This document shows positions 1-64,000 of a stretch of DNA of 64,000 nucleotides, piece after piece (position 1 is the stretch's first letter; the number at the start of each line of letters is the position of its first letter). This DNA is from Miscanthus floridulus (taxonomy: Eukaryota; Streptophyta; Magnoliopsida; Poales; Poaceae), in contig NC_089584.1 of the NCBI RefSeq assembly GCF_019320115.1, forward strand, positions 105,825,111 to 105,889,110. Direction: 5' to 3'. Below the pieces are notes generated by a model. The model was not told the DNA's origin and did not search any database. It saw nothing but the letters and a program-made list of their open reading frames with translations. The translations under genes were made by a program, and so were the position numbers.

Positions 1-485
1 TAGATTCATGTCTTGGATTCCCACATCAAGTAGATCGACTTCCATGTCACCCTCATTTTCTGCTGCTGGCATGGCAAACAAATTTCTTGTCTCACCGCAA
101 CAACACTAGACCATCGTGGCTTGTTCACGAGGTTGACAAAAAACACTAGTTCAGCCTGTGTTGCCAGAATGTAAGGTTCATTTGAATATCTGAACCTAGA
201 AGTATCAATATCAATAACACCATATTTATCCCTACTGTATCCTCTACTTCTACTGGTACTGGCAGCCGGCACATCATACCAATCACACTGAAACAATAAA
301 ACTTCTTTTTGTGCAGGGAACTCAAGTGAGATCATTCTTCTAATCACTCCATACCAGGTCATGTTGCCAGTAGTACCATCACCCCTCACAAGCACACCAC
401 TGTTTTATGTGACGAGGTTTCTCTCAATGGTAGTCGTTCGAAATAGCCAGTTATTGATGTAGCATCTATTGAACACACGAGCTCA
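1..485 (-). pseudogene. tnp2 transposase gene, C-terminal exon with DUF4216 domain (partial)
   Basis: The minus-strand frame from about 485 to base 6 reads as the DUF4216 region found at the C-terminal end of plant CACTA transposases. Visible motifs are NSGVLVRGDG, then TWYGVIRRMISLEF, then VLLFQCDWYDV, which correspond to the usual YYG...IIEL...VLFKCDWYD pattern. An in-frame TAA separates RNLVT from NSGVL near 404-406; a glutamine codon is expected there. The stop at 6-8 falls within or after the domain, and the gene end is outside the window. The piece belongs to the same gene as the frame at 3484-971. The stretch between about 490 and 970 has no coding continuity and is best read as an intron. 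Confidence 0.75.
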
Positions 486-970
486 ATGGTCCGGTCCTTG
501 AGAAAGGGCATACATAAGTTCACTTGCTTCACCTTTCTCGTATAGTTTGGTGATCTACAAACACAGTTTGAAAACAAATGCCAGTTAATAAGTACATCGT
601 TCTAACCATCACGTGGAATAAAAAAATTAAAAAATAGAACTAACCTTGCCCTCGAACCACCTTACAAAGTGCTCCTCGTGTCATTTATTAAGATTCCTTA
701 TACTATTTTTTAGTTCTTCCATGTGCTCGCTGCATCGAAATAGCCAATTAATTAATTAGTTGATGCCAGAAACAAAAAGTAGAGTAATTAATGATGGTAT
801 ATTGCAACTTACTCGACCCATGGTCTGGCTTCATCATAGTTACTAATTATGTAGTGCCTCATCTTCCGAACCTCATCTGCACCAAATATCTCGGTAGTCT
901 GTCCTCTCCTCTTGTAATCCATTTCTCCAAATACGCTCAGACTAGATGGCGACTCATTCACTATTGTACT

Positions 971-3484
971 TCAATGACGATCAGCGTGATTCAGCTTGGT
1001 GTTGACGTCCAAGAATCTAGAGCAAAATGTAAGGCACTCCTCGGCTATGTATCCCTCGGCTATTGAACCTTCTGGGTGTGCCTTGTTTCTCACATAGCCT
1101 TTAATAGTACGTAGATACCTCTCAACTGGATACATCCATCTATAACACACGGGCCCTCCAAGTTTAGCCTCTTCAGCTAGATGAACCAGCAAATGAATCA
1201 TGATATCAAAAAATGCAGGTGAGAATACCATCTCAAGCCGACAAAGAGTCTCTTTAATTGAATTACTAAGTTTGTCAAGATCTTCTTCCACGAGCTCCTT
1301 CGAACAAAGTGCACTGAAGAACCTACTAAGCTGAATCAATGGCATGACAACTTCTTTGGGCAAAATCTTTCTGACAACTAAGGGTAACAATTTCTATAGA
1401 ATAATATGGTAGCCATGTGTTTTCAGTCTAGACACCTTACATGCATTTGCGTCAACACATCTCCTTATATTGGAGCTAAACCCATCAGGCATCTTCGCTC
1501 CATGTAGAAATTGGCATAAACTTTTCTTGTCAGCCTTATCTAAAAAGTACAAGGCTGGTGGCAAGGTATAATTATCATTGTTAATGACAGGGTGCTGATC
1601 TTGCCTTATCCCTAGCCGTTCCATGTCAAGTCGGGTCTTCTCATTGTCCTTACATTTACCTTCAATTTCAAGCAAAGTACCCAATATGCTCTCGCATATG
1701 TTTTTCTTAATGTGCATCATGTCCAAATTATGCCTTATGAGCAAAGAAGACCAGTAAGGGAGCTCAAAAAAAATACTCTTCTTCCTCCAATTGTGCCATC
1801 TTTTATCTTCATCACGCTTCCTCTTTTTTGATGTCGCCTTTCCAAATATCACTTGATCAAAAGTTTCATACTGGTCCAATACCTGTTGACCAGACAGTGG
1901 TACTAGAGCCTCCCTGGTTTCCACCTCATTGTTGAAGCTCATCTTGTTCATGCGCCAAGGATGGTTCGACGGCAAAAAACGACGATGTCCCATGTAGCAG
2001 TGCTTTTTTCCAAATCTCAACCACAAATAATCCATATCCTTGTGGCAGTATGGACATGCAAATTTGCCTTTTGTGCTCCAACCAGAAAGCATCGCATATG
2101 CAGGAAAGTCATTAATTGTCCAAAGCAGAATAGCATGTAGTTTAAAATTCTTCTTTACCTTGTCATCCCATGTATCAATTCCCTTTTCCCAAAGATCCTT
2201 CAGCTCATCAATGAGGGGCCTCAAATATACATCAATATTCATTCTAGGAGATTTTGGACCAGGAATCAACATTGACATAATCCAATAAGGTTGTTTCTCA
2301 AACAACCAAGGAGGCAAATTGTAAGGGATGAGGATAACAGGCCATGTGGTGTATGTAACATTTTGCATGCCAAAGGGGTTGAAGCCATCAGAAGCAAGAC
2401 CCAACCTAATATTATGAGCTTCCTTTGCAAACCAACCATACTTGTTATCCACATGCTTCCATGCCTTCAAGTCAGCAGGGTGACGCATTTTGCCATCATC
2501 GACCAATTCTTCCTTATGCCATCGCATTTGTGATGATGTGCTCTCTGTCATATATAATCTTTGTAGCCGAGGAGTAAGAGGAAAGTACTATAGGATTTTA
2601 CGTGGGACACGCTTCCTATTTGTTGTATCAGCATCACCATCTGCAATGTCCTTGTGGGCACCGTCATCGGTCGTTTTCCACCTAGACTCGCCACATTTGG
2701 GACATGTATCTAGATTTGCGTTTTCCTTCCAAAATAACACACAATCCTTCTCACAGGCATGTATCTTTACATAGTCCAAGCCTAGATCTCAAACCACCCT
2801 TTGCACTTTCTCCATTGTGTTTAGGACACAGTGGCCTTTAGGAAAAAACCTTGAGAATAGAATAAGTACCCCCTCCAATGCTCTATTACTAATACCGTAC
2901 AAGCACTTAACCTAGAAAAGTGCAACAATAAAAGAGACCTTAGTAGCATCCTCACAACCTGGATACAATTTCTTTTCTGCCTCCAGTAATAATTTGAAGA
3001 ATATCTTTGCATGTTCATTTGACTGTTCATTGTCATTAGTATCTCTGATCTCTCCATGTATAGCGCCTCTGATTAGGGATCTAACCAAATTAGTGACACC
3101 ACGATCGTCATCACTTGGTGTGCCTTCTTCGTTGTCTACTCCAACTTCATGTGGTGCGGATTCGTTGTCTACTTCTACATCAGCTGGTGGTGGTGCATCA
3201 TTGTGTACTTCTACATCAGCTGCTGGTGCATCTTTGTTGTGCAATCCCACATCTGAACCTTCCCCTTCCCTGATAAAGCTTTCATCAAACCCTCTATGAA
3301 GCAAATGAAGCTGAACCAGAGGCTGTGGTCTGTATGCCATGCATACACATCTAGGACATGGACACACAACAGTTCCACCTCTCGATGTGCCACCAAATGT
3401 GACGTCTAGAAAATTTTGGAGATTCTCCTACCACTCAATTGAAGAACGAGGCAAGCGCATCCAACTCCTATCATCACCTAACAT
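971..3484 (-). pseudogene. tnp2-type CACTA transposase, copy 1 (main exon, broken by stop codons)
   Basis: One minus-strand reading frame runs 838 codons from an ATG at 3484 to 971 without a frameshift. N-terminally it has the zinc-binding transposase-associated domain (RSWMRLPR, CPCPRC, HLLHRGF). Then come an acidic linker, the tnp2 core (KIHACEKDC, CPKCGESRW, the RLQRLY segment, DGFNPFGMQN, SGWSTKGKFACPYCHKD, HRRFLP) and the DUF4218 domain (LPKEVVMPLIQLSRFF, YPVERYLRTIKGYVRN). Transposases of this family cut and paste the element by binding its ends. Five in-frame stops break the frame: TAG at 3428-3430, 2912-2914, 2588-2590 and 1394-1396, and TGA at 2789-2791. All can arise by one C-to-T or G-to-A change. 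The product is therefore inactive unless the stops are read through. Confidence 0.9.
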
Positions 3485-4250
3485 TATTTTGCAATGATGA
3501 GATCACATCAAACACACCGTGGTGGATGGGAGGAGGAGTCATCGAACGAGCAGAGGAGTTGGATAGGCACTAGATCAATGGTGATGCTCGACACCAAATG
3601 TCACGAGAGGAGGCGCCGTCGATGATGCAAGGGTTTCAACTGAACTAGAACAGGAGAAGAACTCTATGTCGCACATAAAAAATTGCGTCCATGGGAAGGC
3701 TTCTTTGTGCTGCCCCTCTTGTGCATTGTGGGCTAGGCCATTGATCAGTTTAGGCCCAGTCATGTTGGTGCTAGGCACGCTGGGAGCGTTGGCCATTTTA
3801 GTACCACCTCGGATGCATATGGAGAGACACACCAGCTTAAATACTCAGTCGTCGTTTGCTGTACTGAACTTCTAAATACTCAATCTTTGACCACCTGGCT
3901 CGGGTCACATCCTCTCGAGCAATCGCACCTATCCATGGGCTACATTGCTTGTAGGGCCCATGTTGCTCTCGTGGCTGGCCCCTCTAGCACAGGCGCGCTA
4001 TGTACGAGAATTTGTGATCCGAAGCCCAATTTTTTTGGGTAAATTTTAGTTGGCAACAGGCGTTAAAAAAAATCACCATGAACAAGTGGAATGCACATGC
4101 TAGTAACACGTTGAATAGGAGATCGATCTTCATTAACCAAAAACATAGTTCTAGCACTACAAGTTGAGCCAACTAGCCATGGACATCATTAGGCAAAAGC
4201 AAAAGAAACGCAACAGCTCGCTAATTCACAGCTTGCATACATAGAGAGAA
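3485..4250. other. Upstream region of tnp2, no gene recognised
   Basis: This stretch lies between the tnp2 start codon and the 3-prime end of the F-box remnant. It should hold the transposase promoter and 5-prime leader. Short frames on both strands show no family motif. A CACTACAAG string at 4155-4163 resembles a CACTA end but has no partner. The copy at 9022-9787 is nearly identical. Confidence 0.4.
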
Positions 4251-4990
4251 TTAGTTTTTGATCCCCAGTCTCCTTTCAAACACCATAATTTCATGGCATA
4301 TCCTACAGTCCTCACTGCAAAATAGGCTAACTTGTTCCCAGCCCGTACCCTTGCCATAGGCGCCTCCAGCGCATGGGAAGTCACCGCAAACTGGTGCCAG
4401 CGGAAGCATATCACCATGATCGCGCCATGTAACTCTGGTGATGAGGCACGTGGCCTCCTCGTGGCACACCCGGTAGCCATCGTTGTGCAGCTCCTTTGGG
4501 CCAGTGCTCCCGCTCGCCGCCAAACCATCCTCACCTTCGACGCAGCGGATGTACATCTTCACGATGTCATCGTCCATGGCCCCGCTGTTGTTCCTATACA
4601 TCATTAGGGCATACAGGTAGCCCCCACATCGTGCCCACCTGCAGTGACGCAGGAGAGCTCATGGAGGGATGGCTAGGGGGCAGCGAAGAAATCTACTATC
4701 CTGGTGAGGGTGCAAGCCTCCGGGTTCCCCACACCAACCAGCAGAGCGGGGAGGGCGTAGTACTTGTCCGGCTCGTTCCATTGCATATCCTCCTAGTATG
4801 TTCTTAGCAATGCCACGCGCCATCCGATAGATGGGTCACCGCACGCACGGTGCATGACCCTACAGGTCACCCGTAGCCTACCGAGGTTGTCCATGGGCTA
4901 GAAGGAGGTCACATCAATGTGGCCGATGATGTCAATGAGCACCTCCATAGGGAGGTCTGTGAGCAATCAACATTGCCTCCTCAATGCCAT
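4251..4990 (-). pseudogene. Captured F-box gene remnant (At2g35280-like), copy 1
   Basis: Reading the minus strand from an ATG at 4990, the frame contains an F-box motif (DLPMEVLIDIIGHIDVTSF, then LGRLRVTCRVMHRA). A GNPEAC-type segment follows, the block typical of grass F-box proteins of the At2g35280-like group, and then GGHDVGA. After a frameshift near 4610 the frame continues as MMYRNNSGAMDDDIVKMYIR, ending with a cysteine-rich C-terminus (FCSEDCRICHEI). F-box proteins supply the substrate-recognition part of SCF ubiquitin ligases. Here the sequence has stops after RRQC, VTSF, LLRTY and FFAAP plus the frameshift, so it is dead. It lies between the two transposase genes, which suggests host sequence captured by the element. 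Confidence 0.75.
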
Positions 4991-6160
4991 GAACGTGTAG
5001 AGGTGGAGGGTCAGGAAATCTAAGGGGGAATGGTGGAAGGAGCGACGGCGGGCTACAGGCCGAGTTCTTGAAAAGCTCTTTTTACGATATGGCAAGGAGA
5101 CTACGGAGAGGGGGCAGGGTATAGGAGGAGTTATAGATATTAACCACTGTCGATGCCTTGGGAACTGCCGAAGAACAAGTAGAGGAGACGAGGAGATGGG
5201 GAGATGTATGTGTACATGCATTTGTAGGCATACATGTACATGCATTCAAAGGGGTATAGTTAGCTGGAAGATGACTCTTTGCCTAGTGCACTAGTGCACT
5301 AGTTTGTCCTTGAGGATTCAACACCAGTGTCTACATGCAAGCTACAGCATAACATAGGCCTACAGCATGACTACGACTGGCATTACACCAAGACGCAGGC
5401 CTAGTACTCAAAAACTCTATTGACTATGACTGACATTACACAGTGACGCAGCAAAACATGACATGCCCCAAGATGGTAGATGGTGGACATGACAGATTAG
5501 TCTTAATTATGAAGATAACTTTCGCATGCTTTCGTACGTAGCATATCATATACTATGGTCTTCGTGACAACGACCAAGATGCATCGCCACATATAGTACC
5601 AATCCAAGGGACGATGTAAGCAAAACGAGGTCATACAATGCAACATGGAATATGTAAGCAAATAAAACGAGGTCATACAATGCAATTACTGCTGGTGCTG
5701 CTGCCATGTTTTTTCAGCACCAGTAAATTATTACATCGACCTAAGACATAGATTAATCACTAGTGCTACTAATTACTACCGGTGCTATCGCATGCATTGT
5801 CCCCCTGCTGTCGGTGCTTCGAGCTGTGCGTGGGAAGGGTGCTTGGCTTCTTGACGCGCGGTGGTGCAATGGCGGCTGACGATGCATGGGTGGGTGGAAC
5901 TGACGGTGCATTAACTCGCACCCCTTGGAAGACGGAGCGCCTACGTTGGGAACCGGTGCGAGCAGCCAAGATGGACTCTTGGGTAAATGTGGCATCTCTT
6001 TGTGGGGAAGTGAAGGGCCACGACCAGTCGAAGGACTGGGTAAAACGGCGGCTCTTCATGGGAACCACGCGAGCAGCGTGGCTAGGGAGTTGAAGGGCCT
6101 ACGCGCAAAGTAGGGACAAATAATCACTCAAAGGAATAAATTCCTTCAGACTTACCAAAA
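4991..6160. other. Intergenic segment of CACTA unit, copy 1
   Basis: No recognisable gene. The part next to the F-box start is purine-rich and may be its old leader. A 9-bp perfect inverted repeat (CTGGTGCTG 5692-5700, CAGCACCAG 5715-5723) could form a hairpin with a 14-base loop. Bases 5285-5302 hold an overlapping run of the octamer-like unit GTGCACTA. A GC-richer stretch at 5780-6113 is open on both strands, but neither translation resembles a known family. Confidence 0.45.
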
Positions 6161-6162
6161 TC

Positions 6163-6233
6163 AGGTGATAGCTCAATGGTTTGTTCGCTGCTCTAGAACT
6201 TGTAGGCTTTGGTTCGATTCAGGGATGCAACAC
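6163..6233 (+). other. tRNA-like sequence with pol III A and B boxes, copy 1
   Basis: TAGCTCAATGG at about 6169-6179 matches an internal pol III A box. GGTTCGATTC at about 6210-6219 matches a B box. The spacing is tRNA-like, and a T-run terminator (TTTTTTT) follows near 6234. The acceptor stem does not pair, so this is a degenerate tRNA or the head of a tRNA-derived SINE rather than a working tRNA gene. The copy at 11700-11770 is identical by eye. Confidence 0.5.
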
Positions 6234-6696
6234 ATTTTTTTGCATTTTCTTTCAATTTATATTCCTTCATTTTTAATTTACAAATTTTTTAGTCCTAATT
6301 TTTTTGCCAATTTAGGTCTATACAATTCCATTATATATTTTCTTAAGTCCTAACACAATGTGCATGAGTGGATGCTATCACAAATACAAAGGTAAGTGTA
6401 TATCACTAGCCTGGTTTAATTTATCACAAATACAAATACAAAGATAAGTGTATCTTGGTGTCACGAACCCAAACCTAGGTACATATGTCACGCTGCGAAA
6501 AGATGGTTTGTGCGATAAATCCTATCCTTGAGGAGATCGATTACCAATTTGCACTAAAACATTGTCTGAGCTCCCACATGAAATCACCTCAAGGCAAAGA
6601 AGGTGACATTGAACAAGATACACCTATATGATATGCCATATATATGATACACCTATATGATACACATTTGATCAAACAAGATTCCAACTTGTCTAT

Positions 6697-9021
6697 TCAT
6701 AAGCCCCTGGTACCTTGGACACATTCGAAAAAGATAAGTATATCAAAAAATGCAGGTGAGAATACCATCTCAAGCCGACAAAGAGTCTCTTTAATTGAAT
6801 TACTAAGTTTGTCAAGATCTTCTTCCACGAGCTCCTTCGAACAAAGTGCACTGAAGAACCTACTAAGCTGAATCAATGGCATGACAACTTCTTTGGGCAA
6901 AATCTTTCTGACAACTAAGGGTAACAATTTCTATAGAATAATATGGTAGCCATGTGTTTTCAGTCTAGACACCTTACATGCATTTGCGTCAACACATCTC
7001 CTTATATTGGAGCTAAACCCATCAGGCATCTTCGCTCCATGTAGAAATTGGCATAAACTTTTCTTGTCAGCCTTATCTAAAAAGTACAAGGCTGGTGGCA
7101 AGGTATAATTATCATTGTTAATGACAGGGTGCTGATCTTGCCTTATCCCTAGCCGTTCCATGTCAAGTCGGGTCTTCTCATTGTCCTTACATTTACCTTC
7201 AATTTCAAGCAAAGTACCCAATATGCTCTCGCATATGTTTTTCTTAATGTGCATCATGTCCAAATTATGCCTTATGAGCAAAGAAGACCAGTAAGGGAGC
7301 TCAAAAAAAATACTCTTCTTCCTCCAATTGTGCCATCTTTTATCTTCATCACGCTTCCTCTTTTTTGATGTCGCCTTTCCAAATATCACTTGATCAAAAG
7401 TTTCATACTGGTCCAATACCTGTTGACCAGACAGTGGTACTAGAGCCTCCCTGGTTTCCACCTCATTGTTGAAGCTCATCTTGTTCATGCGCCAAGGATG
7501 GTTCGACGGCAAAAAACGACGATGTCCCATGTAGCAGTGCTTTTTTCCAAATCTCAACCACAAATAATCCATATCCTTGTGGCAGTATGGACATGCAAAT
7601 TTGCCTTTTGTGCTCCAACCAGAAAGCATCGCATATGCAGGAAAGTCATTAATTGTCCAAAGCAGAATAGCATGTAGTTTAAAATTCTTCTTTACCTTGT
7701 CATCCCATGTATCAATTCCCTTTTCCCAAAGATCCTTCAGCTCATCAATGAGGGGCCTCAAATATACATCAATATTCATTCTAGGAGATTTTGGACCAGG
7801 AATCAACATTGACATAATCCAATAAGGTTGTTTCTCAAACAACCAAGGAGGCAAATTGTAAGGGATGAGGATAACAGGCCATGTGGTGTATGTAACATTT
7901 TGCATGCCAAAGGGGTTGAAGCCATCAGAAGCAAGACCCAACCTAATATTATGAGCTTCCTTTGCAAACCAACCATACTTGTTATCCACATGCTTCCATG
8001 CCTTCAAGTCAGCAGGGTGACGCATTTTGCCATCATCGACCAATTCTTCCTTATGCCATCGCATTTGTGATGATGTGCTCTCTGTCATATATAATCTTTG
8101 TAGCCGAGGAGTAAGAGGAAAGTACTATAGGATTTTACGTGGGACACGCTTCCTATTTGTTGTATCAGCATCACCATCTGCAATGTCCTTGTGGGCACCG
8201 TCATCGGTCGTTTTCCACCTAGACTCGCCACATTTGGGACATGTATCTAGATTTGCGTTTTCCTTCCAAAATAACACACAATCCTTCTCACAGGCATGTA
8301 TCTTTACATAGTCCAAGCCTAGATCTCAAACCACCCTTTGCACTTTCTCCATTGTGTTTAGGACACAGTGGCCTTTAGGAAAAAACCTTGAGAATAGAAT
8401 AAGTACCCCCTCCAATGCTCTATTACTAATACCGTACAAGCACTTAACCTAGAAAAGTGCAACAATAAAAGAGACCTTAGTAGCATCCTCACAACCTGGA
8501 TACAATTTCTTTTCTGCCTCCAGTAATAATTTGAAGAATATCTTTGCATGTTCATTTGACTGTTCATTGTCATTAGTATCTCTGATCTCTCCATGTATAG
8601 CGCCTCTGATTAGGGATCTAACCAAATTAGTGACACCACGATCGTCATCACTTGGTGTGCCTTCTTCGTTGTCTACTCCAACTTCATGTGGTGCGGATTC
8701 GTTGTCTACTTCTACATCAGCTGGTGGTGGTGCATCATTGTGTACTTCTACATCAGCTACTGGTGCATCTTTGTTGTGCAATCCCACATCTGAACCTTCC
8801 CCTTCCCTGATAAAGCTTTCATCAAACCCTCTATGAAGCAAATGAAGCTGAACCAGAGGCTGTGGTCTGTATGCCATGCATACACATCTAGGACATGGAC
8901 ACACAACAGTTCCACCTCTCGATGTGCCACCAAATGTGACGTCTAGAAAATTTTGGAGATTCTCCTACCACTCAATTGAAGAACGAGGCAAGCGCATCCA
9001 ACTCCTATCATCACCTAACAT
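6697..9021 (-). pseudogene. tnp2-type transposase, copy 2, truncated by the duplication
   Basis: This is the second copy of the tnp2 main exon, with its start codon at 9021 and the same stop codons at the same relative positions as copy 1, so the stops predate the duplication. The frame leaves the transposase at the duplication breakpoint (6740) in the middle of the DUF4218 domain, after FSPAFFD. It then adds about 13 unrelated residues before a stop at 6697. It lacks the rest of DUF4218 and all of DUF4216. One coding difference from copy 1 is an alanine-to-valine change in the acidic linker. Confidence 0.9.
6734..6739. other. Six-base filler at the tandem duplication junction
   Basis: The bases ATAAGT sit between the end of unit 1 (GAAAAAG, 6733) and the start of unit 2 (ATATCAAA, 6740). 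The 15 bases around the junction, 6730-6744, match 6440-6454 at 14 of 15 positions. This looks like a short templated insertion made during end joining. Confidence 0.6.
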
Positions 9022-9787
9022 TATTTTGCAATGATGAGATCACATCAAACACACCGTGGTGGATGGGAGGAGGAGTCATCGAACGAGCAGAGGAGTTGGA
9101 TAGGCACTAGATCAATGGCGATGCTCGACACCAAATGTCACGAGAGGAGGCGCCGTCGATGATGCAAGGGTTTCAACTGAACTAGAACAGGAGAAGAACT
9201 CTATGTCGCACATAAAAAATTGCGTCCATGGGAAGGCTTCTTTGTGCTGCCCCTCCTGTGCATTGTGGGCTAGGCCATTGATCAGTTTAGGCCCAGTCAT
9301 GTTGGTGCTGGGCACGCTGGGAGCGTTGGCCATTTTAGTACCACCTCGGATGCATATGGAGAGACACACCAGCTTAAATACTCAGTCGTCGTTTGCTGTA
9401 CTGAACTTCTAAATACTCAATCTTTGACCACCTGGCTCGGGTCACATCCTCTCGAGCAATCGCACCTATCCATGGGCTACATTGCTTGTAGGGCCCATGT
9501 TGCTCTCGTGGCTGGCCCCTCTAGCACAGGCGCGCTATGTACGAGAATTTGTGATCCGAAGCCCAATTTTTTTGGGTAAATTTTAGTTGGCAACAGGCGT
9601 TAAAAAAAATCACCATGAACAAGTGGAATGCACATGCTAGTAACACGTTGAATAGGAGATCGATCTTCATTAACCAAAAACATAGTTCTAGCACTACAAG
9701 TTGAGCCAACTAGCCATGGACATCATTAGGCAAAAGCAAAAGAAACGCAACAGCTCGCTAATTCACAGCTTGCATACATAGAGAGAA

Positions 9788-10527
9788 TTAGTTTTTGATC
9801 CCCAGTCTCCTTTCAAACACCATAATTTCATGGCATATCCTACAGTCCTCACTGCAAAATAGGCTAACTTGTTCCCAGCCCGTACCCTTGCCATAGGCGC
9901 CTCCAGCGCATGGGAAGTCACCGCAAACTGGTGCCAGCGGAAGCATATCACCATGATCGCGCCATGTAACTCTGGTGATGAGGCACGTGGCCTCCTCGCG
10001 GCACACCCGGTAGCCATCGTTGTGCAGCTCCTTTGGGCCAGTGCTCCCGCTCGCCGCCAAACCATCCTCACCTTCGACGCAGCGGATGTACATCTTCACG
10101 ATGTCATCGTCCATGGCCCCGCTGTTGTTCCTATACATCATTAGGGCATACAGGTAGCCCCCACATCGTGCCCACCTGCAGTGACGCAGGAGAGCTCATG
10201 GAGGGATGGCTAGGGGGCAGCGAAGAAATCTACTATCCTGGTGAGGGTGCAAGCCTCCGGGTTCCCCACACCAACCAGCAGAGCGGGGAGGGCGTAGTAC
10301 TTGTCCGGCTCGTTCCATTGCATATCCTCCTAGTATGTTCTTAGCAATGCCACGCGCCATCCGATAGATGGGTCACCGCACGCACGGTGCATGACCCTAC
10401 AGGTCACCCGTAGCCTACCGAGGTTGTCCATGGGCTAGAAGGAGGTCACATCAATGTGGCCGATGATGTCAATGAGCACCTCCATAGGGAGGTCTGTGAG
10501 CAATCAACATTGCCTCCTCAATGCCAT
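9788..10527 (-). pseudogene. Captured F-box gene remnant, copy 2
   Basis: Copy of the remnant at 4251-4990, with start codon at 10527 and the same stops and frameshift. It differs at 9999 (C here, T in copy 1), which changes His to Arg in the VCHEEAT segment of copy 1. The shared damage shows that the F-box sequence was already dead when the unit duplicated. Confidence 0.75.
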
Positions 10528-12270
10528 GAACGTGTAGAGGTGGAGGGTCAGGAAATCTAAGGGGGAATGGTGGAAGGAGCGACGGCGGGCTACAGGCCGA
10601 GTTCTTGAAAAGCTCTTTTTACGATATGGCAAGGAGACTACGGAGAGGGGGCAGGGTATAGGAGGAGTTATAGATATTAACCACTGTCGATGCCTTGGGA
10701 ACTGCCGAAGAACAAGTAGAGGAGACGAGGAGATGGGGAGATGTATGTGTACATGCATTTGTAGGCATACATGTACATGCATTCAAAGGGGTATAGTTAG
10801 CTGGAAGATGACTCTTTGCCTAGTGCACTAGTGCACTAGTTTGTCCTTGAGGATTCAACACCAGTGTCTACATGCAAGCTACAGCATAACGTAGGCCTAC
10901 AGCATGACTACGACTGGCATTACACCAAGACGCAGGCCTAGTACTCAAAAACTCTATTGACTATGACTGACATTACACAGTGACGCAGCAAAACATGACA
11001 TGCCCCAAGATGGTAGATGGTGGACATGACAGATTAGTCTTAATTATGAAGATAACTTTCGCATGCTTTCGTACGTAGCATATCATATACTATGGTCTTC
11101 GTGACAACGACCAAGATGCATCGCCACATATAGTACCAATCCAAGGGACGATGTAAGCAAAACGAGGTCATACAATGCAACATGGAATATGTAAGCAAAT
11201 AAAACGAGGTCATACAATGCAATTACTGCTGGTGCTGCTGCCATGTTTTTTCAGCACCAGTAAATTATTACATCGACCTAAGACATAGATTAATCACTAG
11301 TGCTACTAATTACTACCGGTGCTATCGCATGCATTGTCCCCCTGCTGTCGGTGCTTCGAGCTGTGCGTGGGAAGGGTGCTTGGCTTCTTGACGCGCGGTG
11401 GTGCAATGGCGGCTGACGATGCATGGGTGGGTGGAACTGACGGTGCATTAACTCGCACCCCTTGGAAGACGGAGCGCCTACGTTGGGAACCGGTGCGAGC
11501 AGCCAAGATGGACTCTTGGGTAAATGTGGCATCTCTTTGTGGGGAAGTGAAGGGCCACGACCAGTCGAAGGACTGGGTAAAACGGCGGCTCTTCATGGGA
11601 ACCACGCGAGCAGCGTGGCTAGGGAGTTGAAGGGCCTACGCGCAAAGTAGGGACAAATAATCACTCAAAGGAATAAATTCCTTCAGACTTACCAAAATCA
11701 GGTGATAGCTCAATGGTTTGTTCGCTGCTCTAGAACTTGTAGGCTTTGGTTCGATTCAGGGATGCAACACATTTTTTTGCATTTTCTTTCAATTTATATT
11801 CCTTCATTTTTAATTTACAAATTTTTTAGTCCTAATTTTTTTGCCAATTTAGGTCTATACAATTCCATTATATATTTTCTTAAGTCCTAACACAATGTGC
11901 ATGAGTGGATGCTATCACAAATACAAAGGTAAGTGTATATCACTAGCCTGGTTTAATTTATCACAAATACAAATACAAAGATAAGTGTATCTTGGTGTCA
12001 CGAACCCAAACCTAGGTACATATGTCACGCTGCGAAAAGATGGTTTGTGCGATAAATCCTATCCTTGAGGAGATCGATTACCAATTTGCACTAAAACATT
12101 GTCTGAGCTCCCACATGAAATCACCTCAAGGCAAAGAAGGTGACATTGAACAAGATACACCTATATGATATGCCATATATATGATACACCTATATGATAC
12201 ACATTTGATCAAACAAGATTCCAACTTGTCTATTCATAAGCCCCTGGTACCTTGGACACATTCGAAAAAG
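10528..12270. other. Intergenic segment of CACTA unit, copy 2, with tRNA-like module
   Basis: Same content as 4991-6733: the small hairpin (11229-11260), a two-strand open GC-richer stretch (11317-11650), a tRNA-like module at 11700-11770 with A box TAGCTCAATGG and B box GGTTCGATTC followed by a T-run, and an AT-rich end. No gene is recognised. Confidence 0.5.
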
Positions 12271-12597
12271 GTATGTTCATTGTAGAGTACGTAAATAGTA
12301 AAGCAAATGACAAAATGTTAATACAAGGGGTCGAGTAACACAATGCAAATAAAACCATGTGAAAGGAAAAAAGTTTTTTGAGAAATTGGAAAAAAGAATC
12401 ACCTGATTTGGACAACAAATGCGAAATCTAAACACGTTTAATGTTTTTACAATGAATCAAAATAAAAAAGATGAACACCATGAACCGAACTAGAACAGCA
12501 TATGAACCCGACGCCAACAAGTGGGTCCCTCATATCAGTGGCACGCCAGCCCAAAACTATGTATAATAATGTAGACAAGCAAGAAGTGAAACAAAAC

Positions 12598-12670
12598 AAC
12601 CAGTAACTCAATGGTGTCTACGACAGTGATATAAATCGACGTTCCAGGTTTGATCCTTGTTCTCCACCCT
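12598..12670 (+). other. Second type of tRNA-like sequence in the CACTA element
   Basis: TAACTCAATGG at about 12604-12614 resembles a pol III A box and AGGTTTGATCC at about 12647-12657 resembles a B box. T-rich runs follow. It differs from the module in the duplicated unit, so at least two kinds of tRNA-like sequence lie in the central region. It could be a SINE head or chance similarity. The rest of 12271-13119 holds no recognised gene and presumably includes the TNPA leader. Confidence 0.35.
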
Positions 12671-13119
12671 TTTTCCACTTATTTTTTTTGTAATTTTTGC
12701 TAAAAATTGGCTTGGCGCCCGCATGTAGCCATTTACCGCCTAATACCCCGCCCATTATGCGAACAAAATGAATCTTAACATCCCCACTTCCTCATTATCC
12801 TCCCCATCTCCTCCAATTCTTTCCTTCCCCACCTCCAACTCGGTTCCCGATCTACACCCACCGCCGCCGCTTGTCTTTGCCGTATCATCGTCATTGGAGG
12901 GGTGCCGGTGCAGGACAGCCCATACCTAGAGGCCGCTACGACGTGCCTCCCCACCATCGGTGCTCAAGCCTCAAGGACTCCCAGACTTCCTCTTCATCAA
13001 AGTTATGGCAACCCTATGGCCATTGATCTATTCACTTTTCACTTACGAAAGAGTAATGCATGTACCTATGGGTCTATGTAGTTAACTTGTTCAATGTAGT
13101 TGGACTGCAGATTGCATCA

Positions 13120-15615
13120 ATGGAGACTCAATCGACGTCACCTGTGTTCAACACGCCAACACCTGCTTCATTGTCCAGACCCAGGCCAACGATGTCGCTT
13201 TTTCAAACACCTTCGTCCAGGACGGCGACACCTCCTGCCGATGAAGATGGAGGTGATGGCAACCAATCACAAGAAAACCTCTGGCGTTCCACTCAGGATG
13301 ACGATAGGTAACGACACAATGTCTGTTTGGATGCTACTGCAATGATTTAGAATTTGACAAATTACTTCAATAATAGTGAGATCCTTCAATAAATGGTAGT
13401 GAGATGCTTCAATAATATGAAGGACACATTATTGTTTGCCATTCTCAAGTTGTTCCTTCTTTAAATATTGTTTAGGGTGTGCTTATGTTTCTTATTACAT
13501 TCTATGACAGCTCAGAACAAACATGGATTGTTTCTTTCACTTGCAAGGGGGCACCGGGGGGGCAATAATTTGCTCAATATACAATAGCCAGGGACGAGCT
13601 CACGTTTGGTAACTTAATAACAATGAAATCAAATTTGGGGTATGGTACCAGGGACTACTTGTACTATAAGAGGAGAAGTGGTAACTCTGTAGCAACACTA
13701 AACGATATCGAATATGATGTCGATGCAAATGCAATGATATCAAGTAATGCAGAGGAGAGGGAGGTCAGATTAGTATTGTCAAGGGATCAAATAACAGAGC
13801 GAACTATGGACATAACACCCATTAAATTGCCAAGAACTGTGGCATCAAATAGTGAACATTCCATAGATGAGTCACTTGATGATTACAAGGTGTGGCTTAA
13901 TAATATGCATAGACAGGGCCAAGGCATGGGTAAGTTATGTTGCTGCCCTATTATGAATTGTTATATTATATTATATTGCAATGGCCAAATCACTAATAGC
14001 AGCATGGCTTTTGTAGATTTTGAAGATATATATAGGGATGACACAGTCAAGACTTACAAAGAATGGTTAAGGGTGCAAGGAAAACTAGATTAAATTAGTA
14101 ATATATACCTTCTTTTCCCAAAATGTCAACCAACTTATTATTAGTCCTTCACAATACATTTATAGTTTACACTTGTGACCTATTGTCTGCAGGTGCATAT
14201 GACAACCCTACAAATCAGATAGATTTACTAAATTCAAGTCAAGATAGCAATCCAACACCACCTCTGAACTAGCCATCACATGCTCGGCGTGAGAAAACAC
14301 AGGGAGATAGTAAGCAATGCTTATTGTGATTTTATTTTGATGTTTAGTTCAGTTCAGTTTTCCCTATATAAATGATTTTGTTTAATCTCTTGCAATGTAT
14401 ATTGTTTCGATGGACAAGACTCCCAAAAGAGGAAGGCACGAGGTACTATGAAAGGATTGGTAGCCAGCCATAAGAGATCCAAGTAGGGTAGTCAGAAGCT
14501 TAAAGTCTAATTCTCTAGACGTGGAGGAGATGTAAGTGAGAACGCACACACATTTACTAATGAAATAGTAGTGTACATAAGGAAAAAAGCACCACTCATT
14601 GGGGTGAGAACATGGAAGGATATCCACCAAGATGTCAAAAATTCAATAGTATCTGATATGATGGTAAGTTTCTGATTTGTTTTTGCTAGCATACACAGTT
14701 TTGTTACCAAATTATTTAAGAAGTGACCTAGAATTTATGTTTTATATGTTGAACAACATAAGTGGGACATTGAGAATAACGAAGAAAATAGGAAAAAGAT
14801 ATGGACCATCACTAATGAGCGTTACAAAGGATGGCGAGCAACATTTAGTGCTACGTACAGGGCATACACCGCCTATGAGGAGAGAATGAGACATAAGCCA
14901 GAAGAGTTGGACATTGTTGAATGGCACTATCTGGTTTTGTATTTTGGCAAGACAAATTTTTAGGTTTGATGACCTTTACTTTATTCTTTCCATTTGAACT
15001 TGATGAAATAAAGGCTATGTTTCGGTACATTGCAATATTTTTTATAATCAACTCCTTGTGCAGAGGGTTAGTTGCAAGAATTATCGGAATCGGCATAATG
15101 TAAAGGTACACCATCGGGCAGGATCAAAGACTTTTTCTCAGTGTAGCTTTGAGAAGGTAATAACTTCAGAAGCACATGACCATGCTTCCTTACCTTTTGA
15201 AATATCGCTAATTTGTTACATTCTTGCCTAATTAGAGGGACCCAATAACTGGTGATGAGCCAAATGATTTGGACCTTTTCATGATCACGCACAGTAAGAA
15301 TGGGCAATGGACAAGCCAAGAATCTAGGAATGTCTATGTGAGTATATAATAGTTTGTACAAACCTTATTAACTGATGCAAAGTGAACCCCTACAAAATCA
15401 TTTTCAATAAACTACTTCAACTGTCCTCCTTTGTTAGGATAATGCATGTAGCAAAATTTTGGAGAGGGAAACAGATGGAGAAGCACTCATCATCTTAGAT
15501 GTGTAGCAAAGAAGGGGATATGACAGTTAGTTTTACTACTACTAAAGCACTGAGGGATGCTGCGGCTAAGAAACGAGCATTATCCAAAAGGAATCAACAA
15601 GCTGGCAAAGCATAG
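13120..15615 (+). pseudogene. TNPA-like second CACTA gene (Transposase_24/PttA type), multi-exon, broken
   Basis: A series of plus-strand coding blocks separated by GT-AG-like boundaries resembles the plant PttA/En-Spm second gene. In order: METQSTSPVFNTP at 13120; GYGTRDYLYYKRRSGN with EEREVRLVLSRDQ at 13623-13930; DFEDIYRDDTVK at 14013; VVYIRKKAPLIGVRTWKDIH ending at a GTAAGT donor near 14663; WTITNERYKGWRATF with TAYEERMRHKPEELD near 14800-14930; CKNYRNRH with HHRAGSKTFSQ near 15070-15150; DPITGDEPNDLDLF with THSKNGQWTSQES near 15240-15335; and KILERETDGEA near 15455. Proteins of this kind bind subterminal repeats and assist the transposase. Stops inside the exons (TAG near 14270 and 14484, TAA near 14506) indicate a pseudogene. 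Exon borders are my estimates. Confidence 0.7.
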
Positions 15616-16092
15616 GTGATTTTTGACTCCACTACCTATGAATATTTCTGAATCAGATTTAGTTGGCTAGTTCCTGTTACTGTAAAGTAAAATGATACTT
15701 AGCTGAATACTAAGTTTCTATTTGCTGAATATACTAATGTTAATGATTGTTTCAGGAGCAAGATAGAGTTTGAGTGGAGCGCACAACTGATGGATGGTCA
15801 ATGTCAAGCTAACCTTTGCTACAGTGCTACACATAGTTTATTACATTTTGAACTGTTCAAAGTAGCTATTGTGCGTCAGATACCTTATGTGTTTCAATTG
15901 TTGTGCGTGTGTTATCAACTAAGTTTGATATTGGATGTGGTTTCATTAATGAGTTGTACAAACAAAGCATATTTTGGATTAATGGATGTCTAAATGCTTC
16001 TTTCATCATATATTGTTCGGCATTCAATTATTGTTTGAAGCAAACAAAGCATTGCAATATGGACTATCGACAAAATAATTTGGCATTGCAAT
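15616..16092. other. AT-rich 3-prime region after the TNPA-like gene
   Basis: No family motif is visible. This stretch probably holds the 3-prime untranslated region and the start of the subterminal zone. TTGCAATAT-like words begin to appear near 16050-16090. Confidence 0.4.
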
Positions 16093-16768
16093 ATATGATA
16101 TAGCAACAAACAAACGGTGTTGCAAAAAACATCATACCAACAGAATAGTGGGCGTTGCAATAGAGTCTTCAAACTGTAGCAACACAATAGTTAGTGTGGC
16201 AATAGAGGGTCCAACAATAGCAACCGGTATTGATCGTTGCAATAGAGAGACAACCTCTAGTAACCAAACATTTACTGTGGCAATAGACGGATGCACCTAT
16301 ACCAACCACAATGTTTAGTGTTGCAATAGAGAGGCTACCTCTAGCAACCAAATATTTATCGTGGTAATAGATGGTTCCACCTATAGCAACCAGTATTGAT
16401 CGTTGCAATAGAGACGCTACCTCTAGCAACCAAATATTTATCGTGGCAATAGACGGTTCCACCTATAGCAACCACTGAGATAGCATGGCAACAGAGGGTC
16501 TATCTATTGTAATGCTATTGATGCGTGTCAGTAAGGTCTATTGCAACACCAAATATCATTGATAGTGCACCTATTGCCACACTTTGGGTTCATGGCAATA
16601 GGTATTTCTGGTGTTGTAATAGGGGGAAAATCTATTGCAACACCAAAGAGAGTCGTTGGGCAAACCTTTCCCAACGGTTACTATGGCAACGCCTACCAAC
16701 AAAAATTTTTTGTTGTAATTTTGTCTTTCACAACCATTTTTGGTCTATTGCAACGCTTTTAGGCCATT
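16093..16768. repeat. CACTA subterminal repeat region
   Basis: The words TTGCAATAG, GTGGCAATAG and TAGCAACC recur many times on both strands. Three tandem units of about 83 bp are clear: roughly 16233-16317, 16318-16400 and 16401-16484. Each has the order TTGCAATAGAGA, CTACCTCTAGCAACCAAATA, GTGGCAATAGACGG, CACCTATAGCAACC. Arrays like this are where TNPA-type proteins bind in En/Spm elements. Further single words continue to the terminus. Confidence 0.8.
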
Positions 16769-16793
16769 GCATCAGGGGTAAAACCTTGTAGTG
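16769..16793. repeat. Terminal inverted repeat, right end of CACTA element
   Basis: The sequence ends ACCTTGTAGTG at 16793, the inverse of a CACTACAAGGT start. AGG at 16794-16796 is the presumed 3-bp target duplication. The partner terminus is outside the window. Confidence 0.8.
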
Positions 16794-17467
16794 AGGCCAT
16801 CGGTCCACTGTCGAGGTCCAATAAAGGATGGCACACACTTTGGTTCTACGTGAAGAACGACGTCGCCACCCCCTTGTCAGACTTCACTAGACGCCTAATC
16901 GAAGAGACGCCGTCGGTGTGGGGGTGGGGACCCTCGACAAGGAAAAATAAAATGCTCCACGACCTCCTAGATGCCATCATGCTCCTAAAGAACTATGGTC
17001 TTCGTAGGGCTGGTGTCATCGAGGCGTATCACACGAGGAGGGTGGCATTGCTGATGGCGCGCGCCCTCCCGCTATATAGGATGACGCCCGGCACGTAGCT
17101 CGTCGGGACAGTGCTCACCTAGGGGTGGCTTCACCACAGCGAGGTCATGCAGCGCATCAATGAAGAGACAGAGGAGTCTAACGTTGTGTTCTTATCTCGA
17201 GACATCCCATGATGCGACCAGACGTGGGCTTTGTTGAGTTGCCAACGAGGTTGGGCTTTCGGACCTCCGTTGTGCCACTGCCAGAGCATGCGGCCGTGAG
17301 GGCAACGAACCGCACCGCAGATGAGAAGAGGAAGAAGAAGAAAGATGAGGAGAAGGCGAAGCGGCGGGCGAAGCAGCGAGCGAGGCTGGACCGAGGAAGG
17401 CAACGGCAAGGTTCAGAAGAGGAAGAGGAGGAAGAGGGTGATGGTTTCGGGTCACCCATCCAATAGG
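16794..17467 (+). pseudogene. Antisense ORF of a Tat-type gypsy element (gag-like Transposase_28 type), N-terminal part
   Basis: The plus-strand frame reads GWHTLWFYVKNDV, then TPSVWGWGPSTRKNK, then GVIEAYHTRRVALLMARALP, which matches the 'putative gypsy type transposon' domain common in grass genomes. A lysine- and arginine-rich coiled-coil stretch (17310-17440) and an EEEEEEE run follow. Stops at 17096-17098 (TAG) and 17121-17123 (TAG) break it. The gene is cut on the left by the CACTA end and on the right by copia element A; it resumes at 27794. The function of these proteins is unknown to me. Confidence 0.65.
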
Positions 17468-17472
17468 ATGAG

Positions 17473-19941
17473 TGTAGGGTCGAGATGGCGAACTAGAGGG
17501 GGGGTGAATAGTCCTTTCTAAAATTAATCGCATCGGGTAACCAAAACAAGTGCGGAATTAGAACTATCGGTCTAGCCAAGACTACACCCCTCTATCTATG
17601 TTCTCTAGCACCTTCCAAAGATACTAATTAAGCAACAAAAGTGTCGGGCTAGCTAGAGCTCACCTAACCAATTCTAGGAGCAAGGTCACACAAACCTATG
17701 CCACTAGTACTTTAAGCAACAAGGGAGCTCCTACACATGCTAGTAAGCAAAAGCACAAAGCCAACTAAGCTCACTAGCAATGCTCAATAACAAGGCAACC
17801 AATGCCAAATTAGAGAGCGCAAATACTTAGCTACACAAACTAAGCAAAGTGACTAACAAGGTTACACAAACCTAATTAGCCACGCAAGGGAGCTACTTCT
17901 ATGCTACACAAGCAAGAAGCTAACTAGTAAGCTACACAAGCTAACTAGTTACAAGAGCAACTACACAAGCACAATGTATATGAAAGTAATTACAAGCTTG
18001 TGTAACAAGGATGCAAACCAACGGGAAGAACAAGGTTGACACGATGATTTTTCTCCCGAGGTTCACATGCTTGCCAACACGCTGCGTCCCCATTGTGTCG
18101 ACTGCTCACTTGGTGGTTCGGCGGCTAATTGGCATCACCCGCCAAGCCCACACGTCGGGCACCGCAAGAACCTACCTTGAAAGTGAGGGTAGCTCAATGA
18201 CACGCTCAACTAAAGTTGCTCTTCGCAGCTCCCGCGGGGCGAGCACAATGCCCCTCACAAAGCTCTACTCTAGAGCACCGCACAAGCTTCTTGCGGGCTT
18301 CAATGAAGACCACCACCAAGTCATCTAGGAGGTGGCAACCTCTAAGAGTAACAAGCACCACCGGCTTGCAACTCAATCACCTAGTGCCACTTGATGCAAC
18401 CTCACGATGCAATCGCACTAGAATCGCTCTCTCACACAATCGAATGATCACTATCAAGTATATATGAGATGGAGGGCTCCCAAGCACTACTACACAAGCC
18501 ACCAAGGCTCTAGTGTGCTCAGCTACTGGCCTAAGGCTGACCATGACTTCTATTTATAACCCCACAAACAAATAGAGCCGTTACCCCTTCACTGGGCAAA
18601 AGTTAGGACGATCAGACGCTCCGGTCTGATCGACTAGACGCTGGACCTCAGCGTCCGGTCGTGCGATGCACGCCACATGTCCCTGCTTCAAATACTATTT
18701 GCCCGATCTCAACGGTCATCTATCGACTGGATGCAACAGCTTGAACTGATCAAACTCAGCAACCCTAGCGTCCGGTCATTTCTAGTAAGGTACCAGACAT
18801 GACCGAACGCGTCCGGTCGGTCACGATCGGACGCAGCACCAGTGTCCGGTCACCTCCAGCAACACTGCTCTGCCTATGTCATCATATGTCACCCTGACCG
18901 GACGCATACGGCCAGCGTCCGGTCACTTCTAGCGCCAGCATCCAGTCGATGACTGATGCCAGCCCACTGACCACCACTACTGACCGAACGCTGGAACCCA
19001 GTGTCTAGTCACTGCGTGACCAGAGTCCGGTCCACTCTATGGGACCCTATCTTTTCTGTATAGGGCATCGGTGGCATCGTCGGACTGTCCGCACTCTACG
19101 GGCGGACACTCCACCGGTGGAGTTTCAAACCATTCTCGCCTCTGTTTCATCGCCGAGTTGATCCACATCAACTCCAACTTCATCTCCCTTGGAAATGTGC
19201 CAACACCACCAAGTGTACACCACTATGTGTATGTGTGTTAGCATTTTCACAATCATTTTTCAAAGGGTTAGCCACTCAACTTAGCACACCAGTCAATCCT
19301 AGCGACGATGCAAAGTTAGATCACTCGAGTGGCACTAGATGACCGATATGCAAACAAGTTTGCCCCTCTTGATAGTATGGCCATCTATCCTAAACCTGGT
19401 CACAAACTTCTCTACACACCTATGACCGGTGAAATGAAATGCCCTAGGTTACACCTTTGCCTTGCGCATTCCATTCCATCTCCTCCAATGTCGATGCAAC
19501 ACATGCACCAACACAATCAACAATGATATAATCCACTTCATATCATCACGTGATCACATTGGTTCATCGATCTTGACTTCACTTGCTTTTCACCATTACC
19601 TTCATCCATCAACGCCAAGTCTTGCTTAAGCTTCACCACCATGCGATCCATCGCTCCAAAGCCTCTGACTTGTCCTTCACGCTTGCAACCGGTCCATCAA
19701 GCCAAGTCTTGTCTTGATCTTCTCCACCTTGATCACATGACTCAATGTCATGTCTCATGTGCAATGAGCTCCTTCATCATCACATGTGTGAGCTTTGCAA
19801 CATCTCCAAGCCATTTTCACCTTCATGGCATATGTTGCTCACACATATGTACCTATGGACTAATCACCTGTGTATCTCACATAAACACAATTAGTCCACC
19901 TAGGTTGTCACTCAATTACCAAAACCACACAAGGACCTTTC
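17473..19941 (-). repeat. Element A 3-prime LTR (left)
   Basis: LTR of about 2469 bp matching 25340-27788 throughout with scattered substitutions. A GC-rich part (18600-19040) holds many copies of GTCCGGTC and its inverse GACCGGAC. It ends CCTTTCA at 19941, followed directly by the polypurine tract complement. Confidence 0.93.
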
Positions 19942-22900
19942 AATCTCCCCCTTTTTGGTAATTGATGACAACTCTACAAAGATATGGAAATTAAGCTCTT
20001 TTGGATTCATGTTGCTTGCCCAAGCAATTTTACCATGTGTAAATGATTTTGGACAAGTACCACAAACCCGAGATGGTAGTATTAGCTCCCCCTACATATG
20101 TGCTAGAGTGTTTGATTTGAAGGTCGCACATATGCATAGATTAAAATTGTGGGAGAGTAATTACTACAGAATGATGCTAAGGTGTATAGAATAAACCTTT
20201 GAAGCATGTACCAATCAGAGTTGCACCTTTAAGTTCATCCTTAGCACCATGGTTAGTTAGATATCACTTGGAAATAAAAGCACTAGATACCTTGTGAGAT
20301 CAACATTAAAAGCAAGGTACTAGCATTACTTGAAAAGCATACCAAGTGTCTAGCTATCATCCTATGCATACTAGTTATCAAATCATCATTCAAGTTCTAC
20401 AACTAGCATACACCACACAAGCATGCATATTGAATTTGAAAGCTTATGCAATGCAAGCAAGCACATGAATATGCACATATCAAATGCAATCAATCCAAGT
20501 TCATGAGCTTGCTCCCCCTACTTGTGTGCTTCTCTTGTCCAAGAATTTTAATCCATCTCTTTTCTTCAATGTTGCTCCCTCTTTGTCCATGTCCATGTCC
20601 AACCTCTACTTCTTTGAGCTTTTATATCTTATCTCTCCCCCTTGTACAATCTCAATATCTTTGTACAATCTCTCCCCCTTTGTCATCAATTTCTATAAAA
20701 GGTGTGCTTCTCATTGATGCAAAGGTATGCATTTGGGGTAGATGGTTGAGGCTTGAATCTTGCATTTTTGATGGACATCACTTGATTGTTGGAATGACAC
20801 CATTTGTAGATACCACTTGTAACTTGTACCACTTGTATCTTATGTAGGGCTTCTTGAGACACCACACATAAGATTTTTTATCTTGATATCAATTTGTGGG
20901 ACACCTCCCCCTATGTGATAGCATGGGTCATCCATTTGATACACTTGAGCTCTTGTAGGTGAAGGATGCATTCTTCATTTGATGATCACTTAAAGTTGAG
21001 GATCACTTGTGGAACCATTTTCTTGCATGATTGATATTATGTGTAGATGTGATATCACTTGAAAGAATCTTCTAGTATGGAACCACTTGTTGGATTTATC
21101 AATAAAAACCATTTCTTGAACATTTGCTATCTTCATGAGTACCACTTATAGGATATCACTTGTGAGTTGATCTAGACATCACTTGTAGATTCTTGATAAA
21201 ATATTTGAGTCTAGATACCACATATAACAAACAAACTAGATATCCATTTGCATTGTTGTCTTGTGCTTGTACTCTTATCACTATCATGAGCTTCTATGGT
21301 TGACTTGAACTAAATTGATTTGCTTAAGCTTCCAAGTCCGGTTTGAACCAATGACAAGCTTTTTCACACCTCTTGCAAGAGTTATCTTGCCAATGTTGTA
21401 CTTGTCACTTGTTAGCAATCCAAATTAGATCAAGTACTTGGGATCACTAGCTCATGAACAAATTCATATACTAACCACTAGATCAAGTAATAATTCAAGC
21501 AATAGTGGTAGGTTATGAATTTAAACATTTCATTTGTTATGCATGATCCTATGAAGTATGAACTATATGCACTAACCGCATACTAGTAAGGGATGAAATG
21601 ATCATGCTCATTACAATGATACCTTTGCTATGTTGGAGTAGAGGATAGTCACATAGATTCCAATTCTTTACTCCAATAGCAATGTGAAGTCCAATTATAA
21701 GCTTGGTGAAGACCAATAGATACCATTTTGAATTCCACTCTTCACCCATATGAAATGAATACCACTTATGATCAAGTGCACTTTCTTGTTGTGGTTGGCT
21801 TGCTTTATCTTTTGATCTTTGCTTGCATGAGAGCATCAATTTGAGAATACCACTTGAAATATCATGACTAGCTCTTTTTTAGGTGTTGCTTGCTTTTCTT
21901 GATCAACCCTTTTGATTGCTTCAACTAAGCATCTCAAATGTTCCTCAGATCACCACTTTCATGTTAGCCTTCCAAGTACCACACTTGGTTCACCTACGCA
22001 TAGGCGGCAAGCCCCTACACTAGGGAGAAGTGACCTCTCTCCAAGAATCATTCTTGATACTCACTTGAAATGACTTGATTGATTGATCCAAGTGATGGGC
22101 TTAACTTGGTGAGTAACCTTGATTCCTTCTTTAAGTCCTTTTCTTTCTTCTTGTTTAAGTCATTTTCTTTCTACTAAATGATTTCCAATAGTCACTAGAA
22201 CTTAAACTTCAACTTCATCTTGAGTTTGATCTTGATCTTTCAATTTAAGTACCGAATGTGTGCAAAGTACACTCCACAATCAAATAGCCTTATACTCTTT
22301 GCTTGTCATGCTTCTAGATCATCTCAAAACCAAACTTAGGTACCTCAAACACTTGTAAACATGTTTTCAACTTGAGGACCTTTCAATCAAAGTGACTCTA
22401 GATCAATCCAACATTTGTCACTTTTCTGACAGATTTTGTACCCTTCAAAGAAATAAGCATATCTCCCAAAGTACAAATCAAAATATCATAAAATTTGGTG
22501 GAGATGTGCTTTACTAAGTTATCTAGCAGATGTAAAAATTTGAGCTTCATTTGACTTCTAAATTGCTACCCGATTTCAATTCTTCCACCACTGCTATATG
22601 CTGAAAACTGCTGCACTATAGCTGATAAGATCCACTCCAAAACTAAAGCATTCCTTATCCAATTCTCATGAAAATTTTACAGCATCTTATACCATAAGTC
22701 TAGAGAATGTACACTAATTTTTATGCCAATCCAATAAGTTTTGATTACTCAAACATGGCTAAGATCACAGCTCACTCAGATTTTGCAATATAGGACAGAT
22801 TTCAATCACATGAGCTATACTTCATCAAGTATGAATCAAACTTGAAACTAACTTGTTTGAATACTTCCATAAGACATAAATCCATTTAATCTACTTACTA

Positions 22901-23303
22901 AATGTTATCTTATGAACTTATCCAACGCAAATCAATCCAAACTTGACTACTAATCAATTATTCATTCAATCATCTCATAGCAAGCAATATTGCATATTTA
23001 TCCAATTCAATCAACTCATATGCACCCAAATAAAATGATCAACAAGAGATGTACCTTGGTTAGCTCATGATCATCCAACTAGCAAGCTTCAACTTAATTA
23101 TTTGCAAGTCATCAAATATATCCAATAAATTACCAACAACTTGAATTATAGCACTTGTATGTTGATAGCACTTAGACTTCACTCAATTTTCACTTGGCAT
23201 TGGGTTTGGATGTGCACTAGACTTCATATCTTGACTCAACATATGATGATCAATATGAAATCGATTGAATTAAGTCTCCAATGCTGATGGTACCTACAAT
23301 CAA
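19942..23303 (-). other. Element A internal region downstream of gag, no pol
   Basis: About 3.4 kb, AT-rich, with many short words such as ACCACTTG. I see no protease, integrase, reverse transcriptase or RNase H motif on either strand. The part next to the polypurine tract (TTTTTGGTAATTGATGAC...) is shared with element B at 32319 onward, so A and B are related families and A looks like a pol-deleted derivative. Confidence 0.65.
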
Positions 23304-25109
23304 TCATCCACTTTTTGATGGTACCCAAACAAGTTTGGGTCCTCTCAAGTTAGGAGCAACATACTTAGGCATAGCCTTAGTATGAATAGCGGGATGTTTT
23401 ATAATAGCAACCATAGAGGTACCATTTCCATCCTTTCTAAGCACATTATTATCAATAATTGAAATAGGCTTAGAAATATCACCTAGGAGACATGAATGTG
23501 CCATGTATCCCCTTTCCCGGCATGAGTAGCACTTTCTCTTTAATTGAGCATTCTCTTCCTTGCTCATATGGTGCTTCTCATTGCCTTGCCTCTCATGGAT
23601 TGCTTGATCCTTTTTCTCAAGCTTGGTAGGACACTTAGAGGCAAAGTGTCCCGTACTTCCACACTTGAAGCACTTGATGTGAGCATAATCTTTCTTCTCA
23701 TCTCAATTCTTGCTCATCATCTTGGCATCTTGAGTTTGCATTGGATGCCTTGCCTTTCCACCCCTTCTTGTTTTCTTCTTCTTTATCATCAAATCACCAC
23801 CATCTTCATGGTTGATCTTGATTTGCTCTTGGGGTGTCTTCTCTTGCTCAACTTATGGCTTTGGTTGGGGCTTCACTTGTTGCTTTACCAATTGCTTGGT
23901 TGGGCACATTGAGGTAAGGTGACCCCAAGTGCGGCACTTGAAGCACTTCACATGCTTGAGCCTATCTTCTTCTTTTATCTTCTTAAGCTTCTCAATGTTA
24001 GGGCAACCATTTGCAAGGTGTCCCGCTTCATGACACTGGTAGCACATGGTATGAGAAAGCTTTCTTTATTGTAGCTTCTTCATCTTTCTTTCTCTCTTTC
24101 TTTCGCCCATTGTCATCTTCTTTTTGAAGCCAAGGCCACACTTGTCACCATAGTTTCTTTGAGTCTTCAACATGTGCTCAAAGGTGACTTTTGAGTTATA
24201 GCACCTCTCTAGCTTGTTGCTCAATTTCTTCACTTCATTTTTGAGCTCATTGTTCTCCTTCAAAAGGTTAGTCTCACAAGACATAGAAGTAGAACAAGCA
24301 TCTAATTGTGAAGAGTATGGCATATCTAATAAATCATCACAAGTGGTAGATACATGCTTCTTGCCTACATCACAAGGGTTAGCAACATTTTACAATTTAT
24401 CATTTGATCCATGTGATGAGCCCTCATTATTTTTAAGTTTCTTTGTAAACACTTTAATGAGAGAAGCATGTTGTTCTAATAATTCATCATGAGATGCAAG
24501 TAGTATCTCATGATTCAATTTTAGCTCATCATGTGAAGATTTATAAGCATCAAGTAATTTCTTATGTTCTTCACAGGAGTTCTTTAGAAATGAGTTTTTG
24601 TTTTCTAAGTTCAATGTTTTAGCTTTCTCATTTTCTAAAGACATGGTCATGCTAGCAAGTCTACTAACAAGCTCATCATATGAATCAACATTATCAACCA
24701 CATTGTCATTTGTTACCTTGGTGTCACCTTGTGACATGAAGCAATGTGGTGATGTAGTTGGAGAGCTTGTAGTAGCATCTTCATCATGGCTTGAGCATGA
24801 ACCATCATCACCATCAAGTGTGCATGGGGTAGCATCATCACTTGCAACACTTGTGGCATCATCATCAACCTTGTCAAGTGAACTTGTAGTAGATCGATCA
24901 TCATCATCATCACTTGACCATGAGGTGGAGCAATCTTCCACAATCACCAAATTGTGGTTATGCTCAACACACTCATGCACCTCCTTCTTGGGCTCATCTT
25001 CATCATTGGAGACCGTCCCATACTTCTCATTTAGATAACTCCAAATCTCATGGGCGGTCTTCATGTCAATGATCTCTCCAAATATACAATCATGCAAAGA
25101 TCTGGGCAT
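23304..25109 (-). pseudogene. Element A gag polyprotein, broken
   Basis: The minus-strand frames include TAHEIWSYLNEKYG (the copia gag UBN2 segment, near 25055), then long coiled-coil and Ser/Asp-rich parts. Three CCHC-like knuckles follow: CYQCHEAGHLANGC (about 24045), CFKCRTWGHLTSMC (about 23945) and CYSCRERGYMAHSC (about 23515; Tyr replaces Gly-His order). Gag packages the RNA. Several stops and frame changes separate the pieces (24390, 24066, 23853, 23304). The N-terminal gag part before 25109 is degraded. Confidence 0.75.
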
Positions 25110-25325
25110 TTCTCTTGTGCTTGAGCTAGATTATCTTCATCCAACACATGAGAAAAGCCTACATCTACCATCCACCACATTTGAGGGCAAATAAACTTAA
25201 AATTATATATCATCCAATTTTTTCATCGTGTAAAGTGTGTGCCATAAAAAATGTGTGGACAATCAACATCTAGCTCATAAACCGCAATCCTCTCAGGTCA
25301 GTGAAGACCACAAATGAGAGACCTA

Positions 25326-25337
25326 GCTCCGATACCA
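25326..25337 (-). other. Element A primer binding site
   Basis: On the minus strand TGGTATCGGAGC, two bases from the right LTR (25340). It is one base different from the usual plant tRNA-Met site TGGTATCAGAGC. Confidence 0.8.
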
Positions 25338-25339
25338 CT

Positions 25340-27788
25340 TGTAGGGTCGAGATGGCAGACTAGAGGGGGTGAATAGTCCTTTCTAAAATTAATCGCATCG
25401 GCTAACCGAAACAAGTGCGGAATTAGAACTATCGGTCTAGCCAAGACTACACCCCTCTATCTATGTTCTCTAGCACCTTCCAAAGATACTAATTAAGTAA
25501 CAAAGGTGCCGGGCTAGCTAGAGCTCACCTGACCAATTCTTGGAGCAAGGTCACACAAACCTATGCCACTAGTACTTTAAGCAACAAGAGAGCTCCTACA
25601 CATGCTAGTAAGCAAAAGCACAAAGCCAACTAAGCTCACTAGCAATGCTCAATAACAAGGCAACCAATGCCAAATTAGAGAGCGCAAATACTTAGCTACG
25701 CAAACTAAGCAAAGTGACTAACAAGGTTACACAAACCTAATTAGCCATGCAAGGGAGCTACTTCTATGCTACACAAGCAAGAAGGTAATTAGTAAGCTAC
25801 ATAAGCTAACTAGTTACAAGAGCAACTACACAAGCAAAATGTATATGAAAGTAATTACAAGCTTGTGTAACGGGGATGCAAACCAACAAGAAGAACAATG
25901 TTGACATGATGATTTTTCTCCTGAGGTTCACGTGCTTACCAACACGCCGCGTCCCCGTTGTGTCAACTACGCACTTGGTGGTTCAGCGACTAATTGGCAT
26001 CACCAGCCAAGCCCGCACATTAGGCACCGCAAGAACCTACCCCAAAAGTGAGGGTAGCTCAATGACACGCTCAACTAAAGTTGCTCTTCACGGCTCCCGC
26101 GGGGCGAGCACAATGCCCCTCACAAAGGTCTTCTCCGGAGCACCGCACAAGCTTCTTGTGGGCTTCAACGGAGACGACCACCAAGCCATCTAGAAGGTGG
26201 CAACCTCCAAGAGTTTCAAGCACCACCTAGTGCCACTCGATGCAACCTCAAGATGCAATCACACTAGAATCGCTCTCTCACACAATCGAATGATCACTAT
26301 CAAGTATATGTGAGATGGAGGGCTCCCAAGCACTACTACACAAGCCACCAAGGCTCTAGTGTGCTCAGCTACTGGCCCAAGGCTGACCGTGGCTTCTATT
26401 TATAACCCCATGAACAAATAGAGCCGTTACCCCTTCACTAGGCAAAAGTCAGGATGACCGGACGCTTCGGTCCGATCGACCAGACGCTGGACCTCAGTGT
26501 CCGGTCATGCGATGCACACCACATGTCCCTACTTCAAATACTGTTTGCCCGATCTCAACGGTCATCTATCGACCGGACGCAGCAGCTTGAACTGATCGAA
26601 CTCAGCAACCCCAGTGTCCGGTCGTTTCTAGTAAGGTACCAGACATGACCGGACGCGTCCGGTCGGTCGCGATCGGACGTAGCACCAGCGTCCGGTCACC
26701 TCCACCAACACTGCTCTGCCTGCATCATCATACGTCACCCTGACTGGACGCATATGGCTAGCATCCGGTCACTTCCAGCACCAGTGTCCGGTCAATGACC
26801 GACGCCAGCCCGCTGACCGCTACTACTAACCGGACGCTGGAACCCAGCGTCCGGTCACTGTGTGACTAGAGTCTGGTCCACTCTATGGGACCCTATCTTT
26901 TCTATATAGGGTGCCAATGGCACCATCAGACTGTCCGCACTCTATGGGTGGACACTCCGCCGGTGGAGTTTCAAACCCTTCTCGCCTCCGTTTCATCGCT
27001 GAGTTGATCCACATCAACTCCAACTTCATCTCCTTTGGAAATGTGCCAACACCACCAAGTGTACACCGCTATGTGTATGTGTGTTAGCATTTTCACAATC
27101 ATTTTTCAAAGGGTTAGCCACTCAACTTGCCACGCCACTCAATCCTAGCGACGATGCAAAGTTAGATCACTCGAGTGGCACTAGATGATCAATATGCAAA
27201 CAAGTTTGCCCCTCTTGATAGTATGGCCATCTATCCTAAACCTGGTCACAAACTTCTCTACACACCTATGACTAGTGAAATGAAATGCCCTAGGTTATAC
27301 CTTTGCCTTGCGCATTCCATTCCATCTCCTCCAATGTCGATGCAACACATGCACCAACACAATCAACAATGATATGATCCACTTCATATCATCACGTGAT
27401 CATATTGGTTCATCGATCTTGACTTCACTTGCTTTTCACTGTTACCTTCATCCATCGGCGCCAAGTCTTGCTTAAGCTTCACCGCCACACGGTCCATGGC
27501 TCGAAAGCCTCTGACTTGCCCTTCACGCTTGCAACCGATCCATCAAGCTAAGTCTTGTCTTGATCTTCTCCACCTTGATCACATGACTCATTTGCATGTC
27601 TCATGTGCAATGAGCTCCTTTATCATCACATGTGTGAGCTTTGCAACATCTCCAAGCCATTTTCACCTTCATGGCATATGTTGCTCACACATATGTACCT
27701 ATGGACTAATCACTTGTGTATCTCACATAAACACAATTAGTCCACCTAGGTTGTCACTCAATTACCAAAAGCACACAAGGACCTTTCA
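25340..27788 (-). repeat. Element A 5-prime LTR (right)
   Basis: LTR of about 2449 bp, partner of 17473-19941. Its GC-rich segment (26450-26900) repeats the GTCCGGTC/GACCGGAC words. It ends CCTTTCA at 27788 and is followed by the target duplication ATGAG. Confidence 0.93.
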
Positions 27789-27793
27789 ATGAG

Positions 27794-30062
27794 CTGGGAG
27801 GAGGGGATGAGGTCTCGTCTTTGCCATGGGAGGGACCCTTCCAGTGGCATGCCCTAGGGTAGGAGGGGGAGGACATGCCCTTGGAGCCAGCAGAATCATG
27901 CCAGCCTGCTTCGTTCGGCCATTCTAAGGCGCCCCTAGAGCCGACGGGGACCGTCCATCCTGCTCCGTCTAGGCCTTCTGAGCAGAGGGAAGGTTCGACA
28001 TAGCAGGACAGGGATGGGCAGGCTGGTCCCAAAACATCACCGTCCGATGGCATCGAGGTGAGTAAAAAACTTCACTCCTTCACTCTTAATGGATTTTACC
28101 ATAGACTGATCATCTTGTCTTTTGTAGTGTTGGCGGAGGCGGGACTCTCCTGAGGCTAGTGCCAAAGAAGTGCCTCACCCTTCGGCAGATGCGCCAGGGG
28201 CCATGACGTCGACTAGAGGGGCGTAGCCGGTGGCTATGTCTGCGGGGGAGCAAATAGAGGAGGGCACGTCCAGGGCACCCGTGGTGAATGTGGCGCGACC
28301 GGGTGTGGCCACGACATCACAGGCAGGAACAACACAACTAGGGTCATCATCCGCACGGGTGGCCGTGACATCATAGGAAGAAATGGTGTAGCCAGAGCCA
28401 TCATCCGCATCAATGGTAGCCTCTGCGGTAGGGCGGATGGAGGAGGACACACCTAAGGCATCCATGGCGGACGTGGCACAACCAGGTGCAGCCGTGATGT
28501 CATAGGTGGAGACGACACGATGTGAGCCATCGCCCATGTAGGTGGCCGCATCTATGGTGGGGTAGACAGGAGAGGGTGCACTCGAGGTGTCCTTAGCAGA
28601 TGTGGCGATGGGGTAGGCCTCTGTGTCCACATCTCCCGCCCCCTCTACCGTCAGAGGGGCCGCTTTAGAGGAGTTGCTGCCACAAGAGGGGTCGGCGCCT
28701 CTTGGGATCGATGTGGAGCCATCTCGGTCTCCGGTCTAGGTAGGCGGTGACTCGCATGTGTGGGGAGGATTCCAGATCTAGTGGGTAGACCAGCAGGACC
28801 TAGGGGTTACACTTTTTGCCCTTGATGACGCCGTGGAGGAGAGGGAGTAGGGAAGCATCCACATGGAGGTTGGGACCACAGTTCATGCCCTAACCACCGC
28901 ACTGAGCTCGTTGTGCAACATCATCACCCTAGTTGGCCAGGTATGATGTGATCATGTTTCTGACTCTCATTTTCATTTTCAGCGCCTCTAAGTCTTGTCC
29001 TCTCCACAATCCCTTATGGTCTGCAGCCAGGAGAAGTCCCAATTTCTTCATCGCCAGAAGGACATTTGGGACCACATTGCTGAGGAGACGTGGGTGCGTG
29101 AGGGACTGGCTGCATAGCTCGCTGTCTCCCATCAGCAGGTGGCTGAACTTGCCCCTGTTAGGCGGGAGCTGGCTGACCTCCAAGCTAGGGAGGCAGACAC
29201 TCGCGATCATGCCTATGAGGTTGAGGAGAAACTCACAGCCCTGATTGATAGGGAGCGCATGGATGTCATAGAATCCGAGCATCTACAGAAAGAGCAGGAC
29301 AATTTGTTCTGGGCCATAGAGGAACTCCACACAGAGCGTGACTTGGTTCACTAGGAGCACGCTGACGCCTAGCAATGGATCGACCTCCTCGAGGGCGAGC
29401 TTGAGGGGGAGAGGGACCTAAAGGTTGTGTCTAAGGGCATGGCTGCTAGACTCACCATGGAGGTCAGCCAGCACCAAGAAGAGGTTCAAAGCCTAGAGTC
29501 TGAGGTGATCTAGTAGTGCGATAAGGCGCACAAGCTTTGGGAAGACATGGATAGTAAGGCTCTAGTTCCCCTTGTTGTCTTTCTCCCTAGAATCCACGGT
29601 AGGCCTTTTGACATGGTCGGTATGTGACTCGGACAGGTCTCGACGATAAGGTTGGGGCAGAGGTGATGAAGAGCCATGGCCTGGAGAAGGAGCTCGGTGA
29701 GGTGAAGTCCTCCCTCCTAAAGGAGAACGGTGAGCATGACACCCTACACATCACCATCTAGCTAGTCTGCGATGACCTTGAACTAGCCTGGAGTAGGAGA
29801 TAAGCTCACTCGTGGTCCACGCCATATGGATTATGGGTCAGACACATGAGATCATGAGGGACGCCATGAGGAACACACTTTGCTTTGGCGTTCATCGGTC
29901 GTTTGTGATCTCTCATTCTCATTACGAGAACATCGATCTGGTGATGATGAGCCAAGCCTTCGTGCCTGGTTACTCTAAGGCCGAGCTAGAGGAGATCGAG
30001 GAGTCGGTGGCACCCCTAGCGTAGGAGCTATCTATCAAGATTGAGGATGAGGTCATCTCCTG
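27794..30062 (+). pseudogene. Antisense ORF of Tat-type gypsy element, C-terminal part
   Basis: Continuation of the gene at 16794-17467 after element A. Likely introns are about 28054-28127 (GAG|GTGAGT to TTTTGTAG) and about 28942-28981 (CCAG|GTATGA to TTTTCAG). The middle exon is low-complexity with a repeated unit (PKASMADVAQPGAA-like). The last exon encodes a long coiled coil (RRELADLQAREADTRD, LTALIDRERMDV) and ends with SHYENIDLVMMSQAFVPGY, as in other grass proteins of this group. Many TAG stops (for example near 29116, 29354, 29371 and 29512) and frame changes show decay. Confidence 0.6.
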
Positions 30063-30650
30063 AGGGGTTAGTTAGTTAGGCCAGGCAGCAAACTTGTAAT
30101 AAGTAGACAAATGTTTAACTTTTGTTATGGCCGAACAGACTTTTGGTTCTTCTACCCTTTTTTGTACAAAAAGGTTGATGTGATCTGACCCCTTCTAACA
30201 TTAAGGTTGTAAAGCTTGAGGTGCGGGCAAAAAAACTCTAATCATGCTGGTGAGCCAAAACGCCGTAGCCACTGGGGCGTAGGTTTCTTGTGGTCCGACT
30301 AGTTTTACTCAGCATTTGTATCCGCAACTCTTGCTTCTAGATCTTAACGTAAGGAGGGGATAGGTGCAAAGAATGTTTTTGAATAGATATATTCTTATCT
30401 TATCAGCCCCCGAGTGAGGCCCGACCCCTTGCCATTGCTGGGGTTGGGTATCACTAAAGATAGAGGAAATGATACCGAAACCGATAAGAGAAAGCATCTT
30501 TGCATTTTAGAAATATCATTCTCGATGTTCCAGGCGTCGATGAAGACTTTGCCATCAATGGACTTGAGCTTGTAGGTGCCCAGTTAGAGCACCTCCGCGA
30601 TGATGTATGGTCCCTCCCATGGTGGAGAGAGCTTGTGCCGTCAATGGACT
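30063..30650 (-). pseudogene. Tat-type gypsy fragment: 3-prime internal region and pol C-terminus
   Basis: On the minus strand 30650-30510 reads SPPWEGPYIIAEVL, then LGTYKLKSIDGKVFIDAWN, which is the end of a Tat/Retand integrase. The following part (30500-30063) is noncoding with the GCCCCCGAGTGAGGC word (about 30413-30427) often seen near the 3-prime LTR of such elements. Since pol lies on the minus strand, the plus-strand gene at 16794-30062 is antisense to it, between pol and the missing 3-prime LTR. Confidence 0.6.
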
Positions 30651-30660
30651 ATGAGCTTGT
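30636..30660. other. Templated filler at the Tat/element B junction
   Basis: The 25 bases before the start of the truncated B LTR (30661) nearly repeat 30550-30575 (TGCCATCAATGGACTTGAGC against TGCCGTCAATGGACTATGAG). This looks like a patch copied from about 85 bp away when the LTR end was lost. Confidence 0.55.
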
Positions 30661-32313
30661 AGCTAGCTCTCAAAACTAATTACACTAAAGAGCTTAGCTA
30701 CACTATGAATGTAAATACACAAGTGGTTGAGATGTTTATACTATCATGTAGAGAGGTGTGCCAATCATAAGATGAAGCCAATCAATTACAATAAAGTCCC
30801 GGTGACAAGAGGTGACAATGATTTTTCACCGAGGTTCACTTGCTTACCGGCAAGCTACTCCCCGTTGTGGTGATACACTCACTTAGAGGTTCACACGCTA
30901 ATTGGCATCACATGCCAAACCCTCAATAGGGTGCTACACAACCAACACAAGGTGAGGATCACACAAGCCATGAGCAATCCACTAGAGTACCTTTTGGCTT
31001 CCTACCGGGGAAAGGGCAAGAACCCCTCACAATCACCATGATCGGAGCCGAAGACAAGCACCTTCCTCCACTCAACGATCCTCATTGCACCAAGCCATCT
31101 AGGTGGCGGCAACCACCAAGAGTAACAAGTAAAATCCATAGCGAGACACGAATACCAAGTGCCTCTAGATGCAATCACTCAAGCAATGCACTTGGATTCA
31201 CTCCCAATCTCACAAAGATGATCAATCTATGATAGAGATGAATGGGAGGGCTTTGGCTAAGCTCACAAGGTTGCTATGTTAATACAAATGGCCAAGAGAG
31301 TGAGCTTGAGCTGGCCATGGGGCTTAAATAGAAGCCCCCATGAAATAGAACCATTAGGCTCTCACTTCAGCTCAACTCAGGGCGACCGAACGCGCCGATC
31401 AGATCAACCGGAAGCACCGGCCCTAGCGTCCGATCACCGATCGCCGTCCATGTGTCCCCTGAGTTCAACCTTGTGTGTATGATTTTAACGGTCGACTCGC
31501 TTCCTTGCATGTGTTAAAGAACAACCAGACTCACCAGCGAATGACCTGACTCACCCGCACTGCGTTAGATTAGTTCAACACCACGCACTTCCAACTAATG
31601 ACCGAACATGCCGGTGCTCATGACTACACTATGTTAGGTCACTTCTAGAGAGGTTCCAAAGCTCCCAAACAGTGATCGGACACGTCTGATGCACCTCGAC
31701 CGGATGCAGATCAGCGTCCAGGGCAACACCCTAAGCCGTGCTGCCATAGTTTCTACTGATCGGACTCACTAGGCCTATGTCCAGTCACTTCGTGGCATGA
31801 GTCCGATCACTGTAAAAAGTGAAAACCAACTCCTCCACTTCACCTACTTCTCCACCCTTGCTCAAATGTGCCAACCACCAAGTGTATCACCTTGTGCACG
31901 TGTGTTAGCATATTTTCACAAGCATTTTCAAGGGTGTTAGCACTCCACTAGATCTAAATGCATATGCAATGAGTTAGAACATCTAGTGGCACTTTGATAA
32001 CCGCATTTTGATATGAGTTTCATCCCTCTTAATAGTATGGCTATCGATCCTAAATGTGATTTCACTCGCTAGGTATCTTAATCACCAAACCAAAAATCTC
32101 CTATCAAATTTCACCTTTGCCTTAAACTTTTTGTTTTTCTCTTTCTTCTTTTCCAAGTCCAAGCACTTGATCATCACCATAGTCACACCATCATCATGAT
32201 CTTCATCATTGCTCCGCCACTTGGAATAGTGCCACCTGTCTCATGATCACTTAGATAAATTAGGTTAGCACTTAGGGTTTCATCAATTCACCAAAACCAA
32301 ACTAGAGCTTTCA
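30661..32313 (-). repeat. Element B 3-prime LTR (left), truncated
   Basis: It matches the right LTR from 44399 onward, beginning AGCTAGCTCTCAAAAC. It ends GCTTTCA at 32313 followed by ATCTCCCCCTTTTTGG, the complement of the polypurine tract. It contains diverged forms of the GACCGGACGC words seen in element A. Confidence 0.88.
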
Positions 32314-33850
32314 ATCTCCCCCTTTTTGGTAATTGATGACAAGCCTTTCACAAAGATATGAATTGAATTTCAATTGAATCCATGTTGCTTGCCCAAGCAT
32401 ATTTACCATGTGTAAAAGAATATGGACAAGTTTCATGAACCCTAATTGGTATCAATTGCTCCCCCTACATATGTGCTAAGAGTTTGAATTGAAGATTGCA
32501 CATATGCTTAGATTGGAAATGTAGGAGTCAATTTCTACCAAATGATGCTAAGGTATAAGAGATGGACCTTTGAAGTGTGATACCAATTGGAGTGCACCAA
32601 TATACCATCCTTAGCACCATTAGTAACTAGGCATGCACATAAAAGCTAGAATACCCTGTTAGTGTTAGAGTATGGCAGGGGCCTATTGGGCCTGGGTTGG
32701 ATGTATAGGCCATTAGTGTTAGGGTTAATTAGAGATAAGGGTCGCTTGCTTAGAAGTCAAGTAAACCTCTCTATATAAGGAGAGGAGATGTATCAATCTA
32801 ATCAAGCAAGAATTAAGAAGGAAAACCCTTCCCTCTTGCCTGGCCGTGGGCAAACGCCCCGCGGCCAGCTCTCTCTCACCCTCGCAGCCCTAGCCATGAA
32901 CAGTACCCATGGTACTATAGCGCCGTGGGTACTATAGTGCGGTAGCCACCGTCGCTCCCCTCGACTCTCTCCTCTCAATCCTAGCAGCCACATAACATAC
33001 CCTGTGAGATCAATATTAGAAGCAAGGGTCTAATTTTCATAATATAAACACAAGTCTAGTTACTCAACCTATGCATACTAGTTTTTCATTTCATCATTCA
33101 AACCCACAACTAGTGTACACCAGACAAGCATGAAAATTGAAATTTAAAACTTGTGCCATGCAAGCAAACATATGAAATACACTTTCAAATGCACCAATCA
33201 AGTTTATGAGCTTGTTCTCCCTACTTGTGTGCTCAAATTTCTCAAATTTTTAATTAATCCCATTACTTTGTCATATCTCTCACCTATGTCAAAGTTCTCC
33301 CCCTTAGTGATTACTTTTCCCCCTATCACTTATATCTTTGTTTCTCTCCCCCTTTGTCATCAATGACCATAAAGGTTCAAATTTTAGATACGTTAAGATT
33401 ATTAATATCGATCAATGGGGTGAGCATCATTTTACCCAATTTGGTTTAATCTAGATCACTTGTCAAAGATGTTTAACTTGGTTTGATCCAAGAACAAGTT
33501 TTTTCACACCTCATTTCAAGGGTTGTCTTATACCATGTTGAGTTAAATACTTATAGCTCATTTTCTAGATCAAACACTAGGTTCATAAGCCCACAAACAT
33601 GTCATATGCTACCACTAGATCAAGTCAAGCATAGAAACAATAGTGGTACCATACACGCATCAAATTCATTTGATTTTCATGAATGAGCCTATAACATGTA
33701 AGGAATGACTAGATGCACTAAACAAGTCCTTAGCAACGGATGTATGCCATGCCAATCAACTTTTACCTTGGATTGCTCGAAGGAGAGGCATATCATATAA
33801 GTGGGGGTGCATCAACACATATTTGAGAAATCCAATATGTTCAACTTATT
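32314..33850 (-). other. Element B 3-prime internal noncoding region
   Basis: AT-rich region between the polypurine tract and the end of pol, homologous to the corresponding part of element A. It carries a solo LTR at 32657-32997. No coding motif is seen on either strand. Confidence 0.7.
32657..32997. mobile_element. Solo LTR, 341 bp
   Basis: The sequence starts TGTTAGTG and ends CATAACA, with matching TGTTA/TAACA tips, and is flanked by the perfect target duplication TACCC (32652-32656 and 32998-33002). A TATA-like CTATATAAGG lies at about 32772-32781. The relative in element A (20285-20300) lacks the insertion, which confirms the boundaries. The family cannot be named without a search. Confidence 0.88.
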
Positions 33851-35357
33851 TCTTAGCTTACAAAACCTTTTCTCATCCAATGGCTTGGTGAATATATCGG
33901 CAAGTTGATCTTCGGTGCCCACGCTCTCAATGCAAATGTCCCTTTTTTGTTGGTGATCTCTTATGAAATGATGGCGAACATCAATGTGCTTTGTTCTTGC
34001 ATGTTGAACCAGATTGTTGGTTAGCTTGATTGCACTCTCTTAGTCACATAGAAATGGTACTTCCTTTAACTTGATTCCAAAGTCATTCAAGGTAGCCTTC
34101 ATCCAAAGTATTTGTGCACAACAACTACCGATAGATTTGTATTTGGCTTCGGCGGTTGATAATGCAACACTGTTTTGCTTCTTTGATGACCATGAAACAA
34201 GTGGTCTTCCCAATAATTGACATGTGCCTGAGGTGCTCTTCCTTTCATCCTTGTATCCTGCATAATCCGAGTCAGAGTAACCAACTAGCTCAAATTTTGC
34301 TCATTTGGGATACCACAAACCAACATTATGTGTATGCTTCAAGTATCTTAATATTCTCTATGTAGCCTTCAAATGACTTTCTCTTAGTGAGGCTTGGAAT
34401 CTTACACACATGCATACACTAAACATGACATCTAGCCTTGATGTGGTTACATAGAGTAGGCTTCCAATCATAGATCGATACAACTTTGATCCACCATGTT
34501 GCCACTTGCATCACTATCCAAATTTCCATTTGTTCCCATTGGTGAACTAATGGCCTTTGCTTCATTCATGCCAAACTTCTTGAGCATGTCTTTTATGTAC
34601 TTGCCTTGACTCACAAATGTACCATTCTTCAATTGCTTATTTTAAAGACCAAGGAAGTAACTCAACTCTTCAATCATGGACATCTCAAACTCATTAGCCA
34701 TCATTTTTCCAAACTCTTCACAAAAGTCTTGATTGGTTGATCCAAATATGATGTCATCAACATAGATTTGCAACACAAACAAGTCTTACCAATCTTCTTA
34801 GTGAAAAGGGTGGTGTCAACCTAGCCCATTATGAACCCTTTGGACAGTAGGAAATCCCTCAACCTCTCGTACCATGCCCTAGGTGTTTGCTTCAAGCCAT
34901 ACAATGCCTTCTTCAACTTGTACACACGGTCAGTTTTCTTGTCATCTTCAAAACCGGGAGGTTGCTCAACATATACTTCTTCATTGATGTAGCCATTTAG
35001 GAATGCACTCTTGACATCCATTTGATAGAGCTTGATGTTGTGGGCACAATCATAGGCTAGCAAGATTCTAATTGCTTTCAATCTAGCAACCATGGCATAT
35101 GTTTCTCTAAAGTCAAGACCTTCAACTTGTGTATAGTATTGTGCTACCAATCTTCCTTTGTTCCTTACTACTATCTCATATTGATCTTGCTTGTTTCTAT
35201 AGACCCATTTGGTTCCAATCACGTTACGGTTCTTTGATCTTTTCACTAATTCCCATACTTGATTTCTTGTGAAGTTGTTCAATTCTTCATGCATAGCATT
35301 CACCCAATCAATATCCTTCAATGATTCTTTTATCTTGTTTGGTTCAATGGATGACAC
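33851..35357 (-). pseudogene. Element B reverse transcriptase and RNase H, broken
   Basis: The minus-strand frame from 35357 to 34821 reads the copia RT start: WVNAMHEELNNF, VIGTKWVYRNK, YQMDVKSAFLNGYINEEVYV, QPPGFED and KKALYGLKQTPRAWYERL. After a stop (TAG, 34821-34823) and a frameshift near 34785, the catalytic LQIYVDDIIFGS is at about 34770-34740, followed by YFLGL. RNase H traces (SGTCQLLGRPLVSWSSKKQ, DIFTKPLDEKRF) run to about 33870. RT copies the RNA into DNA, and RNase H removes the RNA strand. Confidence 0.85.
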
Positions 35358-35635
35358 AAATGAGAAATGCTCACAAAATTATGCCAATCTTGATCTAGTT
35401 TGCACACCTCTAGAAATATCTCCAATTATAGTGTCCGATGGATGATCTCTTACAATATTAGTTGGTTGGAGTATTGGAACTTGATTGCTTACACTTGATC
35501 ATTGGGTTGAGATGATGTGCTAGCCACTTGATCTTGTTCATTGTCATGAGAGCCACTTGTACTTGCTTGATTAGAATCAACTTGCACATTTGAGTTAGTG
35601 AGCACATGCATTTGATCATCTTCATCATCATTCAC

Positions 35636-36850
35636 TTATCTAGGCCTTAATTCATCAACATCCATGTTCTTCATGGCATTTAAAAGTTGAATACCTCTAA
35701 CAACTTCCAAGTTCTCATTCTCATGTCGGGAACCCTTGGTTTCATCAAATTCAACGTCATGCACTTCTTCAAGAGTACCACTTTCCAAATTCCAAACTCT
35801 ATATGCTTTGCTAGTAGTGGAGTATCCACGTAAGAGCCCTTCATCATATTTTTTATCAAACTTGCCTAATCTAGTGCCTTTCTTCAAGATATAGCATTTG
35901 CAACAAAAGACCCGAAATGTTGGGCTTTCTACCATTCAAGAGCTCATAGGGTGTCTTCTCTTTCAATGGGTGACAATACAAGCGGTTGCCACAATAGCAA
36001 GCCATGTTGATAGCTTTGGCCCAAAAGGATTGACTCACATTGTACTCACTAAGCAAAGACCTTGCCATATCAATAAGTGTTCTATTCTTCCTCTCAACAA
36101 GGCCATTTGATTGTGGAGTGTACTTGGCCAAGAGTTGATGTCTAATTCCAAACTCATTACATAACTCATCAATTCTAGTGTTCTTGAACTCACTACCATT
36201 GTCACTTCTAACCCTCTTGATGGTTGTTTCAAACTCATTGTGTATGCCCTTGACAAATGATTTGAATGTTGTAAATGCATCACTCTTGTCTACTAGAAAG
36301 AATACCCAAGTGTATCTTGTATAGTCATCCACTATCACAAAGCCATATTTGTTTCCACCGATGCTAGTGTATTGTGTTGGCCCAAATAAATCCATGTGCA
36401 ATAAATCAAATGCTTTACTAGTGCTCATCATGCTTTTCTTAGGATGGGTGTTTTAAACTTGTTTGCTGGCTTGACAAGAGCTACAAAGCTTGTCCTTCTT
36501 AAACACAACATCTTTCAAGCCTCTAACCAAGTCATGCTTAAACAATCTATTCAATTGTTTCATTTCAACATGACCAAGCCTTCTATGCCATAACCAACCC
36601 ATACTAGACTTAGTGAATAAGCATGTTGACAATTGAGCTTCACTAGCATTAAAATCAACCAAGTATAGATTCTCATATCTAAAGCCTTTGAAGATCAAAT
36701 TAGAGCCATCTACACTTATGATCTCTACATCATCTACCCTAAATATGCATTTGAATCTAAGATCACACAATTGAGCCACAGATAGCAAATTAAAGTTCAA
36801 GCTTTCAACTAGCAACATATTGGATATGCTCAAGTCATTGGATATTGCAA
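35636..36850 (-). pseudogene. Element B GAG-pre-integrase and integrase, broken
   Basis: From 36833 the frame reads ESLNFNLLSVAQLCD, then WHRRLGHVEMKQLNRL and CSSCQASKQV (the zinc-binding pre-integrase block). After a stop near 36453 the integrase core follows, with DLLHMDLFGP, RSDNGSEF and NGLVERKNRT, which supply the D, D and E of the catalytic triad. A frameshift near 35935 leads into the C-terminal domain (VFCCKCYILKKGTRLGKFD, YSTTSKAYRVWN). Integrase inserts the DNA copy. The upstream protease segment is separated from it by the 36857-41846 insertion. Confidence 0.87.
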
Positions 36851-36856
36851 TCTTAG

Positions 36857-37687
36857 CAAGACATCACTACTTCATCGCATACAAGCCAAGGAGAGGTGGA
36901 GGTCCAGCATGGGTGTCCAATTCATCTTTTTCATGGTGGAAGCCCAGTCCAACTCAAGTTCGAGTCCAGCTCGGGCTTTAGGACTAGTCCACCTTAAACT
37001 GGTCACCCAGGATGCATCCGGACTCCGTTTTCGACGATCCACATATGGTTGGAAAGATAATTTGATAACGAAGCCATTCCAGGTAGTTTCACATCAAAAG
37101 ACCTTCAGAATAAACAGGAATCATCGAAACAAGTCAGTGTCTAGAATCTATTAGGGTGCTGCGACACCCTCTTTTGGTCCATTTGACCGTGTATCGTGTT
37201 TGGGCCTATTAGGGGGCGCGTCTAGGGGGGTGACGCCCAAGACTCTATAAATAACAGTCGTCACTCTCCTTAGGGTTTGTGTTTTGTTTAGTTCTTGATT
37301 TCCTCGTGAAACAGACATCGTTTTGCTGCAACTATCGCCGCCAAGGCCGTTTGCTGTGAACCAGGGCCCCAGTTCTTGTTCTTGTTCACCTGTGGCGATT
37401 AGTCCTTTTGAATAAATACTTGAACTCCTTCTTATTTTCATAAGCCTCATATTTATTTGCAATTTTAGATTGCATTCATCCTATTCTTGCTTGTGTTCTC
37501 GATTCGCTTACAGGAAAGCCTTCTCGGCAAGGTCAATCGCGTTCGCGCGGTTGATAACCAACGGAGCAGTGGTGTAATGGTTGCGGGGGTCCGAATCAGT
37601 CTTGGTTCGAAGCCTAGATCATGAACGTCGAGTCTCTACCAATAGACGCTATCATACCTTTCAGAAGATCGGGCCTAGTCTACATCA
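36857..37687 (+). repeat. Left LTR of gag-only gypsy-like element
   Basis: It matches 41012-41846. A TATA-like CTATAAATA lies at about 37243-37251. Near the 3-prime end is a tRNA-like pair of words, TGGTGTAATGG (about 37569) and GGTTCGAAGCC (about 37604), the latter a perfect B-box match. The 5-prime tip is eroded compared with the right LTR, which begins TGATGAGGACAACAC. Confidence 0.85.
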
Positions 37688-38925
37688 AGTGGTATCAGAG
37701 ACCTTGTTGCTCGTTAGGTATAACTTTGTTTTCCCCTTTAGATTGTTACTGTTTTTGCATTACCTATAGTCCACAAAAAGTCAAAAAAAATATATACATA
37801 GTCACATATTCCCTATCCTATAGTCTCATTGCACCGTGCAATTTTGTCTCTGTTTCGCGTTGTTGAGTTTGTGCCCTAGGTCAAGTTTTTGTTGTTGGTT
37901 TTAGATCGTTTTTGAGTCCAGTTTGAGTTTTCCCCTTTGTTTTTCATCATAATCCATGAACATCTCCAAGTCTTGTTGAGTTTCCTTTGTATTCATCAAA
38001 CCCTAGTCCACACCATCTTATTTGTTATACTTGTCTTCACCGTTTCCATCAAATCCTTGCTGCCGTGACTAATTTTGCGCGCATTGTTCCCGTTTTGTCC
38101 TCTAATTCGGAGTCCATTTTTAAAACTGTCCCATACGAACTCGGATTTTGACATTCCATATATCAAAATCGATCAGAAATTTTTTTTGGATCCGTCCATC
38201 CCTTGCCTTCTTAGGGTCAGAGATTTTTATTTTGGTCAAAAAGTGGTCACAAGATCCTCTTTTCGTGGTCACAAGGTCTTTGTCGATTTCGAGCACATCT
38301 TCTAAAATTTCCACAGGCCACGTCTTTCACTTGTTAAACTCATATTTTCTTTGGTTACTTCTTTTGTGCTCCTAAGTGAAGAAAAAATATCAAAAAAATA
38401 AAAAGAAAAAGTCAAAGAATCCCCAAAAAACAACGACAACCCAAAAATAGAGAAAAAAGAGGGGCAAAAGTGGAACAATATCTAGAGGAGCACATAGAGA
38501 GCGCCATTTGAGCTGTGTTTACGTGTGCTGATTTCTACCTTGTTCCTAATCATATTCTTGTTGTTCACATCACTTGATACATCTGGTACTTGGAACGTGA
38601 GTAGGCCAGCAACTAAGACAAGTACTTGGGATACTTATTTAGCTTTGCTATTCAGTTGCGAATATTGTTTTTCCTTGCTACTATATTGTGCCTATCCAAG
38701 CTCCACTTTCTTCTAACCAAGTACAGGTTCGCCTTGCAACTGTTACATTTAAGCTACAATGGTATCACAGTCACCGACCGATTGCACCGCCTGTTGCTTT
38801 GGTAAGAACACTTGTAAGACCATGATAAGACACTTGAGAGTTGAGTGCCTTATTTTTCCTTGTCCACAACCTAAGTAGTTGGTAGGGATAATACTATTTG
38901 TGTTGTCTTTTCCTTTCTACTAACC

Positions 38926-40847
38926 ATGTCAGGAAAAGCCAGAGGCAGTGACCAAGGAAACGAGGACGCACCTACAGATTTCAATGACTGTGTTTCTAAG
39001 AATGAGCTTCATGCCGTTCTTGATGACAAGTTCAATGAGATCCTTCAACAAATCACCAATTTGGCCAAGAGGATTGAAGATGATGAACAACGACATCCTG
39101 AACCACGTCCTGAAGATGATGATGATGATCTCTCTGAGGAGGACGATGGCGACACGGAGGCTAAAGCCGAAGCTCAACAACGTGCTGAGGATGCACGTAA
39201 CCGTAATCGGTTGAACTTTAACCGACGTAGTATGGGAGGTAACAACCAAGGTAATAATGATCCTTTCTCTAAAACCAAGTTTAAGATACCTCCTTTTTCT
39301 GGTTCTACTGATCCTGAAGCATATTTAGATTGGGAGATGGCTGTAGATCAAAAATTTAGCTCCCATCAAGTACCTGAAGAATATAGAGTTAGACTTGCTA
39401 CTAGTGAGTTTACTAGTTTTGCTCTTTTCTGGTGGAATGATATTTGCAATAATGCTAATGCTAATGCTCAAATACCTCAAACCTAGACTGTACTTAAATG
39501 ACGAATGAAATTGAGATTTGTTCCTCCATACTATCAGCGTGATCTATGATGAAAACTGCAACGTTTAAATCAAGGTAGAAAAACTGTTGAGGAATATTAT
39601 CAGGAGCTTTTAATTGGTCTAGCACATAGTAACATACAAGAGGATGATATGGATAAGTGTTCTAGATTTTTGGAGGTTTGCGTCGTGAAATACATGATGT
39701 TCTTGACTATAAAGAATGGACTAGATTTTCCCAATTATATCATTATGCTATTAAAGCTGAAAGGGAAGTACAGGGACGACAACCTAGGCGATCCATGACT
39801 CCATCCGTGACTCCATCTCCATCCATTCCTTCATGTCCAACTGAGGTGAGTAAATTTTCTAATGTGCAGACACCACCAGCGCCTATAAAGAAGAGTTCTC
39901 CTATCACACCTCCTTCTAGTGGATCTGCTACACCTTCCTCTAGCAGCTCTTCTAAAGTTGTGTGCCACCGCTGCAAGGGCATGGGACATATTGCTAAAGA
40001 ATGCCCCAGCAAACGCGCATATATTGCTACTGATGATGGTGGGTATGCTAGTGCTAGTGATGAAGAGAATGAATTTGCACTTGCAACTGATCTTTATGCA
40101 GATAAATTTGCGGATAGTGCTGACGATCCTGATGAGGTAATTGATAGTGTGGCATGCACTGCAGACTACAAATCAATCCTTGTTCAGCGTGTTTTAAGTA
40201 CACAAGTTGAGCCAGTAGACAAGCTACAACGCCATAATTTGTTTCAAATGTTCCTCATTGTCAATAATTTCCATGTTCGTGCTATAATTGATGGAGGGAG
40301 CAGCAATAACTTGGTAAGTTCTGAGCTTGTCAAGACTCTTGGTTTATCTACACGTACTCTTCCACATTCATACCATGTTCAGTGGTTCAACAATAGTGGT
40401 AAGGCAAAGGTAACACAATCTGCTCATATGTATTTTTCTATCGAGTCATACCATGATTATGCTGATTTTAATATTGTGCCTATGCAAGCTTGTTCACTTT
40501 TGTTAGGCTGCCCTTGGCAATATGATAATAATGCTCTACATCATGGTAGGCAAAATAGATATACTTTTATGTTTAAAGGAAAGACCATTGCTTTACTTCC
40601 TTTAACGCCTGCTGAAATTGTGCAATATGAAAAGGAACTTGCTGAAAAGAAAAAGAAAGGCCTTGATAATGACTCTAGCAAACCAATAAATGAACCTTCA
40701 AGTAACATGAAAGAAGTTTTATTTGCTCTAAAATCTGTTCTTGCTGTTCATGATGAACCATATTATGCTCTAACTTGTACATCGCCTATATGTTCACTTG
40801 GTCCTACTCCTAGTGCTATGCCTTTTGTTGGTACTAACCTTTTGTAG
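38926..40847 (+). pseudogene. gag-protease gene of the gag-only element, broken
   Basis: An ATG at 38926 starts an acidic N-terminal part, then the retrotransposon gag domain (DPEAYLDWEMAVDQKF, FALFWWNDICN). Stops follow at 39484 (TAG for an expected Trp), near 39499 and at about 39547 (TGA codons where Arg is expected), and a one-base deletion in a T-run near 39668 shifts the frame. The rest (39678-40847) has a CCHC knuckle CHRCKGMGHIAKEC (about 39963) and an aspartic protease site, VRAIIDGGSSNNLVS (about 40278), with the LLLGCPWQYD block. It ends at TAG 40845-40847 with no pol. Confidence 0.85.
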
Positions 40848-41011
40848 GAGAAGGAGGATGAATTCCCAATAGGGAAGCCACCATGGCAGCCGCCTTTGCA
40901 AAGGATGGGGCGCCAAGATGAACATCTTCTTCTAGAACCATCGTTGCTGTCATCTAATGGAGGAGACGATCTACTTCAGTCGAGGTCGACTTCAATTCAA
41001 GGAAGGGAGGA

Positions 41012-41846
41012 TGATGAGGACAACACTACTTCATCGCATACAAGCCAAGGAGAGGAGGAGGTCCAGCATGGGCGTCCAATTCATCTTTTTCATGGTGGAA
41101 GCCTAGTCCAACTCAAGTTCGAGTCCAGCTCGGGCTCCAGGACCAGTCTGCCTTAAACTGGTCACCTAGGACTCATCTAGACTCTGTTTTCGATGATCCA
41201 CATATGGCTGGAAAGCTAATTTCATAAGGAAGGCAATCCAAGTGGTTTCACATCAAAAGACCTTCGGAGTCAATAGGAATCATTGAAACAAGTCAGAGTC
41301 TAGAATCTATTAGGGTGCTGTGACACCCTCTTTTGGTCCGTTGGACCGTGTATCGTGTTTGGGCCCATTAGGGGGCGCATCTAGGGGGGTGACGCCCAAG
41401 ACTCTATAAATACCAGCTGTCGCTCTCCTTAGGGTTTGAGTTTTATTTAGTTCTTGATTTCCTCGTAAAACAGACATCGTTTTGCTGCAACTATCGCCGC
41501 CAAGGCCATTTGCTGTGAACTAGGGCCCTAGTTTTTGTTCTTGTTCGCCTATGGCGATTAGTCCTTTTGAATATAGACTTGAACTCCTTCTTATTTTCAT
41601 AAGCCTCATATTTATTTGCAATTTTAGATTGCGTTCATCCCATTCTTGCTTTTGTTCTTGATTCGCTTGTAGGAAAGCCTTCTCGGCGAGGTCAATCGCG
41701 TTCGCGTAGTTGATAACCAACGGAGCAGTGGTGCAACGGTTGCAGGGGTCTAAATTAGTCTTGGTTCAAAGCCTAGATCATGAATGTCGAGTCTCCACCA
41801 ATCGACGCTATCATACCTTTCGGAAGATCGGGCCTAGTCTACATCA
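41012..41846 (+). repeat. Right LTR of gag-only gypsy-like element
   Basis: It starts TGATGAGGACAACAC directly after the purine tract and ends CTACATCA at 41846. It has the TATA-like word at about 41402, and its tRNA-like B box is GGTTCAAAGCC, with one change from the left copy. Confidence 0.88.
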
Positions 41847-41851
41847 CTTAC

Positions 41852-44032
41852 CAAGCCCTTTGACCTTGTATTTGCCATTATCACCAAATATAATACTATC
41901 ATAACCATCATTGCCATTGGTATTGAATGAGTTGAACATTCTTGCATCACCGGTCATGTATTGAGTGCACCCACTATCAAGAACCCAATGCCTTCCTCCG
42001 ACTTTGTAATTGACCTACAAAAGAAGATCAATTCCTTTTAGGTACCCAAACTTGCTTGGGTCCTTGAAGCTTAGTTACTAAGCTCTTTGGCACCCAAATG
42101 GCTTTCTTCTTTGAGCCCATCCATGGTGCACCAATGAACTTAGCCTTCACACCATTTGACCCTTAGTAATCACATAGAAAGAATCAAGCTTAATTGAGGA
42201 TACATTGGCTTGTGGCTTCTTTTTCATGCACTTTTGCTCTACATGACCAACTTGCTTGCAACTAGTGTAAAACCAACCATTGTTCTTTACAAAACTAGTC
42301 TTGTGAGGAGCAAAGGCTGCCTTGCCTTTCTTGGAGGTATAGCCCAATCCCTCTTTGTAGAGAGAAGCTCTTTGGCTACCCAAGCACATAAGCAAGCGGT
42401 CCTCACCACCATAGGCTTTAGCTAAGGTGTGATTGAGCTCTTTTACCTCCTTCTTGAGTGTCTCATTCTCAACCATTAGTGATGCATCACAAGTGAAACC
42501 ATCAATACTAGATGAGGTAGAAGTGGATGTGCTACAAGAAGGGTTAGTGGGAACAACAATGATAGGCTTATATGATGATTCTTCAATTATGTCACATGTT
42601 AAGCCTACTTCACATGTTACAACATGCTTCTTCTCATTTTGCTCATTAAGTAGAGAGGAATGAGCTTTTTCAAGCTTCTTGTGAACCTTGCAAAGCTCCT
42701 CATGGTCTTCCTTTAGACTCTCATGAGATGCATTGAGCTCATTAAAGGCTTGCTTAAGGGCTTTTAGTTCCTTACGCAAGCTTTTGCATTCCCTTATCTT
42801 AATGTCAAAATGTTCCTTAGCGTCATCTAATATGTTAAGTAGTTCATCTTTAGTAGGTTCATCATCATCACTATCACTTTTATTTTCATTTTCGTTATCA
42901 TGGTCCTCATCATCGCACTCATCATCAGATTGTACCTTAGTGGCCTTAGCCATGAAGCATGATGGAGTGTCAAAGAGAGAAGGCTTCTCATTGATAGCAA
43001 TGCTTGCAAGAGCCTTCTTGTTGGTGGTCTTGTCATCATCACTATCATCATCATCTTAACTTGAGGAAGCATCACTATCCAAGTGACCACATATGAACCA
43101 CCCTTCTTCTTCTTGAAGGTCATCTTCTCCTTCTTCTCTTTCTTTTCCTTCTTGTCCTTCTTGCTCTTCTTGTCCTCATCATTATTGTCGCTATTATATG
43201 GGCATTGAACAATAAGATGATCCTTGCTTCCACACTTGAAGCACCTCCTTGACTCTTTTTTGTTCTTGGATGAAGACTTCTTTCTTCTATCACGGTAGCC
43301 TTTCTTCACCATGAACTTGCCAAATCTCTTGACAAAGAGAGAGTCATCTTCTCATCATCATCATCATCATCTTCCCATGAGCCATCATCTTCACTTGATG
43401 TATCTTGCTTGGCCTTCCCCTTAGATGATGTGGCTTTGAATGCCACACTCTTCTTATCATCCTTCTTCTCATCTTTCTTCTCCTTTTCTTCCTTCTCATC
43501 ATCATCTCTATAAGTGTCATAGGTCATCACATCTCCCAACACTTGATTGGTGTCATGGTGTCCAAATCACTCCTCACTAGCAAGGTGACCAACATACCAA
43601 ACCTTGTGGGTAAATATCTCAAGAACTTATGGGAGAAGTCCTTGTCCTTCACTTCTTCTCCAAGTGCTTTGAGATCATTGACAAGCACTTGAAGCCTATG
43701 GAACATCTCTAGCACACTTTCATCACTTTCATCATCCTTCATCTTAAAACTAACAAACTTCTCCTTGAGGATGTATGCCTTGGCACCCTTCACGGCTTGA
43801 GTTCCCTCAAATATTCTTCCAACTTCTTCCTAGCTTCATGAGCCATCTCAATGTTCTTGATTTGCTCAAATGTTCTCTCATCAATAGCATCATGAATGGC
43901 ACTAAGAGCAATGCCATTATTTTGGAGAAGCACTTCTTCGGCCGTGGTGGGATTCTCTAGATCGGCTATCTCAATTTTGGTCTCCACCAACTTCCAAACT
44001 CTTCTATTGATTGACTTGATATATGATGTCAT
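41852..44032 (-). pseudogene. Element B gag and protease, broken
   Basis: From 44032 the minus strand reads the copia gag UBN2 domain (IKSINRRVWKLVE, NGIALSAIHDAIDE, EMAHEARKKLEEYL; then FHRLQVLVNDLKALGEEV and LRYLPTRFGMLVTLLV). A CCHC knuckle CFKCGSKDHLIVQC is at about 43240, followed by a lysine-rich part. A coiled coil (42953-42147) ends with KKGKAAFAPHKTSFVKNNGWFY. The protease piece with DSGC-type and HMTG-type residues is at 41990-41870. Frames shift at several points (43790, 43527, 43306, 42827). Confidence 0.8.
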
Positions 44033-44147
44033 CTTAGCCTTCTAATAAGGATAGTTTGTGCCATCAAATTGGGGTGGCTTCTTGGTGTTGTTGACTTGAG
44101 CCATTTTAACACCAAAGGTTGTTAAGCCTCAAATCATGGTGACCACG

Positions 44148-44159
44148 GCTCTGATACCA
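44148..44159 (-). other. Element B primer binding site
   Basis: On the minus strand TGGTATCAGAGC, the usual plant tRNA-Met site, two bases from the right LTR start at 44162. Confidence 0.85.
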
Positions 44160-44161
44160 TT

Positions 44162-45813
44162 TGAAAGGTCCTAATGGCTAGAGGGGGTGAATAGCCTATA
44201 AAATTTCTACAACAACACTAAACAAAAAGGTTAGACAATTATGAGGCGAAGCAAATATTGTGCTAGCCTACTAAAATGCAACCCACCTACCACAATTCTA
44301 GTCCTTATGATCTCTAGGCACACAAAAGCTATGTCACTACACTAAGTGAACTCTCAATGACTAACTAAAGAGACTCACTAACCGCTAGATACGACACAAG
44401 CTAGCTCTCAAAACTAATTACACTATAGAGCTTAGCTACACTATGAATGTAAATACACAAGTGGTTGAGATGTTTATACCACCATGTAGAGAGGTGTGCC
44501 AATCACAAGATGAAGCCAATCAATTACAATAGAGTCTCGGTGACAAGAGGTGACATAATGAATTTTCACCGAGGTTCACTTGCTTGCCGGCAAGCTACTC
44601 CCCATTGTGGTGATACACTCACTTGGAGGTTCACGCACTAATTGGCATCACACGCCAAACCCACAATAGGGTGCCACACAACCAACACAAGGTGAGGATC
44701 ACACAAGCCATAGCAATCCACTAGAGTACCTTTTGGCTCTCCATCGGGGAAAGGTCAAGAACCCCTCACAATCACCATGATCGGAGCTGGAGACAAGCAC
44801 CTTCCTCCACTCAATGATCCTCGCTGCACCAAGCCATCTAGGTGGCAGCAAGCACCAAGAGTAACAAGCAAAATCCATAGCAAAACACGAATACCAAGTG
44901 CCTCTAGATGCAATCACTCAAGCAATACACTTAGATTCACTCCCAATTTCACAAAGATGATCAACCTATGATAGAGATGAATGGGAGGGCTTTGGCTAAG
45001 CTCACAAGGTTGCTATGTCAATACAAATAGCCAAGAGAGTGAGCTTGAGCTGGCCATAGGGCTTAAATAGAAGCCCCCAAGAAATAGAGCCATTGGGCTC
45101 TCACTTCAGCCCAACTTAGGGTGACCGAACGCACCGATTAGATCAATCGAACACACCAGCCCTAGTGTCCGGTCATCGATCGCCGTCCACGTGTCCCCTG
45201 AGTTTAACCTCATGTGTATGATTTTAACAGTCAACTTGCTTCCTCGCGTGTGTTAAAGAATGACTGAACTCACCAGCGAATGACCTAACTCGGTCGCGCT
45301 GTGTCATATCAGTTCAACACCACGCGCTTCCAACTAATGACCGGTCACACCGGTGCTCATGACTACACGGCGTCAGGTTGTTTCCAGAGAGGTTCTAGAG
45401 CACCCAAACAGTGATCGGACGCGTCCAATGCACCTCGATCGAATGCTGGTCAGTGTTCGGTGCAACACCCTAAGCCGTGCTACCATGGTTTCTACTGATC
45501 GGACTCACCAGGCCTATGTCTGGTCACTTCATGGCCTGAGTCCAGTCACTGTAAAATAGTGAACACTAACTCCTCCACTTAACCTACTTCTCCACCCTTG
45601 CTCAAATGTGCCAACCACCAAGTGTATCACCTTATGCATGTGTGTTAGCATATTTTAACAAGCATTTTCAAGGGTATTAGCACTTCACTAGATCTAAATG
45701 CATATGCAATGAGTTTGAACATCTAGTGGCACTTTGAAAACCACACTTTGATATGAGTTTCAACCCTCTTAATAGTACATCTATCGATCCTAAATGTGAT
45801 CTCACTCGCTAAG
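44162..45813 (-). repeat. Element B 5-prime LTR (right), cut by element C
   Basis: It begins TGAAAGGTCCTAATGGC at 44162 and follows the left LTR to CACTCGCTAAG, equivalent to about 32075. There element C starts. About 240 bp of this LTR should lie beyond elements C and D, outside the window. The last bases CTAAG (45809-45813) are the probable target duplication of C. Confidence 0.88.
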
Positions 45814-48800
45814 TGTAACAGAACCGACCAATTATATAAGATTAAGTAAGGAAAATCTTCTGCCGAAGCAGATAATTCAGCAAACTTAAGCCTGTATAAC
45901 CCGGTAGTCCATGAAACCATGAAGGATTTCAAACCAATCGACATACAAATGAAGATCATACAAGTTTAGCAAATACCGTCACATGTTACATAAAGTTTGC
46001 AATGACAGTAGGATACATCAGAGTTTGGAATATAAAGTTATTACAAACCAGGTTCAATCTGAAATAGCGGAAGCAAATAGTTTTGAAGTCACACATACAC
46101 ACTTTTAGTTCAGATACAGTGCTAGTAGGCAGTCATCTCCAACAAAAGCATCAGATGAGAGATACGGAGTGACCATTGCCCTTGGTCCTAGTTGTCAGCC
46201 ATCACCGGGTACAGGCAGTTAATGCAATAGCCGTAGTACATTTGACCATCTACAACAACAATGGGAACAACGCCCTGAGTACAAGAAGGTACTCAGCTAG
46301 ACTTATCCGTCTTAAACCAAAATAAAGCGACACCAAGGATTATGCAAGGCTTTCTTTAGTGGGCTAGCTAACTTGTTTGCGAAAAGAATAAGCTATCATA
46401 AAGAAACCATTTTAAATACTTTGCATCATCTTTATTATAACCTATCCATCTAGGTAAGCACCTGTACTATAGCAATCACTTGATTAGCCAATAACATCCC
46501 ATTACCAATTTAGATTTAGCATATCCCATACCATCCAGATAACCATCATTGTTCCATAATAATTACTACGATGCCATAGCTCAAGTCAAGTGCTCACTAT
46601 CCAGGAGCGATGGCGATTCGAATCGATTCCAAACCAGCTGGTGATTTATTCCTCACACAAACCATGCTTCCCTTGCTAGGGTAGCTTAGATCACCAAGGA
46701 TACTATTCAGGTAGCCGCGGGACAATCTGGGGCTGCAGTACCCAGGGACCGCCCGACTGCTAGGAATCAGGGCACACCTGCCCTTGGGCTCACTCTTCGC
46801 GTCCCTGTCATACCCCCATCAGCACCAATACGTGCACCCGTGTAGATCCCGGCCCAAATAGTGTCACTAGCTTCACGGTCGAAAGGTACTTTATTCGGCG
46901 AGCTAAATGTGAGGCATGCGTTCAACATGACAAAAGGGACGAGCAACGATCGGTCCTTAATCGACACAGATGGAAACTAACAGCACCCCAGAACCCTGTC
47001 TAGTTGCCTCTAACTTTTTCTGTCTGGTCTCCAATTATCCATCACACATGGTTAATTTCAGGATATCATTCTTTCCATAGCTAAATTCTTCCAGTAACCA
47101 CCTATAATGTAGGTGACCGGATATCACCGATCGCTACCGGTCTAAGCAAGGCTAAGCAGTTATTCAATCCTGACCTAACAGGGTAACAAGGTAGTAAGGT
47201 AGGCAAGGATAGTCATAAATGCATCAACGGTTTCAATCAACTCCTACCACTTAATGCAACAATATATAAACTCATATATATAGAAAGAATTGCTTTTATA
47301 AATTAGGAGACTTAGAATGCTCCGGGGCTTGCCTCGTTCGAACGAACTAGGTTGATGATCCATGCACTCGGGCAAGTCCTCTCCGGCTGCTCTTCCTTGA
47401 GCACCTCCTGTGCCTGGACTTCTTGTGGATCTGTCCCGGTCTGCTCTTCCTGAACTACTGCTAGCAACTCCTCCTGCGATCCTATATGATGCAGATGTAT
47501 GAGTGCTAATGCATAGGTGCATCGAAGAGATGACATGTAATGATCATGATATATGAAATGTAGATGAACATGTTTAACTTTATTGGACATAGTAGAAGTA
47601 AAGCCCTTCTACAAGGTAGCCAACATCATCCAAGAACATGTACTACTATACCACTACTACAACCATGGTACTAACATGCCAAGTCACCACAGCAAGTTAA
47701 GGTGCTTCAAAGATACACCAAAGCAAACATTATTAACTAATCATGCATTAAAGAAGATTTGTTTCTTTCATTTTAAACTAGGAATACAATAGCAACATAT
47801 ATTTCTAGTGCTCATAAAAATCGAAGAAAATTACAGTAGCATAGTACTACTCTAAGTAGTCTACCATAAAATTTTCATTGCATTTAGATAAGTATAACAA
47901 CCTACACAAAAATGACAAGCTATGGTGGATAATTGAGCATGAAAATACTTTGTACTACGAAAAGCGTCAAACAACAGATTTGGTATTTTTCCCATGATCT
48001 ACATAGCATACAATCACTGTACAAAAAGTTTCACCAACATGTATTATTCATATTTTTAGCCCTAGCAATTTTACAAGAAATCAGCAATTAATACACATAA
48101 CATACCTAGCCATATTTTTCCACATAACATGCATGACATATATTTTTCACAGAAAGTACATCTCAAGAATAGATAAACCAAATTGGACTCATATTTTTCT
48201 GATACATATAGGATTTACTAAACATTTCACAAGATATCAGCAATATCAAGAATTAAATAAAGCTCTACATTAAAGTATCTCAAAAATGACATGCAATATT
48301 TTTATCATATAGATCTGGTGACAAGGAACACAACAAAATTTGTTTCATCTATTTTGGAGCAATATAACTTGAGCTAGACATTTTACAAGCTTTTTAATCA
48401 ATTTTTGAAATCATTTTCTTTAAAACTGAAATTCCACCGAACCCTAATCTGCTAGGTGCACCCGGTGCAGTGCACCTAGAGGTGCTGCCACGCGGGACCC
48501 ATGGTCAAGCCAGGCCCATGTGTCAGCCAGAGCCGAGGCAGGGGCCGCCGTTGACCGGCCGGCTTTCACCGCTGGTGAGGTCACCACCAGCGGCTTCACG
48601 CTATGAGGCGGACCCGATGCGTCAAGAGCGGGCACTGGAGGAGCTCGGAAGTGAGCTCGCTGGCACGCATGGCGGTGCGGCGGCGCGGCATGCCCACGTG
48701 CAGGCACTTCCCAGCCACAGCAAGGCACGGGGAGGCGCGCACGAGGTTCGCAAGGGCAAGGCGGTGCTAACGCGCGTGAAATCGGAAGAAGAAAGGGAGC

Positions 48801-49803
48801 GAAAAGGGGAGGTCCACAGAGCCGTGCTGCTCCGGTGAGAACGGCCGTGCTCCGACGAGCAATAGCGGCCGGCTCAAGCCTTACCATGTCAAAAGGAGAC
48901 GAGCAAAAGCTACGCGATGCCAGGGTGAAGGCGTGGCGAAGACGTAGCGAGCTCCGGTGGTTGGGTGTGGCTGGGATGGCTACTCCGGCGAGGCAGCACG
49001 GCGGTGGCGGAGCGAGGGTGCTATGGCTGCTGCTTTCTGAGCGAGAGAGCCAATGAGATGGAGGAGGGGGAGGTAGGATGGAGTGGGGTGCGCGTGGTCG
49101 GACAGCCTTGAAGCAGCGCGGCCAGTCGGAACGGCACAGGCCGGTGGTGCTGCGCGGCGTGCGCTCTCTAGTGCCGGTTGGGAGTGGGCGCGGTGAACGG
49201 GCGAGGCGCGGCGTAGAGGCAGGCCAGGTGAGGTGTGGGGCAGGCCAGGCCGGCTTCGCGAACTGGGCCAAAAGCGAGGCGTGAGGCCCACTAAGGTGAA
49301 ATGCGATTTTTCAAATTATTTTCTATTCCTATTTCATTCAATGCAAAATTTGAGCAATTTCAAAGCAGTTTCAAACTTTGGCCCAAAAATAAAAGTTGCT
49401 CAAAAATTTATTCTCTACAACTTTGCTTTTAGGACCAAAGTCAAATTCCAAATAGATTTTGAATTACAAAATTAAAATCAATATTAATTTGAAACCCTAA
49501 TTTTGAAGAATTGTTTTTGAAAGCAAAATTTCGCCAAAATTTAAATATAAACTTTGCTCCAAATTGTATCCTAAATATTTATAAGCTATCTTAGTGATCA
49601 AACCAAGAAATCATATCACCCAAACATGAGCATGGCATTTCAAATAGTTTAAACATGATGAATTTCAATTTAATTTCAGCACCACATGAAATGACACTTC
49701 CTTTCTTTAGAATGGAATGCATAGATGCTGCTTATGCATAATGAAATGATGATTATGCTCATGAGATGGAATGTTAATGTATGCTTAACACCGAGGTGTT
49801 ACA
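45814..49803 (-). repeat. Element C 3-prime LTR (left), about 4 kb
   Basis: It starts TGTAAC and ends GTTACA, a 6-bp perfect terminal inverted repeat. The length, 3990 bp, is large even for this lineage. A strongly GC-rich block at about 48440-49290 is open on both strands; in the element's own sense strand it gives a 275-residue proline-, alanine- and arginine-rich frame (49271-48444). The rest is AT-rich. The first 259 bp are matched by 56545-56804. Confidence 0.9.
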
Positions 49804-49814
49804 GCCCTCCCCAC

Positions 49815-52800
49815 TTATAAGAATCTTGTCCCAAGATTTTGAGTTACGAACCATTTGTTATAAAAATCCTTATAAGCGTTTTGTAGATATTCTCCTGTTT
49901 CCCACGTCGCATCACCATCATCGTGATGACTCCACTGTATCTTATATGTTCTCACCACTTTATTCCAAGTGACTCGGTCCTTAGTGTCCAAAACTCGAAC
50001 CGGTTGCTCATGGTATTCCAAGTCTGATTTGAGCTGAATGCTCTGAGGTTCTATTCTCTCTTCCAGAACACGCAAGCACTTCTTCAACTGCGATACATGG
50101 AAGACTGGGAAGATCGAACCCATCGCTTCTGGTAACTATAACTTATAAGCCATGGGACCCTTCTTCTCTATGATCTTGTATGGTCCTACAAATCTAGGAG
50201 TAAGTTTTCTCTTTATTCCAAACCATTGTACTTTCTTCATTGGAGTAACCTTCAGATAAACATAGTCACCTACCGCAAACTCAAGCGGTCTCCTTCTCTT
50301 ATCGGCATAACTCTTCTAGCGTGACTGTGCTGCTTTCATGTTTTGTTGGATAATACGGACCTTTTTCTTAGCCTCATCAACAAAATCGATTCCGTAAAAC
50401 CTTCTTTCTCCAGGCTCAACCCAATTCAATGGTGTCCTACATTTCCTGCCATACAATGCTTCAAATGGAGCCATCTTGATACTCTCTTAGTAGTTGTTGT
50501 TGTAAGCGAACTCTGCCAAAGGTAACCATGATTCCCATGAACCTTTAGACGATAACACACAAGCTCTAAGCATATCTTCAAGAACAGCATTAACTCGCTC
50601 TATCTACCCATCTGTCTGTGGGTGGTAAGCTATACTCCGAATCAAGCTAGTACCCAAACCTTTATGAAGATGCTCCAAAAAATGAGTGGTAAACTATGAC
50701 CCACGGTCAGACACGATAGTCTTTGGTATACCATGTAATTGGACAATCTCTGCAATGTACTTCTCAGCATACTAAGGTGGTCGAAATGTTGTTTTGACTG
50801 GTAAAAAGTGAGCTGATTTGGTAAGTCGATCTACAATTACCCAAATCAAATCATTCCCCTTTTGTGTGGTGGGGAAACCGGTGATAAAATCCATACTTAT
50901 ATCATCCCATTTCCAATCTGGTACTGACAAAGGTTGCAACATTCCTACGGGTCTCATGTGAAGAGCTTTCACTCTACAACACATGTCGCAACGAGCAACA
51001 TACGCTGCAATCTCCTTCTTCATCTTCGTCCACCAATAACATGGTCTCAATTCTTGGTACATTTTGTTACTTCCAGGATGGATAGATAGCTTAGAGTGAT
51101 GAGCTTCATCCATCAATTTGTTCTTGAGCTCTCGATCTTTAGGTACAACCAGACGGTCCTTAAACCATAACACTCCTTGTTCATCCACTCTAAAGTGCTT
51201 GGTCGGTTCTTTCTTCATTTTCTCCTTGATATGGAATATTCCCTTATCTGCTTTCTGACCCTCCATGATCTTACTCTCCAAGGTACAACTGACCTGGATA
51301 TTATGCAATATAGCAGGATGCAACAAATTGAACCCATCTTCAAACAATGGTTGCACAACAAGAGAATGTGACTTCCTACTTAAGGCATCTGCCACAACAT
51401 TTGCCTTTCCCAGATGATAGTGCACATTCAGATTATAATCCTTTATTAGCTCTAACTATCTTCTTTGTTGCATATTCAACTCAGACTAAGTAAATATGTA
51501 CTTGAGACTCTTATGATCTGTAAAGATATTGCACACATTCCCAAGCAAGTAGTGTCTCCAAATCTTTAGAGCATGCACAACAGCCGCAAGCTCTAAATCA
51601 TGCGTAGGATAGTTAACCTCATGCTTCCTCAACTGATGTGAGGCATAAGCAATGACCCTTCCATCTTGCATTAGAACACATCCTAAACCATTCTTTGATG
51701 CATCGCAAAACACATCAAATGGCTTCTCTATATCCGGTTGCGCCAGAACATGAGCAGTGGTTAGCAAATTCCGCAAGGTGTAGAAAGCTGCCTCACACTC
51801 CTCTGTCCAAATGAACTTATGATCCTTTTGTAGCAAACTTGTCATTGGCTTGGCAATCTTCGAGAAGTCCGGTATAAAACGACGATGGTAACCGGCTAAT
51901 CCAAGAAAACTCCGAACCTCATGAACTATGCTTGGTGCCTTCTGGTCCATAACCTCTTGTACCTTACTAGGATCTACTGAGATTCCATTCTCAGATAGCA
52001 CATGACCGAGAAAAGGAATTGTCTTCAGCCAGAACTCACATTTACTAAACTTAGCATACAGCTAGTGATCTCTGAGTCTAGTCAAGACAATTCTTAGATG
52101 CTCTTCATGATCCTGTTCGTTCTCTGAGTATACTAGAATGTCATCAATGAACACAATCACGAACTTATCCAACTCCGGCATAAAGACCAAATTCATCAGA
52201 TACATAAAGTATGCAGGAGCATTTGTCAAACCAAAGGACATGACAAGATACTCGTACAAACCATATCTAGTGGAGAACGCGGTTTTGGGTATATCTTGTG
52301 GTCTAATCTTGATTTGATGGTACCCTGATCTCAAATCTATTTTGGAGAACACCTTGGCTTTAGACAATTGATTAAACAAGATATCAATCTAAGGTAGAGG
52401 ATACTTGTTTTTAATTGTCACCGCATTCAGTGGTCGGTAGTCCACGCACATCCATAAGGAGTTATCCTTCTTCTTCTTCTTCACGAACAGTGTGGGACAT
52501 CCCCACTCCGATGAACTTGGACGAATTAAACCCTTAGTCAATAGATCTTGGAGTTGTTTCTTCAACTCGGCTAATTCATTTAGAGGCATCCGATAAGGCC
52601 TTCTTGAGATTGGTGGTGTTCTAGGGATTAACTCAATGGCAAACTCAACATCTCTGTCCAGTGGAAGACCGGGTAACTCATCTAGAAACACGTCCGGAAA
52701 CTCACACACTACTGGAATCTTGGCTAGAAGAGTAGTTTGGACTGCACAAGTTGTACTGGTCAGATCTATTCTCTGAGGTAAGGTTACTTGAAATGTACCT

Positions 52801-54283
52801 TCTCCAATAGGTTCTTTGAGAGAAATGCTTCTTCCTCCAACATCAATTACTACTCCCATCTTAGTCATCCAGTTCATTCCTATAATCACATCCAGAACTA
52901 GCCCTCGCATAACTATCAAGTTAAGCTTATACTGCCTATTTGCTATACTCAGGGTTATCCCTCGGATTATCTGATTAGTTAATAGATCAGCCCTAGCTGA
53001 ACTGATCTGATAAGCATATTCCAATTCAACTATCTTTTGCTCATACTTTCTTGCAAATGCTTGACTTATGAATGAATGCGATAATCCAGAATCAAACAAA
53101 ACGACTGCAGGATGATTGTTGATAGAAAACATACCAGCTGTCATGGGATCTCCTTCTAGGATGTCATCAATGGTGGTGTGGTGCACACGAGCTTAGTACT
53201 GATTCTGCTGCCTCTTGGGATATGGGCAAAACTTCGCAAAGTGCCTAGTTTGATTGTAGTTGAAACACGATCCTCTTACTTGAGTAGCAGCTCCAGATGA
53301 ACTGCCTTGTCTAGTCTTGGCTTGTGGCACCGCCATCTTGAATGGCTTCTGGTTCCTTTGAGGTTGCTGGGCATTCTGATTCCTCCGCTGGGGTGGCGTA
53401 AACCTTGCACCAGGGGCAGGCGGACGATACGTAGAACGATTTGCCATTGGGGCCCTTAGCTGGGATGGACCTAACTCAAAAGCTCTCTTGCGAGTCTTGG
53501 ATGTAGCATATACATTATTGTTCTTTTCTTGCTTTAAGCAGTCACTAACAAAGTCATTGAAACCAGTTCTTGTGTTAGTACCCACGTGCTTCATCATCTT
53601 GGGATTCAGACCTCTCTTAAAACTAGCGATCTTTTTGGCATCGGTATTCACCATGTTAGAGGCATAGCGACTTAGATTATTGAATGCATGTAGATACTGG
53701 GTCACCGTCTTGGTGCCTTGGTTCAGTGCTAGAAATTCTCCAAACTTCATTTCGGTCAAACCCGGTGGAATGTAAACTCCACGAAAAGCCACCGTGAACT
53801 CCCTCCAAGTAATGTGGGCATTGGGGGGGGGGGGGAAGTGGTGCGGTGGTACTTCCACCACATTCCTGTAGGGCCTTGTAGCTGATGAGCTGCATACTCA
53901 GTTTTTAACACTTCTGTCATCCTTAGAACATGAAACTTATCTTCCATGGTGTTTATCCACTCTTCCACATCCAATGGCTCTGCCGCTTCCTTGAAAATTG
54001 GTGGTCTGGTGTCCATAAAGTCCTTGAAACTACTATACTAATTCGCTTCATGTCCACCTAGGTTTAACCCACGGCGGGTGTTGTCAGCAATATGGCGCAA
54101 TGCAGCTTCCATGTTCTATTGCATGCCCTCCATGTTGCGCTGACTTCCAAGGAACTATGCGAAGAACTATTTCGCTGTGTACGGTGGAGGAGGCGGTGGT
54201 GGTGGTGGATCACGGTTCTCATTTCTAGTGGTACTGCCACCTGCCTCAGTCGCATCATACACAGTACGACGAGTGTTCGACAT
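49815..54283 (-). pseudogene. Element C gag-pol polyprotein with C-terminal chromodomain, broken by stops
   Basis: The ATG at 54283 (MSNTRRTVYDATEAGG) opens gag, with a proline run, FMDTRPPIF and WINTMEDKFHVL. A 13-base G run (53823-53835) shifts the frame, and gag continues from 53861 to a degenerate knuckle CFNYNQTRHFAKFC (two key residues changed). From 53861 down to 49815 everything is in one frame: protease [34 protein letters not shown] and VFIDDILVY, RNase [17 protein letters not shown], integrase ([44 protein letters not shown]) and a chromodomain (VTWNKVVRTYKIQWSHH, DATWETGEYL). Stops in frame include TAG at 52389, 52062, 51486, 50772 and 50136 and TAA at 53193. Chromodomains of this lineage steer integration toward methylated histone H3. 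Confidence 0.92.
53823..53835. repeat. Run of 13 G (13 C in gag sense)
   Basis: A mononucleotide run inside gag. The gag frame before it (54283-53836) and after it (53861 onward) differ, so a slippage change in this run is the simplest cause of the frameshift. A sequencing error here is also possible. Confidence 0.8.
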
Positions 54284-54654
54284 CTGCATATTTCAGCAAC
54301 AGTAATTATTAGGCGATGTTGTAGAAATTGCAGGTGAATGAAAAATTATGCCGTACTGAATTCACTGGAGAAAAATAAATTCATACAATAAGACAGGGGC
54401 ACAATAAGTCATTCCAATTAACACAATATTACTAATTTGATTACTTAAGCGCACACATCACATCCATTACAACCAAATTGCTAGCTTACATACACTAGAC
54501 TTTTGACGTTCAGATATCGCCACAAACACATCCAAGTTTTCCAACATTACATCAAGGTCTTAGTCTTTCTACTCATGAGTACATGCCAGACATGTCAACC
54601 ATGCAAAAGGTCATCGCAAACGAAACCCTAGTAGCTAGTGCAACAACTACTAGT
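54284..54654 (-). other. Element C spacer between leader ORF and gag
   Basis: No frame is open. On the sense strand the last bases before the gag ATG are GAAATATGCAG, a good 3-prime splice-site sequence. The spacer may therefore be the end of an intron whose removal brings the gag start close to the RNA 5-prime end. Confidence 0.5.
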
Positions 54655-55710
54655 CTACTCATCGTGGTCGCTGTCTAGGTCGGAGATGTCGACATCATCA
54701 CTATCTACATCATCGTCGTCATCATCAGCTGGTGCCTCAAGCTCTTCGGGATCCTTGTCCTCATCTAGATCCATCTCTATGGCTCCAGGCGGAACGTAAG
54801 GGTGGAGCTAGTTATTTAGCTGATGAACCTCCTCACGTAGGTTGTCGTTGTACTCTTCTGCATTGGCCAGCTGCTGCTCTAGCTCAACCTATCGAGCTCT
54901 TAGAACATCTTCTGCGGACCAGGCTTCATTCCTCTAGTGGAGCACATGGATCAACATGTGCTCAGCATTCCTGTTGGTGGTGGTTAGACGCTTGACCTAC
55001 TCTCTCAGTGCATGCATGTCTCTCTCATAGGCTCTAGTCCTCTAGGTCGCCTGATCCCTCTAACGAGTCAACTGAGCCATCTCTGCACTGAGCCTCTCAA
55101 TCTCGGCATCGTGATCCCTCTGAAGCTGACGTCGGTCATCGTGGGCATGACCAAGAGCACTAGACACACGTCTAAGGCTACCTTCTACTCCATCAAAAGC
55201 CTTCATCACTATGAACATGGCGCTCATGGCAGGGTTATCACTGTTCTATCCTTCTGCTGCACCAATCTCTAGAGATCTTCCTCTTGCTTGCTGCCATGAG
55301 TCAGTGGAGGGGTTGCCCCTCAGAAAGACTCCAACTAAAGCGACTACCAACTCCTAAGGAAAACAATCCATGATATCCCTTAGTATCCCAAAGGCTGCCC
55401 TGTTAGCTACTTCTTCATCAGTCCTGCCAGTTGACTCATAACGCCAACTAGTCCACTCAGAATTGTCACCTCGGGGACGAACAATGGCCTCCACAATAAC
55501 CAAGAGACCTTCTCCCAACTGCTCATTTGTCTAGAAGTAGCGGGGCTCCATTCCATCAGGATAGCCTACATAGCTGAGCACTCTCCACAAGAGTGTAGGC
55601 ATCCCAAACTCTCCAAGAAACATGTGGCGCTGATGGGTACATGGAGCAAGCTGATGGCGGGGAGCTCTGCCTTTGGTGGACTTGCGAGCGGTCTGCTTTG
55701 TGCGTGCCAT
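54655..55710 (-). pseudogene. Leader ORF of element C: histone H3 tail-like N-terminus, coiled coil, acidic tail
   Basis: From the ATG at 55710 the minus-strand frame runs 351 codons to TAG 54655-54657 without a frameshift. Residues 1-18 read MARTKQTARKSTKGRAPR, then HQLA. This is identical to the start of histone H3 through T11 and matches 18 of its first 21 residues (Met not counted). The differences are K for G12, R for K14 and H for K18; P and C replace T22 and K23. Residues 30-170 are of unknown type, about 195-300 are heptad-like and rich in E, L, R and Q (coiled coil), and 311-351 are strongly acidic (a run of six D at 329-334). Nine in-frame TAG codons, at codons 60, 119, 155, 217, 223, 238, 259, 274 and 301, break it. 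No histone fold is present, so it is not an H3 gene. It lies between primer site and gag on the sense strand, so it is part of the element. Confidence 0.9.
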
Positions 55711-56530
55711 CTATAGCAAATTTGTTTTATTACTCATGTGAGAACAAGGTTAAGTTGTCATTTTTATCAAAATGAGGTAATCAACTTATAAGGGGAGGAA
55801 CAATGCCATGAATGATTTGTAACAACATGATGCATGCACGTTCCGTACGTTCTCACAAACTTAGGAAAAATAACAATTGCTAGCGGCATGGACGGTGGCA
55901 TACAATGGTCTCTGATAAACGTAGCTAATACGTACTACACGACAGCGCTGTTATGCACCTGCAAAAGATTCACTTCAGCCCAAACCCTGACAGTATGAAA
56001 AATATGCACGAAAATAGTAAAGTAATCTACTCATCCTACACGCATCCCTAGATATACGTACAACGGTAGCAACTACCCGAACCATCGTCCTATCGATGGC
56101 ATCGTCACCACAGGATGGAATTTCCCCACACATTGGATACCTTCATACAAACATGCGTATGGCATGTAAATAATCCAGCATCATATAAGCACTTCCCTAG
56201 ATCGGCAGTGTATCCGATCATGCTCTCACAACTCTCACTTACCGAGGCGTAGAGGCAATGGATCCATACATTACCACTCAAGTGAATGGCACTCATACAA
56301 TAGCACGCCGTATGAGCAACGAAATAGAAATATGATGCAAAGACCCCTAAGTCAGTACTTAAATAAGCCACCTAGAGTCCTTAACTGGGCATAAAGGATA
56401 TGACCACTGGCACACTCTTAAGTTTTTAATTAGAGGTTAAAACACCTATATACTATAGTTTGCAATTAGTTTTGTAACACAAAATCCTTTTGTTTTAAAT
56501 ACACGCATGAACAGTAACCTGCTAAACCTT
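55711..56530 (-). other. Element C 5-prime leader with possible intron
   Basis: Noncoding on both strands. In the sense direction a donor-like TTTTGCAG|GTGCATAA occurs at about 55968-55953. The bases just before the H3-like ATG are AAATTTGCTATAG, which resemble an acceptor. A spliced leader is therefore plausible. No protein motif is seen. Confidence 0.4.
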
Positions 56531-56542
56531 GCTCTGATGCCA
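56531..56542 (-). other. Element C primer binding site
   Basis: On the minus strand TGGCATCAGAGC, two bases from the right LTR (56545). It differs by one base from the tRNA-Met site of element B. Confidence 0.85.
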
Positions 56543-56544
56543 GC

Positions 56545-56804
56545 TGTAACAGAACCGACCAATTATACGAGATTAAGTAAGGAAAATCTTCCGTCGAAGC
56601 AAATAATTTAGCAAACTTAAGCCCGTATAACCCAGTAGTCCATGAAACCACGAAGGATTTCAAACCAATCGACATACAAACCAAGATCGTACAAGTTTAG
56701 CAAATACTGTCACATGTTACATAAAGTTCGCAATGACAGTAGGATATATCAGAGTTTAGAATATAAAGTTATTACAAACCAGGTTCAATCTGAAATAGCG
56801 GAAG
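56545..56804 (-). repeat. Element C 5-prime LTR (right), first 260 bp before element D
   Basis: It matches 45814-46072 closely from TGTAACAGAACC to AATAGCGGAAG. Element D begins at 56805. The remaining 3.7 kb should lie beyond D, outside the window. Confidence 0.92.
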
Positions 56805-57277
56805 TGTGGGGGTATTAACCCCTATACCCTTACGGCTAAGCTTGGGCTGGCCCGGATCGATGGGTTCGGTCCACCTGAAAGACGACGTGCGGCCCGGTTA
56901 ACCTGATCGGAGTCCCGCACAAGGAATCAAGACGGATTTGGCGACCAAGCAGGATCCTGGTCGGTTAGAATAGGAATCCTTATCCGGCCACATATGGCAA
57001 TTGTAACTGACTAGGATTAGTTTCCAGATCTGTAACCCTGCCTCCCAGACTATATAAGGCGAGCAGGGGACCCCTCTAAAAAACATCTCTCATTGACATA
57101 CAGCAATACAAATCAGACGTAGGACGTAGGTATTACGCCTTCTTGGCGGCCGAACCTGGATAAAACCTCGTGTCTGTCTTGCGTCACCGTCTTGTTTGGG
57201 GCTTGCGCATCTGTCTGCCGATAATCTAATACCTTGGGCATACCCCTAGGTAGACTGTCGACCATATTTCGTCGACA
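56805..57277 (+). repeat. Element D 5-prime LTR, 473 bp
   Basis: It starts TGTGGGGGTATTAACC and ends TTCGTCGACA. A clear TATA box TATATAAGG lies at 57051-57059, about 220 bp before the LTR end, so transcription should start near 57080-57090. Confidence 0.88.
57051..57059 (+). promoter_or_regulatory. TATA box in element D LTR
   Basis: TATATAAGG lies in a GC-rich context inside the LTR, upstream of the primer site in the correct orientation for gag-pol transcription. Confidence 0.7.
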
Positions 57278-57278
57278 G

Positions 57279-57290
57279 TGGCACGCCAGG
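57279..57290 (+). other. Element D primer binding site
   Basis: TGGCACGCCAGG starts one base after the LTR end. The TGGCxCGCCAGGTAGGGGG form is typical of grass Tat-type gypsy elements and differs from the tRNA-Met site used by A, B, C and the gag-only element. Confidence 0.75.
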
Positions 57291-57325
57291 TAGGGGGTGT
57301 GCGTACTGCTCTCCAAGCAAACAAG

Positions 57326-60300
57326 ATGGTCATCATCTCTGGCTCCGTGGCTACGCCCAACGGCCCCACGTTCACCGTCGGCCAGATCACCTGGACCACC
57401 GGCTCCGACGACTCCATCGCCATGACCACGGAGGAGGCATGGATTCAACCTGCGCCGATGACTACTTCACCTGCATCGGCTACAGCTCTGACCACGGTGA
57501 ACATGGCTCCGACCACGGTGAACACGGCTCCAACCACAACGGATACGGCTCCAACCATGATGGACCTGGCTCCGACCATGGGACATCTGGCTCCGACCAC
57601 ACCTATAGCCACGCTGACAACCCGTCGTCCGCTTCCCCGCTACAGAGGAAAGCAGATCGACAACACCGACCTGCTCGACTCCGTTGATCGGGTCGGCATC
57701 CAACTCGCTGAAACCCTAGCTCTAGTAAGTACGATTCAAAGCCAACCTAACGAGCAGGTAACAGCTCCCCACAACAGATCTATCCGACCAGCTCGGACCA
57801 GTCGTCCTGCGCGACTTGGAACAGATCTTGTGGTCATATCAACTCCTGAGGGGCGTTTCGCTCGTCGCCAGCCAGCCATCGCGACGGGTCTCCGACTCTA
57901 TGAGTACAAAGTCTCGATGGAGAACCACCAGGTCTAGCCCTACGGCCTGCAAAACGCTGCCTCCAGCTACGCGTACAACCTGCGACGCCGCTCGGATCTG
58001 TGCCCTATACACCGATCTCAGCCGAAGCCATGCAACATCGTCAACATGGTCTGGATTGAAGATTATCAAGAAGGATCCATCCACACAGTCCGAGAGGGTG
58101 ACTCCAGCTCCTCATCCGGCATCGCATCCAACGCATCTGTCCACACCGAGCTTCAGCGTCACAAAGATGAAGGCGTCAAATACGATCTGGATCTACTAGA
58201 CTATGCCCTGGGTTTCCCCCATTTTCCGTCTTTCCCGCCAAGACGAGGGGATTTGATCCATGTTGTCAGCAACGACGAGCCGCCAGCAGTTGGCGAAACA
58301 GAACAAGAAAAGACTGCACGCGAAGCACGCAATATTAACCGGTTTAATCGTCGGCAAATCGAAGCTGAAGCAGACCAGGAGGCACGACGCATAAGGGTCC
58401 AACCACGTGACCTCAACAATGCTTTCGATAGGGTGGGGGACAAACAAGTCTTCAAGACCCCAAGCACCAACGTAGCCGTCGCCATGGCGACAATGCAGCG
58501 GCTGCCCAACACTCCCGAGACCCAAGCAATCCGTGATGACATACAAGCTTATCTGATGGCTGCTATGGCTCAGACCACAGAGATGAATCAAGCCCGGGCT
58601 CCATCCGTTTATGTCGAATCAAGCCACAGCCGCCAATACTCAAGTCGCTCACAGTCACTCAACCAACGTGGCTCGCACAATAACGACCCATCGGACAACC
58701 GTCAAGGCGGAAACAGTGGTCATGATGGTGGTCGGGACGACAACCGCCGCCGGGAGGATAACCACCATGACGTTCGAGGCGACAACCGCCGAGATAACCG
58801 CGACAATCGCCGTGATAACCACGGTCGCAGGGCTAATCCAGATGGCAATCGAGATTGCCGCGATGGCAATAACGATCTCCGCCATTACCTCGTCGGACGT
58901 GATCTGCGCGCTCGCATCAACCAGAGAGCCAACGATCGTGCATCCCATGAAAGTTATCGCCGTATGGAATATGACACTGCCCACGGCCCGCCGGGTTTGA
59001 AGCAGTTCACTCCACACCTTCGCCAAGTCATATGGCCCAAGAATTTCAAACTCGAGAAACTTCAGAAGTACGACGGCAAGGAAAACCCCGAATTATGGGT
59101 CATGCTCTACGAAACTGCGTGCCGCTCAGCCATGGCTGACGAGCACGTCATGTCTAACTACTTCCCAGTCGCTGTTGGTCATGCAGGTCACCAATGGCTG
59201 GTTAGCTTGCCAGCGAACTATTTTGACTCTTGGCAGGAGCTCAGGTAGGCCTTCATCGACAATTTCATCGCTACTTGTGAGCAACCCGGCAACAAGTACA
59301 ATCTGCAATGGATCCGAGATCGGAAGGATGAACCACTACGCAAGTATGTTCGGCTTTTCTCGGAGATGCGCATCAAGGTCCCATCAATCTCCGACAACGA
59401 AGCAATCGAGGCTTTCGTCACCGGCCTCCGCTTCCACGACGCATTAAGAGACAAGCTCCTCCGGAAGAGACCCGAATTAGTCACAGTGCTTTTGGCCACC
59501 GCTAAGAAATACGCGAACGCTGACGACGCTAAAAAGATAATCGTTGAAGAAGCAGCAAGGGTTCCACGCTCCGACCACCCCCCACACCGCGACGATTACC
59601 GCGGCAATCGTGGCCAAAACGACAATTTTGACCGCCGCAACCAGCGCAACGACTCCCGCGACCACCGTGATCAACGTAATTAGCGGCGCAACCGCCGTGA
59701 CGATTACAGGAGCAAGCGCGCTCGGGAAGACGACGGTGAGGTCAATACCGTGAAAAAGGGCAGCGGACGTCGTAACCATGAGGACGACTACGCCAAAGCA
59801 TTGAAGGGGCCCTGCCAGCTCCATCCTAAGTCAAACCACACCATGGAGAATTGCCGCGTCCTCAAGACTATCTACACGCGTCAACAGGCTCCGGATACGT
59901 TCGACAAGCCTAACGATGCGGGGGAACAGCGCAACGAGGACAACGACGACGACGATGCAGACCCTCATCATAAATACGTCAAGCCAACTGATCGCGTGCA
60001 CACAATCATCGGCGGCAAGGTGTCCATTGAGACCAAACGAGAACGCAAGCTGCTCGCCCGCGCTTGCTTGAACGTGGCAAACACCGACAACCTTCTCACC
60101 GATCCGCGGCTTCCTCCGTGGTCTCACCGTGAAATCTACTTCAGCAGGAAGGACCAATGGGCCGCCATACCCGAGCCAGGGCGTTTTCCCCTGGTCCTCG
60201 ATCCTTGTATCAACAAGGTTCAATTCGATAGGGTACTGATCGACGGCGGCAGCTCCATTGATATACTGTTCAAGAACAGCCTGCCCGCTCTGAAAATAGC

Positions 60301-63300
60301 CCAGGCGGACCTGAAGCCATACGAGGCATACTTCTGGGGCGTTCTCCCCGGACAGAGCTCCACACCTCTCGGGCAGATCACGCTACCTGTGCAATTTGGG
60401 ACTCCGAACCACTTCCGCACCGACTACGTGGAGATCCCAGAGCTTGAGGCTCCGCGCAAGAACATCAGGTCCAAGGAGCACAAGACGATCCAGCTGGTCG
60501 AGGGCGATCCCAGCAAAACGGCCCTCATCGGGGCCGACCTGGATCCCAAATAGGAAGACGCGCTCGTTAGGTTCTTGAGGGGCAACGTGGATGTGTTTGC
60601 ATGGAAACCTTCCGACATGCCCGATGTACCTCGGAACTTGATTGAGCACTCCTTAAATGTCAACAGCAAGGCCAAACCAATCAAGCAGAAGCTACGACGG
60701 TTCGCTCACGACAAAAAGGAGGCGATTAGGGTAGAAGTTACACGGCTTTTGGCAGCCGGATTTATCAAAGAAGTGTATCATCCGGAATGGTTAGCTAACC
60801 TGGTTCTTGTACGCAAAAAGAATAATGAATGGAGAATGTGCGTTGATTACACTGATCTCAACAAACACTGCCCTAAGGACCCCTTCGGCTTACCTCGCAT
60901 AGACGAGGTCGTAGATTCAACCGCCAGTTGCGAGCTGCTTTCCTTTCTCGATTGCTACTCTGGTTATCACCGGATCGCTCTCAAAAAGGACGACCAGATC
61001 AAGACATCTTTCATCACGCCTTTCGGTGCCTACTGCTACACGACTATGTCGTTCGGGCTCAAAAACACCGGGGCTACCTACCAACGTGCTATACAGGCCT
61101 GCCTCAACGACGAGATAAAAGACGGCCCCGTCGAGGCTTATGTTGACGATATAGTTGTCAAAACCAAGGAAGCACATACCCTTGTTGACAATCTAGAACG
61201 CACCTTCGCAGCCCTTAATACGTTCCAATGGAAATTAAACCCAAAGAAGTGCATCTTTGGTATCCCTTCTGGCATATTGCTCGGCAACGTCGTCAGTTAC
61301 GACGGCATACGCCCTAACCTGGAGAAAGTCAAAGCTGTCTTAGACATGAAGCCCCCAAAAAAGGTGAAGGATGTCCAGAAGCTTACCGGCTGCATGGCTG
61401 CTCTAAGCCGTTTCATATCAAGATTAGGAGAAAAAGGACTACCGTTCTTCAAACTGCTCAAAGCGTCCGAGAAGTTTGAGTGGTTGGAGGAAGCAGACGC
61501 TGCCTTCACGCAGCTAAAACAATACCTCACATCACCTCCGGTACTTACTGCTCCCAGAGAAGACGAAACTCTCCTACTTTACATTGCGGCAACCGATCGG
61601 GTGGTTTCCACTACAATGGTGGTCGAGCGCGACGAGCCGGGCCACGCCTACAAGGTACAGCGGCCAATTTATTTCATTAGTGAGGTACTCAACGAATCCA
61701 AGACCAGGTACCCATAGATTCAGAAACTGCTCTACGCCATACTGATAACATCCCGAAAGTTGAGACATTACTTCGACGGATATCGTGTGGTGGTCATGAC
61801 CGAGTATCCTTTGGGGGACATCATTCGCAATATGGATGCGAACGGGCGCATCGTCAAATGGGCAATGGAGCTATGCCCCTTTTCCTTGGAATTTGCAAGC
61901 CGTACTACAATCAAGTCTCAGGCACTCGTCGATTTCATCGTCGAGTGGACAGACTTAAGCACGCCTGCCTCTCCGGGATCCGACGAATATTGGACGATGT
62001 ACTTCGACGGTTCTCTCAACATTGATGGTGCGGGAGCAGGAGTTCTTTTTGTGTCACCATCCAAGGAGCAGCTCCGGTACGTCCTCAGGATTTATTTCCC
62101 TGCATCTAATAATGCCGCTGAGTATGAAGCATGCCTGCATGGTCTACGAATTGCGGTTGAGCTTGGAGTTAAACGTCTCTATGTCTACGGAGATTCGGCT
62201 CTAGTCATCAACCAACTCAACAAGGACTGGGACACGACCAGTGAAAAGATGGACGCATATTGCAAATCGATAAGAAAGCAGGAAGGCAGGTTCTATGGCA
62301 TCGAGTACATACACGTGGTCCGGGACAAGAACCAGGCAGCGGATGCGTTGTCAAAGTTAGGATCATCCCAAGCCAAAATCCCACATGGCGTATTCGTCCA
62401 AGACCTGCTCACGCCTTCCATTGAAGACGAAGATTCAACGACCGACAAAGTTTCAGACCAGCAATTAGTGGCTACGGTTCCGGCGCCGAGCACAACCGAG
62501 CCGCTTCCGACCACTCATGAGCCGGATTGGAGAACACCTTTCATCAAGTACTTAACAGATGGTAGCGGTTATATCGATCGAACAGAAAATGAGCGCCTGA
62601 TGCGTCGTAGTAAGCAGTATCTGCTCGTCAATGGCAAGTTATGGCGCAAAAACGCTAAGGAGGAAATCTTGATGAAGTGCATAACCCAGGAGGAAGGCGA
62701 GCATCTCCTAGACCAAATCCACTCTGGCTCCTGCGGCAACCACGTGGCCTCAAGAACACTAGTCGGTAAGGCTTTCCGAGCAGGGTTCTATTGGCCGTCA
62801 GCAGTGGCCGACGCAGAGAAGCTAGTCCACCACTGTGAGGGTTGTCAGTTCTTCTCCAAGAGAATCCATGTACCAGCACATGAGATCCAGATGATTCTAG
62901 CCTCTTGGCCCTTCGCATGCTGGGGACTGGACATGATCGGGCCTTTCAAACCAGCTCCTGGGAAATTTACATGCGTCTTCGTGCTAATTGATAAGTTTTC
63001 TAAGTGGATAGAATACATGCCTCTGGTACAGGCATCCTCAGAGAAAGCTGTCACATTCCTCGACTAGGTCATCCACCATTTCGGCATGCCCAACAACATC
63101 ATTACTGATCTGGGTACTCAGTTCACCGGGAACGCTTTTTGGGACTTCTGCGATGAAAGGAGCATAGTTGTAAAATACGTCTCGGTGGCGCACCCTAGAG
63201 CTAATGGACAAGTCGAGCGGGCTAATGGCATGATCTTGGACGCATTGAAGAAGAGGATGTACAGAGAAAATGATAAAGCTCCTGGAAGATGGCTCAAGGA

Positions 63301-63766
63301 GTTACCAGCCATGGTCTGGGGCCTCCGAACTCAGCCCAGTCGTAACACCGGCGTCTCACCATACTTTATGGTTTACGGCGCTGAGGCAGTCCTCCCACCA
63401 GATATAGCTTTCAGATCAGCATGGGTAGAGAACTTCGATGAAGGCAAGGTCAATGAAGTACGGGAGCTAGAAGTCAACAGCGCAGAGGAGAAAAGGCTTG
63501 ATTCTTGCGTACGCACGGCCAAATACCTTGCTGTTTTGCGCAGGTACTACAACAAGAACGTTAAAGAGCGTTTCTTCGTGGTCGGGGACTTAGTCCTGAA
63601 GTGGAAGACGAACCAGGCTGGTGTCCACAAACTCGCAACCCCATGGGAGGGACCCTTCATGATCAAGGAAGTCACACATCCAACGTCTTACAGGTTAGCT
63701 CATCTGGACGGCATGGATGTACCAAACTCATGGCACATCGACAAGCTTAGACGTTTCTATGCTTAA
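57326..63766 (+). pseudogene. Element D gag-pol polyprotein, one frame with six TAG stops
   Basis: A single frame runs about 2150 codons from ATG 57326 (MVIISGSVATPNGPTF) to TAA 63764-63766 with no frameshift. In order: five 7-residue repeats ending APT (57494-57598); gag (PKNFKLEKLQKYDGKENPE, FIDNFIATCEQPG, RKYVRLFSEMR); a CxxH knuckle-like CQLHPKSNHTMENC; protease VLIDGGSSIDILF (about 60235); RT (LVLVRKKNNEWRMCVDYTDL, EAYVDDIVVK at about 61135); RNase H; a second RNase H (YFDGSLNIDGAGAG, NNAAEYEACLHGL, YGDSALVINQ); and integrase (HHCEGCQFF, WGLDMIGPF, IITDLGTQFTG, NGQVERANG). TAG stops lie at 57935, 59246, 59681, 60551, 61715 and 63065; each falls where glutamine is likely. Without them the protein would be complete for replication and integration. 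Confidence 0.93.
57494..57598 (+). repeat. Five 21-bp tandem repeats in the element D gag N-terminus
   Basis: The units end GGCTCCGACC or GGCTCCAACC and encode seven residues each, ending AlaProThr (TVNMAPT, TVNTAPT, TTDTAPT, MMDLAPT, MGHLAPT). The period keeps the frame. The repeats probably arose by slippage and give a flexible N-terminal arm. Confidence 0.85.
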
Positions 63767-64000
63767 CTACTGAGATATGTACTCTACTTGTATTTTCGAT
63801 TTACTTTACTAAAGCAACTATGATTTCTCTGACCACTCTAATGTGTCACTCCGAATTTTATGGTTATTCTAACTTAAGCCAGTACAAGCCGACCACCACT
63901 CCTTCTACGGTTTTCAGAGCAGGCCCTATCCCCGGTTCCTCCCAACACGTGCACGAGATCCGCTCTCTACGTTGCGGGTGATCGGCAGGTCCCCCCTGGT
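63767..64000 (+). other. Element D region after gag-pol, incomplete
   Basis: No coding frame is recognised in these last 234 bases. In Tat-type elements this zone can lead to a long spacer or an antisense ORF before the 3-prime LTR; neither can be judged here. Confidence 0.5.

Follow-up and report, generated by a model that had tools for sequence, protein, structure and literature searches.

An additional sense open reading frame upstream of gag-pol, ORF0, has been described for the gypsy elements RIRE3, RIRE8, and Retrosat2. According to the available part of PMC3485330, this ORF0 diverges fast and could not be given a function; the paper infers hydrolase-like enzymes and gives LTRs of about 3 kb or more. 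A short H3-like sequence at a protein terminus is found in influenza NS1, in which four C-terminal residues (ARSK against ARTK) are considered a substitute for the H3 tail, according to the available part of PMC7600879. In plants, the VANDAL transposons encode VANC, a protein that works against silent chromatin and binds its own DNA sequence-specifically (PMC10398659, in the part available). The word histone occurs 0 times in the main texts of PMC3485330 and of PMC7264820, a review of additional ORFs, and no description of an H3 tail in an LTR-retrotransposon ORF was found in the searchable literature, to which most subscription papers, including the original description of RIRE3/RIRE8, do not belong.

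The window analysed here is the whole stretch of 64,000 nucleotides. It holds a Ty3/gypsy retrotransposon with long LTRs, and the frame in question is an accessory gene of this element, decayed and placed ahead of gag. A position upstream of gag had been given in the preliminary description and is borne out by the minus-strand element, in which the extra sense ORF (55710-54655) lies before the gag ATG at 54283, 371 nt past the ORF0 stop. The likeness to the ORF0 elements was judged by layout and LTR length, with the 3990-bp length of the 3' LTR depending on a start taken from the terminal motif. The enzyme reading of ORF0 in the available part of PMC3485330 was considered and found unsupported, as the structure models, which are of relatives of the window frame and not of rice proteins, show a dsRBD fold and a long helix in place of a hydrolase-like enzyme. 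Unlike that of NS1, the H3-like sequence is about 22 residues long and N-terminal on a transposon protein; VANC is compared by its described function, not by sequence, and the countering of silent chromatin shown there is proposed here. The features are as follows.

45814..49803, minus strand: 3' LTR, 3990 bp, TGTAACACC...TGTTACA; start placed from the terminal motif and purine tract rather than from a second copy, the 5' LTR being reduced to 260 bp
49804..49814, minus strand: purine-rich tract preceding the 3' LTR (sequence)
49815..53186, minus strand: pol, broken, with protease, RT/RNase H, and integrase pieces (Pfam RVP_2, RT_RNaseH, and Integrase_H2C2 on separate open pieces; stops counted)
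49818..50135, minus strand: integrase C-terminal piece with a chromodomain-like stretch (Pfam Chromo, E 0.0025, 18.2 bits, cut-off 25.1)
53193..54283, minus strand: gag region, broken, ATG at 54283 (Pfam Retrotrans_gag on 53193-53861)
54655..55710, minus strand: ORF0-like accessory frame, 351 codons plus stop, nine internal TAG stops (sequence; relatives)
54658..54804, minus strand: acidic C-terminal end, codons 303-351 (sequence; acidic in 10/10 relatives examined)
54805..55233, minus strand: stretch matching a predicted long helix, codons 160-302 (helix 124-266 in the P0001 model)
55363..55602, minus strand: stretch matching a predicted dsRBD fold, codons 37-116 (relatives' models, structure comparison, gap-free alignment to P0102)
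55645..55710, minus strand: H3-like tail, codons 1-22 (19/22 identical to H3; PDB H3 matches; 17 relatives)
55711..55713, minus strand: TAG immediately upstream of the ATG of ORF0, possible 3' splice site (Q before Met in 8/8 relatives with a residue there)
55711..56544, minus strand: leader, 834 nt, 23 ATGs (sequence)
56531..56542, minus strand: primer binding site, TGGCATCAGAGC, two bases past the LTR end
56545..56804, minus strand: remaining 5' LTR end, 94% identical to 45814-46073

The H3-like tail and its relatives

Translation of 55710 to 55639 on the minus strand gives MARTKQTARKSTKGRAPRHQLAPC, from the 72 bases in which the preliminary description had read an H3 tail matched at A1-T11 and at G13, A15, P16, R17, Q19, L20, and A21. 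That reading was confirmed: 19 of 22 residues (Met included) are those of H3, and over H3 residues 1-21 the only changes are G12K, K14R, and K18H, with K4, R8, K9, and S10 kept as claimed. The first in-frame stop is at codon 60, as noted earlier, and the frame stays in register to codon 351. A PDB search with the first 59 residues returned 127 distinct sequences at E <= 0.01 (best E 3.9e-6), and the 60 listed were all named H3, H3 variant, or H3 peptide (one Cse4). The N-terminal tail is the part of histone H3 present in the window frame, and the histone fold is absent, in agreement with the earlier description: no histone family was listed in Pfam scans of 11 relatives, and no histone fold was seen in the predicted structures of relatives P0001 and P0098. 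An origin of the match by chance or from a histone pseudogene was considered and rejected on the PDB matches, the identity to H3, and the 17 relatives with the same start; chance had been dismissed beforehand from the match itself.

Relatives were collected by two protein searches, one with the stop-masked window frame including the tail (29 matches) and one with an alignment of nine sequences from which the tail had been removed (433 matches from 7,996 scored candidates; 120 listed). The first search plus the 120 listed matches of the tail-free search made a combined set of 127 proteins. Among the matches listed, the H3-like start is present in 17/127 relatives, 14 of which are within the 120 listed by the tail-free profile. 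Eight tail-bearing proteins were first found by the tail-free search (P0058, P0097, P0098, P0099, P0101, P0102, P0125, and P0127), and P0026, P0028, and P0029 came from the tail-containing query only, P0028 and P0029 being matched mainly over the tail, with query coverage of 11% and 7%, respectively.

The tail-bearing proteins were sorted by pairwise identities, not by a tree, into five groups: a window-like group (P0028, P0098, and P0102), three single-member groups (P0058; P0127; P0029), and a short form of 11 proteins (P0021-P0027, P0097, P0099, P0101, and P0125). The tail stands at the start of the frame and is present in all five of these divergent groups. The body of P0029, the most divergent member, was linked to the others without the tail using hhalign (probability 96.9, E 1.9e-10, 97 columns); the sole match in a protein search with this body was P0029 itself. 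A one-off capture of H3 sequence in the window copy alone was rejected, as relatives carry the tail; its presence in 17 of the 127 listed relatives and in five groups, together with the tail-free link to P0029, supports the earlier view of a family feature. The element family with the H3-tail protein likely belongs to grasses. DNA of relatives was not found in viral_contigs (queries P0001, P0011, P0024, and P0030) or in genome_contigs (query P0011). In the Miscanthus floridulus protein P0020, a pol-like piece is joined to an ORF0 C-terminus, with 84% identity across 23% of the query.

Tail positions were counted in 18 sequences (17 relatives and the window), 15-19 of whose 22 N-terminal residues are identical to H3, and all conservation evidence is from protein-level comparison. 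A1, R2, T3, A7, K9, S10, P16, L20, and A21 are unchanged in 18/18, K4 is kept in 17/18, and R8 is kept in 16/18. The tail differs from that of H3, besides sitting on a retrotransposon frame without the histone fold, in that K14, K18, and K23 are kept in 0/18, the usual replacements being R14 (17/18), H18 (17/18), and R23 (15/18). These common changes suggest one capture inherited by all groups. Tail identity between groups is 73-91%. The tail of P0029 is 82-91% identical to the others and its body 29-44% in best local matches, some of them short; in its pairs (5/5), 18-20 of 22 tail residues are identical versus 6-11 in the best body window. Of the ten pairs that do not involve P0029, the tail is better conserved than any body window in three and is matched in conservation by a body window in seven (win-P0102, win-P0058, win-P0127, win-P0101, P0102-P0127, P0058-P0127, and P0127-P0101), because the MPTLLW region and the helix part NEAW...EEYN are also well kept.

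Start and architecture of the accessory protein

As called, 110/127 relatives have no tail; 31 of these begin exactly at the inner MPTLLW Met (one reads MLTLLW), and four (P0019, P0036, P0057, and P0078) start somewhat upstream of it. Of the proteins that reach at least 34 residues upstream of MPTLLW, 5/5 have the tail (P0028, P0058, P0098, P0102, and P0127); P0028 came from the tail-holding query, and the other four are also in the tail-free search. Calls that begin at the inner Met also occur among close relatives of tail-bearing proteins, so start choice by gene callers or upstream breaks likely account for the tail-less calls; the inner Met is possibly a second real start. The H3-like sequence sits at the terminus of the called ORF in 9/17 tail-bearing relatives, and in the other 8 the called frame extends further upstream, running 12 residues upstream of the tail in six short-form relatives. 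Where a residue precedes the tail Met it is Q in 8/8 relatives, six of them of the short form. The gag ATG directly follows an AG-ending acceptor-like sequence (ATGCAG before the ATG), as does the ORF0 ATG. Acceptor-like sequences before both ATGs suggest alternative splicing to the two ORFs; alternative 3' splice sites in these positions would make each ATG the first AUG, bypassing the 23 leader ATGs, and removal of the first Met would leave A1 free.

Structure models were made of relatives P0001 and P0098, not of the window frame itself. An alpha-beta-beta-beta-alpha fold is present in the models and was assigned to dsRBDs by structure comparison. A dsRBD fold behind the tail is predicted from modelling for the window's group and from alignment for two other groups, and this part is absent from the short form and P0029, both of which keep the tail. 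The KKxAK motif holds the RNA-contact lysines of dsRBDs; here lysines occur at its three positions in 0, 3, and 0 of 29 rows (2/31 rows not covered). Identity of the dsRBD-like part to the plant dsRBD proteins DRB7.2 and DCL4 (dsRBD2) is 14-17%, and the accessory protein differs from them in its mostly missing KKxAK lysines and in carrying an H3 tail and a long helix as well. The helix is likely a coiled coil. No Pfam family was above its cut-off in the 11 relatives scanned; precomputed Pfam labels in the database listing were PF19220 on P0002, PF27921 on P0070, and PF24626 on P0020. The predicted dsRBD fold and the loss of K14, K18, and K23 throughout are additions to the preliminary description.

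Possible roles of the tail

The conserved tail is read here as a putative decoy that would occupy host H3-tail readers and the H3K9 methylation machinery, with new copies escaping silencing; the probability of this reading is put at about 0.42. K4 and K9 would stay open to methylation and reading, and replacement of K14, K18, and K23 (mostly by R, H, and R) would prevent acetylation there, so that the tail would always look silent. The long helix, as modelled, would bundle two or more tails and make them multivalent; in excess, such tails would weaken the H3K9-CHG methylation loop. Mimicry is partial, since Q5, T11, and Q19 as well as the acetylation sites are not kept in the family. Further points against the decoy are that the window copy itself did not escape silencing-like decay and that a general decoy could harm the host, as raised in the available part of PMC10398659. 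The conserved tail, which retains methylation sites but not acetylation sites, offers a concrete hypothesis for ORF0 of long-LTR grass retrotransposons, namely, transposon histone mimicry against the H3K9/CHG silencing loop. If true, retrotransposons would have evolved chromatin mimicry of a kind known from viruses. The dsRBD fold is without the usual RNA-contact lysines, and its partner may be a DRB or Dicer protein of the host instead of dsRNA. A doubtful extension of the decoy reading is that grass LTR retrotransposons evolved a dedicated anti-silencing protein, in which an unacetylatable (at K14, K18, and K23) multivalent H3 tail on a coiled coil, joined in several groups by a dsRBD-fold arm engaging Dicer/DRB, would hit both the chromatin and the small-RNA arms of silencing.

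The main rivals to the decoy are an H3-type import signal and chromodomain docking. The H3 tail is a known import signal, and the accessory tail could be an H3-type nuclear import signal or a basic nucleic-acid-binding arm kept for its charge, which is largely retained at the lost lysines through R14, H18, and R23; a charge-based signal would not require the exact A1-R2-T3, A7, and K9-S10 seen in 18/18 sequences, and this account is distinctly unlikely. A tail left over without function from a single ancient capture of an H3 5' exon would fit the common changes at 14, 18, and 23 and the constant Q before the Met; this is nevertheless improbable, given that the tail of P0029 has been kept much better than its body, whose best local matches include short ones.

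In the docking account, the tail would be a peptide ligand of the element's own integrase chromodomain, by which the accessory protein would be attached to the integration complex and would guide this complex to heterochromatin or to sites inside it. The same element does carry a chromodomain-like stretch at the integrase C-terminus, and according to the available part of PMC3350952 (2012) the interacting factor of plant type II chromodomains was not found, so that docking, if true, would bear on what these chromodomains bind. This explanation is unlikely: the Chromo match is under the Pfam cut-off, type II chromodomains have lost residues essential in classical ones (PMC3350952, in the part available), and homologous elements outside grasses are without ORF0 according to the available part of PMC3485330, which would make docking a grass addition.

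The host element and its neighbours

Pfam matches on open pieces identify the element as a minus-strand Ty3/gypsy retrotransposon with broken gag and pol. The Tekay chromovirus has a chromodomain at the integrase C-terminus; the match in the window element (E 0.0025) is under the curated cut-off. The primer binding site is presumably of the tRNA-Met type. Internal in-frame stops are TAG in 9/9 cases in the ORF0 frame and in 9/11 in the gag-pol frame (53861-49815, minus strand), as expected of decay at methylated CHG sites, and the window element was therefore exposed to the CHG silencing pathway.

The 5' LTR can be recognised for 260 bp only. The DNA from 56805 onward leads into a second gag-pol element, on the plus strand (ORFs 57278-63766), whose insertion site probably lay within or next to that LTR. 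At the other end, 1.4 kb directly adjoining the 3' LTR end (44399-45811) are 90.7% identical to 30661-32071. Further away, 1394-2551 and 6931-8088 (minus strand, about 5.5 kb apart) hold the same 385-aa ORF, identical as listed, each copy with a 151-aa ORF upstream; the pair resembles a duplicated transposase region of the CACTA type.
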